Positions 1 to 57,374 of a DNA stretch of 57,374 bases are shown piece after piece. Both the position numbers and the translations under genes were made by a program. The stretch spans positions 1 to 57,374 of the forward strand of contig JACMNN010000002.1 of assembly GCA_014378555.1 (NCBI GenBank), in the 5' to 3' direction. A model generated the notes under the pieces. The model was not told the origin of the DNA. It did no database searches and was given only the letters and a program-made list of their open reading frames with translations. Numbering within the stretch: position 1 is the stretch's first letter; every line of letters starts with the position of its first letter. This DNA comes from Burkholderiales bacterium (GTDB lineage Bacteria; Pseudomonadota; Gammaproteobacteria; Burkholderiales; Casimicrobiaceae).

Positions 1-1167
1 GCGGGTGGGCGTTGGCGCGGGCGCAGCGGTAGACGCAGCATTTGCCATTGCCCGCTCTCGTACCGGCTCATTGCCATTGCTTGGCGCAAACGCCAATAAC
101 CGCAAAAACGTCATCATCAACGCCGTTTGCTCATCGGGCGCGAGGCGCAAATCGTCGCGCCCGTGCAGCGCGATTTGATAATAAAGTTGCGCCTCTTCCG
201 CCGTCAACGCTGCGGCCAACCGGGTGATGGGCGCGAAATCAGGATCGTCTGCGTCCACGCTCGCGGGCACCGGCTGCGCTAGGGCTATCCGGTGCAGCGC
301 GCGGGCAAGTTGCGCCAGCGCGTCATCTGCCGCCAGCGCCTGCTCAAAGCAACGCTCGACCTCAGTGGCCAGCGCCGCCGCGTCACGGGCGACGACTGCA
401 TCGAGCACCCGCCACACAAAATCACGATCGACATTGCCGAGCATCTGGCGCACCTGCAGCTCTTCAACTTTGCCGTGACCAAACGCTATGGCCTGATCGG
501 TGATCGACAGCGCGTCGCGCATCGAACCTTGCGCGGCCTCACCAATCAAGCGCAGCGCAGGCGCGTCGAACGGCACGTTCTCGGCGGTGAGCACTTTGTG
601 CAGTTGCTCGGCGACGCGCTCTGGCGGAAATTGCTTGAGTGCGAACTGCAGGCAACGCGACAGCACGGTGACTGGGATTTTCTGCGGATCAGTGGTGGCG
701 AGCACGAACTTGACGTGTTCTGGCGGCTCTTCGAGCGTCTTCAACATCGAGTTAAACGCGCTCTTCGACAGCATGTGAACCTCGTCGATGAGATACACCT
801 TGTAGCGTCCTGCGGTCGGGGCGTAGCGTGCGTTGTCAATGATCTCGCGCATATTGTCGACACCCGTGTTGGATGCGGCGTCGAGCTCGAGCAAATCGGG
901 AAAGCGACCCGCGTCGATGTCAAGGCACGTCTGGCACACGCCGCACGGGGTGGCCGTTACGCCGGTTTCGCAGTTAAGCGTTTTGGCGAGGATGCGGGCG
1001 ATAGTGGTTTTGCCGACACCGCGGGTGCCGGTGAGCAAATACGCTTGATGCAGACGTCCGGTGGTCAGCGCATGGGTGAGCGCGCGCACCACGTGCTCTT
1101 GCCCCACCAGTTCGGAGAAATTACGCGGGCGGTACTTGCGGGCGAGAGCGAGAGAGGGGGCAACCAC
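1..1167 (-). CDS. dnaX: DNA polymerase III subunit gamma/tau, N-terminal part (runs off the window)
   Basis: Clamp-loader ATPase of the replicative DNA polymerase III. The visible 389 codons hold the AAA+ core: the LARKYRPR opening, Walker A GTRGVGKTT, a four-cysteine zinc module (CETG...PCGVCQTC), the DEVHMLS Walker B and the SRC sensor-1 region. The domain III/tau end lies beyond base 1. No ATG is available in frame after the upstream TGA; the GTG at 1167 is the best start, giving MVAPSLALARKYRPR, without a convincing Shine-Dalgarno. A TACAAT box lies at 1195-1200 and could be the -10 of its own promoter. It sits downstream of ffs on the same strand, a common arrangement. Identity is certain; the start is not. 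Confidence 0.93.
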   Translation of the reverse strand, partial: MVAPSLALARKYRPRNFSELVGQEHVVRALTHALTTGRLHQAYLLTGTRGVGKTTIARILAKTLNCETGVTATPCGVCQTCLDIDAGRFPDLLELDAASNTGVDNMREIIDNARYAPTAGRYKVYLIDEVHMLSKSAFNSMLKTLEEPPEHVKFVLATTDPQKIPVTVLSRCLQFALKQFPPERVAEQLHKVLTAENVPFDAPALRLIGEAAQGSMRDALSITDQAIAFGHGKVEELQVRQMLGNVDRDFVWRVLDAVVARDAAALATEVERCFEQALAADDALAQLARALHRIALAQPVPASVDADDPDFAPITRLAAALTAEEAQLYYQIALHGRDDLRLAPDEQTALMMTFLRLLAFAPSNGNEPVRERAMANAASTAAPAPTPTR

Positions 1168-1220
1168 AGAGAAAACCAGTGAGGAACTGGCTCAATTGTA
1201 GGCGGCGGGGGCGAAGGTTC

Positions 1221-1553
1221 GGTCAAGCGAAGCGCAGACACCATAGGCGACAAAAGCCAATTTTTGCGTCTAGACGGCGATGAGTGCAAGGCGCACGGGG
1301 CGCAGACAGTACGATTAGTACGGCAAGACCCGGTCAAGCGAAGCGCAGACACAACGGGCGACAAAAGCCAACTTTTGCGTCTAGACGGCGATGAGTGCAA
1401 GGCGCACGGGGCGCAGACAGTACGATTGCTACGGCAAGACCCGGTCAAGCGAAGCGCAGACACAACGGGCGACAAAAGCCAACTTTTGCGTCTAGACGGC
1501 GATGAGTGCAAGGCGCACGGGGCGCGGGCAGTACGATTAGTACGGCAAGACCC
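1221..1553. repeat. Three-copy 111-bp direct tandem repeat between ffs and dnaX
   Basis: Units begin at 1221, 1332 and 1443 with GGTCAAGCGAAGCGCAGAC and are nearly identical; the fourth boundary at 1554 has decayed. Each unit contains the 10-bp palindrome CGTCTAGACG, a hairpin (GACAAAAG, loop CCAA, CTTTTGCGTC), and GTAC-based inverted repeats around GTACGATTAGTAC. The 111-bp period is a multiple of three, so reading frames stay open through it; this explains apparent ORFs here, which have no other support. On the minus strand each unit carries a TTGACC hexamer; the last one lies 20 bp from the TACAAT in front of dnaX. Confidence 0.9.
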
Positions 1554-1589
1554 GTGCAACGAAGCAATCGCGCCGTATGAGAGGTAAAA

Positions 1590-1687
1590 GTGGTGAGCCG
1601 TTCCCCCGGCACTGCTTGGCCTGCTGTGGCTGCTTCCTTCCGGACCTGACCAGATTCACGGGTTAGACATGCGAGGCGACCCACCAC
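1590..1687 (-). ncRNA. ffs: 4.5S signal recognition particle RNA, small bacterial type
   Basis: The minus strand carries the universally conserved SRP core GGTCAGGTCCGGAAGGAAGC followed by AGCCA, at about 1627-1653. The ends pair as GTGGTG...CACCAC, so the 98-nt molecule closes on itself, and CACCAC is followed directly by TTTT, which would terminate it. It binds Ffh and directs ribosomes making membrane proteins to the SecYEG translocon. Placement just upstream of dnaX is common in beta- and gammaproteobacteria. Confidence 0.95.
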
Positions 1688-1692
1688 TGCTG

Positions 1693-1724
1693 ATTATAGA
1701 GGGCTCGTATACTCGCCAGCCCAA
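1693..1724 (-). promoter_or_regulatory. Promoter of the 4.5S RNA gene
   Basis: On the minus strand a perfect TATAAT (1698-1693) stands five bases before the first base of the SRP RNA at 1687. The best -35 is TTGGGC at 1724-1719, with a long 20-bp spacer, so the -35 assignment is weak while the -10 is strong. Confidence 0.6.
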
Positions 1725-1757
1725 CTTATTGAAAGCGCGGCCCATGAGCCGGTTATT

Positions 1758-3167
1758 TTGATTGTCCGTGCGATGCTGGTGGCCCTTGTTGCGGCGGCCG
1801 CGTTGTTGCTGCCGCTCAAGCTAGCAACATGGGTGGGCGCACGCGTTGACGCCACCGTGAGCGCACCCGCCGTCACCCCTTCCGGTACGCCGACGTTGCG
1901 TGTCGCCGTGATGGTGCATCCGACCATTTTCTACACTGATCCTAACGGCGAACCCGCCGGCCTGGAATACGACCTGATCAGTGCGTTTGCCAAGACGCAA
2001 CAACTTAAGTTGCAACTTAAAACGTTCGACACACCCGACGCCGCGCGGTTCGCTTTACTGCGCGACGAGGTAGACGCTGTGGCGATGGGTGGCACTGCGG
2101 ATTCGCTAAACGCGGCCGAGCTGCCGACCAAAGCGAGATACCACGACAGCGGTTGGGTGTTGCTCAACTCGCCACGAAAATTTACGCCGAAATCGTTTGC
2201 CGAATTGAAGCCAAAACGCGTTCTGGTTAGCGCACGCATTTTTTCGCACCCACGCATGATTGAGCTTCGCCAACGCAACGCCACCATCCAGTTCGTTGAG
2301 GACGTGAAACTCGATGACGAATCGCTGATTGCCGCCGTCGGGGACGAGGATGTGGACTACGCCATCGTCGAAGAAGATACCTATAACGCCAGTCGCCATT
2401 TTCATTACGACGCACAGCGTGCATTCACGGTGCAACCGGCACTGCAACGGGTGTGGCTATTTGCGCACGACGAGGCTCGGCTGCGCGACGAGGCCAACGC
2501 ATTCCTGACGCGCATCACCCGCGACGGACAAATTACGCGCGTCCTGGACCGTTACTTCGGCTTTCCGCAGCGCCTGACGGCCATCGATGCCGAGGTGTTC
2601 GCCGAGCGCATTGGTAGCCTGCTGCCGCGTTATCGGGCGTGGTTTCAGCAGGCGCAGGAAACCTACGGAATCGAGTGGCGACTGCTCGCCGCGCTCGCTT
2701 ATCAGGAGTCACATTGGACCGATGACGCAACCTCAGAAACCGGCGTGCGTGGCATCATGCAGTTCACCGAGGACACCGCGCGCCGCTACAAAGTCGACCG
2801 CCTGGATCCGCGCTCGTCAATACTCGGCGGCGCACGGTATTTATCAGTGCTCAAGCGCGATGGGCTCGCGGCAAGAATTCAGGAGCCGGACAAAACCTGG
2901 CTCGCCCTAGCGGCCTACAACATCGGTCTTGGTCACGTCGAAAATGCCCGCCTACTGACCCAACGCGCCAACAAAAACCCGGACATGTGGCCCGACGTTC
3001 GCCGCCATTTGCCGCTGTTGGCAAAGCCCGAGGTGGCAGCCCAATTCAAGCTGGGCCCCTGCCGCTGCAACATGCCAGTTGAGTACGTCGAATCAGTGCG
3101 CGCGTACTACGACGTGCTGCTTCGGATGGAACCCGCCTACCAACCGAAAATTCGTGTTCAACGATAG
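1758..3167 (+). CDS. mltF: Membrane-bound lytic murein transglycosylase F-like protein
   Basis: Cleaves the glycan strand of peptidoglycan with formation of 1,6-anhydromuropeptides. The 469-residue protein has an N-terminal hydrophobic segment (about residues 5-25), a substrate-binding-protein family 3 module (about 45-270) and a C-terminal SLT/lysozyme-like domain (about 290-450). The catalytic Glu is Glu317 in the AYQESHW motif, followed by GVRGIMQ and AAYNIGLGH, all classic for family 1 transglycosylases. The order SBP_bac_3 then SLT is diagnostic of MltF. The start used is TTG at 1758; ATG at 1773 would also leave a signal anchor. It diverges from ffs-dnaX and converges on guaA. Confidence 0.9.
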   Translation: MIVRAMLVALVAAAALLLPLKLATWVGARVDATVSAPAVTPSGTPTLRVAVMVHPTIFYTDPNGEPAGLEYDLISAFAKTQQLKLQLKTFDTPDAARFALLRDEVDAVAMGGTADSLNAAELPTKARYHDSGWVLLNSPRKFTPKSFAELKPKRVLVSARIFSHPRMIELRQRNATIQFVEDVKLDDESLIAAVGDEDVDYAIVEEDTYNASRHFHYDAQRAFTVQPALQRVWLFAHDEARLRDEANAFLTRITRDGQITRVLDRYFGFPQRLTAIDAEVFAERIGSLLPRYRAWFQQAQETYGIEWRLLAALAYQESHWTDDATSETGVRGIMQFTEDTARRYKVDRLDPRSSILGGARYLSVLKRDGLAARIQEPDKTWLALAAYNIGLGHVENARLLTQRANKNPDMWPDVRRHLPLLAKPEVAAQFKLGPCRCNMPVEYVESVRAYYDVLLRMEPAYQPKIRVQR

Positions 3168-3208
3168 CGGCGGTTTATTAATTAGCTAGAGAAAGCGTGC
3201 TCTCGACG

Positions 3209-4789
3209 TTATTCCCACTCAATGGTGGCGGGTGGTTTTCCGGAAATATCGTAAACCACGCGATTGAATCCGCGCACTTCGTTGATGATGCGGTTTGACA
3301 CTTTGCCAAGCAGCGAATGCGGCAATTCGGCCCAGTGCGCGGTCATGAAGTCAGTGGTCTGCACGGCACGCAGCGCGACCACGTTTTCGTAGGTGCGGCC
3401 GTCGCCCATAACGCCCACGCTTTTGATCGGAAGGAACACGGCAAACGCTTGCGCGGTTAGGTCGTACCAAGTTTCACCGTCGGCATTTTTGGTTGAGCGC
3501 AGCTCTTCAATAAATATGGCATCCGCGCGGCGCAGCAAGTCTGCTGCCGTTCGCGTCACCTCACCCAAAATGCGCACCCCCAAACCGGGGCCGGGGAACG
3601 GATGGCGATAGACCATTTCTCGCGGCAACCCAAGCGCTACGCCCAATTCGCGCACTTCGTCCTTGAACAGTTCGCGCAGCGGTTCGAGCAGCTGAAGATT
3701 TAGCGTTTCTGGTAGACCGCCCACGTTGTGATGCGACTTGATTGATTTCGCTTTGCCTGTTTTGCCGCCCGCGCTCTCAATCACGTCGGGATAAATGGTG
3801 CCTTGTGCGAGCCATTTCGCAGCGGGCAATTTCTTGGCTTGAGCCTGAAATACTTCGACGAATTCACGACCAATTATTTTGCGTTTCTGCTCGGGGTCGG
3901 TGACGCCTTTCAGATGACCAAGAAATTGTTCGCTGGCATCGACATGGATCACTTTTACGCCCAAATTTTTGGCAAACATGGCCATCACCATCTCAGCTTC
4001 GTTCAATCGAAGCAACCCGTGATCGACAAAGACGCAGGTCAGCTGATTGGCAATGGCGCGATGAATCAGCGCAGCGGCAACGCTCGAATCGACGCCACCC
4101 GACAGGCCCAGTATCACCTCATCCACACCCACTTGCTCGCGAATCCGCGCGACCACAGTGTCCACATAATTGGGCATCGTCCACGTCGGTGCCGCAGCAC
4201 AAATGTCGAGCACAAAACGCGAAAGAATCGCCTTTCCTTGTTTTGTATGGGTGACTTCAGGATGAAATTGCACCGCGTAGAAGTTGCGCGCTTCATCGGC
4301 GATGCCGGCGACTGGGCAGCTCGTTGTGGACGCCATGAGCTTGAAGCCGAGCGGCATTTCGGTGACCTTGTCGCCGTGGCTCATCCACACCTGCAGTAGG
4401 CCGTGACCCTCGGCATTTTGCGCGTCTTGAATACCTTCCAATAGCTTAGTGTGGCCGCGCGCGCGGACCTCGGCATGACCGAATTCGCGGTGCTCGCTGG
4501 CCTCGACTTTGCCGCCTAATTGCACGGCCATGGTGAACATGCCGTAGCAGATACCGAGCACCGGCACGCCCTGCGTGTAAACCGACGCTGGCGCGCGCAA
4601 ATCATGCGCTTCATACGTGCTGGCGTGGCTACCCGATAGGATGATGCCTTCGGGATTAAAGTCACGAATGAATTGGTCGCTGACATCATTGGGATGCAAC
4701 TCGCAATACACGCCAAGTTCACGAACGCGTCGCGCGATCAGCTGAGTGACTTGAGAGCCGAAATCGAGGATGAGAATGCCGCGAGCCAT
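3209..4789 (-). CDS. guaA: GMP synthase (glutamine-hydrolysing)
   Basis: Converts XMP to GMP using glutamine and ATP, the last step of guanine nucleotide synthesis in the cytoplasm. The 526-residue protein has a class I glutamine amidotransferase domain with Cys81 (GICYGM), His176 and Glu178 (QFHPE), then the ATP pyrophosphatase domain with P-loop SGGVDSS at 230-236, and the C-terminal dimerisation domain ending in PPATIEWE. Length and all catalytic residues are normal. It is the last gene of a guaB-DUF2059-guaA run on the minus strand. Confidence 0.98.
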
Positions 4790-4849
4790 GTGCGTGGGTC
4801 CTAACGTGTCGAAATGTCGAAATTGCCGATAAGGGAGGGCAGAAACTTA

Positions 4850-4869
4850 AAGGGGCCGTAAGGCCCCTT
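4850..4869 (-). terminator. Hairpin between the DUF2059 gene and guaA
   Basis: The perfect stem AAGGGGCC-gtaa-GGCCCCTT lies 15 bases after the DUF2059 stop codon and about 60 bases before guaA. Only a three-base T run follows on the minus strand, so it is at best a leaky terminator or an attenuator between the two genes. Confidence 0.45.
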
Positions 4870-4883
4870 GATGTCGTAGAAAG

Positions 4884-5471
4884 TTATTTCTTGGCGGGAG
4901 GTTGCGCGAGCGGCGCGCCAACCGCCGCAGGTGCAGGCTTCGCCGTATCTTTAGGTACTTCCGGCAATTTAAGGCCCTCTTTTTTCAACGCCGCATCAAT
5001 GCGTTGATCAAGGTCAGCGGACATCGAATCGGCCCATTTCATTGCGGTTTGGAACGTCTCGCCATTAACCTTGGCCTGGCTGGCAAGCATTTTTTTTCCG
5101 AGCGTGCCCTGGTAGAACTTGAGCAGCTCGGCGATCTCTGGGGCGGTGAACTGATTGTGATAGACCAGGGTGACCTGCTCTATCAAGCCTCCACCGCCTT
5201 CAACTTTCGCGTTGAGGCCGGCCAGATAGGTATCACGCATGATGATGAAGCCCTTTTCTGGAAACTTCGAGTCGAGCTGCTTAATGCCTGGAACCCAGCT
5301 TTGCACGGTGCTATTGGCAATTTGCTCGGGTATGGCTTTGATGCCGGTGATGTCGAGTAGCGTCCTGATTTGCGCGCGCTTGCTGCTGGTGAGTTCATCG
5401 GCGTGAATCGCCGAGGCGAAAAGCGCGAGCGATGCCGCAGCGAGGAGAAGTATTTTTTTCATCATAAACAA
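4884..5471 (-). CDS. Exported DUF2059-family protein
   Basis: A 195-residue protein with a clear signal peptide (MKKILLLAAASLALFASAIHA, cleaved before DELTSS) and a DUF2059 fold: an N-terminal helical repeat (SSKRAQIRTLLDITG) followed by the characteristic segment ending EIAELLKFYQGTLGKKM. The C-terminus is a Pro/Ala/Lys-rich tail. The biochemical role of the family is unknown; it is predicted periplasmic. It starts one base after the guaB stop codon, so it is almost certainly translated from the guaB mRNA. Nothing in the sequence links it to purines beyond this placement. Confidence 0.8.
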   Translation of the reverse strand: MFMMKKILLLAAASLALFASAIHADELTSSKRAQIRTLLDITGIKAIPEQIANSTVQSWVPGIKQLDSKFPEKGFIIMRDTYLAGLNAKVEGGGGLIEQVTLVYHNQFTAPEIAELLKFYQGTLGKKMLASQAKVNGETFQTAMKWADSMSADLDQRIDAALKKEGLKLPEVPKDTAKPAPAAVGAPLAQPPAKK

Positions 5472-6932
5472 TTAGTCAGCGTGATAGTTGGGCGCTTCTT
5501 TGGTGATCTGCACGTCATGGACATGTGATTCACGAATTCCCGCACCAGTGATTTGTACGAACTCCGCGCGCTCGTGAAGTTCCGCAATCGACGCACAACC
5601 ACAATAGCCCATGCCCGAGCGAATGCCGCCTTCGAGCTGATGCACCACGGAGCCAACTGGGCCTTTATACGGCACGCGCCCTTCGATGCCCTCCGGCACA
5701 AGCTTTTCGGCATTGTTCTCGGCGTCCTGAAAGTAACGATCCCGGGAGCCGGCCTGCATAGCCGCCAACGAGCCCATGCCACGATAAGACTTGTAGGACC
5801 TGCCCTGAAACAATACAACCTCGCCAGGAGCCTCTTCCGTGCCAGCAAACAATCCACCCAGCATCACGCAATCTGCGCCTGCGGCAAGCGCCTTGATGAT
5901 GTCACCGGAATAGCGAATGCCGCCGTCCGCAATAATCCCCACCCCGGACGAGTGGATCGCATTGGCAACAAAGTCGACGGCTGTGATTTGCGGAACACCG
6001 ACGCCAGCGACCATGCGGGTAGTGCAAATCGAACCCGGGCCAATGCCGACTTTGACCGCATCAGCGCCAGCATCTACTAGCGCTTTCGCAGCCTCCGCAC
6101 TGGCAATATTTCCGCCGATAACTTGCGCGTTGGGATAGGTTCGCTTGACCCAAGTCACGCGATCCAGCACGCCACGCGAATGGCCGTGTGCCGTGTCGAC
6201 CACGATAAAGTCTGCGCCTGCGTGCAGCAGCAATTCGACCCGTTCTTCCGTGCCTTCACCAACACCGACGGCCGCACCTACGCGCAATTGGCCCTGCTCA
6301 TCCTTGCAGGCGTTCGGATGTTCTTTCGACTTGAGAATGTCTTTAACAGTGATCAATCCGCGGAGCTCAAAAGCATCGTTGACCACCAACACGCGCTCAA
6401 GGCGGTGCTTGTGCATCAGCGTTTTCGCCTCCTCAATGCTCGCACCCTCGCGCACTGTAACGAGGCGATCTGCCGGTGTCATGATGGCGGTGATCGACTG
6501 ATCGAGATTTGCTTCAAAGCGCAAATCGCGATTGGTGACAATGCCCACCAGCCGTTTGCCTTGCACCACGGGTAGGCCAGAAATTTTATGATCCGTGGTG
6601 ATTGCCAACACTTCACGCACGGTAGCGTCTGGCGAAACGGTAATCGGGTCTTTCACCACGCCGGATTCATAGCGTTTCACGCGTGAGACTTCGCGCGCTT
6701 GCTCTTTGGCCGTGAGATTTTTGTGAATGACACCGACGCCACCGGATTGCGCCATTGCGATGGCTAAACGGGACTCAGTCACCGTATCCATCGGGGCGGA
6801 CATGATCGGTAACTGTAATCGAACAAGCCGCGTGAGGCGGCTGCCCAAGTCTACGTCGCGAGGTAGGACTTCAGAATATCCGGGGACGAGCAGGACGTCG
6901 TCAAAGGTAAGGGCTTTGGCGCGTATGCGCAT
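5472..6932 (-). CDS. guaB: Inosine-5'-monophosphate dehydrogenase
   Basis: Oxidises IMP to XMP with NAD+, the committed step to guanine nucleotides. The 486-residue protein has the TIM-barrel split by a CBS-domain pair at about residues 93-205; the catalytic cysteine is Cys303 in GPGSICTTR, and the phosphate-binding GGIRYSGD and flap Arg-Tyr region follow. Length is standard. It is the first gene of the guaB-DUF2059-guaA unit, with a 75-bp gap to ppiD upstream on the same strand. Confidence 0.98.
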
Positions 6933-7006
6933 GTGAAATTCCCAAAAGCTCTATTTTACGCGCGCCGAGGCGCGGGGCGCGAGGCCGGTCGGACTGGCGA
7001 TCAGCC

Positions 7007-8950
7007 TTATTTGGGCTCGACGGCTTTTTCTGACTTGTCAGTTTTCTCCGCGAGAGCGCCTTTTTTGAGCACTACCTTGACTCGATCCTTCAGGGCACTG
7101 AGATAGGAGGAAGTAAGATCCCCTCCACCCTGTCCCGCAAGCCGTTGATTGAGTGACTTAAGTTTTTCAGGCGTCGCGGTTTCTGGTTCGATCACTTTAA
7201 GCACCTTGACCACGGTGTATCCACCGGCATCATTCGCGCCACCCGCGATCGCCGTGCCCTTGCTCAGATCCACCGCAAATATCGATTTGCTGAGCGCCTG
7301 ATTGACGTTGGGCAATGGCGACTGACGCAGTAACTTTTGCGCAGGCGTGAATGTCAGCCCCGCCTCGTTACCCAACTTGGCGGAGGCCACGTTTTCAATC
7401 CCCGCTTTGACAGCGAGCTCAGACGCCAACCGACGTTGCAACTGCAACGAAATCTGCGCTGTTACATCATCGAGCGGCCGCACCGCTGAGGCTTTGTGTT
7501 CCAACACGCGTGCAGAAATCAGGCTATTGTTGCCGAGGTCAATTGCTTCTGAATTTTTCTTGGCGGCAATGCTTGCACCTGCAAAGACCGTCTGCGCAAA
7601 TTTTGGATTACCCGCCGCTAACGCCTGCACTTGCGAACGTGTCAGCCAGTCGGTTTTTTTTGCAGTGAGCTTCAGTTCGTCAGCGATACGCGCGTAACTG
7701 TCGCTTTGCTCGTACACGCGATTCTGAAATTTTTCCGCGCTTTCGCCAAACAATTTGCCGGCCCTTTGCTGTTTGAGTTCGCTCTCGATTTGTGCACGCA
7801 CTTCCTCAAGCGCGCGTGTTTTCTCCGCTTTAACTTCAGTGAGGCGAATGATGTGATAGCCAAAGTCCGATTCGACTGGACCGCGAATTTCGCCTGCCTT
7901 CATAGCGAACACTGCCTCTTCAAATGGCTTGACCATCTGGCCCCGGCCGAAAAACCCAAGGTCTCCGCCTTGCGCAGCCGAACCTGGGTCTTTTGATCGT
8001 TGCTTTGCCAATTCAGCGAATTTTTCAGCGGTGACGCCCGTGACCAACTTCATGACGGCATCCGCTTCGATCTTCGCTGCCTCCTTAGACGCCGCCTTGG
8101 GCAGCCCTTTGTCGTCCTTTTCAAAGCTCAACAAAATGTGGCTTGCGCGTCGTTCTTCGGGAGCAGAGAACTCCTTGAGGCGTTTATCGTATTCGCCCTT
8201 GATTTCGTCGGATGAAATCGTCACCGCACCCAATAATGCGGCTTGGTTGAGTTGCAAATATTCAATTTTCACTTGCTCTGGAGCGCGATAGGAATCCGGG
8301 CTCTTGTCGTACTCCGCTTTAATTTGCGCAGCATCAACTTTAGCTAACGCCATAAACGCGGCAGGGTCGACCGCTGCCACTTGAATCTCACGTGCTTGTT
8401 CGGTTAATTTTTGAAAAAGCGCAGTCTGCGCGGCGCTGGCGAAGTTGGTGCGGCCGAGTGCGTCTTGCATCGGCTGCTGCGCTAAATCACCACGCAGGCG
8501 CTGCTCATAGCTCGTACGATTTAGGCCGTTCAGCTTGAGCAGTTCGTCGTACTTGGTTTCGGAAAATTTACCGCCGTCCTGAAAGTCGGGAATTTCCAGA
8601 ATGACCTTACGCAATTGCGCGTCCGGAGCGGTGAGCTTGACGTCTTGCGCGGTTACTTGAAGCAAACGCTGGTTGACCACGCCGTCAAGCACTTGCTGGC
8701 GCACTTCAGGATTTTCGAACATGGCTGGGTCGAAATTTTTGCCCAGCGCGCGCTGCATTTGCTGCTGCTGTGAACGGAGCGCATTCTCGAAATCTTGCGG
8801 GCTGATGCTTTCGCCGCCAACCGTCGCGACATCTTTTTCGCCCGATGCGCTGCGCACGTAGCTGTCGACACCGACGAACGCAAATGGCAATACCAACAGC
8901 GCCAGAATGAACTGAACAAGGCGTTTGTTTTTATGAACGAAATCGAACAT
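7007..8950 (-). CDS. ppiD: Membrane-anchored periplasmic peptidyl-prolyl isomerase/chaperone PpiD
   Basis: A folding helper held at the inner membrane near the SecYEG exit. The 647-residue protein has a short cytoplasmic N-terminus, one membrane segment (about residues 13-33, [18 protein letters not shown]), a SurA-like N-terminal helical domain, a parvulin rotamase domain at about 268-375 ([33 protein letters not shown]) and a long C-terminal domain. Its place after lon-hupB-tRNAs is conserved in proteobacteria. Confidence 0.93.
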
Positions 8951-9041
8951 GAGAATCTCTCTGTAATCATCGTTTATTCAACACTGCAGCGCCGCCAACC
9001 GTGGGCGATCTAACCAAGTGCTACGTTACTATCTCGGATAC

Positions 9042-9070
9042 AAAAAAGGCGAACTTTCGTTCGCCTTTTC
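9042..9070 (-). terminator. Rho-independent terminator after the tRNA pair
   Basis: The stem AAAAGGCGAAC-tttc-GTTCGCCTTTT is perfect, and the minus strand leaves it with a run of T residues, 14 bases beyond the end of tRNA-Asp. It separates the hupB-tRNA transcript from ppiD. Confidence 0.85.
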
Positions 9071-9083
9071 TATGTCATTTTGT

Positions 9084-9160
9084 TGGCGGAGTGGACGGGA
9101 CTCGAACCCGCGACCCCCGGCGTGACAGGCCGGTATTCTAACCAACTGAACTACCACTCC
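9084..9160 (-). tRNA. tRNA-Asp (GTC)
   Basis: A 77-nt cloverleaf with encoded CCA. The acceptor stem is GGAGTGG/CCACTCC, the D arm TTCAGTTGGTTAGAA, the anticodon loop CTGTCAC with anticodon GTC, and the T arm GGTTCGAGTCC. Confidence 0.96.
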
Positions 9161-9197
9161 TTTTGATCTTGCTTACCGTTTCGGGCACATTCTGATC

Positions 9198-9273
9198 TGG
9201 TGGGTGCTGAGGGGCTCGAACCCCCGACATTCGCCTTGTAAGGGCGACGCTCTACCAACTGAGCTAAGCACCC
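9198..9273 (-). tRNA. tRNA-Val (TAC)
   Basis: A 76-nt cloverleaf with encoded CCA. The acceptor stem is GGGTGCT/AGCACCC, the D arm AGCTCAGTTGGTAGAGC, the anticodon loop CTTACAA with anticodon TAC, and the T arm GGTTCGAGCCC. It is transcribed ahead of tRNA-Asp. Confidence 0.96.
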
Positions 9274-9317
9274 AACATTTAAATACCTAGCTGGATTCAG
9301 GCACTTCGATTAAGACG

Positions 9318-9334
9318 TTGTAATTATTACAACT
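9318..9334. other. AT-rich 17-bp perfect palindrome between hupB and tRNA-Val
   Basis: GTTGTAAT-T-ATTACAAC lies 15 bases after the hupB stop codon and about 45 bases before tRNA-Val. It lacks a T run, so it is not a standard terminator; it could be an operator or a weak processing hairpin. Confidence 0.4.
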
Positions 9335-9349
9335 ACTTAACCAAGCCCA

Positions 9350-9622
9350 TTAGTTTATCGCATCTTTCAAAGCTTTGCCAGCGCGGAACTTCGGAACCTT
9401 CGCTGCTTTGATTTTAATGGCTGCGCCAGTGCGCGGATTGCGGCCAATGCGCGCGGTGCGTTTACCAACATAAAAGCTGCCGAAACCGACGAGCGTAACA
9501 ACATCGCCCTTTTTCAGAGCGAGCGAGATTGCCTTGATCGTTCCGTCGAGTGCACGCGTTGCCGCAGCTTTCGATACGTCGGCGGTCTTGGCGATGCTCT
9601 CAATGAGTTCAGCTTTATTCAT
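9350..9622 (-). CDS. hupB: DNA-binding protein HU (beta type)
   Basis: A nucleoid protein that bends and compacts DNA. The 90-residue sequence has the HU fold with the GFGSF signature and the flexible beta arm ([12 protein letters not shown]). The start codon is preceded by a clear AGGGGA ribosome binding site. It follows lon, as in most betaproteobacteria. Confidence 0.97.
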
Positions 9623-9653
9623 TTATTTTGTCCCCTTCTAGCAATGGATTGGA

Positions 9654-9685
9654 CTTATACAATATTGCGCCGAGGCCATGTACAA
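9654..9685 (-). promoter_or_regulatory. Possible hupB promoter
   Basis: On the minus strand TTGTAC (9685-9680) and TATAAG (9659-9654) stand 20 bp apart, about 30 bp before the hupB ribosome binding site. The spacing is longer than ideal, so this is only a candidate. Confidence 0.3.
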
Positions 9686-9772
9686 CACAGCATGATCAAG
9701 GCGTGGTTTGGAAAACGTAGGGGGCGAGTCTACTACGAATCGTAATGGCGTTAATGCTCGCTATAGGCCGAT

Positions 9773-12196
9773 TTAATGCTTGACGACAAGCTCAGCAACG
9801 GCAGCGGGATCGTTTTGCACCGCGATCGGAACAATAACGTCATCTACCAGCGGAACCGGCGCGCGTTCAAGCGCTATCGCCAACACTTCGTCGATCCATT
9901 TAACAGGGCAAATGTTGAGCACATTTTTTACGTTGTCAGGAATATCTGCGAGATCTTTTACGTTCTGATCTGGGATTAAAACTGTGGTTAAACCGCCTCG
10001 ATGCGCAGCCAGCAACTTCTCTTTCAAGCCACCAATAGGCAGCACTTCGCCGCGCAAAGTGATTTCGCCGGTCATTCCGACGTTGGCTCGCACTGGCACG
10101 CCCGTGAGCGCCGAAACGATGGCAGTGGTAATTGCAATACCGGCGCTCGGCCCGTCCTTTGGCACCGCCCCTTCCGGGAAGTGCAAATGGAGATCATGCT
10201 TTTCATAAAAATCGGGTTTGATGCCCAGCATGCGTGCCCGCGCGCGCACTACGGACACGGCCGCCGCAACCGACTCTTGCATCACATCACCCAGTTTGCC
10301 CGTGTGCTTAACGGTGCCTTTACCTGCGAGCGCAACGGCCTCGACGGTGAGTAAATCGCCACCCACTTCAGTCCATGCTAGCCCGCTGACTTGCCCAACT
10401 TGGTTGGTTTTCTCAGCCATACCGAAAGTGAATTTCTGCACGCCGAGGTAGTCGGCGAGATTGGCGGAGCTAATCACCGCGCCTTTCATCGCCTTATCGG
10501 TCAACGTTTGCTTAATCGTTTTACGGCAAAGTTTGGAGATCTCGCGCTCTAAGGAACGCACCCCAGCTTCGCGGGTGTAATAGCGAACAATGTCGCGAAT
10601 TGCGTCTTCACCGATCTCGATTTCACCCGGCTTTACGCCGTTATTCTTGATTTGTTTTGGTAACAAATACTTTTGCGCGATTTTTACTTTTTCGTCTTCG
10701 GTATAACCCGATAAACGAATGATTTCCATGCGATCGAGTAACGGCGCAGGCAAATTAAAACTATTTGCAGTTGCCACGAACATCACGTCCGACAAATCGA
10801 AATCGACCTCGACGTAGTGATCGGAAAAAGTATGGTTTTGCTCAGGATCGAGCACCTCAAGCAGCGCCGAGGCCGGGTCACCGCGAAAGTCTTGCCCCAT
10901 TTTGTCGATTTCGTCGAGCAAAAAGAGTGGGTTACGAACACCAGCTTTCGACAAATTGGTCAAAACCTTACCGGGTAAAGAACCAATGTAGGTACGGCGG
11001 TGGCCGCGAATTTCAGATTCATCACGTACGCCACCGAGCGACATACGCACATATTTACGGTTGGTTGCCCGAGCAATCGACTGACCCAACGATGTTTTAC
11101 CTACCCCTGGTGGGCCCACAAGACAAAGTATGGGCGCCTTCACTTTGTCTACGCGTTGATGCACGGCCAAATATTCCGTGATGCGCTCTTTCACCTTTTC
11201 AAGGCCGTAATGATCGGCTTCGAGAATCTCGATGGCGCGACTCAAATCTTTTGAAACTTTGCTCTTTTTCTTCCACGGAAGACCGGTGAGCACGTCCAGA
11301 TAATTACGCACAACGGTTGCCTCAGCAGACATGGGCGACATCATTTTGAGCTTCTTCAGCTCAGTCTCAGCCTTTTCCATCGCCTCTTTAGGCATTCCGG
11401 CAGCTTTGATTTTTTTCGATAACTCTTCGACCTCCGCTTGGTCTTCGCCCTCGCCGAGTTCTTTTTGAATGGCCTTAACCTGCTCGTTCAAGTAGTACTC
11501 GCGCTGACTCTTTTCCATCTGGCGCTTGACGCGACCACGAATGCGCTTTTCGACCTGAAGAATGTCAATTTCGGCTTCGATCAAACCCATCAAATGCTCG
11601 ATACGCTTAGCCACCGATGGCAGCTCCAGAACTTCCTGTTTCTGCTCTAGTTTGAGGGGCAAATGCGCGGCGATGGAATCAGCGAGCCGGCCGCCATCGT
11701 CAATGCCCGCCATTGAAGTGAGAATTTCAGCCGGAATTTTTTTGTTTAGCTTGACGAATTGATCGAAATTCGCAAGCAGGGCGCGACGTAGCGCCTCAAC
11801 CTCGGCAGTGCCGTCTTCGCTCGGCGGAATCGCGTGCGCCTCGCCGGAGAAAAATTCGCCGTTGTTGGTCAGCGCGGTGAGCAGCGCACGGTGCAAACCC
11901 TCGACCAGCACCTTGACCGTACCGTCCGGCAATTTGAGCATCTGCAACACCGTTGCAACGCAACCCGTGTCATACAAATCCTCAGGATTGGGGTCATCTT
12001 TGGCTGCGGATTTTTGAGCAACTAGCAGGATGTGCTTGCCGCTTTCCATCGCCACTTCAAGCGCTTTAATCGACTTGGGGCGACCCACAAAAAGCGGAAT
12101 CACCATGTGCGGAAATACCACTACATCGCGCAACGGCAAAAGAGGATAACTCAGCGTGCCGTTCCCGGCTTCAGTATCAAGATTGGTATCAGACAT
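9773..12196 (-). CDS. lon: ATP-dependent protease Lon
   Basis: A cytoplasmic AAA+ serine protease that removes misfolded and regulatory proteins. The 807-residue protein has the LonB-like N-terminal substrate domain ([15 protein letters not shown]), the AAA+ module with Walker [10 protein letters not shown] and Walker [10 protein letters not shown], and the C-terminal protease domain with the catalytic Ser in PKDGPSAG and Lys in GGLKEKLL. Full length. It lies 53 bp after clpX on the same strand. Confidence 0.98.
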
Positions 12197-12249
12197 AGCA
12201 AGCTTTCATATCATCGTGCGAACCGCGCATGCAGTATGCCGCTGATGGA

Positions 12250-13506
12250 TCAGGCGGCTTTGCTGGGTTCGCTGTAAATCAGTAGGGGACGGGCGCTGGT
12301 TTCGACCGTCGTTTCATCGACCACCACGCGTTGCAAGTTATTTAGCGACGGTAAGTCGTACATGATGTCAAGCAGCAGAGATTCAACTATGGATCGTAAA
12401 CCACGAGCACCCGTGCGCCGTTTAATGGCCTTACGGGCGATTGCCGCAAGCCCACTGTCGCGCACTTCGAGGTCCACGTTCTCCATGCGGAACATCTTTT
12501 GATATTGCTTGATAAGTGCGTTTTTTGGACGCACCAAAATATCGATCAGCGCCGGCTCATCAAGTTCATCGAGCGTCGCCAGTACCGGCAAACGTCCAAC
12601 CAATTCCGGAATCAGTCCGAATCGAATTAAATCGTCGGGCTCGGTATCGCGAAGCAACGCGCTGATCGTGCCACGGTCATCAGGTGAAATCACTTGCGCG
12701 CCAAAGCCAATTCCGGTTTTGGTCGAGCGCTGGCGAATAATTCGGTCCAAACCCTCAAACGCGCCGCCTACGATGAACAGAATGTTCGCTGTATTGACGG
12801 TCACAAACTCTTGATTGGGGTGTTTACGTCCGCCCTGCGGTGGCACTGACGCATTGGTTCCCTCAATAAGTTTTAACAGCGCTTGCTGCACTCCTTCACC
12901 AGAAACGTCTCTGGTTATCGATGGGTTTTCGCCTTTTCGAGAAATTTTGTCGATTTCATCGATGTAGACGATACCGCGCTGCGCTCGCTCGACGTCGTAG
13001 TCGCACGTTTGCAAGAGTTTCTGGATGATGTTTTCTACATCCTCGCCCACGTAGCCCGCCTCCGTCAGCGTAGTTGCATCGGCGATGACGAAGGGAACGT
13101 CAAGTAACTTCGCTAGGGTCTGAGCAAGCAGTGTCTTGCCGGAGCCCGTCGGCCCAACCAACAAGATATTGCTCTTGGCCAGCTCAACATCGTTGTCTTT
13201 AAGATTTGCGTCGATCCGCTTAAAGTGGTTGTAAACCGCCACAGAAAGAATTTTTTTCGCCTGTTCCTGACCAATAACGTACTGGTCGAGCTTTTCGCGA
13301 ATTTCATGCGGCGTAGGTAGGTGTTTGCCGACAACACGATCTGGGGTTTCGGCTTGAACCTCTTCCTTGATGATGTCGTTGCACAAGTCAATGCATTCAT
13401 CACAAATGAATACCGATGGGCCAGCAATAAGCTTGCGCACTTCGTGCTGGCTTTTGCCGCAAAACGAACAATAAAGGAGCTTGTCGCTCGTAGACTTTTC
13501 TGCCAT
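12250..13506 (-). CDS. clpX: ATP-dependent Clp protease ATP-binding subunit ClpX
   Basis: The hexameric unfoldase that recognises tagged substrates and feeds ClpP. The 418-residue protein has the N-terminal zinc-binding domain with Cys13, Cys16, Cys35 and Cys38, Walker A GPTGSGKT, Walker [10 protein letters not shown], the IGF-type loop ([11 protein letters not shown]) that docks on ClpP, and sensor 2 ([10 protein letters not shown]). Complete. It follows clpP by about 108 bp. Confidence 0.98.
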
Positions 13507-13614
13507 AAATCTATTTATTACAGCGTGACGGGCACGCGCTCAAAAGAGTGTAGCGCTTTGCGCCGCTTCTCGCATTGCATCGCGCCTGCGACCTAAGAAT
13601 CAGCTGCACAGGCG

Positions 13615-14286
13615 CTACTTGGTTGCCTCAACGCGGGTCGTGAGCACTTTGTCGACCATGCCGAACTCAAGCGCTTCTTCAGCGGTCAAGAAATTATCGC
13701 GATCTGACGCGCGATCAATCTCCTCTACCGACTTACCGGTGAAGTCAGCCATGTGCTTGTTGTAGCGCTGCTTCAAACGAACTATGTAGTTAGCGTGCCG
13801 CTCAATATCAGACACCTGGCCCGAAAAACCACCGGACGGCTGATGAATCATCACAGTTGAATTGGGCAGTGCATAGCGCTTGCCTTTGCAACCAGCTGCT
13901 AGCAAAAACGCGCCCATTGATGCGGCCATACCGGTGCACATGGTGCTTACGTCGGGCTTAATGAAGCACATCGTGTCGAATATCGCCATGCCAGCAGAAA
14001 CCGAGCCGCCCGGTGAGTTGATGTAGAAACTGATGTCTTTATCGGGATTTTCGGATTCTAGAAACAGCAGCTGCGCCACAATCAGATTCGCGGTTTCGTC
14101 GGTCACAGGGCCGACTAAAAATATGATCCGCTCTTTCAGCAGCCGCGAATAAATATCAAACGCGCGTTCACCCCGACCGCTTTGCTCAATGACCATTGGC
14201 ACCAAGCCGAGCCCATGAGGCGCCGCCATGCCATACGCGTCAAGCGCAGAGGTGGCGTTTACGAAAGGGGGGGTCCACATTGTCAT
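13615..14286 (-). CDS. clpP: ATP-dependent Clp protease proteolytic subunit
   Basis: The serine peptidase barrel partner of ClpX. The 223-residue protein has the catalytic triad Ser123 (GMAASMG), His148 (MIHQPSGG) and probably Asp197 (SDRDNF), and an N-terminal propeptide of about 25 residues before [11 protein letters not shown]. It lies between tig and clpX on the same strand, the canonical order. Confidence 0.98.
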
Positions 14287-14403
14287 GACTGATCTTCCTG
14301 ATACTTAAGAGGCGCGCGCAATTCGCTAGACCGATGCAGCGAGGCACCGATAAAGCGAAGGGTTGAGTCGATCAGCGCAAATTCAATGGCTGGACAAAGA
14401 TTT

Positions 14404-14427
14404 GAGGGCGCCCTTCGGGGGCGCCTC
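14404..14427 (-). other. GC-rich hairpin with TTCG-type loop after tig
   Basis: GAGGGCGCCC-TTCG-GGGGCGCCTC folds into a strong stem just after the tig stop codon. No T run follows on the minus strand, so it may tune read-through from tig into clpP or protect the tig 3' end rather than fully terminate. Confidence 0.5.
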
Positions 14428-14434
14428 TGTCGAG

Positions 14435-15745
14435 TTAAGCCGCTGGTTGCCCAATAAGTTCGGCGAACGGCTGGCTTTTGTCAGTGACCACCGCTGCCTT
14501 GAGCACATGGTCAACCACGTTTTGCTCAAGAGATACGGCCTCAAACTCCGATAAGCGGCGTTGATCTTGGTAATACCAAGCAACCACCTGTTCTGGCTTT
14601 TCGTAGCTTTGCGCCTGCTCATTGAGCAGCGCGCGCACCTGTTCGGGGGTGGCTTGCAAATTGTTGGCGCGAACGAGTTCGCCGACGATCAGGCCCATGG
14701 CGACCCGCTCGGTTGCCGCTGGCTCGAAGGTTGACGGCGACATTTGCGCGGCCTCAGCAGTGGCTCCGCGTGACTTCATCTCTTCAGTCGCGGTCTGCGC
14801 CATACGCTGAGCCTCGGCAGCGATCAACGCTTTGGGCACTTCGAGCGTCGAATGCGCGCGCAGCCCTTTAAACACCTGATCGCGCATGCTCTGAAAAACA
14901 CGGCGCTTACGCTCCAGTTCAAGGTTGCCGCGCACTTCGGTTTTGAGTGCGTCTATGCTGCCACCGGACACGCCAAACGCCTTGGCAAACTCAGCATCCA
15001 CCGGTGGTAGAACGGGCATCGCGACGTCTTTGGCTGTAATCAAGAAGGTCGCGGTTTTACCTGCAACGTCTTTGCCGAAATAATCCGCAGGAAACGACAA
15101 ATCAAACGATTTGCTTTCGCCCTTTTTGAGGCCGTGTGCAGCCGCTTCGAACTCCGGCAGCATGCGCCGTTCGCCGAGGACCATGGTGAAATCTTTGGCG
15201 GCGCCGCCATCGAAAGCTACGCCTTCAATTTTGCCGTCGAAGTCCACAATCAAACGATCACCATCCTCTGACGCTGTGTCTTTTGCCTCGTAACGAACCC
15301 GTTGTTTGCGCAACGTTTCGAGCGTGCGCGCGACGTCCTCGTCGGTCACCTCAACGACCGGACGATCAATCGAAATCACACTCAAATCGGCGGATTTGAT
15401 GTCAGGGAAGACTTCAAACGTGGCCGTGAACAAGAAATTTGCAGTGTCCGTCTCATCGAACTTAGGTTCGATTTGCGGATATCCCGCAACGCGCAGCTGA
15501 CTTTCGTCAACCACCGCGCCGAAACTCTTGTTGACTTGGTCTGACAGCACCTCGGATCGAACCTGGGGGCCGTACGACGAAGCAACCATTTTCACCGGCA
15601 CTTTACCGGGCCGAAAGCCTGACATTTTCACGGTACGAGCCAAACGCTTGATGCGTGTCTCAATTTCCGATTCGATAGCTGCTATCGGAATACTCATCGT
15701 GAAGCGACGCTCAAGCGTGCTCAATTGCTCGATCTGGGTGGACAT
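14435..15745 (-). CDS. tig: Trigger factor, ribosome-associated chaperone
   Basis: Binds at the ribosome exit tunnel and shields nascent chains; it also has prolyl isomerase activity. The 436-residue protein has the ribosome-binding domain with the conserved GFRPGKVP signature near residue 45, an FKBP-like domain at about 155-245, and the long helical C-terminal arms. It begins the tig-clpP-clpX-lon run, 123 bp after tRNA-Leu. Confidence 0.97.
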   Translation of the reverse strand: MSTQIEQLSTLERRFTMSIPIAAIESEIETRIKRLARTVKMSGFRPGKVPVKMVASSYGPQVRSEVLSDQVNKSFGAVVDESQLRVAGYPQIEPKFDETDTANFLFTATFEVFPDIKSADLSVISIDRPVVEVTDEDVARTLETLRKQRVRYEAKDTASEDGDRLIVDFDGKIEGVAFDGGAAKDFTMVLGERRMLPEFEAAAHGLKKGESKSFDLSFPADYFGKDVAGKTATFLITAKDVAMPVLPPVDAEFAKAFGVSGGSIDALKTEVRGNLELERKRRVFQSMRDQVFKGLRAHSTLEVPKALIAAEAQRMAQTATEEMKSRGATAEAAQMSPSTFEPAATERVAMGLIVGELVRANNLQATPEQVRALLNEQAQSYEKPEQVVAWYYQDQRRLSEFEAVSLEQNVVDHVLKAAVVTDKSQPFAELIGQPAA

Positions 15746-15868
15746 GTTTTTCTCTCAATCCGAACGCATCAACAGCGTCGCTCAAAGTTTTCTCACAAGA
15801 CGACACACCCAGCCGCGCGAGGCGGCTTCCGTTGGTTTTTCGCCCAACGGCAGGTGTGCTGAAAAGTC

Positions 15869-15953
15869 TGGTGCGAATGAAGGGACTCGAACCCCCACGC
15901 CTTACGGCGCTGGAACCTAAATCCAGTGCGTCTACCAATTCCGCCACATTCGC
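15869..15953 (-). tRNA. tRNA-Leu (TAG)
   Basis: An 85-nt class II tRNA with encoded CCA. The acceptor stem is GCGAATG/CATTCGC, the anticodon loop carries TAG, the variable arm is CGCCGTAAGGCG and the T arm is GGTTCGAGTCC. It lies directly upstream of tig on the same strand. Confidence 0.96.
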
Positions 15954-16012
15954 GTAACCCTCTATTATAGACAACCCTTCACCAAGGCCCGCGCCTTCAC
16001 CCTCAGGTCCAC

Positions 16013-16846
16013 ATGAACGTCGACCAGCACTACGAAAACTTCCCGGTCGCCTCGTTTTTCGTACCGCATCAGATTCGCGCTCATGTAGTCGCCATCTATC
16101 GGTTCGCTCGCTACGCCGACGACATTGCGGACGAGGGCGACGCCAGCGACCAAAGTCGGCTTTCGCAGTTGGCTTTGTTGCATGCCGATGTTGAGGCCCT
16201 GTTTCGTTTTGAAACTACAACCACCCCGGTGGTCGGGGCGCTGACCCCGTTACGTGACGCGGCGATCTCGGGGATTAGCGCGCAGCCTTTTCTAGATTTG
16301 CTGTCGGCGTTCAGTCAAGACGTTCATGTCAAGCGTTACACAACGTTCGATAACCTTATCGATTACTGCCGTCGCTCTGCAAACCCAGTCGGAAGGCTAA
16401 TGCTCGCCTTGGTGGCGGTGCAAGACGCAGCGTCCATTGTGGCAAGTGATCAAATTTGCACCGCTCTGCAACTCATTAATTTTTGGCAAGACGCTGCGAT
16501 TGATGCCTCGCGAGGCAGGATTTACGTGCCGCAACATGACTTCGCTCGTCTCAACGTGTCCGATAAAAACTTTCCACGTCATCCTGACCATCGCGCGCTC
16601 ATGCAGGCTCAGTGCGAACGGACGCGCGCGATGATGTTGGCGGGGGCTTCGTTAATCGGGGTGCTTCGCGGTCGTTTCCGCATCGAAATTGCGTTCACCG
16701 TCGCGGGCGGTTTGCGAATTCTCGAAAAAATAGAACGCAACCAGTTTGACGTGTCTATTCGCCCCACGCTACGCTGGTACGATGCGCCACGACTGCTTTT
16801 CCTCGCAACGCGCGCTTTGCTTAATTCAAAGCAAAATTTTCCATGA
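16013..16846 (+). CDS. hpnC: Squalene synthase HpnC (hopanoid pathway)
   Basis: A trans-isoprenyl diphosphate synthase superfamily member of 277 residues. In the HpnCDE route HpnC converts presqualene diphosphate to hydroxysqualene. Both Asp-rich motifs are visible: YADDIADE at about residues 32-39 and the second-motif equivalent NFWQDAAIDASRGR at about 159-172, in which the usual first Asp is replaced. Its stop overlaps the start of hpnD (ATGA), so the two are translationally coupled. It is placed as HpnC rather than HpnD from gene order and the short N-terminus (HYENFPVAS). Confidence 0.9.
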   Translation: MNVDQHYENFPVASFFVPHQIRAHVVAIYRFARYADDIADEGDASDQSRLSQLALLHADVEALFRFETTTTPVVGALTPLRDAAISGISAQPFLDLLSAFSQDVHVKRYTTFDNLIDYCRRSANPVGRLMLALVAVQDAASIVASDQICTALQLINFWQDAAIDASRGRIYVPQHDFARLNVSDKNFPRHPDHRALMQAQCERTRAMMLAGASLIGVLRGRFRIEIAFTVAGGLRILEKIERNQFDVSIRPTLRWYDAPRLLFLATRALLNSKQNFP

Positions 16847-17685
16847 CACCCAACGAATATTGCCAAAAAAAGGCAGCCCAATCCGGCTCCAGTTTTTATT
16901 ACGCGTTTCGAATGCTGCCCGAGGCGCGACGCCTTGCAATCACAGCGTTCTACGCGTTCTGCCGTGAAGTCGACGATATCGTTGATCAGGTCAGCGATCC
17001 GACGGTCGCTCGCAGCAAGTTGATGTACTGGCGGCGCGAGGTCGATGCGTTGTTTTTGGGAACGGCACAGCACCCCGTGATGCAAGCGCTGAAAGCGCAC
17101 ATTGAACCGATGCGGCTGCCGCAATCGGCATTCCACACCGTGATTGACGGTATGCAGCAGGACTTGGAAAAGACTCGATATCTGAACATTGCTGAGTTGT
17201 CGGCGTACTGCTACAAGGCAGCGGGGGTGGTGGGCGAAGTCAGCGCGCGGATATTCGGCATGAAAGTGCCTGATAACCCCAACACGCTTGAGTACGCCCG
17301 CACCTTGGGCGAAGCCCTGCAGCTCACCAACATCATTCGCGACGTAGGCGAAGACGCGCGCCGCGGTCGCATTTATCTGCCTCAAGACGAGCTGGCACGC
17401 TTTGGCGTGTCGTCAAGTGCCGTGCTGCGATGCGAACCGGATGAAAAATTCGTGGCGCTGATGGCGTTTCAGTATGAGCGCGTGATTCAGTTGCATGACC
17501 GCGCGTTGGCGCTGCTTCCCGCTGAAGACAAACGCACCCAGCGCGCTGGCTTGGCGATGGGCGCAATTTATCGGGCATTGCTCGAAGAGATTCGCCGTGA
17601 CGGCTACCGGGTACTTGAACACCGCGTGGCGCTGACCCCAATTCGCAAACTCTGGATTGTGTGGAAGACCGTGACCTTCGCATGA
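16843..17685 (+). CDS. hpnD: Presqualene diphosphate synthase HpnD
   Basis: Condenses two farnesyl diphosphates into presqualene diphosphate, the first step of squalene formation for hopanoids. The 280-residue protein has the N-terminal QKAAQSGSSFYYAFR signature, first Asp motif REVDDIVDQ and second motif NIIRDVGEDARRGRIY, with all expected acidic residues. Both ends overlap neighbouring genes by four bases (hpnC and hpnE). Confidence 0.93.
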   Translation: MTPNEYCQKKAAQSGSSFYYAFRMLPEARRLAITAFYAFCREVDDIVDQVSDPTVARSKLMYWRREVDALFLGTAQHPVMQALKAHIEPMRLPQSAFHTVIDGMQQDLEKTRYLNIAELSAYCYKAAGVVGEVSARIFGMKVPDNPNTLEYARTLGEALQLTNIIRDVGEDARRGRIYLPQDELARFGVSSSAVLRCEPDEKFVALMAFQYERVIQLHDRALALLPAEDKRTQRAGLAMGAIYRALLEEIRRDGYRVLEHRVALTPIRKLWIVWKTVTFA

Positions 17686-18992
17686 TGAAAGTTGCCGTCA
17701 TCGGCGCGGGCTGGGCGGGCGCGGCTGCGGCGCTGACGCTCGCTCGTGCTGGCACGCAAGTGACCGTCTTTGAAGCAGCCAAAACCGTCGGTGGCCGCGC
17801 ACGCGGCATCGTCAAAGACGGGCGCAATTTCGATAACGGCCAGCACCTGTTGCTCGGAGCGTACCAACGATCCATTTCGATGATTGAAAGCCTGCACGCA
17901 GACGTTGACGCGGTGTTGCTTCGCCTACCCCTTGCGCTCAGTACAGCACCCGCCATCAACGCGCCATTAAGGCTACGTGCGCCACGCGTAACAGCACCGC
18001 TGCATCTGCTTGCAGCGATTGTCATGGCGCAGGGCCTGTCGCTATCAGACAAATTTTTAACGTTGCTGTGGTCGGTCAATCACTTGCGCACGCCGACGCC
18101 ACTGGGTCGGGTGACGGACGGCGGCACCGTGTCCGACGTCCTAGCTTCGCAACCCGAGGCGGTGCGCCGCTTGCTGTGGGAGCCACTGTGCATCGCCGCG
18201 CTAAATACGCCACCTGAAACGGCGTCCGCTCGAGTTTTTATCGACGTGTTGCGGCTCACGTTTATGGCCGACTCGCGGGCTTCCGACCTGATCATTCCGC
18301 GGGTTGACTTGTCGCAGTTGTTGCCCGTGCCCGCGTTGGCGGAAGTGACCCGACTCGGAGGTGAAATCAAGGTCGGGCAGCCAGTGGTGTCAATCGTTCA
18401 AAACAAAACAATGATGACCGTCTCCACGCGTGACGAAGCACTGGAATTTGACCGAGTGGTGATTGCAACCGCGCCGCAAAATGTGGCGCGGTTGTTAGGC
18501 GAGGATCCCCTTTCACAACAGCTAGCAGTCGCCTTGAGCACACTGCAGTATGAGCCTATTACAACGCTGCATTTCGAATTTGTGTGCGTCGCGCCCACGG
18601 TAACAACCGGGATGTTGATGCTCGATGGCGATCCCGGCCAATGGTTGTTTTGGCAACAGCTAGGCAATGGGCAGTGGCGCGCGAGCGTGGTTATCAGCGC
18701 GCATCACCGATCGCAGTCTGAGCATGAATTAACCGCACAGACATTGGCACAGCTTCAACGCAGCTACGCGCTGCCGGTGCCAACGTGGCATTTAGTCATC
18801 ACTGAAAAGCGCGCAACCTATGCCTGTACCCCTGCGCAGCGCGGGCTGCTTTCAGGTTTGTGCAAGCAAATTGGCAAGCTTTACTTTGCTGGCGACTGGT
18901 GTTTTCCAGCGCTGCCGGCCACGCTTGAGGCGGCGGTGCTTTCAGGCGAAAATGCGGCGCAACTTATTCTGAAAGATTGCCGCAATGGCTGA
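17682..18992 (+). CDS. hpnE: Hydroxysqualene dehydroxylase HpnE
   Basis: An FAD-dependent amine-oxidase-fold enzyme that reduces hydroxysqualene to squalene. The start taken is the ATG overlapping the hpnD stop (MMKVAVIGAGWAG), giving 436 residues; an upstream GTG in frame would overlap hpnD further and adds nothing conserved. The Rossmann motif GAGWAGAAAA, the GGRAR loop and the C-terminal YFAGDWCFPALPATLEAA flavin motif are present. No squalene-hopene cyclase is in this window, so that gene must be elsewhere. Confidence 0.93.
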   Translation: MMKVAVIGAGWAGAAAALTLARAGTQVTVFEAAKTVGGRARGIVKDGRNFDNGQHLLLGAYQRSISMIESLHADVDAVLLRLPLALSTAPAINAPLRLRAPRVTAPLHLLAAIVMAQGLSLSDKFLTLLWSVNHLRTPTPLGRVTDGGTVSDVLASQPEAVRRLLWEPLCIAALNTPPETASARVFIDVLRLTFMADSRASDLIIPRVDLSQLLPVPALAEVTRLGGEIKVGQPVVSIVQNKTMMTVSTRDEALEFDRVVIATAPQNVARLLGEDPLSQQLAVALSTLQYEPITTLHFEFVCVAPTVTTGMLMLDGDPGQWLFWQQLGNGQWRASVVISAHHRSQSEHELTAQTLAQLQRSYALPVPTWHLVITEKRATYACTPAQRGLLSGLCKQIGKLYFAGDWCFPALPATLEAAVLSGENAAQLILKDCRNG

Positions 18993-19407
18993 TGAGATGA
19001 ACGTTTTCACCTACGGCTCGCTGATGTTTCCGGCGGTGTGGCGCCAAGTAGTGCGCGGCGACTATCGCTCGTCGGCGGCATCCATTCAAGGATTTAGGCG
19101 GGTATGCGTTCGCGACGGCAACTATCCGGCGCTCATCATCGCGCCACGCGCAGCCCCGATCATGGGGCGCTTATATTTTGCCGTCAGTGAGGAGGACATG
19201 GCGCGGCTTGATTATTTTGAGACTCGCAACTACGAACGCGTTTTGCTGGCGGCGACCGTCGAGGGCATCGCAACAGCGGCGCACGCCTATCTTGCAGCCG
19301 ATATAGATTTGCTCACTGATACCGATTGGAACGAGACAACGTTCGAGCAAAGTGGCTTACCCGTATTTCTCAGCACCTACGCGGTAAAAAACACCCCGCC
19401 TGCCTGA
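18985..19407 (+). CDS. Gamma-glutamylcyclotransferase (AIG2-like) family protein
   Basis: A 140-residue GGCT-fold protein with the opening FTYGSLMFPAVW and the YFETRNYERV segment that carries the likely catalytic Glu. Members cyclise gamma-glutamyl amines or have unknown substrates. It overlaps the end of hpnE by eight bases and is probably co-transcribed with hpnCDE, although no functional link is known. Confidence 0.8.
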   Translation: MADEMNVFTYGSLMFPAVWRQVVRGDYRSSAASIQGFRRVCVRDGNYPALIIAPRAAPIMGRLYFAVSEEDMARLDYFETRNYERVLLAATVEGIATAAHAYLAADIDLLTDTDWNETTFEQSGLPVFLSTYAVKNTPPA

Positions 19408-19421
19408 GCTCGGTCGCAACA

Positions 19422-19946
19422 CTATTCAAATGGCACGATCACTGCAACTCGCCGGTTTTGCGCGCGCCCTTCAGGCGTTTCATTGCTGGCAAGCGGTCGA
19501 CTGAACCCGAAGCCGCGTCGTTCGAGGTTGTCAGTGGAAAATCCTTGACTAACCATCGCGACAGCTATTGCTTCGGCGCGTTTGCTGGACAAGTTGAGAT
19601 TGAAATCAGCTGTGCCGACATTGTCGGTGTGTCCGAATAAGCGAAGCGACTCGATATTAAGCGCCCGCAACTGGGTAGCAAGTGTAGTGAGCACGGCCTT
19701 CGCGCTGTCGCTTAACGTGTCGCTGCCAGTGTCGAAAATTAACGGGCCTGGCAAGTTGAGCACATAGCCATCATCGGTTTTTTCAAACCCCAAATCCAAC
19801 AGCGCAGTGGTTCGTGTGGGCACCGGCGGCGCGACCGAAGGCGGCGATGGCAGCGGCGCGCTCGCGCACCCAGCGAGCAATGCGGCCACCACTGACGAAA
19901 GCAGGCAACGGAGTGCGTGGTCGCATGAAAAAAAACGCTTGAGCAT
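19422..19946 (-). CDS. OmpA-domain outer-membrane lipoprotein, YfiB-like
   Basis: A 174-residue protein with a lipoprotein signal (VVAALLAGC, lipidated Cys near residue 27), a short Pro-rich linker and an OmpA/Pal peptidoglycan-binding domain: LFGHTDNVGTADFNLNLS, SKRAEAI and the final RAQNRRVAV. Last gene of a three-gene unit with a membrane GGDEF protein and a YfiR-like protein. In the known YfiBNR system, YfiB captures YfiR at the outer membrane and so releases the diguanylate cyclase. The role here is inferred from this context. Confidence 0.85.
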   Translation of the reverse strand: MLKRFFSCDHALRCLLSSVVAALLAGCASAPLPSPPSVAPPVPTRTTALLDLGFEKTDDGYVLNLPGPLIFDTGSDTLSDSAKAVLTTLATQLRALNIESLRLFGHTDNVGTADFNLNLSSKRAEAIAVAMVSQGFSTDNLERRGFGFSRPLASNETPEGRAQNRRVAVIVPFE

Positions 19947-19975
19947 TAGCTTGCTCCATTCTAGATTTTGTACCG

Positions 19976-21328
19976 CTAAGCGGACAAGTGAAATACGTTG
20001 GACTCCGCACCCGGTTTACGTGGTGACGCGCGCGACGAAACGTTGGCCTGCACGACTCGTATTGAATCGTCAGGAGGTAGTGCTTTTGCGCGGTACATCG
20101 CTTGATCAGCGGCATGCATCAGGCTTTTCGCATCGGTTCCATGATACGGGAAGACGGTAACACCAATGCTGGCGCGAATCGGTTGTGTCCATTCGTCATC
20201 GGGCGACGAAATACCAAGCCAAACCGCGAGCCGCTCGCCCAGTTGAACCGCGTCAAAAGCGTTTCCCACATTCGCAGAAATTACTACAAATTCGGCGCCC
20301 GCCAAACGCGCTAAAAAATCCGAGCTTCGCAGCGCTCGTCGCACCCGCGCTGCGGTGGCAAGCACCGCGGCATCGCCCTGCGTGCGCCCCTGCCTATCGT
20401 TGATATGTTCCAGGTCATCCATATCCACGACAATAACGGTGAGAGGCGTGTTCGACACCGTAGCAGCAGCAATTTCGATATTGAGGGTGGCCTCAAATGA
20501 GGCTCGATTCGGCAACCCAGTCAAGGCATCGGAAAACGCCATCGTCTCCAAATGCTCATTGTGCGTTTTGAGTTCGTATTGCTTCCGTTTGAGTTCTCGA
20601 TTTTGTTCGGCGAGCTGCGCGATGAGCGACTCAAAACTGGTGGTTAAACGACTCACTTCCAGGCCACCCACGCGCGGCGCAGCGGCTTGCAAGTTTTGCG
20701 ATTTCGACACCGCTTCGGCCCATGCAGTCAAATCGGAAACAGGTCGCAGCATGGCCTGACTTAAAAGCCGCGCAATCCACATGCCTAATAATGAAGTAAT
20801 GGCGAGCACCAGACTCAACACCGTCAACGCGCGCAAAAAAGTAGCGTTGAGCGAGCGTTGATTCGGATTGACCACCAGCGTGCCCAACGTGACAGGCGCG
20901 CCGCTTTTCGGCTCATCGCCCAACGCAAGTTGAATCGGTTTTGCACTGAGCAGGCCAATTTCACGGCCAGTCACCAATGCCAACGTAGGCGGAAATTTAG
21001 GTTCACCGTGAGCGACGAATTCACCGAGTAGGCGCCCTTGCCGGTTGTAAACCGCGGCGGAATCAGGGTTGGGGCCACTGTCAAAAACGTAGAGGGATTC
21101 AGCAATCACCTCGGAGCCGCCAAACCGTAGCGCGGCCGACACGGTGCTTGACGCCACGCTCGCCTGCGTGAGCGCCGCGACCCGGCTCTGCTCAATTTGG
21201 TCCTTGGCGAACAAGGCAGCGAGCGTGAGCCCAGCCACCAATAGCATGCTCACAAGTGCGGCAACCGATGCGAAAGTGGCGCGGCGCGCCAGCGAATAAC
21301 TGGAAAAGTACTGCCTCAGGGGCATCAT
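19976..21328 (-). CDS. Membrane GGDEF protein, YfiN-like, with degenerate active site
   Basis: A 450-residue inner-membrane protein: first membrane segment at about 20-42, a periplasmic CHASE8-like sensor (about 45-165), second segment at about 166-188, HAMP (about 190-245), a linker coiled coil and a GGDEF domain from about 263. The metal-site DMDDLEHIND at 302-311 is intact, but the signature is AGAEF (343-347) rather than GGDEF, losing the first Gly and the third-position acid. The inhibitory-site RSSD (334-337) is conserved at the correct five-residue distance. Start overlaps the yfiR-like stop (ATGA). Likely a c-di-GMP receptor or a weak/inactive cyclase. Confidence 0.88.
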   Translation of the reverse strand: MMPLRQYFSSYSLARRATFASVAALVSMLLVAGLTLAALFAKDQIEQSRVAALTQASVASSTVSAALRFGGSEVIAESLYVFDSGPNPDSAAVYNRQGRLLGEFVAHGEPKFPPTLALVTGREIGLLSAKPIQLALGDEPKSGAPVTLGTLVVNPNQRSLNATFLRALTVLSLVLAITSLLGMWIARLLSQAMLRPVSDLTAWAEAVSKSQNLQAAAPRVGGLEVSRLTTSFESLIAQLAEQNRELKRKQYELKTHNEHLETMAFSDALTGLPNRASFEATLNIEIAAATVSNTPLTVIVVDMDDLEHINDRQGRTQGDAAVLATAARVRRALRSSDFLARLAGAEFVVISANVGNAFDAVQLGERLAVWLGISSPDDEWTQPIRASIGVTVFPYHGTDAKSLMHAADQAMYRAKALPPDDSIRVVQANVSSRASPRKPGAESNVFHLSA

Positions 21329-21945
21329 CGCGGCGCGCCGAGGGCAGCACTTGAGCGCGGCTTTTGGCCGAGACGCAGCGCGACGGCGGAGATGTTGATC
21401 TGGGAACGCTGCAAGGCTTCCAAGTTGACTTCAAAGCGCCAGTCGGGCCCCACACGATACGCCCCGATAATGCCACCATCCGCGGCGAAGTCGGCGTAGT
21501 TACTCAAGGTCAAGATCGGTTGATCGGTGACCGCTGCGATCCATGCGCGCGGCGAAGGCCTGACGTCAAAGTTGAGCCAGACAATGTTGCAGCCCACGAT
21601 CTGCTTTGGCGACGATATCGCCAGCCAGTTAACGGTCATTCCCTTCACCACCCAGTCGTTCGCCGCAATTGGCGCCATGACCGGCGCAGCGCCGCCGTGC
21701 GCGTAGCACACGGTTAACGATTTAAGGGAGACCATTTTGGGCCACGAGCTGTAACGCGCGATGTTTACGATCAGCTCAGCGACATCATTCGCGGGAAGTG
21801 TCGCTGCGCTCTGCGCCGATACTACTAGTGGCGCAGTGGCGACCAGCAAGGTCGCCAAACTCACGCGAAGGATTGCGCCGCGGTTCCGGGGTGCCGAGCG
21901 CAGCGCTGAAAGCCGCTGCACCCCGCACAGTTGCTGCGGCTGCAC
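21325..21945 (-). CDS. YfiR-family (DUF4154) periplasmic protein
   Basis: A 206-residue protein with an N-terminal signal region (about 25-45, LRVSLATLLVATAPLVVSAQS) and the DUF4154/YfiR fold: IVNIARYSSWP near the start, a cysteine pair Cys79/Cys118-like, and the closing GGIIGAYRVGPDWRFEVNLE. YfiR represses YfiN by binding its periplasmic domain and senses redox or envelope state. It begins 12 bp after the ftsH stop, so the module may be expressed with ftsH. Confidence 0.85.
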   Translation of the reverse strand: MQPQQLCGVQRLSALRSAPRNRGAILRVSLATLLVATAPLVVSAQSAATLPANDVAELIVNIARYSSWPKMVSLKSLTVCYAHGGAAPVMAPIAANDWVVKGMTVNWLAISSPKQIVGCNIVWLNFDVRPSPRAWIAAVTDQPILTLSNYADFAADGGIIGAYRVGPDWRFEVNLEALQRSQINISAVALRLGQKPRSSAALGAPR

Positions 21946-21957
21946 CCCGCCGCCCCG

Positions 21958-23931
21958 CTACAGCGAGTCAGGCGCGGCTTTCGGCGTAGCCGCCGAAGCC
22001 GTAGCTTTTTGCGTCACCGAAGCTGGCGTGGTCGTATCCGCCGAGGTGGTGTCGCCCGCAACAACCGGAGCCGGGGTGTCAGATGACGAATCGTTGCCGC
22101 CGCTACCCGGCGTGTTGTAGGTTTTGACTGCCCGCACCGTGCGACCCGCCATGATGTCGGAGATCTGATCAGCGTCGATCGTTTCGTACTCCATCAGCGC
22201 GGCGGTCATCGCCTCAACCTGAGGCGCGTAATCCGTGAGGATTTTCGTTGACACAGCATATTGCTCGTCGATGATGCGGCGAATTTCTCGATCCACCGTT
22301 TGCATGGTGGTTTCAGACATGGTGCGTGTTTGCGTAACACTGCGGCCCAAGAACACTTCGCCTTCGTTGTCGGCATAAACCATTGGGCCGAGCACCTCGC
22401 TCATACCGTAACGGGTGACCATGTCGCGAGCAATTTTGGTTGCCCGCTCAAAGTCGTTTGAGGCGCCGGTGGAGATGTTTTTGACAAACAAATCTTCGGC
22501 GATACGACCACCGAACAACACGGCGATTTCAGTAAGCATTTGGTCTTTGTACAGCGAGATGCGGTCCCGTTCCGGCAACTGCCATGTCACACCCAGTGCG
22601 CGACCGCGCGGGATGATGGTGACCTTATGCACTGGGTCAGCCTTAGGCATTACCGTGGCGACAATCGCATGGCCCGACTCATGGTAGGCCGTGGCGCGCT
22701 TTTCGTCTTCAGACAGCACCATCGACTTGCGTTCGGCACCCATAAATATTTTGTCTTTGGCGCGCTCGAAATCGTCCATATCGACGAGACGCTTGTTACC
22801 GCGTGCAGCGAACAATGCAGCTTCGTTGACTAAGTTGGCAATGTCAGCACCCGAGAAGCCGGGGCAGCCGCGTGCAATGACGTGCGCCTTAACGTCAGCT
22901 GCAATTGGCACTTTACGCATGTGGACTTGCAAAATCTGCTCGCGACCACGAATATCCGGCAGTGGCACCACTACCTGACGATCGAAGCGACCGGGGCGCA
23001 ACAGCGCTGGGTCAAGCACATCAGGCCGGTTGGTCGCAGCGATAACAATTACGCCTTGCGAGCCTTCAAAGCCGTCCATTTCGACAAGCATCTGATTCAA
23101 CGTTTGCTCGCGCTCGTCATTGCCGCCACCGACACCTGCGCCGCGCTGGCGTCCTACCGCGTCGATTTCGTCGATAAAAATAATGCAGGGCGCATTTTTC
23201 TTCGCCTGCTCAAACATGTCGCGAACGCGAGACGCGCCCACGCCGACAAACATTTCGACGAAGTCAGAGCCTGAAATCGAGAAAAACGGCACCTTCGCTT
23301 CGCCAGCAATCGCCTTAGCAAGCAACGTTTTGCCGGTGCCTGGCGAGCCCACCAGCAAAACACCGCGCGGAATGCGTCCGCCCAGCTTCTGAAATTTGCT
23401 CGGGTCTTTTAGGAAGTCGACGACCTCGGTGACCTCCTCTTTGGCCTCGTCACACCCGGCGACGTCGGAGAACATGGTGGTGTTGTTGGTGTCGTCGAGC
23501 AACCGCGCGCGGCTCTTGCCGAAGCTGAACGCGCCGCCTTTGCCGCCGCCCTGCATCTGCCGCATCATGAATATCCACGCGCCGATCAGCAGCAATATCG
23601 GGCCAAACGAAAACAGCATCGATGACAGAAACGACTGCTGTTCTTCAGGTTTGCCCGAAAACTTGACGTTGTTTTTGATCAAGTCGTTGATCAAATCTTT
23701 GTCATACCCGCCAGGCACGTAGGTCGCTTTTTTGCCATCGCTGGTGCGGTATTCGATGTTGCGGCCTTCAATGGACGCCTCGCTTACCTTGCCACCACGC
23801 AGCTCTTCGATGAACGACGAGTATGCGACCGCGTCACTCTTGCGACTCGACTTGTCGAATTGTTGAACTACGGTGAGCACCACTAGGCCGATGACGACCC
23901 AGATACCAATGTTTTTGAGCATGTTGTTCAC
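21958..23931 (-). CDS. ftsH: ATP-dependent zinc metalloprotease FtsH
   Basis: A membrane AAA+ protease for membrane and regulatory proteins such as LpxC and sigma-32. Start chosen is GTG at 23931 ([15 protein letters not shown], 657 residues), seven bases after a GGAG; an upstream ATG at 23985 adds only unconserved residues. Two membrane segments (about 5-25 and about 105-125), Walker A GSPGTGKT, Walker [10 protein letters not shown], second region of homology and the zinc motif HESGHA are present. The C-terminus is a Thr/Ala/Pro-rich tail. The yfiR-like gene follows by 12 bp. Confidence 0.96.
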
Positions 23932-23993
23932 GCACGAACTCCTGAAGCCACTTGCCCCGCAACAGGCGGAACACGGCAGCCACACTTGTTACG

Positions 23994-24021
23994 ATTTTAA
24001 GGGTGAATACGGTTTTTCAAG
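23994..24021 (-). promoter_or_regulatory. Possible ftsH promoter, heat-shock-like
   Basis: Within the 310-bp rlmE-ftsH gap (23932-24241) the minus strand reads CTTGAAA (from 24021), then CCC and TAAAAT (23999-23994). This can be read as a sigma-70 promoter (TTGAAA, 15 bp, TAAAAT) or as a poor sigma-32 site (CTTGAA, 12 bp, CCC). No gene is visible in the rest of the gap. Confidence 0.4.
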
Positions 24022-24241
24022 GTGCAACGATGATAGTTCTCAAATTGAGCTCGTTTATGTCGCTGAATGCAGACAATTTGACGCGATTTGCAAACTAAAA
24101 ACCGCGAAATTACGCACCAACTTTTGCCCCAATGGGGTTATAGCGTGACCCTTTGCTGCGCATAAAATCGTTTATCGATAAATACGAAAAATGGCATTTC
24201 GACCCAGCGCGGACGTGGCTTTCCGCGAAAAGCTGTAAATC

Positions 24242-24883
24242 CTAACGCAGCCCCGACGCCAATAAAAACACTTCGGCGCTGCGGTCTCTGGATGCATCTG
24301 GTTTTCTGCTGACGACAGTCTTGAACTGTAGCTTTAGCTGGCTGAAAAACGCTTCAAAACCAGGCCCTTGATAGGCCTTGGTGAGAAATTTGCCCTCGGG
24401 TTTTAAATGCTCCAGCGCAAATTCAGCGGCGAGTTCACATAAATAAATTGCGCGCGGCGAATCAATGGCGGCCACACCGGTCATGTTCGGCAGCATGTCG
24501 CTCATCACCAAGTCCACCTTGACTCCAGCGAGTTTTTCCGCGATCAAGTTCAGTGGCCCCGCCTCGCTGAAATCGCCCTGAATGAAGTCGACGTGGGCCA
24601 TGCCCTGCATCTCGAGCAGGTCAATGGCGATGATTTTTCCTGGACTTGTACCAGTGCCAATTTTTTTGCTCGCTACTTGACACCAACTACCGGGGGCGGA
24701 CCCCAGGTCTACGATCACGCTGCCCGGCTTGATTAAGCGATCTTTCTGGTCGATTTCGATCAGTTTGTAGGCGGCACGCGAGCGATAACCATCGATTTTC
24801 GCTTTTTGCACGTACGGATCGTTGACGTGCTCGTCAAGCCAGACTTGATTGGATTTATGACGTTTGCCACTGGGGTTGAGCAT
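24242..24883 (-). CDS. rlmE: 23S rRNA (uridine-2'-O) methyltransferase RlmE
   Basis: Methylates U2552 in the peptidyl-transferase A loop; also known as RrmJ/FtsJ. The 213-residue protein has the N-terminal rRNA-contact region (YVQKAKIDGYRSRAAYKL), the SAM-binding motif VDLGSAPGSWCQVA and the K-D-K-E catalytic residues, including Asp in DLVMSDMLPNMTG and Lys in LTKAYQGPG. It precedes ftsH on the same strand and diverges from yhbY, the classical arrangement. Confidence 0.96.
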   Translation of the reverse strand: MLNPSGKRHKSNQVWLDEHVNDPYVQKAKIDGYRSRAAYKLIEIDQKDRLIKPGSVIVDLGSAPGSWCQVASKKIGTGTSPGKIIAIDLLEMQGMAHVDFIQGDFSEAGPLNLIAEKLAGVKVDLVMSDMLPNMTGVAAIDSPRAIYLCELAAEFALEHLKPEGKFLTKAYQGPGFEAFFSQLKLQFKTVVSRKPDASRDRSAEVFLLASGLR

Positions 24884-25046
24884 GGGTTGAAGTTAAAGGG
24901 CTATGAAAACGGTGAGTTGAGTGACAAATTATCGACGTTGAGCCCCGTTTTGCGTTGATTAGACCCTCGACTCGCGCTTTATCGAGCTCAAGCGCGAGAT
25001 AATTAAGTTAATTTCGCCTTGAACGCAAAAATAAGAAAGCTACCTC

Positions 25047-26315
25047 ATGTCCGCGTCCCCGACCTCCTCCCTGTCCTCCAGCGCCCGTCGCGCGCTGCGC
25101 GCCGCTGCGCATCACCTCGATCCTGTCGTGATGATGGGCCAGCACGGGCTGACGCCCGCGGTGCTGCACGAAATAGATTTGGCGCTGACCGCACATGCGT
25201 TGATCAAAGTACGCGCCGGAAGCGATGAGCGCGAAATTCGCGATGGCTTACTTGCCGAAATTTGCGAAAAATTAAGCTGCGAAAGCGTGCAGCACCTAGG
25301 CAAATTGTTCGTTCTTTGGCGCAACGCTGATGGTGCAGGGAACCCAGACAAATCGGCCGAACAGGACGCCGCTGCGGTTAAAGCCAGCAACGACCCGCAT
25401 GCCGTCAAGGAACGCGGGCCACGTAGCAAATTGCCGAGCGAACGCGCAGCGGAGCGCGCCAACGCGGCGCCCGCTGCTCGGAGCGGCGGATATGCCTCTC
25501 GCGGCGGTCCACCGTCCGGCAATCGCGGTGCCCCCTCGGGTGGGCGAGGCGCGCCCTCGGGCGGTCGCAGCGACAGTGCAACCGGTCCGCGTTGGCGTTA
25601 TGGTGAAACGCCACCGGACGCCCCGCGTCGTGAAGGCTGGGCACCAAAAGATCGTCGTGGCGCAGCACGCTTTGGTGAAGGCGGTGACGATTCACGGCGT
25701 CGCGATAGCGGTTCAAGCTACGGCGCACCGCGTCCACGTACGCCAGGTGGTTACGCGGGTTCGTCTGGCTCGTCGGGTTCGGGCGGCGCATCGGGCGGGG
25801 GTGGTGGCGAAGGCTATCGTGGCGCCGCGCCTTCCGGTAGCCGCAGTGGCTACGGCGGCAATACCGGTGGCGGCAGCTACGGTGGCGATAACCGTGGCGC
25901 ATCGGGCGGTGGCGGCGGTGGATCGAGCTATGGCGGCCGCGGCGGCTCGAGCAGTTACGGCGGTCAAGGCGACGGCGCACCGCGTGCGCGTTGGGGCGAG
26001 CGGCGTGAACCTTCTCAGGGTGGCGGCGGCGGTGGTGGCGGATACGGTGGCGGCGGCGGCAATTCGGGCAGCAACTTCGGTAATGACCGGGGCGCTCCTG
26101 CGCCGCGCTCTACTTACAGCCGCGGTAGTGATGCGGGCGGCGGCTCAGACCGCGCGCCGCGCACGGGTAGCGGCGGCGGAGGCGGAGGCGGCGGCTGGGG
26201 CAATCGCGATGGCGTGACCGGCAAACCCTCGGGCTTTTCGCGAGGTGGCGCAGGCGGCGGAGCCGGCGGTGGTGCTGGCGGGGCCGCTCCGCGCGCTCGG
26301 CGCCGTTTCGGCTAA
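25047..26315 (+). CDS. yhbY: YhbY (CRM-domain) RNA-binding protein with very long Gly/Arg/Ser-rich tail
   Basis: The first ~97 residues are a normal CRS1-YhbY RNA-binding domain, with the GQHGL GxxG loop and the closing FVLWRN. The family binds pre-50S ribosomal particles. E. coli YhbY is about 97 residues; this protein is 422. After a charged linker (98-145) the remainder is low complexity: RGG, GGRG, SSYGG and GGYGGGGG blocks, resembling RGG/FUS-type disordered RNA-binding tails, and ends ARRRFG. The tail stays in one frame with no stop, codons favour GGC/GGT, and it diverges from rlmE as in other genomes. It is therefore a real extension, probably grown by repeat expansion. Confidence 0.9.
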   Translation: MSASPTSSLSSSARRALRAAAHHLDPVVMMGQHGLTPAVLHEIDLALTAHALIKVRAGSDEREIRDGLLAEICEKLSCESVQHLGKLFVLWRNADGAGNPDKSAEQDAAAVKASNDPHAVKERGPRSKLPSERAAERANAAPAARSGGYASRGGPPSGNRGAPSGGRGAPSGGRSDSATGPRWRYGETPPDAPRREGWAPKDRRGAARFGEGGDDSRRRDSGSSYGAPRPRTPGGYAGSSGSSGSGGASGGGGGEGYRGAAPSGSRSGYGGNTGGGSYGGDNRGASGGGGGGSSYGGRGGSSSYGGQGDGAPRARWGERREPSQGGGGGGGGYGGGGGNSGSNFGNDRGAPAPRSTYSRGSDAGGGSDRAPRTGSGGGGGGGGWGNRDGVTGKPSGFSRGGAGGGAGGGAGGAAPRARRRFG

Positions 26316-26327
26316 ATCCTGCTTCGC

Positions 26328-26570
26328 ATGCTCGCGCTGCGTCCCAACTGCGAATGCTGCAATCGCGACTTACCTAACGAGTCAACAGACGCACGCATTT
26401 GCACTTTTGAATGTACGTTTTGTGCGAATTGCGCGGCGGCGAAACTCGGCAATGTGTGCCCCAACTGCGGCGGCGAATTGGTAGTTCGGCCGCGACGCCC
26501 CGCGAGCAAGCTCGGCAAATTTCCCGCATCAATCGAGCGGATTTACAAGCCGTTGGGGTGCGCTGCTTAG
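26328..26570 (+). CDS. DUF1272 small cysteine-rich protein
   Basis: An 80-residue protein matching DUF1272, with eight cysteines arranged as CECC, CTFECTFCANC and CPNC, which suggests one or two bound zinc ions. The function is not known. It starts 12 bp after the yhbY stop, probably in the same transcript, and ends convergent with the gluconokinase gene. Confidence 0.82.
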   Translation: MLALRPNCECCNRDLPNESTDARICTFECTFCANCAAAKLGNVCPNCGGELVVRPRRPASKLGKFPASIERIYKPLGCAA

Positions 26571-26657
26571 TTTTATTTTGTGGCTTGTGGCAGCGGCGTT
26601 ACAGCCGCTCAACGTGCCTATGCGAATCTAAATTGCGGCTCAACTGCTTCTACGGAC

Positions 26658-27215
26658 TCAATCCGGCGAATGCCTCTGCAAGCCGCGCAACGCCGCATCG
26701 ACCTGCTCTGCTGCACTCAACGCAATCGAAATCGTCATCGCATCCGCGGGCCGCTCGAGCGCCTCAAACTGACTGCGCAGCAACGACTCTGGCATGTAGT
26801 GATTGGGCCGCGCCCGCATTCGCGCGGCGATCAATTCAAAACTGCCATCAAGAAAAATCCAATGCGCTTGCGCTAGGTCCGCGCTAATCGCAGCACGATA
26901 GTTTTTCTTGAGCGCGGAACAGGCGAGCACCACCGCTTCGCCGGCAGCGCTGCGCGTTCGTAACTCGCGATTCAACGCGGAAAGCCAGGGCGCGCGGTCG
27001 ACGTCGCTGAGCGGCATTCCAGCGCGCATTTTGGCGACGTTTGCTTCGGGATGGAAATCGTCGGCATCGAGAAACGTTGCGTTCAAGCGCTCAGCCAAAG
27101 CGCTGCCCAACGTAGTTTTTCCACAGCCTGAAACCCCCATCACAATGACCGGGGAAACTGCTCCGCTGCCGTGAACCCAACTATTCGCATCGACGCCCTC
27201 AAACGCGTTTTGCAT
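26658..27215 (-). CDS. gntK: Gluconokinase (GntK/thermoresistant type)
   Basis: Phosphorylates gluconate to 6-phosphogluconate. The 185-residue protein has a P-loop GVSGCGKTTLGSALAERL at about residues 28-45, the substrate segment DADDFHPEANVAKMRAG and the LID region. It has a slightly long N-terminus before VIVMGVSG. It lies seven bases after the 6-phosphogluconate dehydrogenase gene, so the two form a gluconate-to-pentose phosphate operon. Confidence 0.93.
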   Translation of the reverse strand: MQNAFEGVDANSWVHGSGAVSPVIVMGVSGCGKTTLGSALAERLNATFLDADDFHPEANVAKMRAGMPLSDVDRAPWLSALNRELRTRSAAGEAVVLACSALKKNYRAAISADLAQAHWIFLDGSFELIAARMRARPNHYMPESLLRSQFEALERPADAMTISIALSAAEQVDAALRGLQRHSPD

Positions 27216-27222
27216 CGGCTAT

Positions 27223-28128
27223 CTATTGTTTTTTCACCGCATGTCCGCCAAACCCGGCGCGCATTTGCGCGAGCAGCTTGGCGGCGTAGTCGCCTTTGCC
27301 TTGCGTGGCGAAACGGGTCGTCAGCGCAAGCGCCATCACCGGGGCGGGCACGCCCAGATCGATCATCGCCTCGACCGCCCAACGCCCCTCACCGGAGTCG
27401 GCAACATACGGCGCAATCGCCGCGATGTCGTCCGGCTTTTGCAATGCTGCGGCGGTGAGGTCCAGCAGCCACGAACGGACCACCGAACCGTCCCGCCAAG
27501 CCTCTGCGATCTCGGCCAGAGGCATCGCAAATTCCTTCTTGGCTTCAATCAAAGCAAAGCCCTCGGCGAGCGCTTGCATCATGCCGTACTCAATGCCGTT
27601 GTGGATCATCTTGGCGTAGTGACCCGCACCCACCACGCCCGCATGCACGATGCCCTGGGTGGGCGATGGCGCGAGCACTTCGAGGTAGGGTTTAAGTCGC
27701 TCATAACTTGCTGGCGTCGCGCCGGTCATCACGCAATAGCCGTTCTGCAAACCCCACACGCCGCCCGACACGCCGACGTCTGCGTAGTCAATGCCGACGG
27801 CGTTTGCTTTCGCTGCGCGACGCACCGAGTCTTTGTAATTGGCGTTGCCACCATCGACCAGCAAATCGCCTTTGCTGAGCAATGGCAACAGTCCATCAAT
27901 CGTGGCTTCGGTGATTTCGCCCGCCGGCAACATAAGCCACACCACGCGCGGCGCTGGCATTGCTTGCAAGCCATCAGCAAGCGACGCCACCGGCGTGATG
28001 TTCGCCTCAGCAACGGCTGCGCGCGCCTCTGCGTTCCGGTCAAAGGCGACCACCTGCACACCGCTACGTGCCCAACGTCGCGCCATGTTTGCGCCCATGC
28101 GACCGAGGCCGCTTAATATGATTTGCAA
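27223..28128 (-). CDS. gnd: 6-phosphogluconate dehydrogenase, decarboxylating (short form)
   Basis: Oxidises 6-phosphogluconate to ribulose 5-phosphate and CO2. At 301 residues it belongs to the short, usually NAD+-preferring class rather than the ~470-residue NADP+ enzyme. Rossmann motif GLGRMGANMARR, substrate motif DGGNANYKDS, GVSGGVWG and the catalytic Lys/Asn of KMIHNGIEYG are visible. It is co-transcribed with the downstream gluconokinase gene. Confidence 0.92.
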   Translation of the reverse strand: MQIILSGLGRMGANMARRWARSGVQVVAFDRNAEARAAVAEANITPVASLADGLQAMPAPRVVWLMLPAGEITEATIDGLLPLLSKGDLLVDGGNANYKDSVRRAAKANAVGIDYADVGVSGGVWGLQNGYCVMTGATPASYERLKPYLEVLAPSPTQGIVHAGVVGAGHYAKMIHNGIEYGMMQALAEGFALIEAKKEFAMPLAEIAEAWRDGSVVRSWLLDLTAAALQKPDDIAAIAPYVADSGEGRWAVEAMIDLGVPAPVMALALTTRFATQGKGDYAAKLLAQMRAGFGGHAVKKQ

Positions 28129-28221
28129 AACTTGTGCTCCTGATTTCGTGTTGTAGAAGCGGCGAAAACCGCGAAAAATTCAACTAATGGAGGTCACGAC
28201 TTTCGCCCCTCCGACATCAAT

Positions 28222-30051
28222 CTATACGGGCGGTGCGACCCGCTCCACCTCTTCAATGGTCGTGAGCCCGGTGGCAATTTTATGCGCCCCGGACGCCCGC
28301 AACGGCTTCATACCATCACGAAATGCCTGCTCGCGCATTTCGTCTAAGTCCGCGCCAGCGCCCACCAATTTGCGCATTTCTGGCGTCATTTGCATCACCT
28401 CATACAAACCCGCGCGGCCGCGATAGCCAGTCATGCGGCATTCAAGACAGCCTGCCGCTTTGTAGGTAATAGCGGGTTTGCTGGCGCGATACGGTTTGGT
28501 GAGCGCCGCCCACACCTCGTCGTCGAGCGGATCGGCTGGCACCTTACACGTCGAACATAAGGTGCGCACCAATCGCTGCGCCATCACACCAATAATGGTG
28601 GAGTTAACAAGGTACGGCGGCACGCCCAAATCAACCAGTCGGGTGATCGCCGTCGGTGCGTCATTGGTGTGCAAGGTGGAGAGCACTAAGTGCCCGGTGA
28701 GCGCAGCCTGTACGGCCATTTCAGCGGTAGGCAGATCGCGGATTTCGCCGACCATAATGATGTCTGGATCCTGCCGCATCAGCGTGCGCACGCCGCTTTC
28801 AAAAGTCACCCCGATCTGCATTTGCACCTGCATCTGATTAAACGCCGGCTCCACCATTTCGATGGGGTCTTCGATGGTGCAAACATTCACCTCGGGCGTG
28901 GCCAGTGTTTTCAGCGTTGAATACAGTGTCGTCGTTTTGCCAGAACCGGTCGGCCCGGTGACCAGAACGATGCCGTTGGGTCGCGCAATCATCTTCTCCC
29001 AGCGCAGCAAATCGTCATCGCTGAAACCCAGATCCCGGAAGTCGCGCAACAACACTTCTGGGTCAAATATTCGCATCACGATCTTTTCGCCGAACGCGGT
29101 CGGCATCGTCGCCACCCGCAATTCCACCTCAATGCCCTCCGGCGACACCGTCTTGATGCGACCATCCTGCGGACGCCGCTTCTCGACGATTTCCATGCGC
29201 GCCAAAAGCTTTACGCGACTGACCATTGCGGTCAACACCGCTTGCGGAATTTGATAGACCTGATGCAATACGCCGTCAATACGAAAGCGCACCGCGCCGA
29301 AGTCGCGACGCGGCTCAATATGAATGTCGCTGGCGCGCTGCTCGAAGGCGTACTGCCATAACCAGTCGACGATGCGCACGATGTGCCGGTCGCTTGCGTC
29401 CGGCGTTGCGTTGCCCTGCGCGCCAACCTGCACCAGTTGCTCGAAAGACGAAATCGCGCTTTTGTCATCGGTGGCTTTTTCTTGCGCGCGACGCACCGAT
29501 TGCGCGAGCGCAAAAAACTCCGCGACGTAGCGCTTTACGTCCAGCGGATTGGCAAACACCAACTCGACGCGGCGACGCAACAGGCTCGACAGCTCCGGAA
29601 TCCACGAGCGGACAAACGGCTCGGAGGTCGCCACGGTTACCGTCTCGGGGGTCACCGCCACCGGCAAGATTCGGTACCGATTGGCGTAGCTGGTACTCAT
29701 CACCGAACCGACTGCGTTGAAGTCCACCTTCAGCGGATCGATGTGCAAGTAGGGCACATTAATGCGACCCACGAACCACTCTGACACGGCCTCTAGCGTG
29801 AGCACGCGTTTAGGCGGCTTATTACTGCGCCATTTTTGTTCGGCAATCAGCGTGAGCGGATGATCGTAGCTGCGAAATTTCGCGCTACTGCGCAAGCCCT
29901 CAAGCACCTCCGCATCAAGCATGCCGTCCGCTTCCAACTCGCGCAGAATGAATTCGAGCGTTAGCGGTCGATCGCCGCTTGTCTCTGCCTTTGTCGCACG
30001 CTTGCTGACATCGGAGAATGGAATTTCGGGAGAGGACTTGACAATTGCCAT
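28222..30051 (-). CDS. GspE/PulE/PilB-family secretion ATPase
   Basis: A hexameric ATPase for a type II secretion or type IV pilus assembly system, acting at the inner membrane. The 609-residue protein has a GspE N-terminal domain (about 90-200), Walker [14 protein letters not shown], Asp box, Walker B IIMVGEIRDL, His box LSTLHTNDA and the zinc motif CSTCK...CLEC. No other secretion genes flank it, so the partner system cannot be named from here. PilT and PilU lie 6 kb away on the other strand. Confidence 0.88.
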   Translation of the reverse strand: MAIVKSSPEIPFSDVSKRATKAETSGDRPLTLEFILRELEADGMLDAEVLEGLRSSAKFRSYDHPLTLIAEQKWRSNKPPKRVLTLEAVSEWFVGRINVPYLHIDPLKVDFNAVGSVMSTSYANRYRILPVAVTPETVTVATSEPFVRSWIPELSSLLRRRVELVFANPLDVKRYVAEFFALAQSVRRAQEKATDDKSAISSFEQLVQVGAQGNATPDASDRHIVRIVDWLWQYAFEQRASDIHIEPRRDFGAVRFRIDGVLHQVYQIPQAVLTAMVSRVKLLARMEIVEKRRPQDGRIKTVSPEGIEVELRVATMPTAFGEKIVMRIFDPEVLLRDFRDLGFSDDDLLRWEKMIARPNGIVLVTGPTGSGKTTTLYSTLKTLATPEVNVCTIEDPIEMVEPAFNQMQVQMQIGVTFESGVRTLMRQDPDIIMVGEIRDLPTAEMAVQAALTGHLVLSTLHTNDAPTAITRLVDLGVPPYLVNSTIIGVMAQRLVRTLCSTCKVPADPLDDEVWAALTKPYRASKPAITYKAAGCLECRMTGYRGRAGLYEVMQMTPEMRKLVGAGADLDEMREQAFRDGMKPLRASGAHKIATGLTTIEEVERVAPPV

Positions 30052-30101
30052 CGTCCTATTTTGCTACAGCACACAACGCAAAGCGCAGTGCCACAAAATT
30101 C

Positions 30102-30686
30102 TTAGAGCATGACCCGACCGAGCACCGCCACTCCGCTCGAGGTGACCCGCACCAACACGCCCTCGCCGGACGCTGGAGAAATGCCGGTGAGCGCAGCGAT
30201 ATTGACTTGATGGGTGACCAGCAACCACGACTCGTTGCTTGGCGAGGTGCGCAGCAACGTCACGATTTGCTGGTTTGCGTCAGCGATAGTGGGGTTGTCG
30301 GCAAACTGCGAATTCAGCACCGGCCAATCGCGCGGCAACACTTTCGATTCTGCAAGTAGCCGCGCCGTGTCACGGCAACGACACCACTGGCTGGTGTAGA
30401 CGCGCGCAAAACGTATCCCGCTACGTTTCGCCCGATCCGCCATAGCTCGCACCTGCGCCCGCCCATCGGTCGACAAATTTCGCTGCGATTTACAGTCGTC
30501 AAGCGTGAAGCCGGGCGGATCTCCGATGCCAGCGTCGGTCTGCCCATGGCGCAACAACAAACCCACACCGCCCGCTTTCAACACCCGTGTCGCCTCGATA
30601 GACGACAACGTCACCTCCGCTGCGGCCCATGCGGGCACACCGAGCAGCGGCAGCGCCAACAACGAAAAAACAATTGCACGACGCAT
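30102..30686 (-). CDS. Exported histidine phosphatase family protein
   Basis: A 194-residue protein with a signal peptide (IVFSLLALPLLGVPAWAAA) and a histidine phosphatase fold: LLLRHGQTDAG with the nucleophilic His, the Arg pair around the active site and the second His in LLVTHQVNIAALTG. Predicted periplasmic; substrate unknown. It follows the GspE-like gene's start region on the same strand with a 50-bp gap and need not be linked to it. Confidence 0.85.
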   Translation of the reverse strand: MRRAIVFSLLALPLLGVPAWAAAEVTLSSIEATRVLKAGGVGLLLRHGQTDAGIGDPPGFTLDDCKSQRNLSTDGRAQVRAMADRAKRSGIRFARVYTSQWCRCRDTARLLAESKVLPRDWPVLNSQFADNPTIADANQQIVTLLRTSPSNESWLLVTHQVNIAALTGISPASGEGVLVRVTSSGVAVLGRVML

Positions 30687-30786
30687 GATTTGATACTTCC
30701 TAAATTACAACTTAAAACTGGAGTGCGATGCCAGCCGTCACGTTAAACGACTCGCGGAACACTTATCGTAACAGGCAAATCCAGCC

Positions 30787-31584
30787 CTACATCTGCTTGA
30801 ACAAATGCGAGAACGGTCGACTTACTTTGAGTTGCTCTTTGTGATCTTTGACCTTCACCGTGGCATCACCGCGAAAATCGCGGGTGACGCCGGCAATGGC
30901 GTTGACGTTAACAATGGTGCCGCGATGAATTTGCCAGAACACATTTGAGTCCAGCTCGTCCAACAGTTCACGCAATGGTTTACGGATCAGTGCTTCTTCG
31001 GTGGCGGTAACCACGCGCGTGTACTTTTCGTCCGAGTTGAAAAACAGCACGTCTTTGACATCGATCAGCTTAAGGCTTGCGCCCAACGAAGCCTTAATCC
31101 AGCGCATGTATTCGACCGGCGCGCCGCCCGCCGCCGCGCCGCGCATTTCGCGTTTGAGCGTAGCGATGAGTTGCGACAGATTGTCTGGCAGCGATGGCGC
31201 CTCCTGATCGTCGGTTTCGATGCGCTCTTTCAGCCGCTCAATGGTGGTGATCAAGCGGTCTTCCTGAATCGGCTTCAGCACGTAATCAACCGCGCCGCGA
31301 TCAAAGGCGGCCACAGCGTACTCGTGATACGCGGTGACAAAAACGATATGTGTGTCTGGGCTTTCTGCAGCGATCCGCGAAGCGACCTCAAGCCCGGTCA
31401 ATTCGGGCATGCGGATGTCGAGAAAAGCGACCGTTGGTTTGAGTGTGGTGATCAATTCGACCGCGGCCAGGCCGTGCTCTGCCTCGCCGACCACGGTCAG
31501 TTCAGGCCACAATTTTTCCAGTTTTTTCTTCAGGAATAGGCGCAGAACGGCTTCGTCCTCCGCCAACACCGCCGTCATTGTCAT
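30787..31584 (-). CDS. LytTR-type response regulator
   Basis: A 265-residue DNA-binding regulator paired with the kinase just upstream. Start taken at 31584, where ATG overlaps the kinase stop codon (ATGA); a longer frame upstream lies inside the kinase gene. The receiver domain has the acidic pair EDE at 9-11, phosphoacceptor Asp56 (VAFLDIRMPE), and conserved Thr and Lys (FVTAYHEYA, YVLKPI). The LytTR DNA-binding domain spans about 155-260 (MRWIKASLG, FWQIHRGTIVNVNAI). Targets are unknown; such pairs often act on envelope or fimbrial genes. Confidence 0.92.
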   Translation of the reverse strand: MTMTAVLAEDEAVLRLFLKKKLEKLWPELTVVGEAEHGLAAVELITTLKPTVAFLDIRMPELTGLEVASRIAAESPDTHIVFVTAYHEYAVAAFDRGAVDYVLKPIQEDRLITTIERLKERIETDDQEAPSLPDNLSQLIATLKREMRGAAAGGAPVEYMRWIKASLGASLKLIDVKDVLFFNSDEKYTRVVTATEEALIRKPLRELLDELDSNVFWQIHRGTIVNVNAIAGVTRDFRGDATVKVKDHKEQLKVSRPFSHLFKQM

Positions 31585-33686
31585 TCCCATTCGTTGACCC
31601 ACTTTCCTTCGTTGTCTTTGAGTTGTCCGCTCGCTACGATGACGACATCGATCAGCCACCAGATACCGAGGCCACCCAGAGTAAATAGCATAGCCAAAGC
31701 GGTGCCCGTTCGGCCCACATAAAACCGATGCGCCCCGACAAATCCGAGCAGCAGCGTCAGAATCAGCGCGATGGCGCGCGAGTAGCGCGAGGTGGTCGCG
31801 TCGCGCGGCTTGCCCGACAAAGGGTGTGCATGTGTGCCGGTTTCACCGTTGTAGCGGCGACGGTCGTCGCTGTTTAAACGCACGATGCGGCGCCCCTGAC
31901 TGTCGCGAAACTCGCGCGTGACGATCCACACCACATCAAGGACGACCCACATCAAAAGCGGTGCGGTGAATACCGGCACACCGCCCGACAAAATACTCAG
32001 CGTGCCCAGCACCGTCTGCAATGCGCCCGAACGCGTGCGCCCCACATAAAAGCGATGCACGCCAAGCCAACCAACAAACACCGCCAGCAGCCCCACAGTT
32101 TGCATGGTGAACGGAGACACGCCGCTGGCGAGTTGCTCGGCTTCGGTCATCTCCTCAACCACTTCTGGCACCACCGTCGGCACCCGCAAAATCGCGCGCA
32201 CGCCACTTGGCGCGTTGGGCTCCACCGACAGTTCGCCCGCCGTTCCATAGAGCATTTTGAGGCGTTCGCGGGTGTTGGCTATGCCAATGCCGGTGCCGCC
32301 AGTTTCAGCGCCGCCCAGGCCGAGCCCGTCGTCGGCAACCAGCACCTCCAACGTGTCTGACGCGCCATTGATGCCCGGCAGCACGCGCGCATTGATGGCG
32401 ATGGTGCCGCCCTCTTTTTTTGGCTCCAGCCCGTGCTTGATGGCGTTCTCCACCAATGTGGCGATCATCGTCGGAGGCAGCGCAATCGCGTGCAACGCCA
32501 GCGGCACGTTGATCACTGAGCGCAACCGGTCACCCATACGAATTTTCAGCAAATCAAGATACGCGCGCACCACCTCGATTTCGCGGCCTAGCGTCGAGGT
32601 GGTTTCGCGCATGGTCGGCATCGCCGCGCGCAAATACGAGATCAGCCGCTCAAGCATGACGCCGGCTTGCGGCGGATCGATCTCCTGCAACGCCTGCACA
32701 TGAGCCAATGTGTTGAATAAAAAATGCGGCTCGACTTGCGCGCGCATCACCATCAGCCGCGCTTCGGCGAGTTGCCGCGCGTACGTCTCAGAGCGTTCAC
32801 GCGACTCAGCAATCACCACGCGCTGCTCGCCACGGGCGGCGCGTCCGGCGAAAGCGCGCGCCACCAGCAGCAGAAAAAACAGTGTCATCAGCACCAGCAA
32901 CGAAACGCCACCGGCGATGAGCTTTTGCGCGTCACGGTGTACGGTGCTGGTGATGAGCGCTCGTGTGTCGGGATCGAGATTGATCGCCCCTAGCACCGGA
33001 TGATCTTCGACATTGATCACCGCCTGCGCTGTTTTACCGAATACATTGAAGGTGATGACCTTGTCTTTGCCGCCGTCCGCTGTGGCTCCAAATTCGCTGA
33101 TGCGACCCTGCATTTCCTGCAACTGCGAGACGCTTTCCTGCATTGCTTCGAGCTTGGTGGCGAACTGCTCGATACTGCTGATCGCCTCGGGCGAATCGAT
33201 GCCTCCGGTCAGTTTGCCCGCCACCTGCTCCAGCGCGCGGCTGGATTTCTTAATGTCATCCTGCTGCGCATTGATCAACGTCTGCAATTCAACGATGCTT
33301 TTAACCACGACCTCGCGCTTGGGCACCGACAGTTCACGTTCAACCTCACCGATCGCGTCATCAATTTCTTTGACTGACACCGGATCGTTGGTAATGGCGC
33401 GAAAGCTCAACAGGCCAGATCGCGCGCGCTCCAAGAACTGCTTTTGTACCGCGACCTTGAACGCCTGCTTTGCCGCGGCCGAATGAAGCATCGGCTGCAA
33501 TCGCAGCGAATCAAATGGCACTGTGAATAAGGCCACCGAAATCAGCACGATCAAACCGCCCACCACTAGCCGCCACCAAGGTGTAGATCCGAAGCCTTTC
33601 CACACACGCTGACCCAACGGGGGTGGCGCGGTGATCGGCATCGGCGCAACGCGCTCAGCGGCAGGTGGAAGGGATGTGGGGTTCAT
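31581..33686 (-). CDS. LytS-type sensor histidine kinase with two C-terminal TM2 domains
   Basis: A 701-residue membrane kinase. First membrane segment at about 38-57, a periplasmic mostly helical sensor region to about 255, a second segment at about 257-277, a His_kinase (LytS) domain with His321 (EPHFLFNTL) and a HATPase domain (NAIKHGLEP, ADDGLGLGG, GIGIANTRERL). After residue 525 come two copies of the TM2 domain, at about 529-590 and about 637-690, each with the hallmark GxHRFYVGR motif (GVHRFYVGRTRSG and GAHRFYVGRTGTA). The response regulator gene overlaps its stop codon. Confidence 0.9.
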   Translation of the reverse strand: MNPTSLPPAAERVAPMPITAPPPLGQRVWKGFGSTPWWRLVVGGLIVLISVALFTVPFDSLRLQPMLHSAAAKQAFKVAVQKQFLERARSGLLSFRAITNDPVSVKEIDDAIGEVERELSVPKREVVVKSIVELQTLINAQQDDIKKSSRALEQVAGKLTGGIDSPEAISSIEQFATKLEAMQESVSQLQEMQGRISEFGATADGGKDKVITFNVFGKTAQAVINVEDHPVLGAINLDPDTRALITSTVHRDAQKLIAGGVSLLVLMTLFFLLLVARAFAGRAARGEQRVVIAESRERSETYARQLAEARLMVMRAQVEPHFLFNTLAHVQALQEIDPPQAGVMLERLISYLRAAMPTMRETTSTLGREIEVVRAYLDLLKIRMGDRLRSVINVPLALHAIALPPTMIATLVENAIKHGLEPKKEGGTIAINARVLPGINGASDTLEVLVADDGLGLGGAETGGTGIGIANTRERLKMLYGTAGELSVEPNAPSGVRAILRVPTVVPEVVEEMTEAEQLASGVSPFTMQTVGLLAVFVGWLGVHRFYVGRTRSGALQTVLGTLSILSGGVPVFTAPLLMWVVLDVVWIVTREFRDSQGRRIVRLNSDDRRRYNGETGTHAHPLSGKPRDATTSRYSRAIALILTLLLGFVGAHRFYVGRTGTALAMLFTLGGLGIWWLIDVVIVASGQLKDNEGKWVNEWE

Positions 33687-34184
33687 CGCGCGGATCGAAT
33701 GATTGGAATTGCGGTCAGTGTGCCACCGCTGCTTTAATGATGCACGGACGCTGCGACGAATGGGAGGCGACCGGGATCAACGGCGGGTGCACAGTTGGCA
33801 AAGCAATTTTTCGCATTCTCGGCAACAGCTCTATTGCCCAAAGAACCATGCGCTGGGCGCTGAGGCACCTTTTTAGCCTAATGTCGATAAACAATATTTA
33901 CTGGGTTTAACCCAATTTTTATATGGGTTTCACACCAAAGCTGTTGCAGATTTTTGTGCCTGCGCTGCCAGCCGTCCCGATGCGGTTGACTCGCTGTTGC
34001 GACTTGTACTGATGCTCGCGGTGCAATGACCGTCGCTCGCGCCCTGATGCTGCAACCTCGCGTGTTCAGCGGACATTATTTGGACGTGGCAGCGACCGCG
34101 TTGAAACGCAACAGGCGCGCGTTTAATCGCTGCCGATACCCGACGCTGGAACCGCGAAAGCGTGACGTTAGCGCAGCAGAACCG
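33687..34184. other. 498-bp gap without a supported gene
   Basis: The region lies between the LytS-type kinase start and the ferredoxin stop. Short open frames are present but have no family features. At 33902-33930 the sequence TGGGTTTAACCCA followed by TGGGTTT forms overlapping small hairpins in an AT-rich stretch that probably holds the kinase promoter. Confidence 0.5.
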
Positions 34185-34514
34185 CTATTTTTTCCCCGGC
34201 TCAGCCGAGAAAAATTCGATTTTGTTTGGCTTGTCGCGCCAGTCGTCAGCGTCTGCAGGTGCTGCTTTTTTGCGCGCGATGTTCGGCCAGATCACGGCGT
34301 ATTCTGCGTTCAGCTTGATCCACTTTTCCGCGATGTCGGAATCCGGTTTGATCGCGTCTACTGGGCATTCCGGTTCGCAGACGCCGCAGTCGATACATTC
34401 GTCAGGATGAATGACGAGCATGTTCTCCCCCTCGTAAAAACAATCGACCGGACACACGTCCACACAGTCGGTGTATTTACATTTGATGCAGCTGTCGTTT
34501 ACGGCGTAGGTCAT
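34185..34514 (-). CDS. fdxA: Seven-iron ferredoxin FdxA
   Basis: A 109-residue electron carrier with one [3Fe-4S] and one [4Fe-4S] cluster. By comparison with Azotobacter ferredoxin I, Cys9, Cys17 and Cys50 hold the 3Fe cluster and Cys21, Cys40, Cys43 and Cys46 the 4Fe cluster; the extra Cys12 and Cys25 also match that family. The C-terminal extension [15 protein letters not shown] is typical of FdxA. It stands alone here. Confidence 0.95.
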
Positions 34515-34565
34515 GATGCGTAGTATCCGGGCGTTTTCGAAGTTGCGCTATGGTGCACAAGCTCC

Positions 34566-34760
34566 CTATTTTGCCGTAGTTGCCACTTCTCCATCTATCG
34601 GAAAGCGCCTAAACAAATCCCGTTGCTCGCAATGATCGACAGATTCAGCCAACGCGGTGCTCGAAAACGAGGGATTAGCCAAGCGTGACATCACCTCGCG
34701 CGGCCCATAATCCATGCGGACAAAGGGCCTAATTCCCCCGCCCTGCTCGCAGTACACCAC
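34566..34760 (-). CDS. Small hypothetical protein
   Basis: A 64-residue frame starting at a GTG five bases after a GGAG, with plausible composition (IRPFVRMDYGPREVM). No family is recognised. The frame remains open upstream towards the proC stop, so the protein could be longer with a non-standard start. Support is limited to the ribosome binding site and composition. Confidence 0.4.
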   Translation of the reverse strand: MVYCEQGGGIRPFVRMDYGPREVMSRLANPSFSSTALAESVDHCEQRDLFRRFPIDGEVATTAK

Positions 34761-34810
34761 GTAGTCTCCAGAAATATCTATCGATAACGCGGTGCGCTTG
34801 AAGCTGCGCG

Positions 34811-35629
34811 TTATTCGCGATCCAGCAAATCGCCAAGCTCCACACCGCGATTTTTCGCCGCGCGCACGGCGTGCAAAATCGCACCCGCAACGTCGCGCTC
34901 GTTCAACACGGCGAGCGCAGCGGCGGTTGTGCCGCCTTTTGACGTCACTCGTTCGCGCAACACGCCAGGTGAAACGTCGGACGCCTCCGCCAATGCGGTC
35001 GCGCCCTTGAGCGTGCCGAACACCAGCGTGCTTGCATCTGCAGCGTTGAAACCCGCGTCCTCGGCCGCAGTCAGCATCGACTCAATCCAGTGGAAGACAT
35101 AGGCCGGGCCGCTGCCCGACACGGCGGTCACCGCGTCAATCATGTCCTCGTGGTCGACGCTGATCACCACGCCCGTTGACTGCAGCAACACAGTGGCTGT
35201 GGCCAGATCGGTTGCGGCCAATTCAGCGGGCGCAAACACCCCTGTCACGCCCTGGCCGATCAGTGCAGGCGTGTTGGGCATGGCGCGCACGATGCGCGAG
35301 TGTCCACCCAGCCAACGGGTGAGCGTATTGATGCGTATGCCCGCTGCAATGCTCACGATCAGCTCGCCGTCGAGCAACGGCAGCAGTTCGCCACACACCT
35401 GCCCAAGCACCTGCGGCTTCACCGCCAGCACCACCGCGTCCGCCCCTGAAATAGCGTCGCGATCAGCAGCTGGGTACAGCGTCACATCCGGCGTCATTGC
35501 CGCGAGCTTTTCGCGCGCGTCGGCGAACGGCTCGATGATGTGGCAGGCCAGTGTCGGGTGCTTTTTACGCAACCCGGCGAGCATGGCGCTGGCCATATTG
35601 CCACCGCCCACAAAGCAGATTTTTTTCAC
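34811..35629 (-). CDS. proC: Pyrroline-5-carboxylate reductase
   Basis: Reduces pyrroline-5-carboxylate to proline with NAD(P)H. Start taken at GTG 35629 (MKKICFVGGGNMASA), seven bases after AGGA, giving 272 residues; a longer frame upstream is not conserved. The Rossmann motif FVGGGNMASAML, the central AVKPQ, the RAMPNTPA motif and the C-terminal SGSGPAYVF and TSKGGTT motifs are present. It follows yggS on the same strand, a very widespread pairing. Confidence 0.95.
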   Translation of the reverse strand: MKKICFVGGGNMASAMLAGLRKKHPTLACHIIEPFADAREKLAAMTPDVTLYPAADRDAISGADAVVLAVKPQVLGQVCGELLPLLDGELIVSIAAGIRINTLTRWLGGHSRIVRAMPNTPALIGQGVTGVFAPAELAATDLATATVLLQSTGVVISVDHEDMIDAVTAVSGSGPAYVFHWIESMLTAAEDAGFNAADASTLVFGTLKGATALAEASDVSPGVLRERVTSKGGTTAAALAVLNERDVAGAILHAVRAAKNRGVELGDLLDRE

Positions 35630-35660
35630 GATTTTTCCTGTCTTTTTAACCGGTGTTGCG

Positions 35661-36380
35661 TTAGGCGGCGGGTCGTGCACCGAATAGCGCAGTTCCGATG
35701 CGCAGCATCGTTGACCCGCAGGCCACGGCAATTTCAAGATCGTCCGACATGCCGATGGATAACGTGTCGACCGACGTAATTTTTGACCGGGCCGCAGCAT
35801 ATAGCTCCGTTAGCATCAAAAATTGTTGCTGTGTCGCCTGCTCGCCAATCCCCGGTTGCGGCATGCCCATCAGTCCGCGAACCGACAATTGCGGCAACGC
35901 GCTCGCTGCGACCATCAGCGCGAGCGCTTCGTCCGGCGGACAGCCGCTTTTTGACGCTTCAGCGCTGACATTCACCTGAATACAGACATTGAGCGGCGGC
36001 AAATGCGCCGGGCGTTGTGCTGACAACCGCTGCGCAATTTTCAATCGATCCACCGACTGCACCCAGTGAAAGCTTTCGGCGACGACACGTGTTTTGTTCG
36101 ATTGCAGGGGGCCAATCAGATGCCACACGATGTCGGCATAGCGCGGGTTGGCGGCGAATTCGGCGATTTTGTCTACGCCTTCCTGCACGTAGTTTTCGCC
36201 AAACGCTCGCTGACCCGCGGCGTACAGCGCTTCGATTTTGTCCGCCGATTGCAGCTTACTCACCGCCAGCAACGAGACATCGGCGCGTTGCCGGCCCGCA
36301 TGCGCGGTGGCTAAATCAATCCGCGATTGAACGCGCGCCAGATTTACGCAGGCTTGCGGTGAGTCAAAGCTTGCGGTCAT
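35661..36380 (-). CDS. yggS: YggS-family pyridoxal phosphate homeostasis protein
   Basis: A 239-residue PLP-binding alanine-racemase-fold protein that keeps free PLP in balance. Start ATG at 36380 (MTASFDSPQ) preferred to a TTG six codons earlier. The PLP lysine is in LLAVSKLQ, followed by AFGENYVQE, WHLIGPLQSNK and the phosphate-binding SIGMSDDLE. It precedes proC by 31 bp and diverges from pilT. Confidence 0.94.
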   Translation of the reverse strand: MTASFDSPQACVNLARVQSRIDLATAHAGRQRADVSLLAVSKLQSADKIEALYAAGQRAFGENYVQEGVDKIAEFAANPRYADIVWHLIGPLQSNKTRVVAESFHWVQSVDRLKIAQRLSAQRPAHLPPLNVCIQVNVSAEASKSGCPPDEALALMVAASALPQLSVRGLMGMPQPGIGEQATQQQFLMLTELYAAARSKITSVDTLSIGMSDDLEIAVACGSTMLRIGTALFGARPAA

Positions 36381-36468
36381 AATGGCAGTGTCTTGCAATC
36401 AACTGGTTCTTACTCAAGGCGCAGGCGCTACGGTGCGCCGCGTGGCGGGAAACAAAGGAATTATACGG

Positions 36469-37509
36469 ATGGATATTTCGGAGCTTTTGGCGTTTTCGGT
36501 GAAAAACAAAGCATCGGACTTGCATCTGTCTGCCGGTTTGCCGCCGATGCTCCGGGTGGACGGTGACGTGCGCCGCATCAATCTGCCCGCGATGGAGCAT
36601 AAAGACGTACATAGTCTGGTGTATGACATTATGTCCGACTCGCAGCGAAAGATTTATGAGGAAAACCTTGAAGTTGATTTCTCATTTGAAATCCCGAATC
36701 TGGCGCGCTTTCGCGTAAACGCTTTCAATCAAGAACGTGGCGCGGCGGCGGTGTTTCGGACCATTCCGTCACGCGTGTTGACGCTTGAAGAATTGGCGAC
36801 GCCGAAAATTTTTGCTGATCTCGCATTGAAGCCGCGAGGCTTGGTGCTGGTGACCGGACCGACCGGCTCTGGTAAATCGACCACGCTCGCGGCGATGGTC
36901 AATCATGCCAACGAAAACCTTATGGGACACATCCTCACGGTTGAAGACCCGATTGAGTTTGTCCATGAAAGCAAAAAATGTTTGATTAACCAGCGTGAGC
37001 TCGGCGAGCAAACGCTGTCCTTTTCAAACGCGCTGCGCTCGGCGCTGCGCGAAGACCCAGACATCATCCTGATTGGCGAAATGCGCGATCTGGAAACCAT
37101 TCGCCTCGCGCTGACTGCGGCCGAAACGGGTCACTTGGTGTTCGGCACGGTGCACACCTCATCTGCCGCAAAAACGATCGACCGCATTGTTGACGTGTTT
37201 CCAGCGGCGGAAAAAGACATGACGCGATCGATGCTGTCCGAATCACTGGTCGCCGTGATCTCGCAGTCGCTACTCAAGCGCAAGGACGGCACGGGTCGCG
37301 TTGCTGCGCATGAAATCATGATCGGCACCCCGGCGATTCGCAATTTGATTCGTGAGAACAAAATCGCGCAGATGTATTCGGTGATTCAAACCAGTCTCGG
37401 GGCGGGCATGCAAACGCTTGACCAGTGCCTGGTGGAGTTAATCCGGCGCAATTTGATTAGCCCGCAAGAAGCAAAACTCGCCGCTCGCCAAGGCGAAATG
37501 TTCGCCTAA
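36469..37509 (+). CDS. pilT: Type IV pilus retraction ATPase PilT
   Basis: Powers pilus retraction for twitching motility. Start at ATG 36469 after AAAGGA, giving 346 residues (MDISELLAFSVKNKASDLHL); the frame upstream overlaps yggS. N-terminal PAS-like domain, Walker A GPTGSGKSTT, Asp box VEDPIEFVH, Walker B LIGEMRDLE, His box FGTVHTSSA, and the PilT AIRNLIRE motif are visible. PilU follows 52 bp downstream. Confidence 0.97.
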   Translation: MDISELLAFSVKNKASDLHLSAGLPPMLRVDGDVRRINLPAMEHKDVHSLVYDIMSDSQRKIYEENLEVDFSFEIPNLARFRVNAFNQERGAAAVFRTIPSRVLTLEELATPKIFADLALKPRGLVLVTGPTGSGKSTTLAAMVNHANENLMGHILTVEDPIEFVHESKKCLINQRELGEQTLSFSNALRSALREDPDIILIGEMRDLETIRLALTAAETGHLVFGTVHTSSAAKTIDRIVDVFPAAEKDMTRSMLSESLVAVISQSLLKRKDGTGRVAAHEIMIGTPAIRNLIRENKIAQMYSVIQTSLGAGMQTLDQCLVELIRRNLISPQEAKLAARQGEMFA

Positions 37510-37561
37510 GCTTAAATTTCGGGAGCCGCATCGTCGGCACACCGCGCAAGGAAAGTTATCC

Positions 37562-38701
37562 ATGGAACGCGAACAAGCCACGACCTTCATGAACTCGCTG
37601 CTAGTGATGATGGTGCAGCGAAAATCATCTGATCTTTTCCTGACCGCGGGCTTTCCGCCGGCGCTGAAGGTGGATGGCGAGATCACGCCAATCTCAAAAA
37701 CTATCCTGTCGCCGATGCACACGCTAACACTGGCGCGTTCGATCATGAACGACAAGCAGGCGGCGGAGTTTGAACGCACCAGTGAGTGCAACTTCGCGAT
37801 CAATCCGCCCGGCACCGGACGCTTTCGCTGCAGCGCCTTCATGCAGCAGAACAGCGTCGGCATGGTTATCCGAACCATCAACACCACCATTCCGCGCTTC
37901 GAAGAATTGATGTTGCCGCCGATCCTGCGCGACATCATCATGGCCAAGCGAGGTCTGGTCATTTTTGTTGGCGCAACGGGAAGCGGCAAAACCACATCGA
38001 TGGCTGCGATGGTCGACCATCGCAATCGCAATTCGCGCGGTCACATTATCACCATCGAAGACCCTATCGAATTCGTACACGAGCATCGCAATTGCATCAT
38101 CACACAACGCGAAATCGGCAGTGACACCGAGAGCTGGGCGGTGGCGCTGAAAAACACCCTGCGTCAAGCGCCGGACGTCATCATGATCGGCGAAATTCGC
38201 GAACGCGAGACCATGGATCACGCCATCGCATTTGCCGAAACCGGTCACTTGTGTCTGGCAACTTTGCATGCGAACAACACTAACCAGGCGCTAGATCGCA
38301 TCATCAACTTCTTCCCAGAAGAGCGCCGCCAGCAGCTGCTAATGGACTTGTCGCTGAACCTACGCTCGTTCATCTCGCAGCGTTTGATCGTCAAGCGCGA
38401 TGGTAAGGGCCGCGTGCCGGCGGTGGAGGTGTTGCTTAATTCTCCGTTGATCGCCGATCTGATCTTTAAGGGCGAAGTCACCGAGATCAAGGAGATCATG
38501 AAAAAGTCCAACGAACTCGGCATGCAGACCTTCGACCAAGCGCTGTTTCAACTGCACGAAGGCGGGCACATCAGCTACGAAGACGCGCTGCGCAACGCGG
38601 ACAGCGTGAATGATGTGCGCTTGCGCATCAAGCTCGAAGGGCACGAATCCCAAGGCCGCAACCTGCTGGCAGGACTTGAGCATCTCGACATGATGAAGTG
38701 A
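37562..38701 (+). CDS. pilU: PilU-type pilus ATPase
   Basis: A PilT-dependent accessory retraction ATPase. The 379-residue protein has Walker A GATGSGKTTSM, IEDPIEFVHEH, Walker B MIGEIRERE and HLCLATLHANN. The N-terminus (MERE...MNSLLVMMVQRKSSDLFL) and the extended C-terminus ending EHLDMMK mark it as PilU rather than a second PilT. Co-oriented with pilT. Confidence 0.95.
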   Translation: MEREQATTFMNSLLVMMVQRKSSDLFLTAGFPPALKVDGEITPISKTILSPMHTLTLARSIMNDKQAAEFERTSECNFAINPPGTGRFRCSAFMQQNSVGMVIRTINTTIPRFEELMLPPILRDIIMAKRGLVIFVGATGSGKTTSMAAMVDHRNRNSRGHIITIEDPIEFVHEHRNCIITQREIGSDTESWAVALKNTLRQAPDVIMIGEIRERETMDHAIAFAETGHLCLATLHANNTNQALDRIINFFPEERRQQLLMDLSLNLRSFISQRLIVKRDGKGRVPAVEVLLNSPLIADLIFKGEVTEIKEIMKKSNELGMQTFDQALFQLHEGGHISYEDALRNADSVNDVRLRIKLEGHESQGRNLLAGLEHLDMMK

Positions 38702-38817
38702 CGCGGGTTCGATTTTGCCGCGAGTGCGCGGCACGCTGACGGCAACCATCGCCGTATCCTTGTTCAAGCGCGGAACCGGTTCGACAACCGCCGCGCGACT
38801 CTACCTAAGAACCCAGT

Positions 38818-39702
38818 TTGCTCGCCTATTTAAGCCTTGCCAGCGCCATGATGATTGTCGGCGCCTACGTTGGATTCTCGAAACTCCTGGTCGCCGTATT
38901 CCCCGTCTTTTTGCTCGCGTGGCTGCGCTTCGGCATTGCCACTGTGTTGATGGCCACCTGGTTAAAAAAAGCCCCGGACAGTCCGCCGCTCGACACCCGG
39001 ACGCGCTATCTGGTTTTCCTCGAATCGTTTCTCGGCAACTTTCTGTTTTCGATCTGCATGCTATTTGGCATGCTGCACGCCACGGCGATCTCGGCAGGCG
39101 TAATCATGGCGGGCATTCCAGCGGCGGTCGCGCTGCTGTCGCGCCTGTTCTTAAACGAGCGGCTGTCGCTGCGCATGATTACTGCCATCGCGCTGGGAGT
39201 CGCCGGCATTGCGGTTCTAGCTGTGTCGCGCGGCGGAAACGACGACGGCGCGACCTCGTTGCTGGGCACATTACTGCTGGTGGGCGCGGTGTTTTGCGAG
39301 GCAAGCTATGTGGTGATTGGCAAACGTCTCACCGGCCAATTGTCGCCAAAGCGCATCAGCGCATTGATTAACCTTTGGGGGTTGTTGCTGGTCACCCCAT
39401 TTGGCATTTACGCAGCATGGTCATTTAATTTTGCTACGGTCAGCGCCGGCATCTGGGGCGGATTAGTGCTGTACGCGCTGGCTGCGAGTATGTGGACGGT
39501 GTGGCTTTGGATGACGGGACTGAAAACCGTACCCGCAGCAAAAGCCGGTATGTTCACCGTGTTTTTGCCCATCACATCGGCGCTGGTGGGCGTGGCTTTT
39601 CTCGGAGAAGCTTTCACCCTCGCCCATGCGCTGGCATTTGCTTGCGCGATGGCCGGCGTGGTGCTGGCAACGTGGCCAACCACTGCTACCGCTTCTAATT
39701 AA
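38818..39702 (+). CDS. EamA-family (DMT superfamily) transporter
   Basis: A 294-residue inner-membrane protein with about ten predicted membrane segments in two EamA repeats (about 5-135 and 150-285). The second-repeat signature ALAASMWTVWLW and the GEAFTLAHALAFACAMAGVVLA ending are typical. The substrate is unknown; relatives export amino acids or metabolites. Start is TTG at 38818, with ATG at 38848 as an alternative. Follows pilU by 116 bp. Confidence 0.85.
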   Translation: MLAYLSLASAMMIVGAYVGFSKLLVAVFPVFLLAWLRFGIATVLMATWLKKAPDSPPLDTRTRYLVFLESFLGNFLFSICMLFGMLHATAISAGVIMAGIPAAVALLSRLFLNERLSLRMITAIALGVAGIAVLAVSRGGNDDGATSLLGTLLLVGAVFCEASYVVIGKRLTGQLSPKRISALINLWGLLLVTPFGIYAAWSFNFATVSAGIWGGLVLYALAASMWTVWLWMTGLKTVPAAKAGMFTVFLPITSALVGVAFLGEAFTLAHALAFACAMAGVVLATWPTTATASN

Positions 39703-39748
39703 GCAAAAAAAGCGAAAATAGCGTTTTACCCTTTCTGACGTAGCCCCC

Positions 39749-40117
39749 ATGCCCGGTCTTGAACACGATACGCCGATTCCCACCGAAATCACGCTCGATC
39801 GCAAACGCCACGTGCTCGCTTTGGCCTATGGCGAAACCTCGCACGAGCTGAGTTTCGAGATGTTGCGCGTCTACTCGCCCTCAGCCGAGGTGCGCGGTCA
39901 TGGGCCCGGACAAGAAGTGCTGCAAGTTGGCAAGCGTGCGGTGGACATCACCGAGCTTGAACCTGTAGGCATGTACGCGGTGCGACCCAGCTTCAGTGAC
40001 GGTCACAATTCCGGCATTTTTTCGTGGGATTATTTGAACAAGCTGTGCCTAGAAAAAGATCTTCTGTGGGCTGAATATTTGGGCCGCATGGAGCGCGCGG
40101 GAGCCTCGCGTGACTGA
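39749..40117 (+). CDS. DUF971 family protein
   Basis: A 122-residue protein with the gamma-butyrobetaine hydroxylase N-terminal-like (DUF971) fold: [35 protein letters not shown] and the [14 protein letters not shown] motif. Function is not established. It overlaps ubiE by eight bases, an arrangement conserved in betaproteobacteria, suggesting a link to quinone synthesis or simply operon structure. Confidence 0.88.
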
Positions 40118-40850
40118 GCAAGGTCAAACTCACTTCGGTTATGAGACCGTGCTCGATGCCGAAAAACAGGGCAAAGTGCGCGGCGTATTCGATTCCGTCG
40201 CATCGAAATACGACCTGATGAACGACGCCATGTCGGGCGGTCTACACCGCATCTGGAAACGCTTCGCGGTGGCGCAACTGCAACTGCGCAAAGGCGAGCG
40301 GGTGCTCGATCTAGCCAGCGGTACCGGCGACCTGATTCGCCTAATGCAACCGCAAGTGGGCGCGACCGGGATGGTGTTGCACACTGACATTAACGCGGCG
40401 ATGCTGGCCGAAGGCCGCAGCGCGTTACTTGACCACGGCGTGATGACGCCAACCACCCAGTGCAACGCCGAGGCACTGCCGTTTGCCGATCGCAGCTTTG
40501 ACGCCGTAACCATCGCCTTCGGTCTGCGCAACGTCACCCACAAAGATCTAGCGCTCGCAGAAATGCATCGCGTGCTGAAAATCGGCGGTCGGGCGCTGGT
40601 GCTAGAGTTTTCGCGCCCCAACCCACTGCTAAAAGTACCTTACGACTGGTATTCGTTCAATGTCCTGCCCAAACTCGGCGCGAAGATCGCGGGCGATGAA
40701 GCCAGCTATCAGTATCTGGCGGAAAGCATCCGCATGCATCCGCCGCAGGAGGAGCTCAAAGCCATGTTTGAGACAGCGGGCTTTAAGCGCGTCGACTATT
40801 TCAATTTGACCGGCGGCGTGGTCGCCGTGCATCGCGGGTACCGTTTTTGA
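40110..40850 (+). CDS. ubiE: Ubiquinone/menaquinone biosynthesis methyltransferase UbiE
   Basis: C-methylates the benzoquinol ring using SAM. The 246-residue protein starts with GTG overlapping the DUF971 gene. SAM motif [13 protein letters not shown], family signature [14 protein letters not shown], central [12 protein letters not shown] and C-terminal [14 protein letters not shown] are present. Complete. Confidence 0.97.
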
Positions 40851-40974
40851 CCCTAGCTTTAGGGTTACTGCGGTGGCGTATTCAGCTAAAAGCCTGATAC
40901 GATTCGGTTGAAATTTCGGCGCAACGCCCCCACATTTTCACTGTTACGACACAAAACACCCCTTTGGAGGATTT

Positions 40975-41868
40975 ATGTTTAAAAGTATTTCTATTGCGAT
41001 CATCGCAGTGGCTCTCGCTCTCGGCGGCGCCGCTTCGGTTGAAGCCAAAAAATTTGGTGGCGGCAAGTCCGTAGGCACGCAGCGCAGCGCGCCCACCACC
41101 TCGCCGTCGGCGTCACCGACGTCTGCCGTTCCCGCGTCAGCAGCAACTGCAGCGCCCGCTGCCGCTGCAGCAGCACCAAAAACTGGCATGGCTAAATGGG
41201 CAGGCCCACTCGCCGGCATCGCTGCTGGTTTGGGCTTGGGCTACCTGTTCTCGCAAATGGGCGGCGGCGCATCGAGCATGCTGATGATGGTGCTTTTAGC
41301 GGGGCTGGCTATTGGCGGCCTGTTCCTCGTGGCGCGCATGTTCATGCGCAAACAGAATCCCGGCATGGCATCCCCTGGCGGATCGATCACACCAAGTCCG
41401 TATGGCGCACCGCAACAGCGTGTTGAGCACACTTCCTATGCCGGCACGGGCGCAGCGAGCGGCGCAGCAGTGCCTTTAGCCGCCGCAGCGTCTAGCTTCG
41501 GGATTCCCGCAGATTTCGACAAAGCGGGCTTCGAAGCCAATGCGAAAAGCCAGTTCATGGCGTTGCAAGCTGCCAATGACAAGGGTGACTTAGACGCTGT
41601 GCGCGACTTCGCGACCGATGACTTTTACAACCAGATCGCCAAAGACGTAGCGGGCGGTAACAAAGACGCAACCCACGTCGACGAGCTGCACGCAGAACTG
41701 ACCGGAATAGAAACCGAACGCGGGCAATACTGGGCCAGCGTGCAGTTCACCGGCAAAATGCGCGAAGACGGCATGATGATGGCGTCAGACTTCCGCGAAA
41801 CATGGAACCTGACCAAACCAGTAGATGGCAGCAAAGGCTGGTTGCTGGCGGGAATCCAACAAGCGTAG
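40975..41868 (+). CDS. Tim44-domain membrane protein
   Basis: A 297-residue protein with an N-terminal signal (SIAIIAVALALGGAASVEA), an Ala/Ser/Pro-rich linker with KKFGGGKSVGTQRS, a hydrophobic pair at about 80-122, and a C-terminal Tim44-like domain (about 175-295, FMALQAANDKGDLDAVRDFA). Bacterial Tim44-domain proteins are not well characterised. It stands between ubiE and ubiJ with a strong GGAGGA ribosome binding site. Confidence 0.85.
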   Translation: MFKSISIAIIAVALALGGAASVEAKKFGGGKSVGTQRSAPTTSPSASPTSAVPASAATAAPAAAAAAPKTGMAKWAGPLAGIAAGLGLGYLFSQMGGGASSMLMMVLLAGLAIGGLFLVARMFMRKQNPGMASPGGSITPSPYGAPQQRVEHTSYAGTGAASGAAVPLAAAASSFGIPADFDKAGFEANAKSQFMALQAANDKGDLDAVRDFATDDFYNQIAKDVAGGNKDATHVDELHAELTGIETERGQYWASVQFTGKMREDGMMMASDFRETWNLTKPVDGSKGWLLAGIQQA

Positions 41869-41881
41869 TTGCCAACGCTCC

Positions 41882-41910
41882 AAAAAAGCCGACCTAGCGT
41901 CGGCTTTTTT
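41882..41910 (+). terminator. Rho-independent terminator after the Tim44 gene
   Basis: AAAAAAGCCGAC-ctagc-GTCGGCTTTTTT forms a perfect stem flanked by A and T runs, 13 bases after the stop codon. It is symmetric but only the plus-strand gene ends here. Confidence 0.88.
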
Positions 41911-42009
41911 ATTGCCACCGGACTCGCCGCTTGAATCAAGCGCTCGCTCGACGGGGCGGAAACCTACCGATTGTTGCACCGATATTTTTGAACCTGCCAA
42001 AATGTCTAA

Positions 42010-42588
42010 ATGCTTCCTTCATCACTTATCGCCCGCGCACTGTCCAAACTTCTCTCGCACGACGACGCAGCGCGCAAGCTGCTCGCCACGCATGCCGGCG
42101 AAACCATGCAAGTGCGCATGCCACCGTTTTCCACCACACTGAAAATAAGCGAAACAGGTGATTTCGTCGCGGGCGATACATCGCTGAGTGAAAAGGACTT
42201 GTCGGTCAGCGTCGAATTTCCGCTGACCTCGTTGCCACTCATTGCGCAGGGCAAAGAGGCCGCATTACGCAGCGCAAAAATTTCCGGGCAAGCGGCGATT
42301 TTGCAAGATGTTTCGAAGGCATTTGCGTCACTACCGCTGGCCGCTGAAGCAGAGCTGGAGCGCGTGGTGGGGCCGATTCTGGCGACGGAGGCAGTACGTT
42401 TTTTCAAAGCGCTCAAGGCGCTCGGCGACAACGCTCAGTCGAGTCTGCATGAAGCAGGCAAACGCTATCTGCACGACGAAGCGCAACTGATTGCGGAGCG
42501 CGATGATGTGTCGCAGTTTGCGTCCGACATTCAACGATTGCGCATTGACGTTCAGCGCCTACAGGCACGCGTCGCAAAGCTCGCCTAA
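42010..42588 (+). CDS. ubiJ: UbiJ-like SCP2-domain protein
   Basis: A 192-residue accessory factor for aerobic ubiquinone synthesis. The N-terminal SCP2 lipid-binding domain (about 15-110) and a C-terminal coiled coil (about 150-190, FASDIQRLRIDVQRLQARV) fit UbiJ, and the ubiE-Tim44-ubiJ order supports it. The usual next gene, ubiB, is missing here: a TPR gene on the opposite strand follows instead. Confidence 0.85.
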   Translation: MLPSSLIARALSKLLSHDDAARKLLATHAGETMQVRMPPFSTTLKISETGDFVAGDTSLSEKDLSVSVEFPLTSLPLIAQGKEAALRSAKISGQAAILQDVSKAFASLPLAAEAELERVVGPILATEAVRFFKALKALGDNAQSSLHEAGKRYLHDEAQLIAERDDVSQFASDIQRLRIDVQRLQARVAKLA

Positions 42589-42686
42589 CAAACGTAGGGC
42601 GCCCTTTCATTGCGCTGCAATTTGCAGGTTTAGGCGACTCAGGACGACTTGCTTGGTCGCAGCGGCTTGCAGCGCCACAAGGTTCG

Positions 42687-43481
42687 CTAGTCTTCCATCT
42701 CCGCCTTGGCCGCCTCTACATCAAGGCACTCCATTGCGTCTTTTGGCTCACACGCCGCAGCCTCAGCGTACAACCGCTCCACATCCTTCATCTTCTTGTC
42801 GCCAAACAGCTTGTACAACCCATCCGCCATTTCGGTGCGCGCGACCGCTGAATCAGGATTGAGTTTGAGCGCCTTTTCGTAATTTTCGACGGCAGCCTCT
42901 TTGCTAACGCCGTAGGTCATCTTGCCGATCATGCCGCCTACTTTTTCGATGACTTCAGCGTTGAAGGTGCCGACTGCAATGTGCGCGTCAGCATGTTTCG
43001 GCTCCAGTTTCAACGCGTTCTCGAGCGCTTTGCTGACCTTGCCGCCGATGCCCTGCGCCAGCGCTTTAGCGACACCGATGAGTTGGCCATAGCGGCCTAA
43101 CGCGTAGGCTGCGAGGTAGTACGCATTGGCATTTTTCTGTTGCGCGGCTTGCAATTCTTCGCAGCGGGCAGCGATTTCTTCGTAAGCTTTTTGCTTTTTC
43201 GCGTCACTGGTTTCGAGGTAGTTGTTAAAGATACACGCGGCTTTGTTGGCGACGTTATAGCCGTCGAGACCTGCAGCGATCCCCGCCTCATACGCGCCCT
43301 GAAAGTCGCCAGCGTGAAAGAGCCGCCACGCGTTTTCCACCGCTTTCGCGGAATCACCTGAGGGGAAGGGTTCCGCGTCGCCTTTGTGCAGGCGTGCCCA
43401 GTTTTTCTTGAGTGCTGCGGCTTCGTAAACAAACGCTGCGTTGTCGTGTGGAAATGTGGCCCAGCCGCCTTTTTTTGCCAT
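42687..43481 (-). CDS. Tetratricopeptide repeat protein
   Basis: A 264-residue protein of TPR-like helical repeats. Clear repeats are the AVENAWRLFHAGDFQGAYEA and AVENYEKALKLNPDSAVAR segments, with KALENALKLEPKHADAHIAV between them. No signal peptide is obvious. Start taken at ATG 43481 (MAKKGGWATFP); the long frame upstream reads through a hairpin repeat array and is not real coding. Function unknown; convergent with ubiJ. Confidence 0.8.
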   Translation of the reverse strand: MAKKGGWATFPHDNAAFVYEAAALKKNWARLHKGDAEPFPSGDSAKAVENAWRLFHAGDFQGAYEAGIAAGLDGYNVANKAACIFNNYLETSDAKKQKAYEEIAARCEELQAAQQKNANAYYLAAYALGRYGQLIGVAKALAQGIGGKVSKALENALKLEPKHADAHIAVGTFNAEVIEKVGGMIGKMTYGVSKEAAVENYEKALKLNPDSAVARTEMADGLYKLFGDKKMKDVERLYAEAAACEPKDAMECLDVEAAKAEMED

Positions 43482-43518
43482 TTTCGTTGCCTCTAAATAT
43501 GTAACTAATCTATTAATA

Positions 43519-44135
43519 CCGTTCGCCCTGAGCGCAGCGACGGGTTTGAACCTCGCGAATTCAAACCCTTCGACAAGCTCAGGGCGAACGGAGAAAAACT
43601 GCCACTCGCGAGCGATACTCGGCCGCGAGCTTTTCAAACTATGCAGCTGATCCACCGCGCCATGCAGCTGATCCACCACAACCGTGCGCAACCGCTCAAT
43701 CCCGTTCGCCCTGAGCGCAGCGAGGGGTGTGATCCTCGCCAATTCAGACCCTTCGACAAGCTCAGGGCGAACGGTGAAAAACTGCCACTCGCGAGCAATA
43801 CTCCGCTGCAAGCTTTTCAAACTGCTGATCCACCACGCTATGCATCTGATCCATCACAACCGTGCGCAACCGCTCAATCCCGTTCGCCCTGAGCGCAGCG
43901 AAGGGTTTGAATCTCGCGAATTCATACCCTTCGCTCTGCTCAGGGCGAACGGAGAAAAACTGCCACTCGCGAGCGATACTCGGCTGCGAGCTTTTCAAGC
44001 TGTGCAGCTGATCCACCGCGCTATGCAGCTGATCCATCACAGCCGTTTGCAACCCCTCCAATCCCGTTCGCCCTGAGCGCAGCGAAGGGTTTGAATCTCG
44101 CGAATTCATACCCTTCGCTATGCTCAGGGCCAACG
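43519..44135. repeat. Four REP-like hairpins in a ~180-bp tandem array bearing copies of a TetR gene end
   Basis: Imperfect 73-bp hairpins at 43519-43591, 43702-43774, 43880-43952 and 44064-44135 each start CCGTTCGCCCTGAGCGCAGC and end with its complement (CTCAGGGCGAACGG). Between hairpins each unit carries a ~36-bp block (for example 43604-43638) matching 44147-44183, which is the final ten codons and stop of the adjacent TetR gene, at about 33 of 36 positions. A 21-bp internal duplication (ATGCAGCTGATCCACCG) follows. Spacing of units is 183, 178 and 184 bp. The hairpin family is a widespread REP-like sequence whose translation reads RPELVEG. Confidence 0.92.
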
Positions 44136-44151
44136 CGATTAATGTGACTCG

Positions 44152-44793
44152 CTAGCGATACTCGGCTGCGAGTTTTTCAAACAGCAAACGCGCGTCGCCA
44201 TGCAAGTAGGGCGCAAGCAGCACCATGACCTGAAACACGCCCTGTCCCATCGCGTTAGCCTCATCCAGCTTCCTCGGATTCATCACGTACGAGTACGAAT
44301 GCCAGTAGGTGGCGAGCATCACTAAGTTGGTAGAGACCGCCTGAATCTCGCCGTCGGTGGCCTTGAGTTCGTTGATTGAGCGCATCTCAGTCATCAGGCG
44401 AACGGTGTTCTTTTGCGCGTTTTGCAGGATGGTTTTGAAGTGCGTTTCGATGATGCGATTTTTCGACAGCAGGTCGTTCAAATCGCGATAGATGAAACGA
44501 TACTTCCAGATTTTTTCGAACAACAAATGCAACCAGAACCAGGTGTCCTCGACGTTGGCTTGCCGGTCTTTACCGATCGCAAACAGCTCATCGAGTTCGC
44601 GCTCAAACTGCGCAAAAATCTTGGTGACGATTTCGTCTTTACTGCGGTAGTGATAGTACAAATTACCCGGCGAGATGTTCATTTCGTCGGCAATCGCATT
44701 GGTGGTCACATTCGGCTCACCGAACGAATTGAACATGCTGAGCGACACTTCAAGAATGCGCTCTTTAGTTCGCCTTGGGGCCTTACGCTCCAT
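44152..44793 (-). CDS. TetR/AcrR family transcriptional regulator
   Basis: A 213-residue repressor-type protein. The N-terminal helix-turn-helix spans about 12-58 (ILEVSLSMFNSFGEPNVTTN, PGNLYYHYRSKDEIV), and the C-terminal ligand domain is helical and rich in aromatic residues (WFWLHLLFEKIWKYRF), suggesting a lipophilic ligand. Neighbours are lipid genes (patatin, phasin, acyl-CoA reductase), so it may control lipid storage. Its last ten codons are duplicated in the adjoining repeat array. Confidence 0.92.
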   Translation of the reverse strand: MERKAPRRTKERILEVSLSMFNSFGEPNVTTNAIADEMNISPGNLYYHYRSKDEIVTKIFAQFERELDELFAIGKDRQANVEDTWFWLHLLFEKIWKYRFIYRDLNDLLSKNRIIETHFKTILQNAQKNTVRLMTEMRSINELKATDGEIQAVSTNLVMLATYWHSYSYVMNPRKLDEANAMGQGVFQVMVLLAPYLHGDARLLFEKLAAEYR

Positions 44794-45000
44794 TCATGGA
44801 CTCCATCCTTTTTTCTGCCTCTGCGCCTATTGTGGAGGAAGTGCCAAAGCAGCGCAAGAAATTAGAGTCGCAGTAGCAGCTTTTTCGCTAATCGCATGCA
44901 CTCGTTCGGATAAACCTGTAAATCGCTTAAAGTCGATAATCGCGCTTTAAGGCTTCTGACCCATACTGCGTGCTGGTTTCACCTAAAAGTTGTGTGTGCA

Positions 45001-46203
45001 TCAGCGCAACAGCGCTAATTCCAGTTCGTCGAGCGCTTGGATCAGTTTTGACGCTGCGGCGCCCGCTTCGCCGCGTGAAAAACGGCGCGCTGTTGGCAGC
45101 AATTTACGACTCGGATCTTCAAGAGCGCGCAGGTTAAGTTTGATCCCGTATTGCGCGAATTCATCCGTCAACACGTCGGCGCGAGCAAGCAGTTGCGCGC
45201 GCGTGTGCTGATAGGCATGCTCGGCGAGCCGGCGACGATTGCCGTAGCTGAATAGATTGGTAAAGAACAGATCGGCGTCGCCTTTAGACGGCTCTAGTAC
45301 GATGAGTTTTGCGTCGGGATATTGCGTGGCGTAGCTGGCAATGCTCTTTTCAAGTCGCGAGTGAATCAGCGCACGGAACGTTTGCGACAACACCGTCGGC
45401 AGTCCGCGCTCGACCAGATGCGATTGCGCGCGCGCCGCGACGGTGCTGTTGAACGGTACCAACGGGTTGACGCAAATCACCAACTTCGCCCCGGCGTTCA
45501 GCGCGCTCGAAGCATGCAACGTTTTGTTGAGTGCGCCGTCAACGTAATGGCGAGCGCCAATCTTTACCGGTGTGTACAGGCCGGGCAGGGAGCTACTGGC
45601 TTGGACGGCCTGCGAGATGGGAACATGATTCATGGTGGCAGAGCCGAACTCCACCGTTTCGCCGGAATCGAGATCGGTGGCGATCAGAAACAGCTTGCTT
45701 TTCAGCTCACGAAAATCGTTGCTGCGGCCCGGCTTGGACAGCACCGTTCGCATGGCACGTTCGATGGCGCGATTGTCGAACAGCCCGGTCGGGATGACCG
45801 CGCTTAGGCGCTGCAATTCCGCGAGTGCGTGACTTGGTTTCAGCGAACGCACGCTAGCCCACATAGCAGCCAGCAGCGTAGTCGGAACCAGCGCCAGGCG
45901 TGACGCATATTCGCCAATCGCCGGGCGCATGAACACGCCGGGGGCGAGCGCTTCGCCGTCCGCGCCTTCGTTCTCAATGAACATCCGCACCATCTCTCGC
46001 GGCGTGATGCCATTGGCGAGGCCGGCGGCAACAAAGGCCCCGGCGCTCACGCCAACGTAGGAGTGCAGGCGCGTGAAGTCAAGCGTCGGTAGCGCGTCGT
46101 GCAGGGCTGCAAGCGCACCCACTTCGTACACCGCGCCGAGCGGACCGCCACCGGCCAGCGCCAGGGCGATGGGTGGCGTGTCAAAAGTTACGGATTGAGC
46201 CAT
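45001..46203 (-). CDS. Patatin-like phospholipase
   Basis: A 400-residue serine acyl hydrolase with a Ser-Asp dyad. Start at ATG 46203 (MAQSVTFDTPP); a TTG two codons earlier is less likely. The oxyanion motif LALAGGGPLGA, the nucleophile elbow GVSAGA at about residues 51-56 and the Asp motif VDGALN are present. It probably releases fatty acids from membrane or storage lipids. Lies between a TetR gene and a phasin gene, all on the minus strand. Confidence 0.9.
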   Translation of the reverse strand: MAQSVTFDTPPIALALAGGGPLGAVYEVGALAALHDALPTLDFTRLHSYVGVSAGAFVAAGLANGITPREMVRMFIENEGADGEALAPGVFMRPAIGEYASRLALVPTTLLAAMWASVRSLKPSHALAELQRLSAVIPTGLFDNRAIERAMRTVLSKPGRSNDFRELKSKLFLIATDLDSGETVEFGSATMNHVPISQAVQASSSLPGLYTPVKIGARHYVDGALNKTLHASSALNAGAKLVICVNPLVPFNSTVAARAQSHLVERGLPTVLSQTFRALIHSRLEKSIASYATQYPDAKLIVLEPSKGDADLFFTNLFSYGNRRRLAEHAYQHTRAQLLARADVLTDEFAQYGIKLNLRALEDPSRKLLPTARRFSRGEAGAAASKLIQALDELELALLR

Positions 46204-46243
46204 GGGCAACGAGCGGTCGTGAAGTGTCGATGCTTTGCATCAT

Positions 46244-46270
46244 AAAAAAACAGCCACCGCAGTGGCCGTT
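46244..46270 (-). terminator. Terminator after the phasin gene
   Basis: On the minus strand AACGGCCAC-tgc-GGTGGCTGTT folds with one wobble pair and is followed by TTTTTTT. It stands between the phasin stop codon and the patatin start, so the two genes are probably separate transcripts. Confidence 0.8.
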
Positions 46271-46342
46271 CGACATTCAAAGCTCACGACGCAACCTGAA
46301 GCAGGAACAACACAAGCCCTAAAAACGCATCGCATCGAGCGA

Positions 46343-46918
46343 TTACTTAGATACCGCTTTCTTGGCGGCCGGCTTGCGCGCTGCTGGTTTTGCAGCAACC
46401 GGTTTTGCAGCGACAGGCTTAACTACAACAGGTTTAGCCGCCGCAGGTTTGGCGACCGCCGCCGCTTTAACGGCAACCGGCACCTTGCCAGCGCTGAGCT
46501 TCTGAACCGTCTTGGTCAGCTCTTCGACGCGGGCGGTGAGCTTGGCGATATCCGCCTTGGTGGGAACGCCCAGGCGGCCTACAGCGCGGCCTACGCGGTC
46601 TTCAAACACGGTTTCCAGGCGATCCCATGCGCCGGCAGCTTTGCTGGTGGCCTCAGTGATTTTTCCGGAGACTTCGTTGGTGACGTCGCTGACTTGCGAG
46701 TCGGCAAATTTGCGGAATTTCTTTTGCAGGCCGGTGCCTTCTTTAACCAGCGCCTCAAACACTTTTGAGCCTTCTTCTTGGGCTTTGGAGAATGCACCAA
46801 GACCGGCCAACCAGATGTGGCTTGATGATTCTTTAACCGTGGCGAGCAGATTGCCGTCGGCTTTGCTGCCATCGTTGGCGTTGGCGTTGGCGGCGGCTTT
46901 GTTGAACTTCTTGACCAT
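46343..46918 (-). CDS. Phasin (polyhydroxyalkanoate granule-associated protein) with H1-like tail
   Basis: A 191-residue protein, start at ATG 46918 (MVKKFNKAAAN). The core (about 25-130) is a phasin domain with the signature SSSHIWLAGLGAFSKAQEEG and an amphipathic helix, followed by a short coiled coil (AKLTARVEELTKTVQKL) and a C-terminal tail of KPAA/KPVA repeats similar to histone H1. This is the PhaF architecture, which links storage granules to the nucleoid. Divergent from the acyl-CoA reductase gene. Confidence 0.9.
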   Translation of the reverse strand: MVKKFNKAAANANANDGSKADGNLLATVKESSSHIWLAGLGAFSKAQEEGSKVFEALVKEGTGLQKKFRKFADSQVSDVTNEVSGKITEATSKAAGAWDRLETVFEDRVGRAVGRLGVPTKADIAKLTARVEELTKTVQKLSAGKVPVAVKAAAVAKPAAAKPVVVKPVAAKPVAAKPAARKPAAKKAVSK

Positions 46919-46987
46919 TTGAATTTTGCCTATGTAGTGAAAAGTTTTGATGCATGAACTGTATGCGCGAGCCATAGAGCGCGCGCC

Positions 46988-47036
46988 CTAGAAACCCGCT
47001 ATTTGCCTAGAAAATTCGCTCTAGAATGAATTGACA
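46988..47036 (+). promoter_or_regulatory. Candidate operator and -35 in the phasin/acyl-CoA reductase intergenic region
   Basis: CTAGAAA occurs at 46988-46994 and 47007-47013, and the second copy is half of the inverted repeat CTAGAAAATTCGCTCTAG (47007-47024). A perfect TTGACA follows at 47031-47036, though no good -10 is seen at the expected distance. The position between divergent genes suits a shared regulator such as the nearby TetR protein; this link is inferred. Confidence 0.4.
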
Positions 47037-47101
47037 GCATCTGACGCAACAGCGCTCACGCGACAGACGATGCGGAAAACAAATCAAGGCAAGGAGGCCA
47101 C

Positions 47102-49099
47102 ATGACTTACTTCGTAACCGGCGCGTCCGGATTCATCGGCAAGCGTCTCGTCAAAAAATTGCTGAGCCGCAAAAACACCACCGTCTACTTTTTGATTCGC
47201 GCCGAGAGCAAATCTAAATTAGACAAGATGATGTCGTTTTGGGGTGACGAGGCGGCCAAGCGTTGTATCCCGATAGTCGGTGATCTGGCGAAGCCGGGCC
47301 TCGGTTTGTCCGCCGCTGACAAGACCAAACTGAAAGGCAAGATCAAACACTTTTTTCACCTTGCCGCGGTGTACGACATGAAGGCAAGTGCTACCGACAA
47401 TCACACCGCCAACGTGATCGGCACGCAAAGCGCGATTACGCTGGCCAACGAAATAAAGGCGGGCCTGTTTCATCACATGAGCTCGATTGCGGTGGCTGGC
47501 AATTACGAAGGGGTGTTTAGAGAGGACATGTTTAACGAGGCGAAGGATTACCTCGACCATCCGTACATGCAGACCAAGCACGAGAGCGAGCAATACGTTC
47601 GCGAAAATGCGGCCATGCCGTGGCGTGTGTATCGTCCCGGTGTGGTGTTGGGTGACTCAAAAACCGGCGAAATCGACAAGATCGACGGGCCGTATTACTT
47701 CTTCAAACTGCTGCAAAAAATGCGTGCGATCCTGCCGCCGTGGATGCCGTCGCTCGGCATCGAGGGTGGTCGCATGAACATGGTGCCGGTGGATTTTGTG
47801 GTCGATGCAACCGATCACATTGCCCATGCTGCAGGTCACAACAAAAAGACGTTTCACCTGACCGATCCGGCACCGCTGCGTATCGGGGACTCGCTCAATA
47901 TTTTCGCGCGTGCTGCGCATGCGCCACAGATGGCATTGCGCATTAACGCCGCGCTGTTCGGCTTCATTCCGCAAAGCGTGATGAAGGGCGTGATGAGCCT
48001 GGCGCCGGTACGCCGAATCAAAAATGCGGTGATGAAAGACTTGGGCATCCCGGACGATACGTTGTCGTTCATTAACTACCCAGTTCGTTTTGACTGCCGC
48101 GAGACGCTGAAGGCGCTCGAGGGCACCAAGATTGCGGTGCCCGCGCTGGAGGATTACGCGTATCGGCTGTGGGATTACTGGGAGCGCAATCTCGATCCCG
48201 ATTTGTTTATTGATCACACCCTCAAGGGACAGATCGCAGGCAAAGTGATTCTGATTACCGGTGGCACATCGGGCATTGGTCAGGCCACCGCATTGAAGTT
48301 AGCGAATTGTGCGACGGCGAAGGCCATCATCGTGTGCGGACGCGATCAGGAAAAGATTGACGAAACGTTGAAGCTCGCGAAAAAACGCGGCGTAAAAGTG
48401 TTGGCGTACCAAGCTGATGTGGCGGATGAGGCGAGCTGTGCCGCGTTTATAAAAATGCTCGAAGACAAGCATGGCGGCGTCGATATTCTGGTGAATAACG
48501 CGGGCCGCTCGATCCGTCGTGCGCTGGAGGCGAGCTATGACCGTTTCCACGATTTCGGTCGCACCATGGACGTAAATTACTTCGGCGCACTCCGCATTAC
48601 GATGGGCTTACTGCCCGGCATGACAGCGAAGAAAAAAGGCCACGTCATCAACATCTCATCGATTGGCGTGCTGACCAATGCGCCGCGTTTTTCGGCGTAC
48701 GTAGCGTCAAAAGCTGCACTTGACGCGTGGACGCGTTGCGCGGCCTCCGAGTTCAGTGATCGCGGCGTGAACTTCACCACGATCAGCATGCCGCTGGTGA
48801 AGACACCGATGATCGCGCCAACCGCCATCTATAACAACGTGCCGACGCTCGATCCCGACGAAGCCGCCGACATGATTATTCGCGCCATCGTCTACAAGCC
48901 GGTCAGCATTGCCACCCGCCTCGGCACCGCTATGCAAGTGCTGCACGCGATTGCGCCGCGCGTTGCACAAATCGTGATGAACACCACTTTCAGGATGTTT
49001 GGTGATTCTGAGGCAGCCAAAGGCAAGAAAAATGAGGTCGTGGGACCCTCAACCGATCAGATCGCACTATCAAATTTGATGCGCGGCATTCACTTTTAA
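47102..49099 (+). CDS. Alcohol-forming fatty acyl-CoA reductase (two fused reductase domains)
   Basis: A 665-residue protein closely resembling the Marinobacter fatty acyl-CoA reductase that makes fatty alcohols from acyl-CoA. The N-terminal extended SDR domain has TGASGFIGKRL and the active-site Tyr-Lys of YMQTK, with the family blocks FHLAAVYDM, FREDMF and KIDGPYYFFK. The C-terminal classical SDR domain (from about 380) has ITGGTSGIGQATA, NNAGRS and YVASKAALDAW. The domain junction DYWERNLDPDLF and the ending MRGIHF match the Marinobacter enzyme from memory. A strong AAGGAGG lies before the ATG. It probably supplies alcohols for wax esters. Confidence 0.9.
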   Translation: MTYFVTGASGFIGKRLVKKLLSRKNTTVYFLIRAESKSKLDKMMSFWGDEAAKRCIPIVGDLAKPGLGLSAADKTKLKGKIKHFFHLAAVYDMKASATDNHTANVIGTQSAITLANEIKAGLFHHMSSIAVAGNYEGVFREDMFNEAKDYLDHPYMQTKHESEQYVRENAAMPWRVYRPGVVLGDSKTGEIDKIDGPYYFFKLLQKMRAILPPWMPSLGIEGGRMNMVPVDFVVDATDHIAHAAGHNKKTFHLTDPAPLRIGDSLNIFARAAHAPQMALRINAALFGFIPQSVMKGVMSLAPVRRIKNAVMKDLGIPDDTLSFINYPVRFDCRETLKALEGTKIAVPALEDYAYRLWDYWERNLDPDLFIDHTLKGQIAGKVILITGGTSGIGQATALKLANCATAKAIIVCGRDQEKIDETLKLAKKRGVKVLAYQADVADEASCAAFIKMLEDKHGGVDILVNNAGRSIRRALEASYDRFHDFGRTMDVNYFGALRITMGLLPGMTAKKKGHVINISSIGVLTNAPRFSAYVASKAALDAWTRCAASEFSDRGVNFTTISMPLVKTPMIAPTAIYNNVPTLDPDEAADMIIRAIVYKPVSIATRLGTAMQVLHAIAPRVAQIVMNTTFRMFGDSEAAKGKKNEVVGPSTDQIALSNLMRGIHF

Positions 49100-49109
49100 C
49101 GACCCATCA

Positions 49110-49144
49110 TTTGGGCGTTACAGCTTCATGCTGAAACGCCCAAT
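49110..49144 (+). terminator. Hairpin after the acyl-CoA reductase gene; rest of the 359-bp gap empty
   Basis: TTGGGCGTT...AACGCCCAA with an inner CAGC/GCTG stem folds 11 bases after the stop codon, followed by a weak TTTG. The remainder of the gap (49145-49458) is AT-rich and shows no gene; it holds the leader of the SWIB-domain gene, whose AAGGAGA lies just before its ATG. Confidence 0.6.
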
Positions 49145-49458
49145 TTGTATTGGCGTCAAGGCTGTTTGTGCTGAGGGTCGACTTCAGACATTTCTGCCAG
49201 CCAGCCCGCATTTTTTATTCGAGTGACGAAAAAAGCTGCTGATTGTGAAAAAAGTGTTGCTTAGAGGGAACGAATCGCAATAAATCAGTAAATTTCGCGT
49301 AAATTGCACTATGCAGAGCCATTGAAATCGTCTTTAATCGCGTTGAACTTTTCATTGCATGCCAGAGCGAAATCAGGGCAGTAAAAACTTAAGTTCCAAG
49401 TCACGTGTGTACCTCGATCCCGAATTATTAATCGATTGAATTCAAGGAGAATCAAATC

Positions 49459-49905
49459 ATGGCAGCCGCAAAAAAACCAGCCGCAAAACCAGCAGCGAAA
49501 CCAGCAGCGAAAGCACCCGCAACAAAAAAGCCAGCCGCTAAAGCAACCGCCGTGAAGCCTGCGGCAAAGACGCCAGCGGCGAAGCCAGCAGCAAAAGCAC
49601 CGGCCGCCAAGAAGGCAGCTGCCAAGCCAGCCGCAGCGAAGACACCGGCCGTGAAGCGTGCACCAAGTGCGGCGTTCATGAAGCCTATGACCCCGTCAGC
49701 CATTCTTGCTGCCGTCGTCGGCGCCATGCCACTGCCGCGCACAGAAGTCACCAAAAAAGTGTGGGACTACATCAAACAGCACAGCCTGCAAGATGCAGTC
49801 AATCGCCGCATGATCAACGCCGACGCCAATCTGCGCGCGATCTTCGGCAAGGCTCAGGTGTCGATGTTTGAAATGACCAAGCTGATTTCGAACCAGCTTA
49901 AATAG
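49459..49905 (+). CDS. SWIB/MDM2-domain protein with Ala/Lys/Pro-rich N-terminal tail
   Basis: A 148-residue basic protein. Residues 1-70 are PAAKPAAKA-type repeats like histone H1 and bacterial H1-like proteins; residues 73-148 form a SWIB (BAF60b) domain with FMKPMTPSAILAAVVG, VTKKVWDYIKQHSLQD and ADANLRAIFG. SWIB domains are common in eukaryotic chromatin complexes and in chlamydiae, and occur in many betaproteobacteria. The tail suggests DNA binding. Function in bacteria is not settled. Confidence 0.9.
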   Translation: MAAAKKPAAKPAAKPAAKAPATKKPAAKATAVKPAAKTPAAKPAAKAPAAKKAAAKPAAAKTPAVKRAPSAAFMKPMTPSAILAAVVGAMPLPRTEVTKKVWDYIKQHSLQDAVNRRMINADANLRAIFGKAQVSMFEMTKLISNQLK

Positions 49906-49931
49906 TTTCCAAACGAGTTTCGCTCGTTTCT

Positions 49932-49960
49932 AAAAAACCGGCGTGAGGCCGGTTTTTTTT
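49932..49960 (+). terminator. Terminator after the SWIB-domain gene
   Basis: AAAAAACCGGC-gtgag-GCCGGTTTTTTTT forms a stem with a long T run. A smaller AAACGAG-CTCGTTT hairpin precedes it at 49911-49929. Confidence 0.9.
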
Positions 49961-50285
49961 GGCCTTATTGATCGTCTGCCCCTGTAAGTGATCGTCCTAC
50001 ACTGGATGCAGGTCAGCACTGATAGCCGCGTAACGGCCGCAGAAATACATTACGGAGGTGGTGCGCTGAATCCCTCCCCAGCGCATCACGCCCCCCCCCC
50101 CACTCAAACGCCGATAATTGCAGTAGCCTTGCGGGGCGTTGCAGATCACTTGCACACGGCAAGGTGAAGCATTTCCGGCAAACGATTGCCGCGTTAAACT
50201 AGGCGGCGCGCAAACGCTGATTGCAGCGGTGAACTCAGGTTACCCGTTGCTGGGCGAGACGCTTTCTCACGTTTAGGAACCTGCC
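49961..50285. other. Intergenic stretch with an inverted repeat, a hairpin and a C11 tract
   Basis: No gene is visible. Contents: TGTAAG-N7-CCTACA at 49983-50001; a hairpin GTGGTGCGCTG...CAGCGCATCAC (50058-50089, one mismatch); a run of eleven C at 50091-50101; and CGGCAA-acga-TTGCCG near 50180. The region is the leader of the BON lipoprotein gene. Confidence 0.6.
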
Positions 50286-50783
50286 ATGTTGACTGAAAAT
50301 TTTTCGACATTGAACAGTCGGTGCAGCGCACTGCTAACTTTGTGCACAGTGGCAGTTTTGCCGTTCATCACTGCATGCGACAACGCCGATCCGTCAAAGA
50401 CTGTCGGCCAAAAACTCGATAGCGCGGTCGCCAAAACAGCTAAGGCCGCAAGCGACGTCAAAGACGCCACCAACGCCACCGTTGCGAATGCAAGCGCTGC
50501 GCTGCGCGATGGTGCGGATCAAGCTAAAAACGCCGCCACAAAAGCCTCTGATAGCGTCGCGTTCAGCACCGAGGACGCGTCAATTACGGCGTCAGTCGCG
50601 GCGGGGTTGGTCAAAGACCCCGATCTGAGCGCACTCAAAATTGATATAGACACCAAAAAAGGCGTTGTCAGTTTGTATGGCCCGGCTCCGTCTGAAGCCG
50701 CTCGCTTGCGCGCCACTGATATTGCAAAAGCGGTCAAAGGCGTGTCAGGTGTCGAAAATAAATTGACGGTGAAGACTCGCTAG
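50286..50783 (+). CDS. BON-domain lipoprotein
   Basis: A 165-residue protein with a lipoprotein signal ending FITAC, an Ala/Lys-rich helical linker (about 40-95) and a C-terminal BON domain (about 97-165: ITASVAAGLVKDPDLSALKI, GVVSLYGPAPS, GVSGVENKLTV). BON domains bind phospholipid at the envelope (as in OsmY). It sits at the edge of a stress-protein cluster on the opposite strand. Confidence 0.88.
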   Translation: MLTENFSTLNSRCSALLTLCTVAVLPFITACDNADPSKTVGQKLDSAVAKTAKAASDVKDATNATVANASAALRDGADQAKNAATKASDSVAFSTEDASITASVAAGLVKDPDLSALKIDIDTKKGVVSLYGPAPSEAARLRATDIAKAVKGVSGVENKLTVKTR

Positions 50784-51033
50784 TTGATCCCACGCGCCGT
50801 GCCGTCGCAACTTTTGCGGCAGGCGGCGCACTACGCGCCGATGCGCCGACTGGCACTAGTAAAACCGTGACCCAGCTGGCAATAGCGAGCGATAGCCAGC
50901 GACAGCCGGCTCCGACAGCCGCATCCGGGCCGAAGGTAAATTCAGCGTCAGTCGCAGCACTAAAGCGGTGTTTGCGTTCACGCGATAAGTCAAAAAACGA
51001 CCATGCATCGTTTCGAGACCAATGACAAATACA

Positions 51034-51063
51034 AAAAAAGCCGCTCATATGAGCGGCTTTTTT
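51034..51063. terminator. Bidirectional terminator; rest of the 323-bp gap empty
   Basis: AAAAAGCCGCTC-atat-GAGCGGCTTTTT with A and T runs on both sides lies between two convergent BON genes and can end both. The rest of 50784-51106 has an open but uncharacterised reading frame on the plus strand and no recognised feature. Confidence 0.88.
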
Positions 51064-51106
51064 CTCGGTGTATGTAGCGCGACCTGGGCGCTACACAACA
51101 TCTACC

Positions 51107-51424
51107 TTACGGGCGAACGGCGATGCTGTTCTGCACTGCAACTACGCCGTTGACCCGGCGAGCAATTGCTTCAGCCTGTGCTTTTTCAGCTGCGTTTTTC
51201 GCGAAGCCAGAAATTTGCACAGTACCCTTCAATGTTTCCACTTTGAAGGAGTTGGCATCAACCGTTTTGTCCTCAATCCAACGCGCTTTGATTTGCGTGG
51301 TGATTGTTGCGTCATCGATGTACTGACCGACGGATTCCTGTGATCGAGTAACCGCGCAGCCGGTGCTGAAAATGGTGACAGCGGCAAATACTGCGGTGGC
51401 GATAATTTTTGTAGACTTGTTCAT
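51107..51424 (-). CDS. Small BON-domain lipoprotein
   Basis: A 105-residue protein with a lipobox FSTGC (Cys23) and a single BON domain (about 32-105: DDATITTQIKARWIEDKTVD, GTVQISGFAKN, VNGVVAVQNSIAV). Likely an outer-membrane-attached stress protein of the OsmY/Kbp type. It is the last gene of the minus-strand stress cluster, separated from the ferritin-like gene by a strong inverted repeat. Confidence 0.9.
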   Translation of the reverse strand: MNKSTKIIATAVFAAVTIFSTGCAVTRSQESVGQYIDDATITTQIKARWIEDKTVDANSFKVETLKGTVQISGFAKNAAEKAQAEAIARRVNGVVAVQNSIAVRP

Positions 51425-51480
51425 AGTGTTCTCCTGAGGTTGACGTGTAAAAAAGTAAAGCGCTGCAATTAATTTTTAAC

Positions 51481-51515
51481 GATCGGTGACTGTCGCAGCG
51501 CGCCAGTCACCGATC
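51481..51515. promoter_or_regulatory. Perfect 12-bp inverted repeat upstream of the small BON gene
   Basis: GATCGGTGACTG and CAGTCACCGATC are separated by 11 bases, between the ferritin-like stop codon and the BON start. There is no T run in either direction, so it is more likely an operator, an mRNA-stabilising hairpin or an attenuator than a terminator. Confidence 0.6.
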
Positions 51516-51536
51516 TGTAAGCGGGTTTGTGTCGGC

Positions 51537-52079
51537 CTAAGCAGACAGCCAGTCGCTGAGTTCATCAGCATGCTCTTCCTCGTCAGCGAGAATGTCTTCC
51601 AACATCCGACGAGTGGTTGAATCGTAATCAGAGATCAAGTTGATCATCTGCCGATAGCTTTCCACTGCAACGCGTTCAGCCACAAGATTTGACTTAATCA
51701 TGGCTTTTAAATCGGTGGATTCATCGTAGCCAGCATGGCTTCGCGACGTCAACGAATCGGGCGAAAAATTCGGACTGCCACCCAGCTGTACGATGCGTTC
51801 TGCGATGCGATCTGCATGGCCCGATTCTTCGTTCGCATGCACCAAAAACTCGTCCTTAATTTTCGAAGAGTTGACGCCTGTGGCCGTAAAGTAATGGCGC
51901 TTGTAGCGCAATACGCAGACCAGCTCAGTGGCCAGCGCGTCATTAAGGAGCTTGATAATTTCTTCGCGATACGCGGTAAAGCTGGGCGTCACCGCACCAT
52001 CGTCGATACTCATGGCGGCCGCATCGAGTGCCGTTTGGTCGAGTGTCATCGGTCGTCTACTTTCGTTACTTGTCATCAT
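51537..52079 (-). CDS. Ferritin-like domain protein (bacterioferritin type)
   Basis: A 180-residue four-helix protein. Likely iron ligands are visible as ELVCVLRYKRHYF, the EExxH motif in HANEESGHADRI, and DILADEEEHADEL near the C-terminus. It fits the ferritin-like family that oxidises or stores iron under stress. The first codons overlap the stop of the preceding gene (ATGATGAC). The heme Met of true bacterioferritin is not evident. Confidence 0.87.
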   Translation of the reverse strand: MMTSNESRRPMTLDQTALDAAAMSIDDGAVTPSFTAYREEIIKLLNDALATELVCVLRYKRHYFTATGVNSSKIKDEFLVHANEESGHADRIAERIVQLGGSPNFSPDSLTSRSHAGYDESTDLKAMIKSNLVAERVAVESYRQMINLISDYDSTTRRMLEDILADEEEHADELSDWLSA

Positions 52080-52549
52080 TTACCTTTCTGCACCGGTTGC
52101 ATCGATTTGGCTGCGCTGTCGAGCACCGACGTGGCGATGCCGGTGAAATTCGATGATCGAAACAGCGTCAACGCGAGTGCCGACGTAGACACCCAGCGCC
52201 ACGGCTTGAACAGCACGAAAGCTGCTCCAGCGATCGCCGCCACCGTCACCACCTGCAGAGGCTTTTGCCGCGTGAAGTCCTCGGTAGCCGACTTCACCAG
52301 CATCGCGCCAGCCCGAGCGGGATGGTCGCGCCACCAAGACGCCAGGGCTGCCTCAGCTAACGACGACCAACTAAATCCATCATTGCCAGGATGCGGCTCC
52401 TTGCGGCGCGAACTGTTGTTCAATTCTGCGTTTGTCGCCACGCGTTCTTCGCGCACATTTTGGCGCGCGAGGAAATTAAGAAGTTCACGGCGGGTGTCTT
52501 CAATTTTCGGCTGGTCGTTAATCATTGGCTGTTTCATAAGCGGGTTCAT
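52076..52549 (-). CDS. Hypothetical membrane protein, YqjK position
   Basis: A 157-residue protein with a charged N-terminal half, a short WWRDHPAR motif near residue 72 and one membrane segment at about 100-117 (VVTVAAIAGAAFVLFKPW). No firm family is recognised, but its place after YqjD- and YqjE-like genes matches YqjK. Overlaps both neighbours by four bases, so it belongs to one operon. Confidence 0.7.
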   Translation of the reverse strand: MNPLMKQPMINDQPKIEDTRRELLNFLARQNVREERVATNAELNNSSRRKEPHPGNDGFSWSSLAEAALASWWRDHPARAGAMLVKSATEDFTRQKPLQVVTVAAIAGAAFVLFKPWRWVSTSALALTLFRSSNFTGIATSVLDSAAKSMQPVQKGK

Positions 52550-52965
52550 GCACGTGGGGCGACCGCTGAACGAATCGCTCTTAGATCAATGCGTATTTGA
52601 TCGCCCAATGATTCAGCAGGGGGCGCTCCTTTAGACAAGGCGATCATGGCGGCAACAAACGTAACGACCAGCATTGCACCCGGAACTGCTAGCAACACCC
52701 AGATGGCGTCCACGCGAACTTGCGCGACCGCACACATCATCATTGCCACGCCGGACAGCACGACAAACGAAAGCGCCGAGGCAAGCGCGACTGCGCCCGC
52801 CACAACGCGTCGAATCCAATGCTGCTTTACCGATTCAATCTCGCGCTGTGCAAGCGCTGCGTACGCTAGCGCGTGATCGATGAGGAGATCGGGGCGCTCA
52901 ATGACGATCCGTGGCAGAAGACCCGGGATCCACTTCGTCAACAGATTTAGCAGCGTTCCAACCAT
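52546..52965 (-). CDS. YqjE-like (phage holin superfamily) membrane protein
   Basis: A 139-residue protein with two membrane hairpins (about 55-80 and 88-110) and the YqjE pattern: a short amphipathic start, YAALAQREIESVKQHWIRR and a basic end. Although labelled holin-like by family, it is chromosomal and unrelated to a phage here. Overlaps the next gene by four bases. Confidence 0.82.
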   Translation of the reverse strand: MVGTLLNLLTKWIPGLLPRIVIERPDLLIDHALAYAALAQREIESVKQHWIRRVVAGAVALASALSFVVLSGVAMMMCAVAQVRVDAIWVLLAVPGAMLVVTFVAAMIALSKGAPPAESLGDQIRIDLRAIRSAVAPRA

Positions 52966-53000
52966 GCCCGATATCCCCCTTCGTTTTTACTTGTCGCGGA

Positions 53001-53408
53001 CTAGCGGTCGTAGCGAGCGCGTTGGTTGGCGCGGTTGCGCGACAGCAACAACAGTGCAGCGATGGTGGCACCGGCCGCTGCAGCCATGGCCACTGATTTC
53101 ATCGGCTGGTCTGTGATGTAGTTTTCGCAGGATGTGGCGTAGCCAGACACCGCTTTTTTCGCGCGCTCACTGGCTTCGCGAGTTGAGGCGATGGCGCTGT
53201 CGGCCATATCCTTGCCTCGAGCAACCATACGGTCAACTGCAGGTTTTGCCTGATCGTGAATCGAGTCGATTTTGTTGGACACGCTTGACAGCGCGTCTTG
53301 GGCGACGTCGCGGGCTGAGTCAACTGCGTTCTCGACGCCGTTAGTTACCTGCTTGCCGTACATAGTGGCGGTGTCCTGAGCTTTATCGATGTTTTTTGCG
53401 AAGTTCAT
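53001..53408 (-). CDS. YqjD/ElaB-like (DUF883) membrane protein
   Basis: A 135-residue protein with a long amphipathic helical N-terminus and one C-terminal membrane segment (SVAMAAAAGATIAALLLLS) followed by RNRANQRARYDR. YqjD and ElaB in E. coli are C-tail-anchored ribosome-binding proteins of stationary phase. First of the YqjDEK-like set. Confidence 0.83.
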   Translation of the reverse strand: MNFAKNIDKAQDTATMYGKQVTNGVENAVDSARDVAQDALSSVSNKIDSIHDQAKPAVDRMVARGKDMADSAIASTREASERAKKAVSGYATSCENYITDQPMKSVAMAAAAGATIAALLLLSRNRANQRARYDR

Positions 53409-53462
53409 AATGATTTCCTTTGAGTTGATTGATGAGTAACTAGGTCACCCGTAATTGCCGCA

Positions 53463-53627
53463 CTACCCTTTGCGGATAAGGCTAATTACGAAGGTCAGGA
53501 TGGCCATAAACGCGAAGATGAAAAATAGAATTTTGGCGATTTCAACAGCACCTGCTGCGATTCCGCCAAACCCAAATACAGCCGCGACAAGCGCGACCAC
53601 TAAAAAAATGACAGCGTAATTCAACAT
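53463..53627 (-). CDS. DUF1328 small membrane protein (YtjA-like)
   Basis: A 54-residue protein, start at ATG 53627 ([20 protein letters not shown]), with two membrane segments joined by [13 protein letters not shown] and ending SLIRKG. DUF1328 proteins are abundant stress-linked membrane peptides of unknown function. A longer frame upstream lacks any conserved sequence. It begins the stress operon on the minus strand. Confidence 0.9.
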
Positions 53628-53685
53628 GGCGTTCTCCTGCAGCGATGGGTGTTTGGGTGGAAGCTCGCAGCACACACAGGAACTG

Positions 53686-53774
53686 CCGTAGGGGAAGTTT
53701 CTACGTTGCGTCCATTTCGGCACATCGGCGAGAGACGCAAGGCGGTGTAGGGCGCGCAGGCCCTACGACGTAGG
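53686..53774. promoter_or_regulatory. Cluster of GTAGG/CCTAC inverted repeats upstream of DUF1328
   Basis: CCGTAGG-ggaagtt-TCTACG at 53686-53705 and GTAGGGC-gcgcag-GCCCTAC at 53747-53766, followed by GTAGGAC at 53770, lie 60-150 bp before the start of the operon. The same sequence type occurs at 49983 and 56492. They are candidate sites for the nearby LuxR-type regulator. Confidence 0.45.
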
Positions 53775-53825
53775 ACGACACCGCGACTTTAGGTGCCCGA
53801 ACGGCCGCTTCGGACAAGCAAGCGA

Positions 53826-55229
53826 TCAGGCGGGCGTGATCGTCGCGTCGAGGTCTGGAAGCGACGGACTAGATTTTGGCAACAGGACGCGTACGTTGGT
53901 GCCGTGCCCCTCGGCAGAAATCACGTCCAACGTGCCGTTTAAGGCTTCAACCCGATGGCGCATACCGGCAAAGCCGTGGCTCGCATTCAGGCGGGTGTCT
54001 AGATCAAACCCTACGCCATCATCCTTCACATCGAGCTCAACATGATGCTCGTACACCTGCATCGTCACGGTAATTTCTTTCGCATGGGCGTACTTCGAGA
54101 TATTCGTGAGCGACTCTTGCACCACGCGATACACCGTCAGCTGGGCATCTTCATGAAGGACCACTTCCTCAAAAGAAGTCATTACCGCCAACCCGGTGTG
54201 CTCGCCAAACTCGCGCACCAGAATGTCAAGTGCCGCAACTAACCCCAAATTCGACAGCGATGATGGACGCAAATCTTCGACAATTTTGCGTTTCAGCGCT
54301 ATGACCGAATTAAGCGTGTCCGACAGATGCACCAGCCGCTGCGCCAGGGGCTCGTTGTCGCCAACTAACCTGGTTCGAATCCGCGCTACGTCAAGCTTGG
54401 CGGCGGTGAGTAGCGCGCCCAATTCGTCATGCATTTCACGCGCAAGATGCTCTCGCTCCATCTCTTGAACTTTTTGCAGGTGATTGGCGAGCACGGTCAG
54501 CCGCGCGGTGCGTTCGCGCACCTGACGCTCGAGACCATCGCGTTCGAGCGCTAAAAGGCGCCGCTGGGTTTGCCCCGCTGCATCTAGCTTCTCCGTCTGG
54601 CGCAGGTACAAGATGAACGCAAGCAAAAAAAGCAACGCCGCAAGCGTCACACCAATACGCGAAATAGTCAGACTACGGTCGATTTGCAGCTGCGTTGCTT
54701 TCATACTAGCTGCAGCCGTTGCAATCATCGCGAGCGCAGAGTCGCGGGTGGCATTCATGTATTCGCGCCCCAGATCCGTGCGCACGATTTGCATCCAGTT
54801 TTCGCTATCCCCGCCGGCCTGACGAATCTTGATCGTCACCTCCAGCACAGCGAGCTTGCGCGAAACGGCTCTAGACAAATCAACAAATCGCGCCAGTTGC
54901 GCTCGATCTTCAACATAGATTAGGCGCAGGTTATCCAGTGTTTTGGTGATGCTATTGGTCGCCTCGGCATAGGGAATCAGATACTTTTCGTCGCCGGTGA
55001 GTAGGTATCCCCGCTGGCCGGTTTCAGCGTCAAGCACCTGCTGCAGCAGCACATGCAACGTACTTCGCTTTTCCTGCTCTTCCACCATCGTCTCGGCGGC
55101 AACCGCGGAGCTTCGATATCCCAACTCATTTAACGCAATCAGCGCAGCCACAGCCAGCACAGCCAGCGGCAGCACCAGTGCCGCTTTGGGTCTAGTCAAT
55201 AAATTCAAGAGCTCACCCCGGTCGCGCAC
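53826..55229 (-). CDS. CHASE3-domain sensor histidine kinase (NarX/DegS class)
   Basis: A 467-residue membrane kinase: first membrane segment at about 17-35, a CHASE3 sensor (about 45-185, with ETGQRGYLLTGDEKYL), second segment at about 190-210, a coiled coil, HisKA_3 domain with His267 (LAREMHDELGALL) and an ATPase domain (ESLTNISKYAHAKE, DDGVGFD, GFAGMRHRVE). Divergent from the LuxR-type response regulator gene, 68 bp apart; they are almost certainly partners. Confidence 0.93.
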   Translation of the reverse strand: MRDRGELLNLLTRPKAALVLPLAVLAVAALIALNELGYRSSAVAAETMVEEQEKRSTLHVLLQQVLDAETGQRGYLLTGDEKYLIPYAEATNSITKTLDNLRLIYVEDRAQLARFVDLSRAVSRKLAVLEVTIKIRQAGGDSENWMQIVRTDLGREYMNATRDSALAMIATAAASMKATQLQIDRSLTISRIGVTLAALLFLLAFILYLRQTEKLDAAGQTQRRLLALERDGLERQVRERTARLTVLANHLQKVQEMEREHLAREMHDELGALLTAAKLDVARIRTRLVGDNEPLAQRLVHLSDTLNSVIALKRKIVEDLRPSSLSNLGLVAALDILVREFGEHTGLAVMTSFEEVVLHEDAQLTVYRVVQESLTNISKYAHAKEITVTMQVYEHHVELDVKDDGVGFDLDTRLNASHGFAGMRHRVEALNGTLDVISAEGHGTNVRVLLPKSSPSLPDLDATITPA

Positions 55230-55297
55230 GTCGAGTTCCGGCGTTTGTGGTCAGCGGGACTACACTTCGCTAACGAAATGTCATAGCGGTTCATCGG

Positions 55298-55936
55298 ATG
55301 ATCAAGATAAAAATTGGAATTGTGGACGACCACAGCATAGTTCGCTCGGGGCTGCGCCAGTTCTTTGACGACGAATCGGACTTGCAGGTCGTCGGCGAAG
55401 CGGCCAGCGGCCGTGCTGCGGTGGAATTGGTGCGTACCGTCGAAATGGACGTGCTGCTGATGGATGTGTCGATGCCCGGGCAAACCGGAATAGACGCTAT
55501 GGCGATGATCCGCGCGAAAGCGCCTGACCTCGCCGTGCTCATCCTGAGCGGCTACCCCGAAGAGCACTACGCAGTTAACTTGATTCGCCAAGGCGCCAGC
55601 GGTTATCTCAACAAGCAATGCGACCCGAGCGAAATCGTCACTGCGATTCGAACGGTAAATCAGGGGCGTCGCTACATCACCCCGGCGGTGGCCGAACTGC
55701 TGGCGCAGCAGTTGAATCGCCCCGACGGCGGGCAACCGCACGAGCAGCTTTCGGAACGCGAATTTCAAGTCTTTTTGCGTCTGGCCAAAGGCGAGACCGT
55801 TGGAGACATTGCAGAAGCACTTTCGTTGTCGGTGAAAACGGTGAGTACGTATCGCACGCGCATCATGGAAAAAATGTCGCTGGGGTCGAACAGTGATTTG
55901 ACGTACTACGCGTTGAAGAGCAAATTGATCGACTAG
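55298..55936 (+). CDS. LuxR-family response regulator
   Basis: A 212-residue DNA-binding regulator: receiver domain with Asp56 (VLLMDVSMPG), Asp10/Asp11, Lys in LNKQCD, and a C-terminal LuxR helix-turn-helix at about 148-208 (LSEREFQVFLRLAKGETVGD, SLSVKTVSTYRTRIMEKM). Likely phosphorylated by the divergent CHASE3 kinase. It is the best candidate to control the stress operon next to it. Confidence 0.94.
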   Translation: MIKIKIGIVDDHSIVRSGLRQFFDDESDLQVVGEAASGRAAVELVRTVEMDVLLMDVSMPGQTGIDAMAMIRAKAPDLAVLILSGYPEEHYAVNLIRQGASGYLNKQCDPSEIVTAIRTVNQGRRYITPAVAELLAQQLNRPDGGQPHEQLSEREFQVFLRLAKGETVGDIAEALSLSVKTVSTYRTRIMEKMSLGSNSDLTYYALKSKLID

Positions 55937-55982
55937 CTGTTCGAGTTCGCCGCGCGAAGGCAGCATTTGCTGCCCGTGCGAG

Positions 55983-56378
55983 CTAAGCGGATTGCTGGCC
56001 AGCACTCTGCTGCAAACAGAAGTCAACTAAGTTATCAATATCGTGTGACTTGTCGAACACAGCGTCTGCGCCCAACTTCAGGCACTGCTCGCGTACACCC
56101 GACGAGGCGTAATTAGTAAGGACCACCAAACGCTGGTCTGCACGGCGGGTTTTTCCCGCTGCGACTACGCCAATGCCGTTGCCCTCTTTCAAGAAAACGT
56201 CCACGATCGCCAAGTCCCATTCATCGCGGTTGGTGTTTAACCATGACACGGCCACCTTTTCGCCGTCCGCGCTGCCACACAACGTGGTGTCTGCGAGTTC
56301 GGCAAGCGCCGCCGCCAGATTCTCACGGATGATGGCGTTGTCTTCAACTAAATAGATCCGTAAGGCCAAAACGCTCAC
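55983..56378 (-). CDS. Orphan single-domain response regulator (receiver only)
   Basis: A ~131-residue receiver domain with no output domain. Acidic pocket EDN near residues 12-14, phosphoacceptor Asp in LAIVDVFLKEG, Thr in VVLTNYASS and Lys in VFDKSHD are intact. Start GTG at 56378 is chosen; TTG at 56381 would add one residue. Convergent with the LuxR-type regulator gene. It could compete for or relay phosphate from the CHASE3 kinase. Confidence 0.9.
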   Translation of the reverse strand: MSVLALRIYLVEDNAIIRENLAAALAELADTTLCGSADGEKVAVSWLNTNRDEWDLAIVDVFLKEGNGIGVVAAGKTRRADQRLVVLTNYASSGVREQCLKLGADAVFDKSHDIDNLVDFCLQQSAGQQSA

Positions 56379-56491
56379 CAAATAATGTGTGACGCGTTAC
56401 CGGGACAGGCGCATTTGGCGCTCGGTCCCGACAACAATTGACCTGATGGTAGCAAACGCCGTCGCGCATCAGCGACTAGACAGCGCGCCAA

Positions 56492-56519
56492 CGTGATGTA
56501 GGCGAAAACCTACATCACG
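56492..56519. promoter_or_regulatory. Perfect 11-bp inverted repeat CGTGATGTAGG-N6-CCTACATCACG
   Basis: The arms flank CGAAAA, 22 bases after the hydrolase stop codon and about 110 bases upstream of the orphan receiver start. No T run follows, so it is not a simple terminator. Its core GTAGG-N6-CCTAC matches the repeats near DUF1328. Confidence 0.6.
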
Positions 56520-56540
56520 GTTTGCTTTGTACAAAAAACC

Positions 56541-57344
56541 CTAGCGTTCAATCGCGGTGATTAATGCTGCACGGGCAACGGCGCCACTCGGCATGCTGAC
56601 GTGGCCCACACCAGACAACTGAATGTTGTCCGCGCCGACCATGACCGACGAATCCTGCGGCGCAATGATCGTGTCATGGATGCTGTAAATACTGGTGAAC
56701 GGAATAGTCACCAGCGTCGCACCCAATGAAGTTAACCATGCGTTGCCTGAACGCATCTGCGCGCCATTTTCACCTTTTGCCAGATACGCGTGAAAGGTAC
56801 CCTTATGCGGCGAGCCCAACGTAATCAACTGATCAATTTTGTCGCCGGCAGCGCCACCGTGACGACGCAAATAAGCGCGGCAGATAAGCCCACCCATGCT
56901 GTGCGCAATTAGTGTGAGCTGCGATACGCCAGTGATCCGCAACACCTCATCCACACGTTCAGCAAGCAGGTCGCCCATGGTGTCGATAGAGGCAAACGGC
57001 GGTTGATCCATGGCGAACACGCGATAGCCCCGCGCCTCCAAAGCGCGCGCAGTAAAAAACCAAACCGCACCGTTGTTGACATAGCCATGTTGCAGCAGCA
57101 ACACGCGCCCCGCAATCGGGCCCATGCCGCGTTCACTGCGGGTGTGAAACCAACCGCGAGCGGGAATCAGCAGCAAATTCTGAATGCACAAATGCCCGTA
57201 TTCAATAACGAAAAATTTCAACCAAGCGATGGGCTTCAGCCGCTGCGCCGGCAGTAAATCCATGCCCTTCCAACGCGACAACACGTAGCTCGCGAGCGTG
57301 ACCCATAGTCGTGCCAGCAGCGGCAGCGCTACCAGCACCAGCAC
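56541..57344 (-). CDS. Alpha/beta-hydrolase, triacylglycerol lipase-like (possibly partial)
   Basis: A membrane-anchored lipase-type protein, at least 267 residues. The nucleophile elbow AHSMGG, oxyanion-region LLQHGYVNNGA, acid Asp and the late His in SGVGHVSMPSGA are visible, along with ITLGSPHKGT typical of lipase family I. The N-terminus is hydrophobic (LVLVALPLLARLWVTLASYV). GTG at 57344 is used as start, but the frame stays open to the window end, so the true start may lie outside. Confidence 0.85.
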   Translation of the reverse strand: MLVLVALPLLARLWVTLASYVLSRWKGMDLLPAQRLKPIAWLKFFVIEYGHLCIQNLLLIPARGWFHTRSERGMGPIAGRVLLLQHGYVNNGAVWFFTARALEARGYRVFAMDQPPFASIDTMGDLLAERVDEVLRITGVSQLTLIAHSMGGLICRAYLRRHGGAAGDKIDQLITLGSPHKGTFHAYLAKGENGAQMRSGNAWLTSLGATLVTIPFTSIYSIHDTIIAPQDSSVMVGADNIQLSGVGHVSMPSGAVARAALITAIER

Positions 57345-57374
57345 GCCGCGGACAAATTCTCCGTATCTAAAAAA

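Follow-up and report, generated by a model that had tools for sequence, protein, structure and literature searches.

Gene organization of the locus

The window, namely the whole stretch of 57,374 nucleotides that was analysed, carries an intact frame of 422 codons whose product joins an N-terminal CRM domain to a C-terminal tail of 330 residues. An earlier note on this DNA had described a CRM/YhbY-type protein with a long, disordered-looking tail, and the frame, the domain (residues 9–92) and the tail found here agree with that description. The features at the locus are as follows.

21958–23985, minus strand: FtsH-like protease beyond rlmE (translation judged by eye, in the window only)
24242–24883, minus strand: RlmE-type FtsJ 23S rRNA methyltransferase, divergent neighbour of the CRM gene (Pfam FtsJ, E 2e-54)
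25047–26315, plus strand: whole ORF of the CRM-domain (YhbY-type) protein with C-terminal tail (ATG to TAA, 422 aa plus stop)
25071–25322, plus strand: CRM domain, residues 9–92 (Pfam CRS1_YhbY, AlphaFold pLDDT, Foldseek)
25137–25148, plus strand: GQHG, residues 31–34, the GxxG loop of the CRM domain (G31 and G34 invariant in a nine-sequence alignment)
25323–26312, plus strand: disordered-looking Arg/Gly/Ser-rich tail, residues 93–422, 330 residues (composition, selection, pLDDT)

The top NCBIfam match of the product of 24242–24883 was RlmE, under the cut-off of that model (238 of 269 bits). RlmE was found at 44 of the 53 other loci of the GTDB family and was divergent from the CRM gene in all 44; at the remaining 9 it was not found within the fetched stretch. 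Within the window's own genus, the divergent rlmE is present in all 16 other members. The divergent rlmE–ftsH neighbourhood of YhbY occurs in the window, with rlmE recognised by family search and ftsH by eye; yhbY of E. coli has the same layout. The FtsH-like frame is listed with a GTG start and has an odd N-terminus, and an internal ATG (MLKNIGIWV) looks a likelier start. At 24700–26700 no promoter-like site was found, and the one terminator-like site lies on the other strand inside the domain-coding part, while shuffles give 3.0. Rfam found no RNA family at the CRM gene; three tRNAs and an SRP RNA are located elsewhere in the window.

Family membership of the CRM protein

The protein belongs to the CRM domain family. 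Residues 9–92 match Pfam CRS1_YhbY (PF01985) with an E value of 2.3e-22 and 79.5 bits, the gathering cut-off being 27. AlphaFold, run with the nine-sequence alignment (which includes the window's own protein and also served for the GxxG check and for the class profile), predicted the domain to be well folded, with pLDDT of 86–92 as means of 10-residue blocks over residues 11–90; the mean of the whole-protein model was 52.7. Foldseek with the domain model gave 546 matches at E ≤ 10, and all five rows at E ≤ 0.001 were 1jo0 (twice), 1ln4, 1rq8 and 8a22_Xh. A sequence search led to the same four molecules. The match of the predicted model to 1jo0 and 1ln4 places it in the IF3-C/Alba-like fold.

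E. coli YhbY (1ln4), H. influenzae HI1333 (1jo0) and S. aureus SAV1595 (1rq8) also consist of a CRM domain, with 30–39% identity (Foldseek) and TM-scores of 0.74–0.91 normalised by the target. Their chains have 98–104 residues in all, whereas the window protein adds a 330-residue disordered tail. The contrast that the earlier note had drawn with the E. coli family of about 97 residues is borne out, the NCBI model of the E. coli-type protein having 97 positions. The fourth molecule, mL127 of the Polytomella magna mitoribosome (8a22 chain Xh), resembles the CRM domain with a sequence E value of 1.9e-4, a Foldseek E value of 3.8e-5 and a TM-score of 0.50 on the target; it has 143 residues and is part of the mitoribosome. 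The main text of the 8a22 structure paper (PMC9576764) contains no mention of mL127, CRM or YhbY, and a literature search for mL127 found nothing about it.

The window's own genome (G000; 3.55 Mb, 274 contigs, 87% complete) has no second match to the whole protein at E ≤ 0.01, and PF01985 has a single match in it, likewise one in each of the 16 other genus genomes. The cut-off of NCBIfam TIGR00253, the YhbY equivalog (78.5 bits), was missed, with 60.8 bits for the whole protein and 64.8 bits for the domain alone. Among three relatives, L040 passes (80.0), and L036 (75.7) and L038 (70.6), which belong to the same GTDB family, fail. We therefore file the protein in the CRM family and call it a YhbY orthologue on the strength of its synteny, its single copy and its fold.

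Composition of the tail and selection on it

The tail contains 106 Gly, 41 Ser, 41 Ala, 40 Arg, 25 Pro and 11 Tyr, and its 46 Arg plus Lys against 26 Asp plus Glu give a net charge of +20. A tail dominated by Gly, Arg, Ser and Tyr, as the earlier note had put it, is broadly what we found, except for Tyr, whose share of 3% is below those of Ala (12%) and Pro (8%). The numbers of about 43 Arg and a net charge near +22, as well as the short motifs described below, were absent from that note. The repeats RGG and YGG occur 3 and 5 times in the window protein. The tail looks disordered: in the AlphaFold model the block means of pLDDT are 33–66 from residue 91 on, the secondary structure past this residue is limited to a weak helix at 100–115, and the composition falls on the disordered side of the charge-hydropathy line. 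No other window frame of at least 100 codons has such a Gly-rich stretch (60 residues with at least 28% Gly).

The tail is under purifying selection in the 25047–26315 frame. In six close genus pairs the dN/dS of the tail was 0.073, 0.056, 0.062, 0.139, 0.128 and 0.221, and that of the domain, in the same order, was 0.015, 0.006, 0.031, 0.157, 0.011 and 0.029; these values are rough, with silent divergence near saturation in some pairs and pN lowered by protein-based gap placement, and in two pairs one tail is truncated where its contig stops (G018 and G019; 168 and 76 codons). The tail is less constrained than the domain in five of the six pairs, and the contrast is not uniform because in G006/G009 the domain value of 0.157 exceeds the tail value of 0.139. 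The pN/pS of the tail was 0.10–0.42 in frame, versus 1.28–4.28 for the same aligned blocks in the other two frames, and between the window and G016 third positions take 131 of the 169 tail substitutions. Since the alignment was made on protein, gaps are whole codons and gap length itself is no evidence.

A frameshift or an assembly error had been named beforehand as what might undo the tail, and neither accounts for it. A frameshift is ruled out by the codon-position and alternative-frame tests in the six pairs, and an assembly artefact by the long tail in 17 of 17 genus genomes, which were independently assembled. The tail in G005, an assembly of a single 4.5-Mb contig, has 258 aa. In G018 (contigs C32 and C5) and G019 (C127 and C234) a contig ends in the Gly-rich tail and the C-terminal motif is matched on another contig; assemblies do break in the tail, though not in the window.

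Distribution of the tail in related genomes

PF01985 was matched in 17 of 17 genus genomes and 54 of 64 family genomes. Compared across these relatives, the tail is long throughout the genus (15 complete tails and two contig-cut ones, G018 and G019), while the tails of the other family genera are mostly shorter, Gly-poor and basic. Median length in the genus is 287 aa over the 15 complete tails (range 181–340), and Gly averages 26% of their residues (7–40%); the other six genera supplied 35 complete tails of 37–246 aa, with genus means of 6–12% Gly. By share, Lys and Pro are higher than in the window's genus in all six, and Arg in five. In all seven family genera the net tail charge is positive, with genus means of +15 to +29. 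RRR stands within the last 20 residues in 47 of the 50 complete family tails, versus 4.0 expected by shuffling, so the C-terminal Arg cluster extends wider than the genus. The contig-cut tails (G018 and G019 in the genus, L024 and L055 in other genera) were left out of all composition and motif counts. The lowest Gly contents among the 15 complete tails, 7% and 16%, belong to two small genomes, G014 (L008; 2.6 Mb) and G020 (L030; 2.5 Mb), as if their spacers shrank or never grew.

In the order, PF01985 was matched in 272 of 300 genomes, and of the 263 that lie outside the family, 50 had their tails measured. Tails of 5–98 aa were seen in the 30 with the best scores, and of at most 115 aa in the 20 picked for long frames among the matches listed; the tail of 115 aa, the longest of the 50 measured, has 17% Gly and two RGG. 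For L133, L135, L142, L144 and L145, with tails of 11–25 aa, the domain end was set by eye. Among loci L065–L094 and L133–L145, many short CRM proteins end in a PKIxLP-like sequence about 10 residues past the domain (by eye), which is a different tail type. When the class was searched with the nine-sequence profile, 122 of 185 genomes had a match, and among the rows, the window's own aside, none reaches the profile end without stops.

Arginine number and conserved motifs

Across the 15 complete genus tails, the Arg number is nearly constant (mean 43.1, range 35–56, CV 0.12) and has a rho of −0.10 with tail length. The net charge (mean +22.3, CV 0.11, rho −0.21) and the Pro number (CV 0.14, rho −0.21) behave alike. 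What rises with length is Gly (rho 0.91), Ser (0.84), Ala (0.79) and Tyr (0.74; n = 15). These correlations ignore the kinship of the genomes; when three close pairs are reduced to a single genome each (n = 12), rho is −0.06 for Arg, −0.30 for charge, −0.13 for Pro and 0.94 for Gly. Outside the genus, Arg number rises with tail length (rho 0.82, 35 tails). Within the genus, Tyr ranges from 0 to 11, YGG from 0 to 7 and RGG from 0 to 7. The FUS-like part (SYGG, GGYGG) is thus the variable part, and Arg number, charge and motifs are better conserved.

Five short motifs were recognised in the tail.

25413–25433, plus strand: motif A, RGPRSKL, residues 123–129 (relaxed pattern RGPRxKL, 14 of 15 complete genus tails)
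25629–25661, plus strand: motif B, REGWAPKDRRG, residues 195–205 (pattern EGWAPxxRR, genus form REGWAPxxRRG, 13 of 15)
25989–26006, plus strand: motif C, RWGERR, residues 315–320 (relaxed pattern [KR]W[GT]xR, RWGxRR, 15 of 15)
26205–26237, plus strand: motif D, RDGVTGKPSGF, residues 387–397 (relaxed pattern TGKPxGF, 10 of 15)
26289–26312, plus strand: motif E, PRARRRFG just before the stop, residues 415–422 (pattern PR[AT]RRR[LFM]G, genus form PRARRRLG, 14 of 15)

The order A–E is constant in the genus, and the spacing, filled by Gly/Ser spacers, is variable. By these patterns all five motifs occur in nine of the 15 tails, the window's among them, and one further tail brings those with D to ten. 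G014 (7% Gly) is without A, B, D and E, G013 without B and D, and G007, G008 and G010 without D. Shuffled tails gave at most 0.34 of 15 for any motif pattern (0.34 for motif C), and the 35 tails from outside the genus had none of the motifs. The alignment of the same sequences was already known when the patterns were drawn up; a k-mer test, which was blind, gave six 5-mers common to at least 10 of the 15 tails versus none in 200 shuffles. The median difference at four-fold sites in the domain is 0.51 (0.19–0.71), saturation being near 0.65, which makes shared ancestry alone a weaker explanation of the motifs.

On the DNA level, the pattern of motif B was found in 15 of 17 genus genomes (16 sites; backward control 0), and that of motif E with the first two stop bases in 16 of 17 (17 sites; backward control one). 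Silent bases inside both motifs vary between species. By contig and position the sites sit at the CRM gene; G007 and G012 have a single additional site each, and further off-gene sites in G018 and G019 lie on other contigs. Between the window and G016 the dN/dS of motifs was 0.032 versus 0.075 for spacers, and motifs had the lower value in all six pairs, which reuse genomes and include the window in three; spacers alone gave 0.057–0.350 over the six pairs.

Possible functions of the tail

E. coli YhbY plays a role in 30S and 50S maturation according to PMC12457515, which also reports epetraborole hypersensitivity of a strain lacking yhbY and its rescue, in part at least, by a plasmid copy. Fixed arginines and anchor motifs that elastic Gly/Ser spacers hold apart point to a tethered, multivalent arm for holding RNA, and we consider with moderate confidence that the tail is most likely such an arm on a pre-50S assembly factor. 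The gene would then encode the cell's CRM-domain, YhbY-type factor of large-subunit assembly, and the CRM domain, to judge from its family, would dock onto the 23S rRNA of immature 50S particles. The anchors would be the roughly 43 Arg, the Arg cluster at the extreme C-terminus and the Trp/Arg motifs, and the Gly-rich stretches would be flexible spacers that set the reach of the anchors. In this way the arm may retain the factor on pre-rRNA that is loosely folded and contribute to chaperoning this RNA. RNA binding by the tail, which the earlier note had also proposed, is a reasonable expectation from the charge and the family; the pre-50S particle would be its site and chaperoning its action.

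This reading builds on computed features, namely the frame, the domain, the predicted fold, the selection on the tail, the motif order and the near-constant Arg number and charge. It is supported by the CRM domain as seen in both sequence and fold, the divergent rlmE, the selection on the tail, stronger in motifs than in spacers, the flat Arg number and charge beside a Gly number that grows with length, the ordered motifs, the RRR near the C-terminus of most family tails, the positive tail charge of every family genus and the Gly-rich tails of two DEAD-box helicase-like proteins and an RRM-like one in the same genome, described below. Against it stand the missed cut-off of TIGR00253, the motif loss in G014 and, with fewer motifs absent, in G013, G007, G008 and G010, and the pair G006/G009, in which the domain has a higher dN/dS than the tail.

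The conserved Trp motifs could equally bind a protein. A tail whose Trp/Arg motifs serve to bind other proteins (ribosomal proteins, an RNase or a helicase), with RNA contact secondary, appears somewhat unlikely to us and is offered tentatively. Such docking would suit the Trp in motifs B and C, the mixed polar motif D, the better conservation of motifs than of spacers, and Gly spacers acting as linkers. However, every motif is net positive in the window protein, as read from its sequence, and positive charge is common to the other genera, which fits RNA better.

The earlier note had called the tail RGG/FUS-like. The tail is indeed long, selected and Arg/Gly-rich, but its FUS-like part varies within the genus, and neither the many RGG nor the conserved Tyr stickers of an RGG/FUS-like tail were found. 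We regard it as unlikely that the tail is a condensate driver, in which Tyr/Arg contacts would phase-separate the protein with RNA as in FUS/RGG proteins. The window protein itself, with 11 Tyr, 40 Arg, RGG and SYGG stretches, would suit such a role, and bacterial condensate proteins with disordered regions have been published (Rho, PMC13269538; SSB, PMC12143593). Yet across the genus the expected stickers Tyr, YGG and RGG are poorly conserved while the Arg number is kept, and with Tyr varying from 0 to 11, condensation rests on a less conserved feature.

Further proteins with Gly-rich tails of the GGYGG type occur in G000, by eye two DEAD-box helicase-like and one RRM-like, at L096/L097 (C135), L099 (C138) and L101 (C251). 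The scan covers 38 loci found by two Gly-rich DNA patterns, which gave 8 and 39 sites versus 16 and 64 for the same patterns read backwards; being no commoner than these controls, the patterns served purely to find proteins. We think it quite improbable, as a speculation, that the YhbY of this genus is the scaffold of a nucleolus-like ribosome-assembly compartment, in which it would gather pre-50S particles together with the Gly-rich helicase and RRM tails, spacer length tuning the condensate and Arg remaining fixed.

That the tail arose neutrally, as a by-product of slippage during replication of GC-rich codons, is largely refuted and is now very hard to maintain. In favour of slippage are the small indels that separate close relatives, tandem tracts of the GGC type, albeit weak (scores up to 56), and a raised local GC. 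The dN/dS over the six pairs, 0.056–0.221 for the tail and likewise low in the spacers, and the near-constant Arg number speak against it, and slippage alone is ruled out by the selection on spacers. Hardly any credence is left for a G-rich coding strand that acts as RNA G-quadruplexes (autoregulation) with an incidental peptide, in the manner of the RGG-repeat/RNA G-quadruplex coding link described for human genes in PMC11789052, as there is no three-G motif, two-G motifs (7 versus 8.4) and GGG runs (21 versus 20.5) are not above synonymous shuffles, and third codon positions diverge freely.

Related proteins and significance

CRM proteins are known, and so are disordered tails on bacterial RNA-binding proteins. 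Gly-rich RRM proteins also join a bacterial RNA-binding module to a Gly-rich tail. A folded RNA-binding module with a tail is likewise found in Burkholderia Hfq2, whose C-terminus is Gly-rich, and in RhlE-like helicases with a divergent disordered one (PMC7074383); both differ from the window protein in their RNA-binding domain. The fold of eukaryotic Alba proteins is distantly related to YhbY, and RGG motifs co-occur with Alba domains; these proteins differ in having an Alba rather than a CRM domain, and the available part of PMC11621453 describes no such YhbY tail. Among the titles and first lines of abstracts listed by literature searches on YhbY and CRM, mostly without subscription papers, no CRM protein with such a tail appeared.

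One group of uncultured bacteria has this long Arg/Gly-rich tail with conserved short motifs. Comparisons of disordered tails usually go by composition. Here, a natural series of 15 tails keeps Arg, charge, Pro and mostly the motif order, while length varies almost two-fold via Gly, Ser, Ala and Tyr, and the series is a ready-made experiment on what a disordered arm conserves. What such a tail does for a ribosome-assembly factor in bacteria becomes directly testable.

Other genes in the window

A DUF1272 gene at 26328–26570 (plus strand) begins 13 bases past the stop of the CRM gene, and DUF1272 is near the CRM gene in six of the 16 other genus loci as well, within the fetched stretches. At 30787–33686 (minus strand), a LytTR response regulator adjoins a histidine kinase (Pfam His_kinase), and this kinase has TM2 domains in two stretches, the best at residues 633–681.
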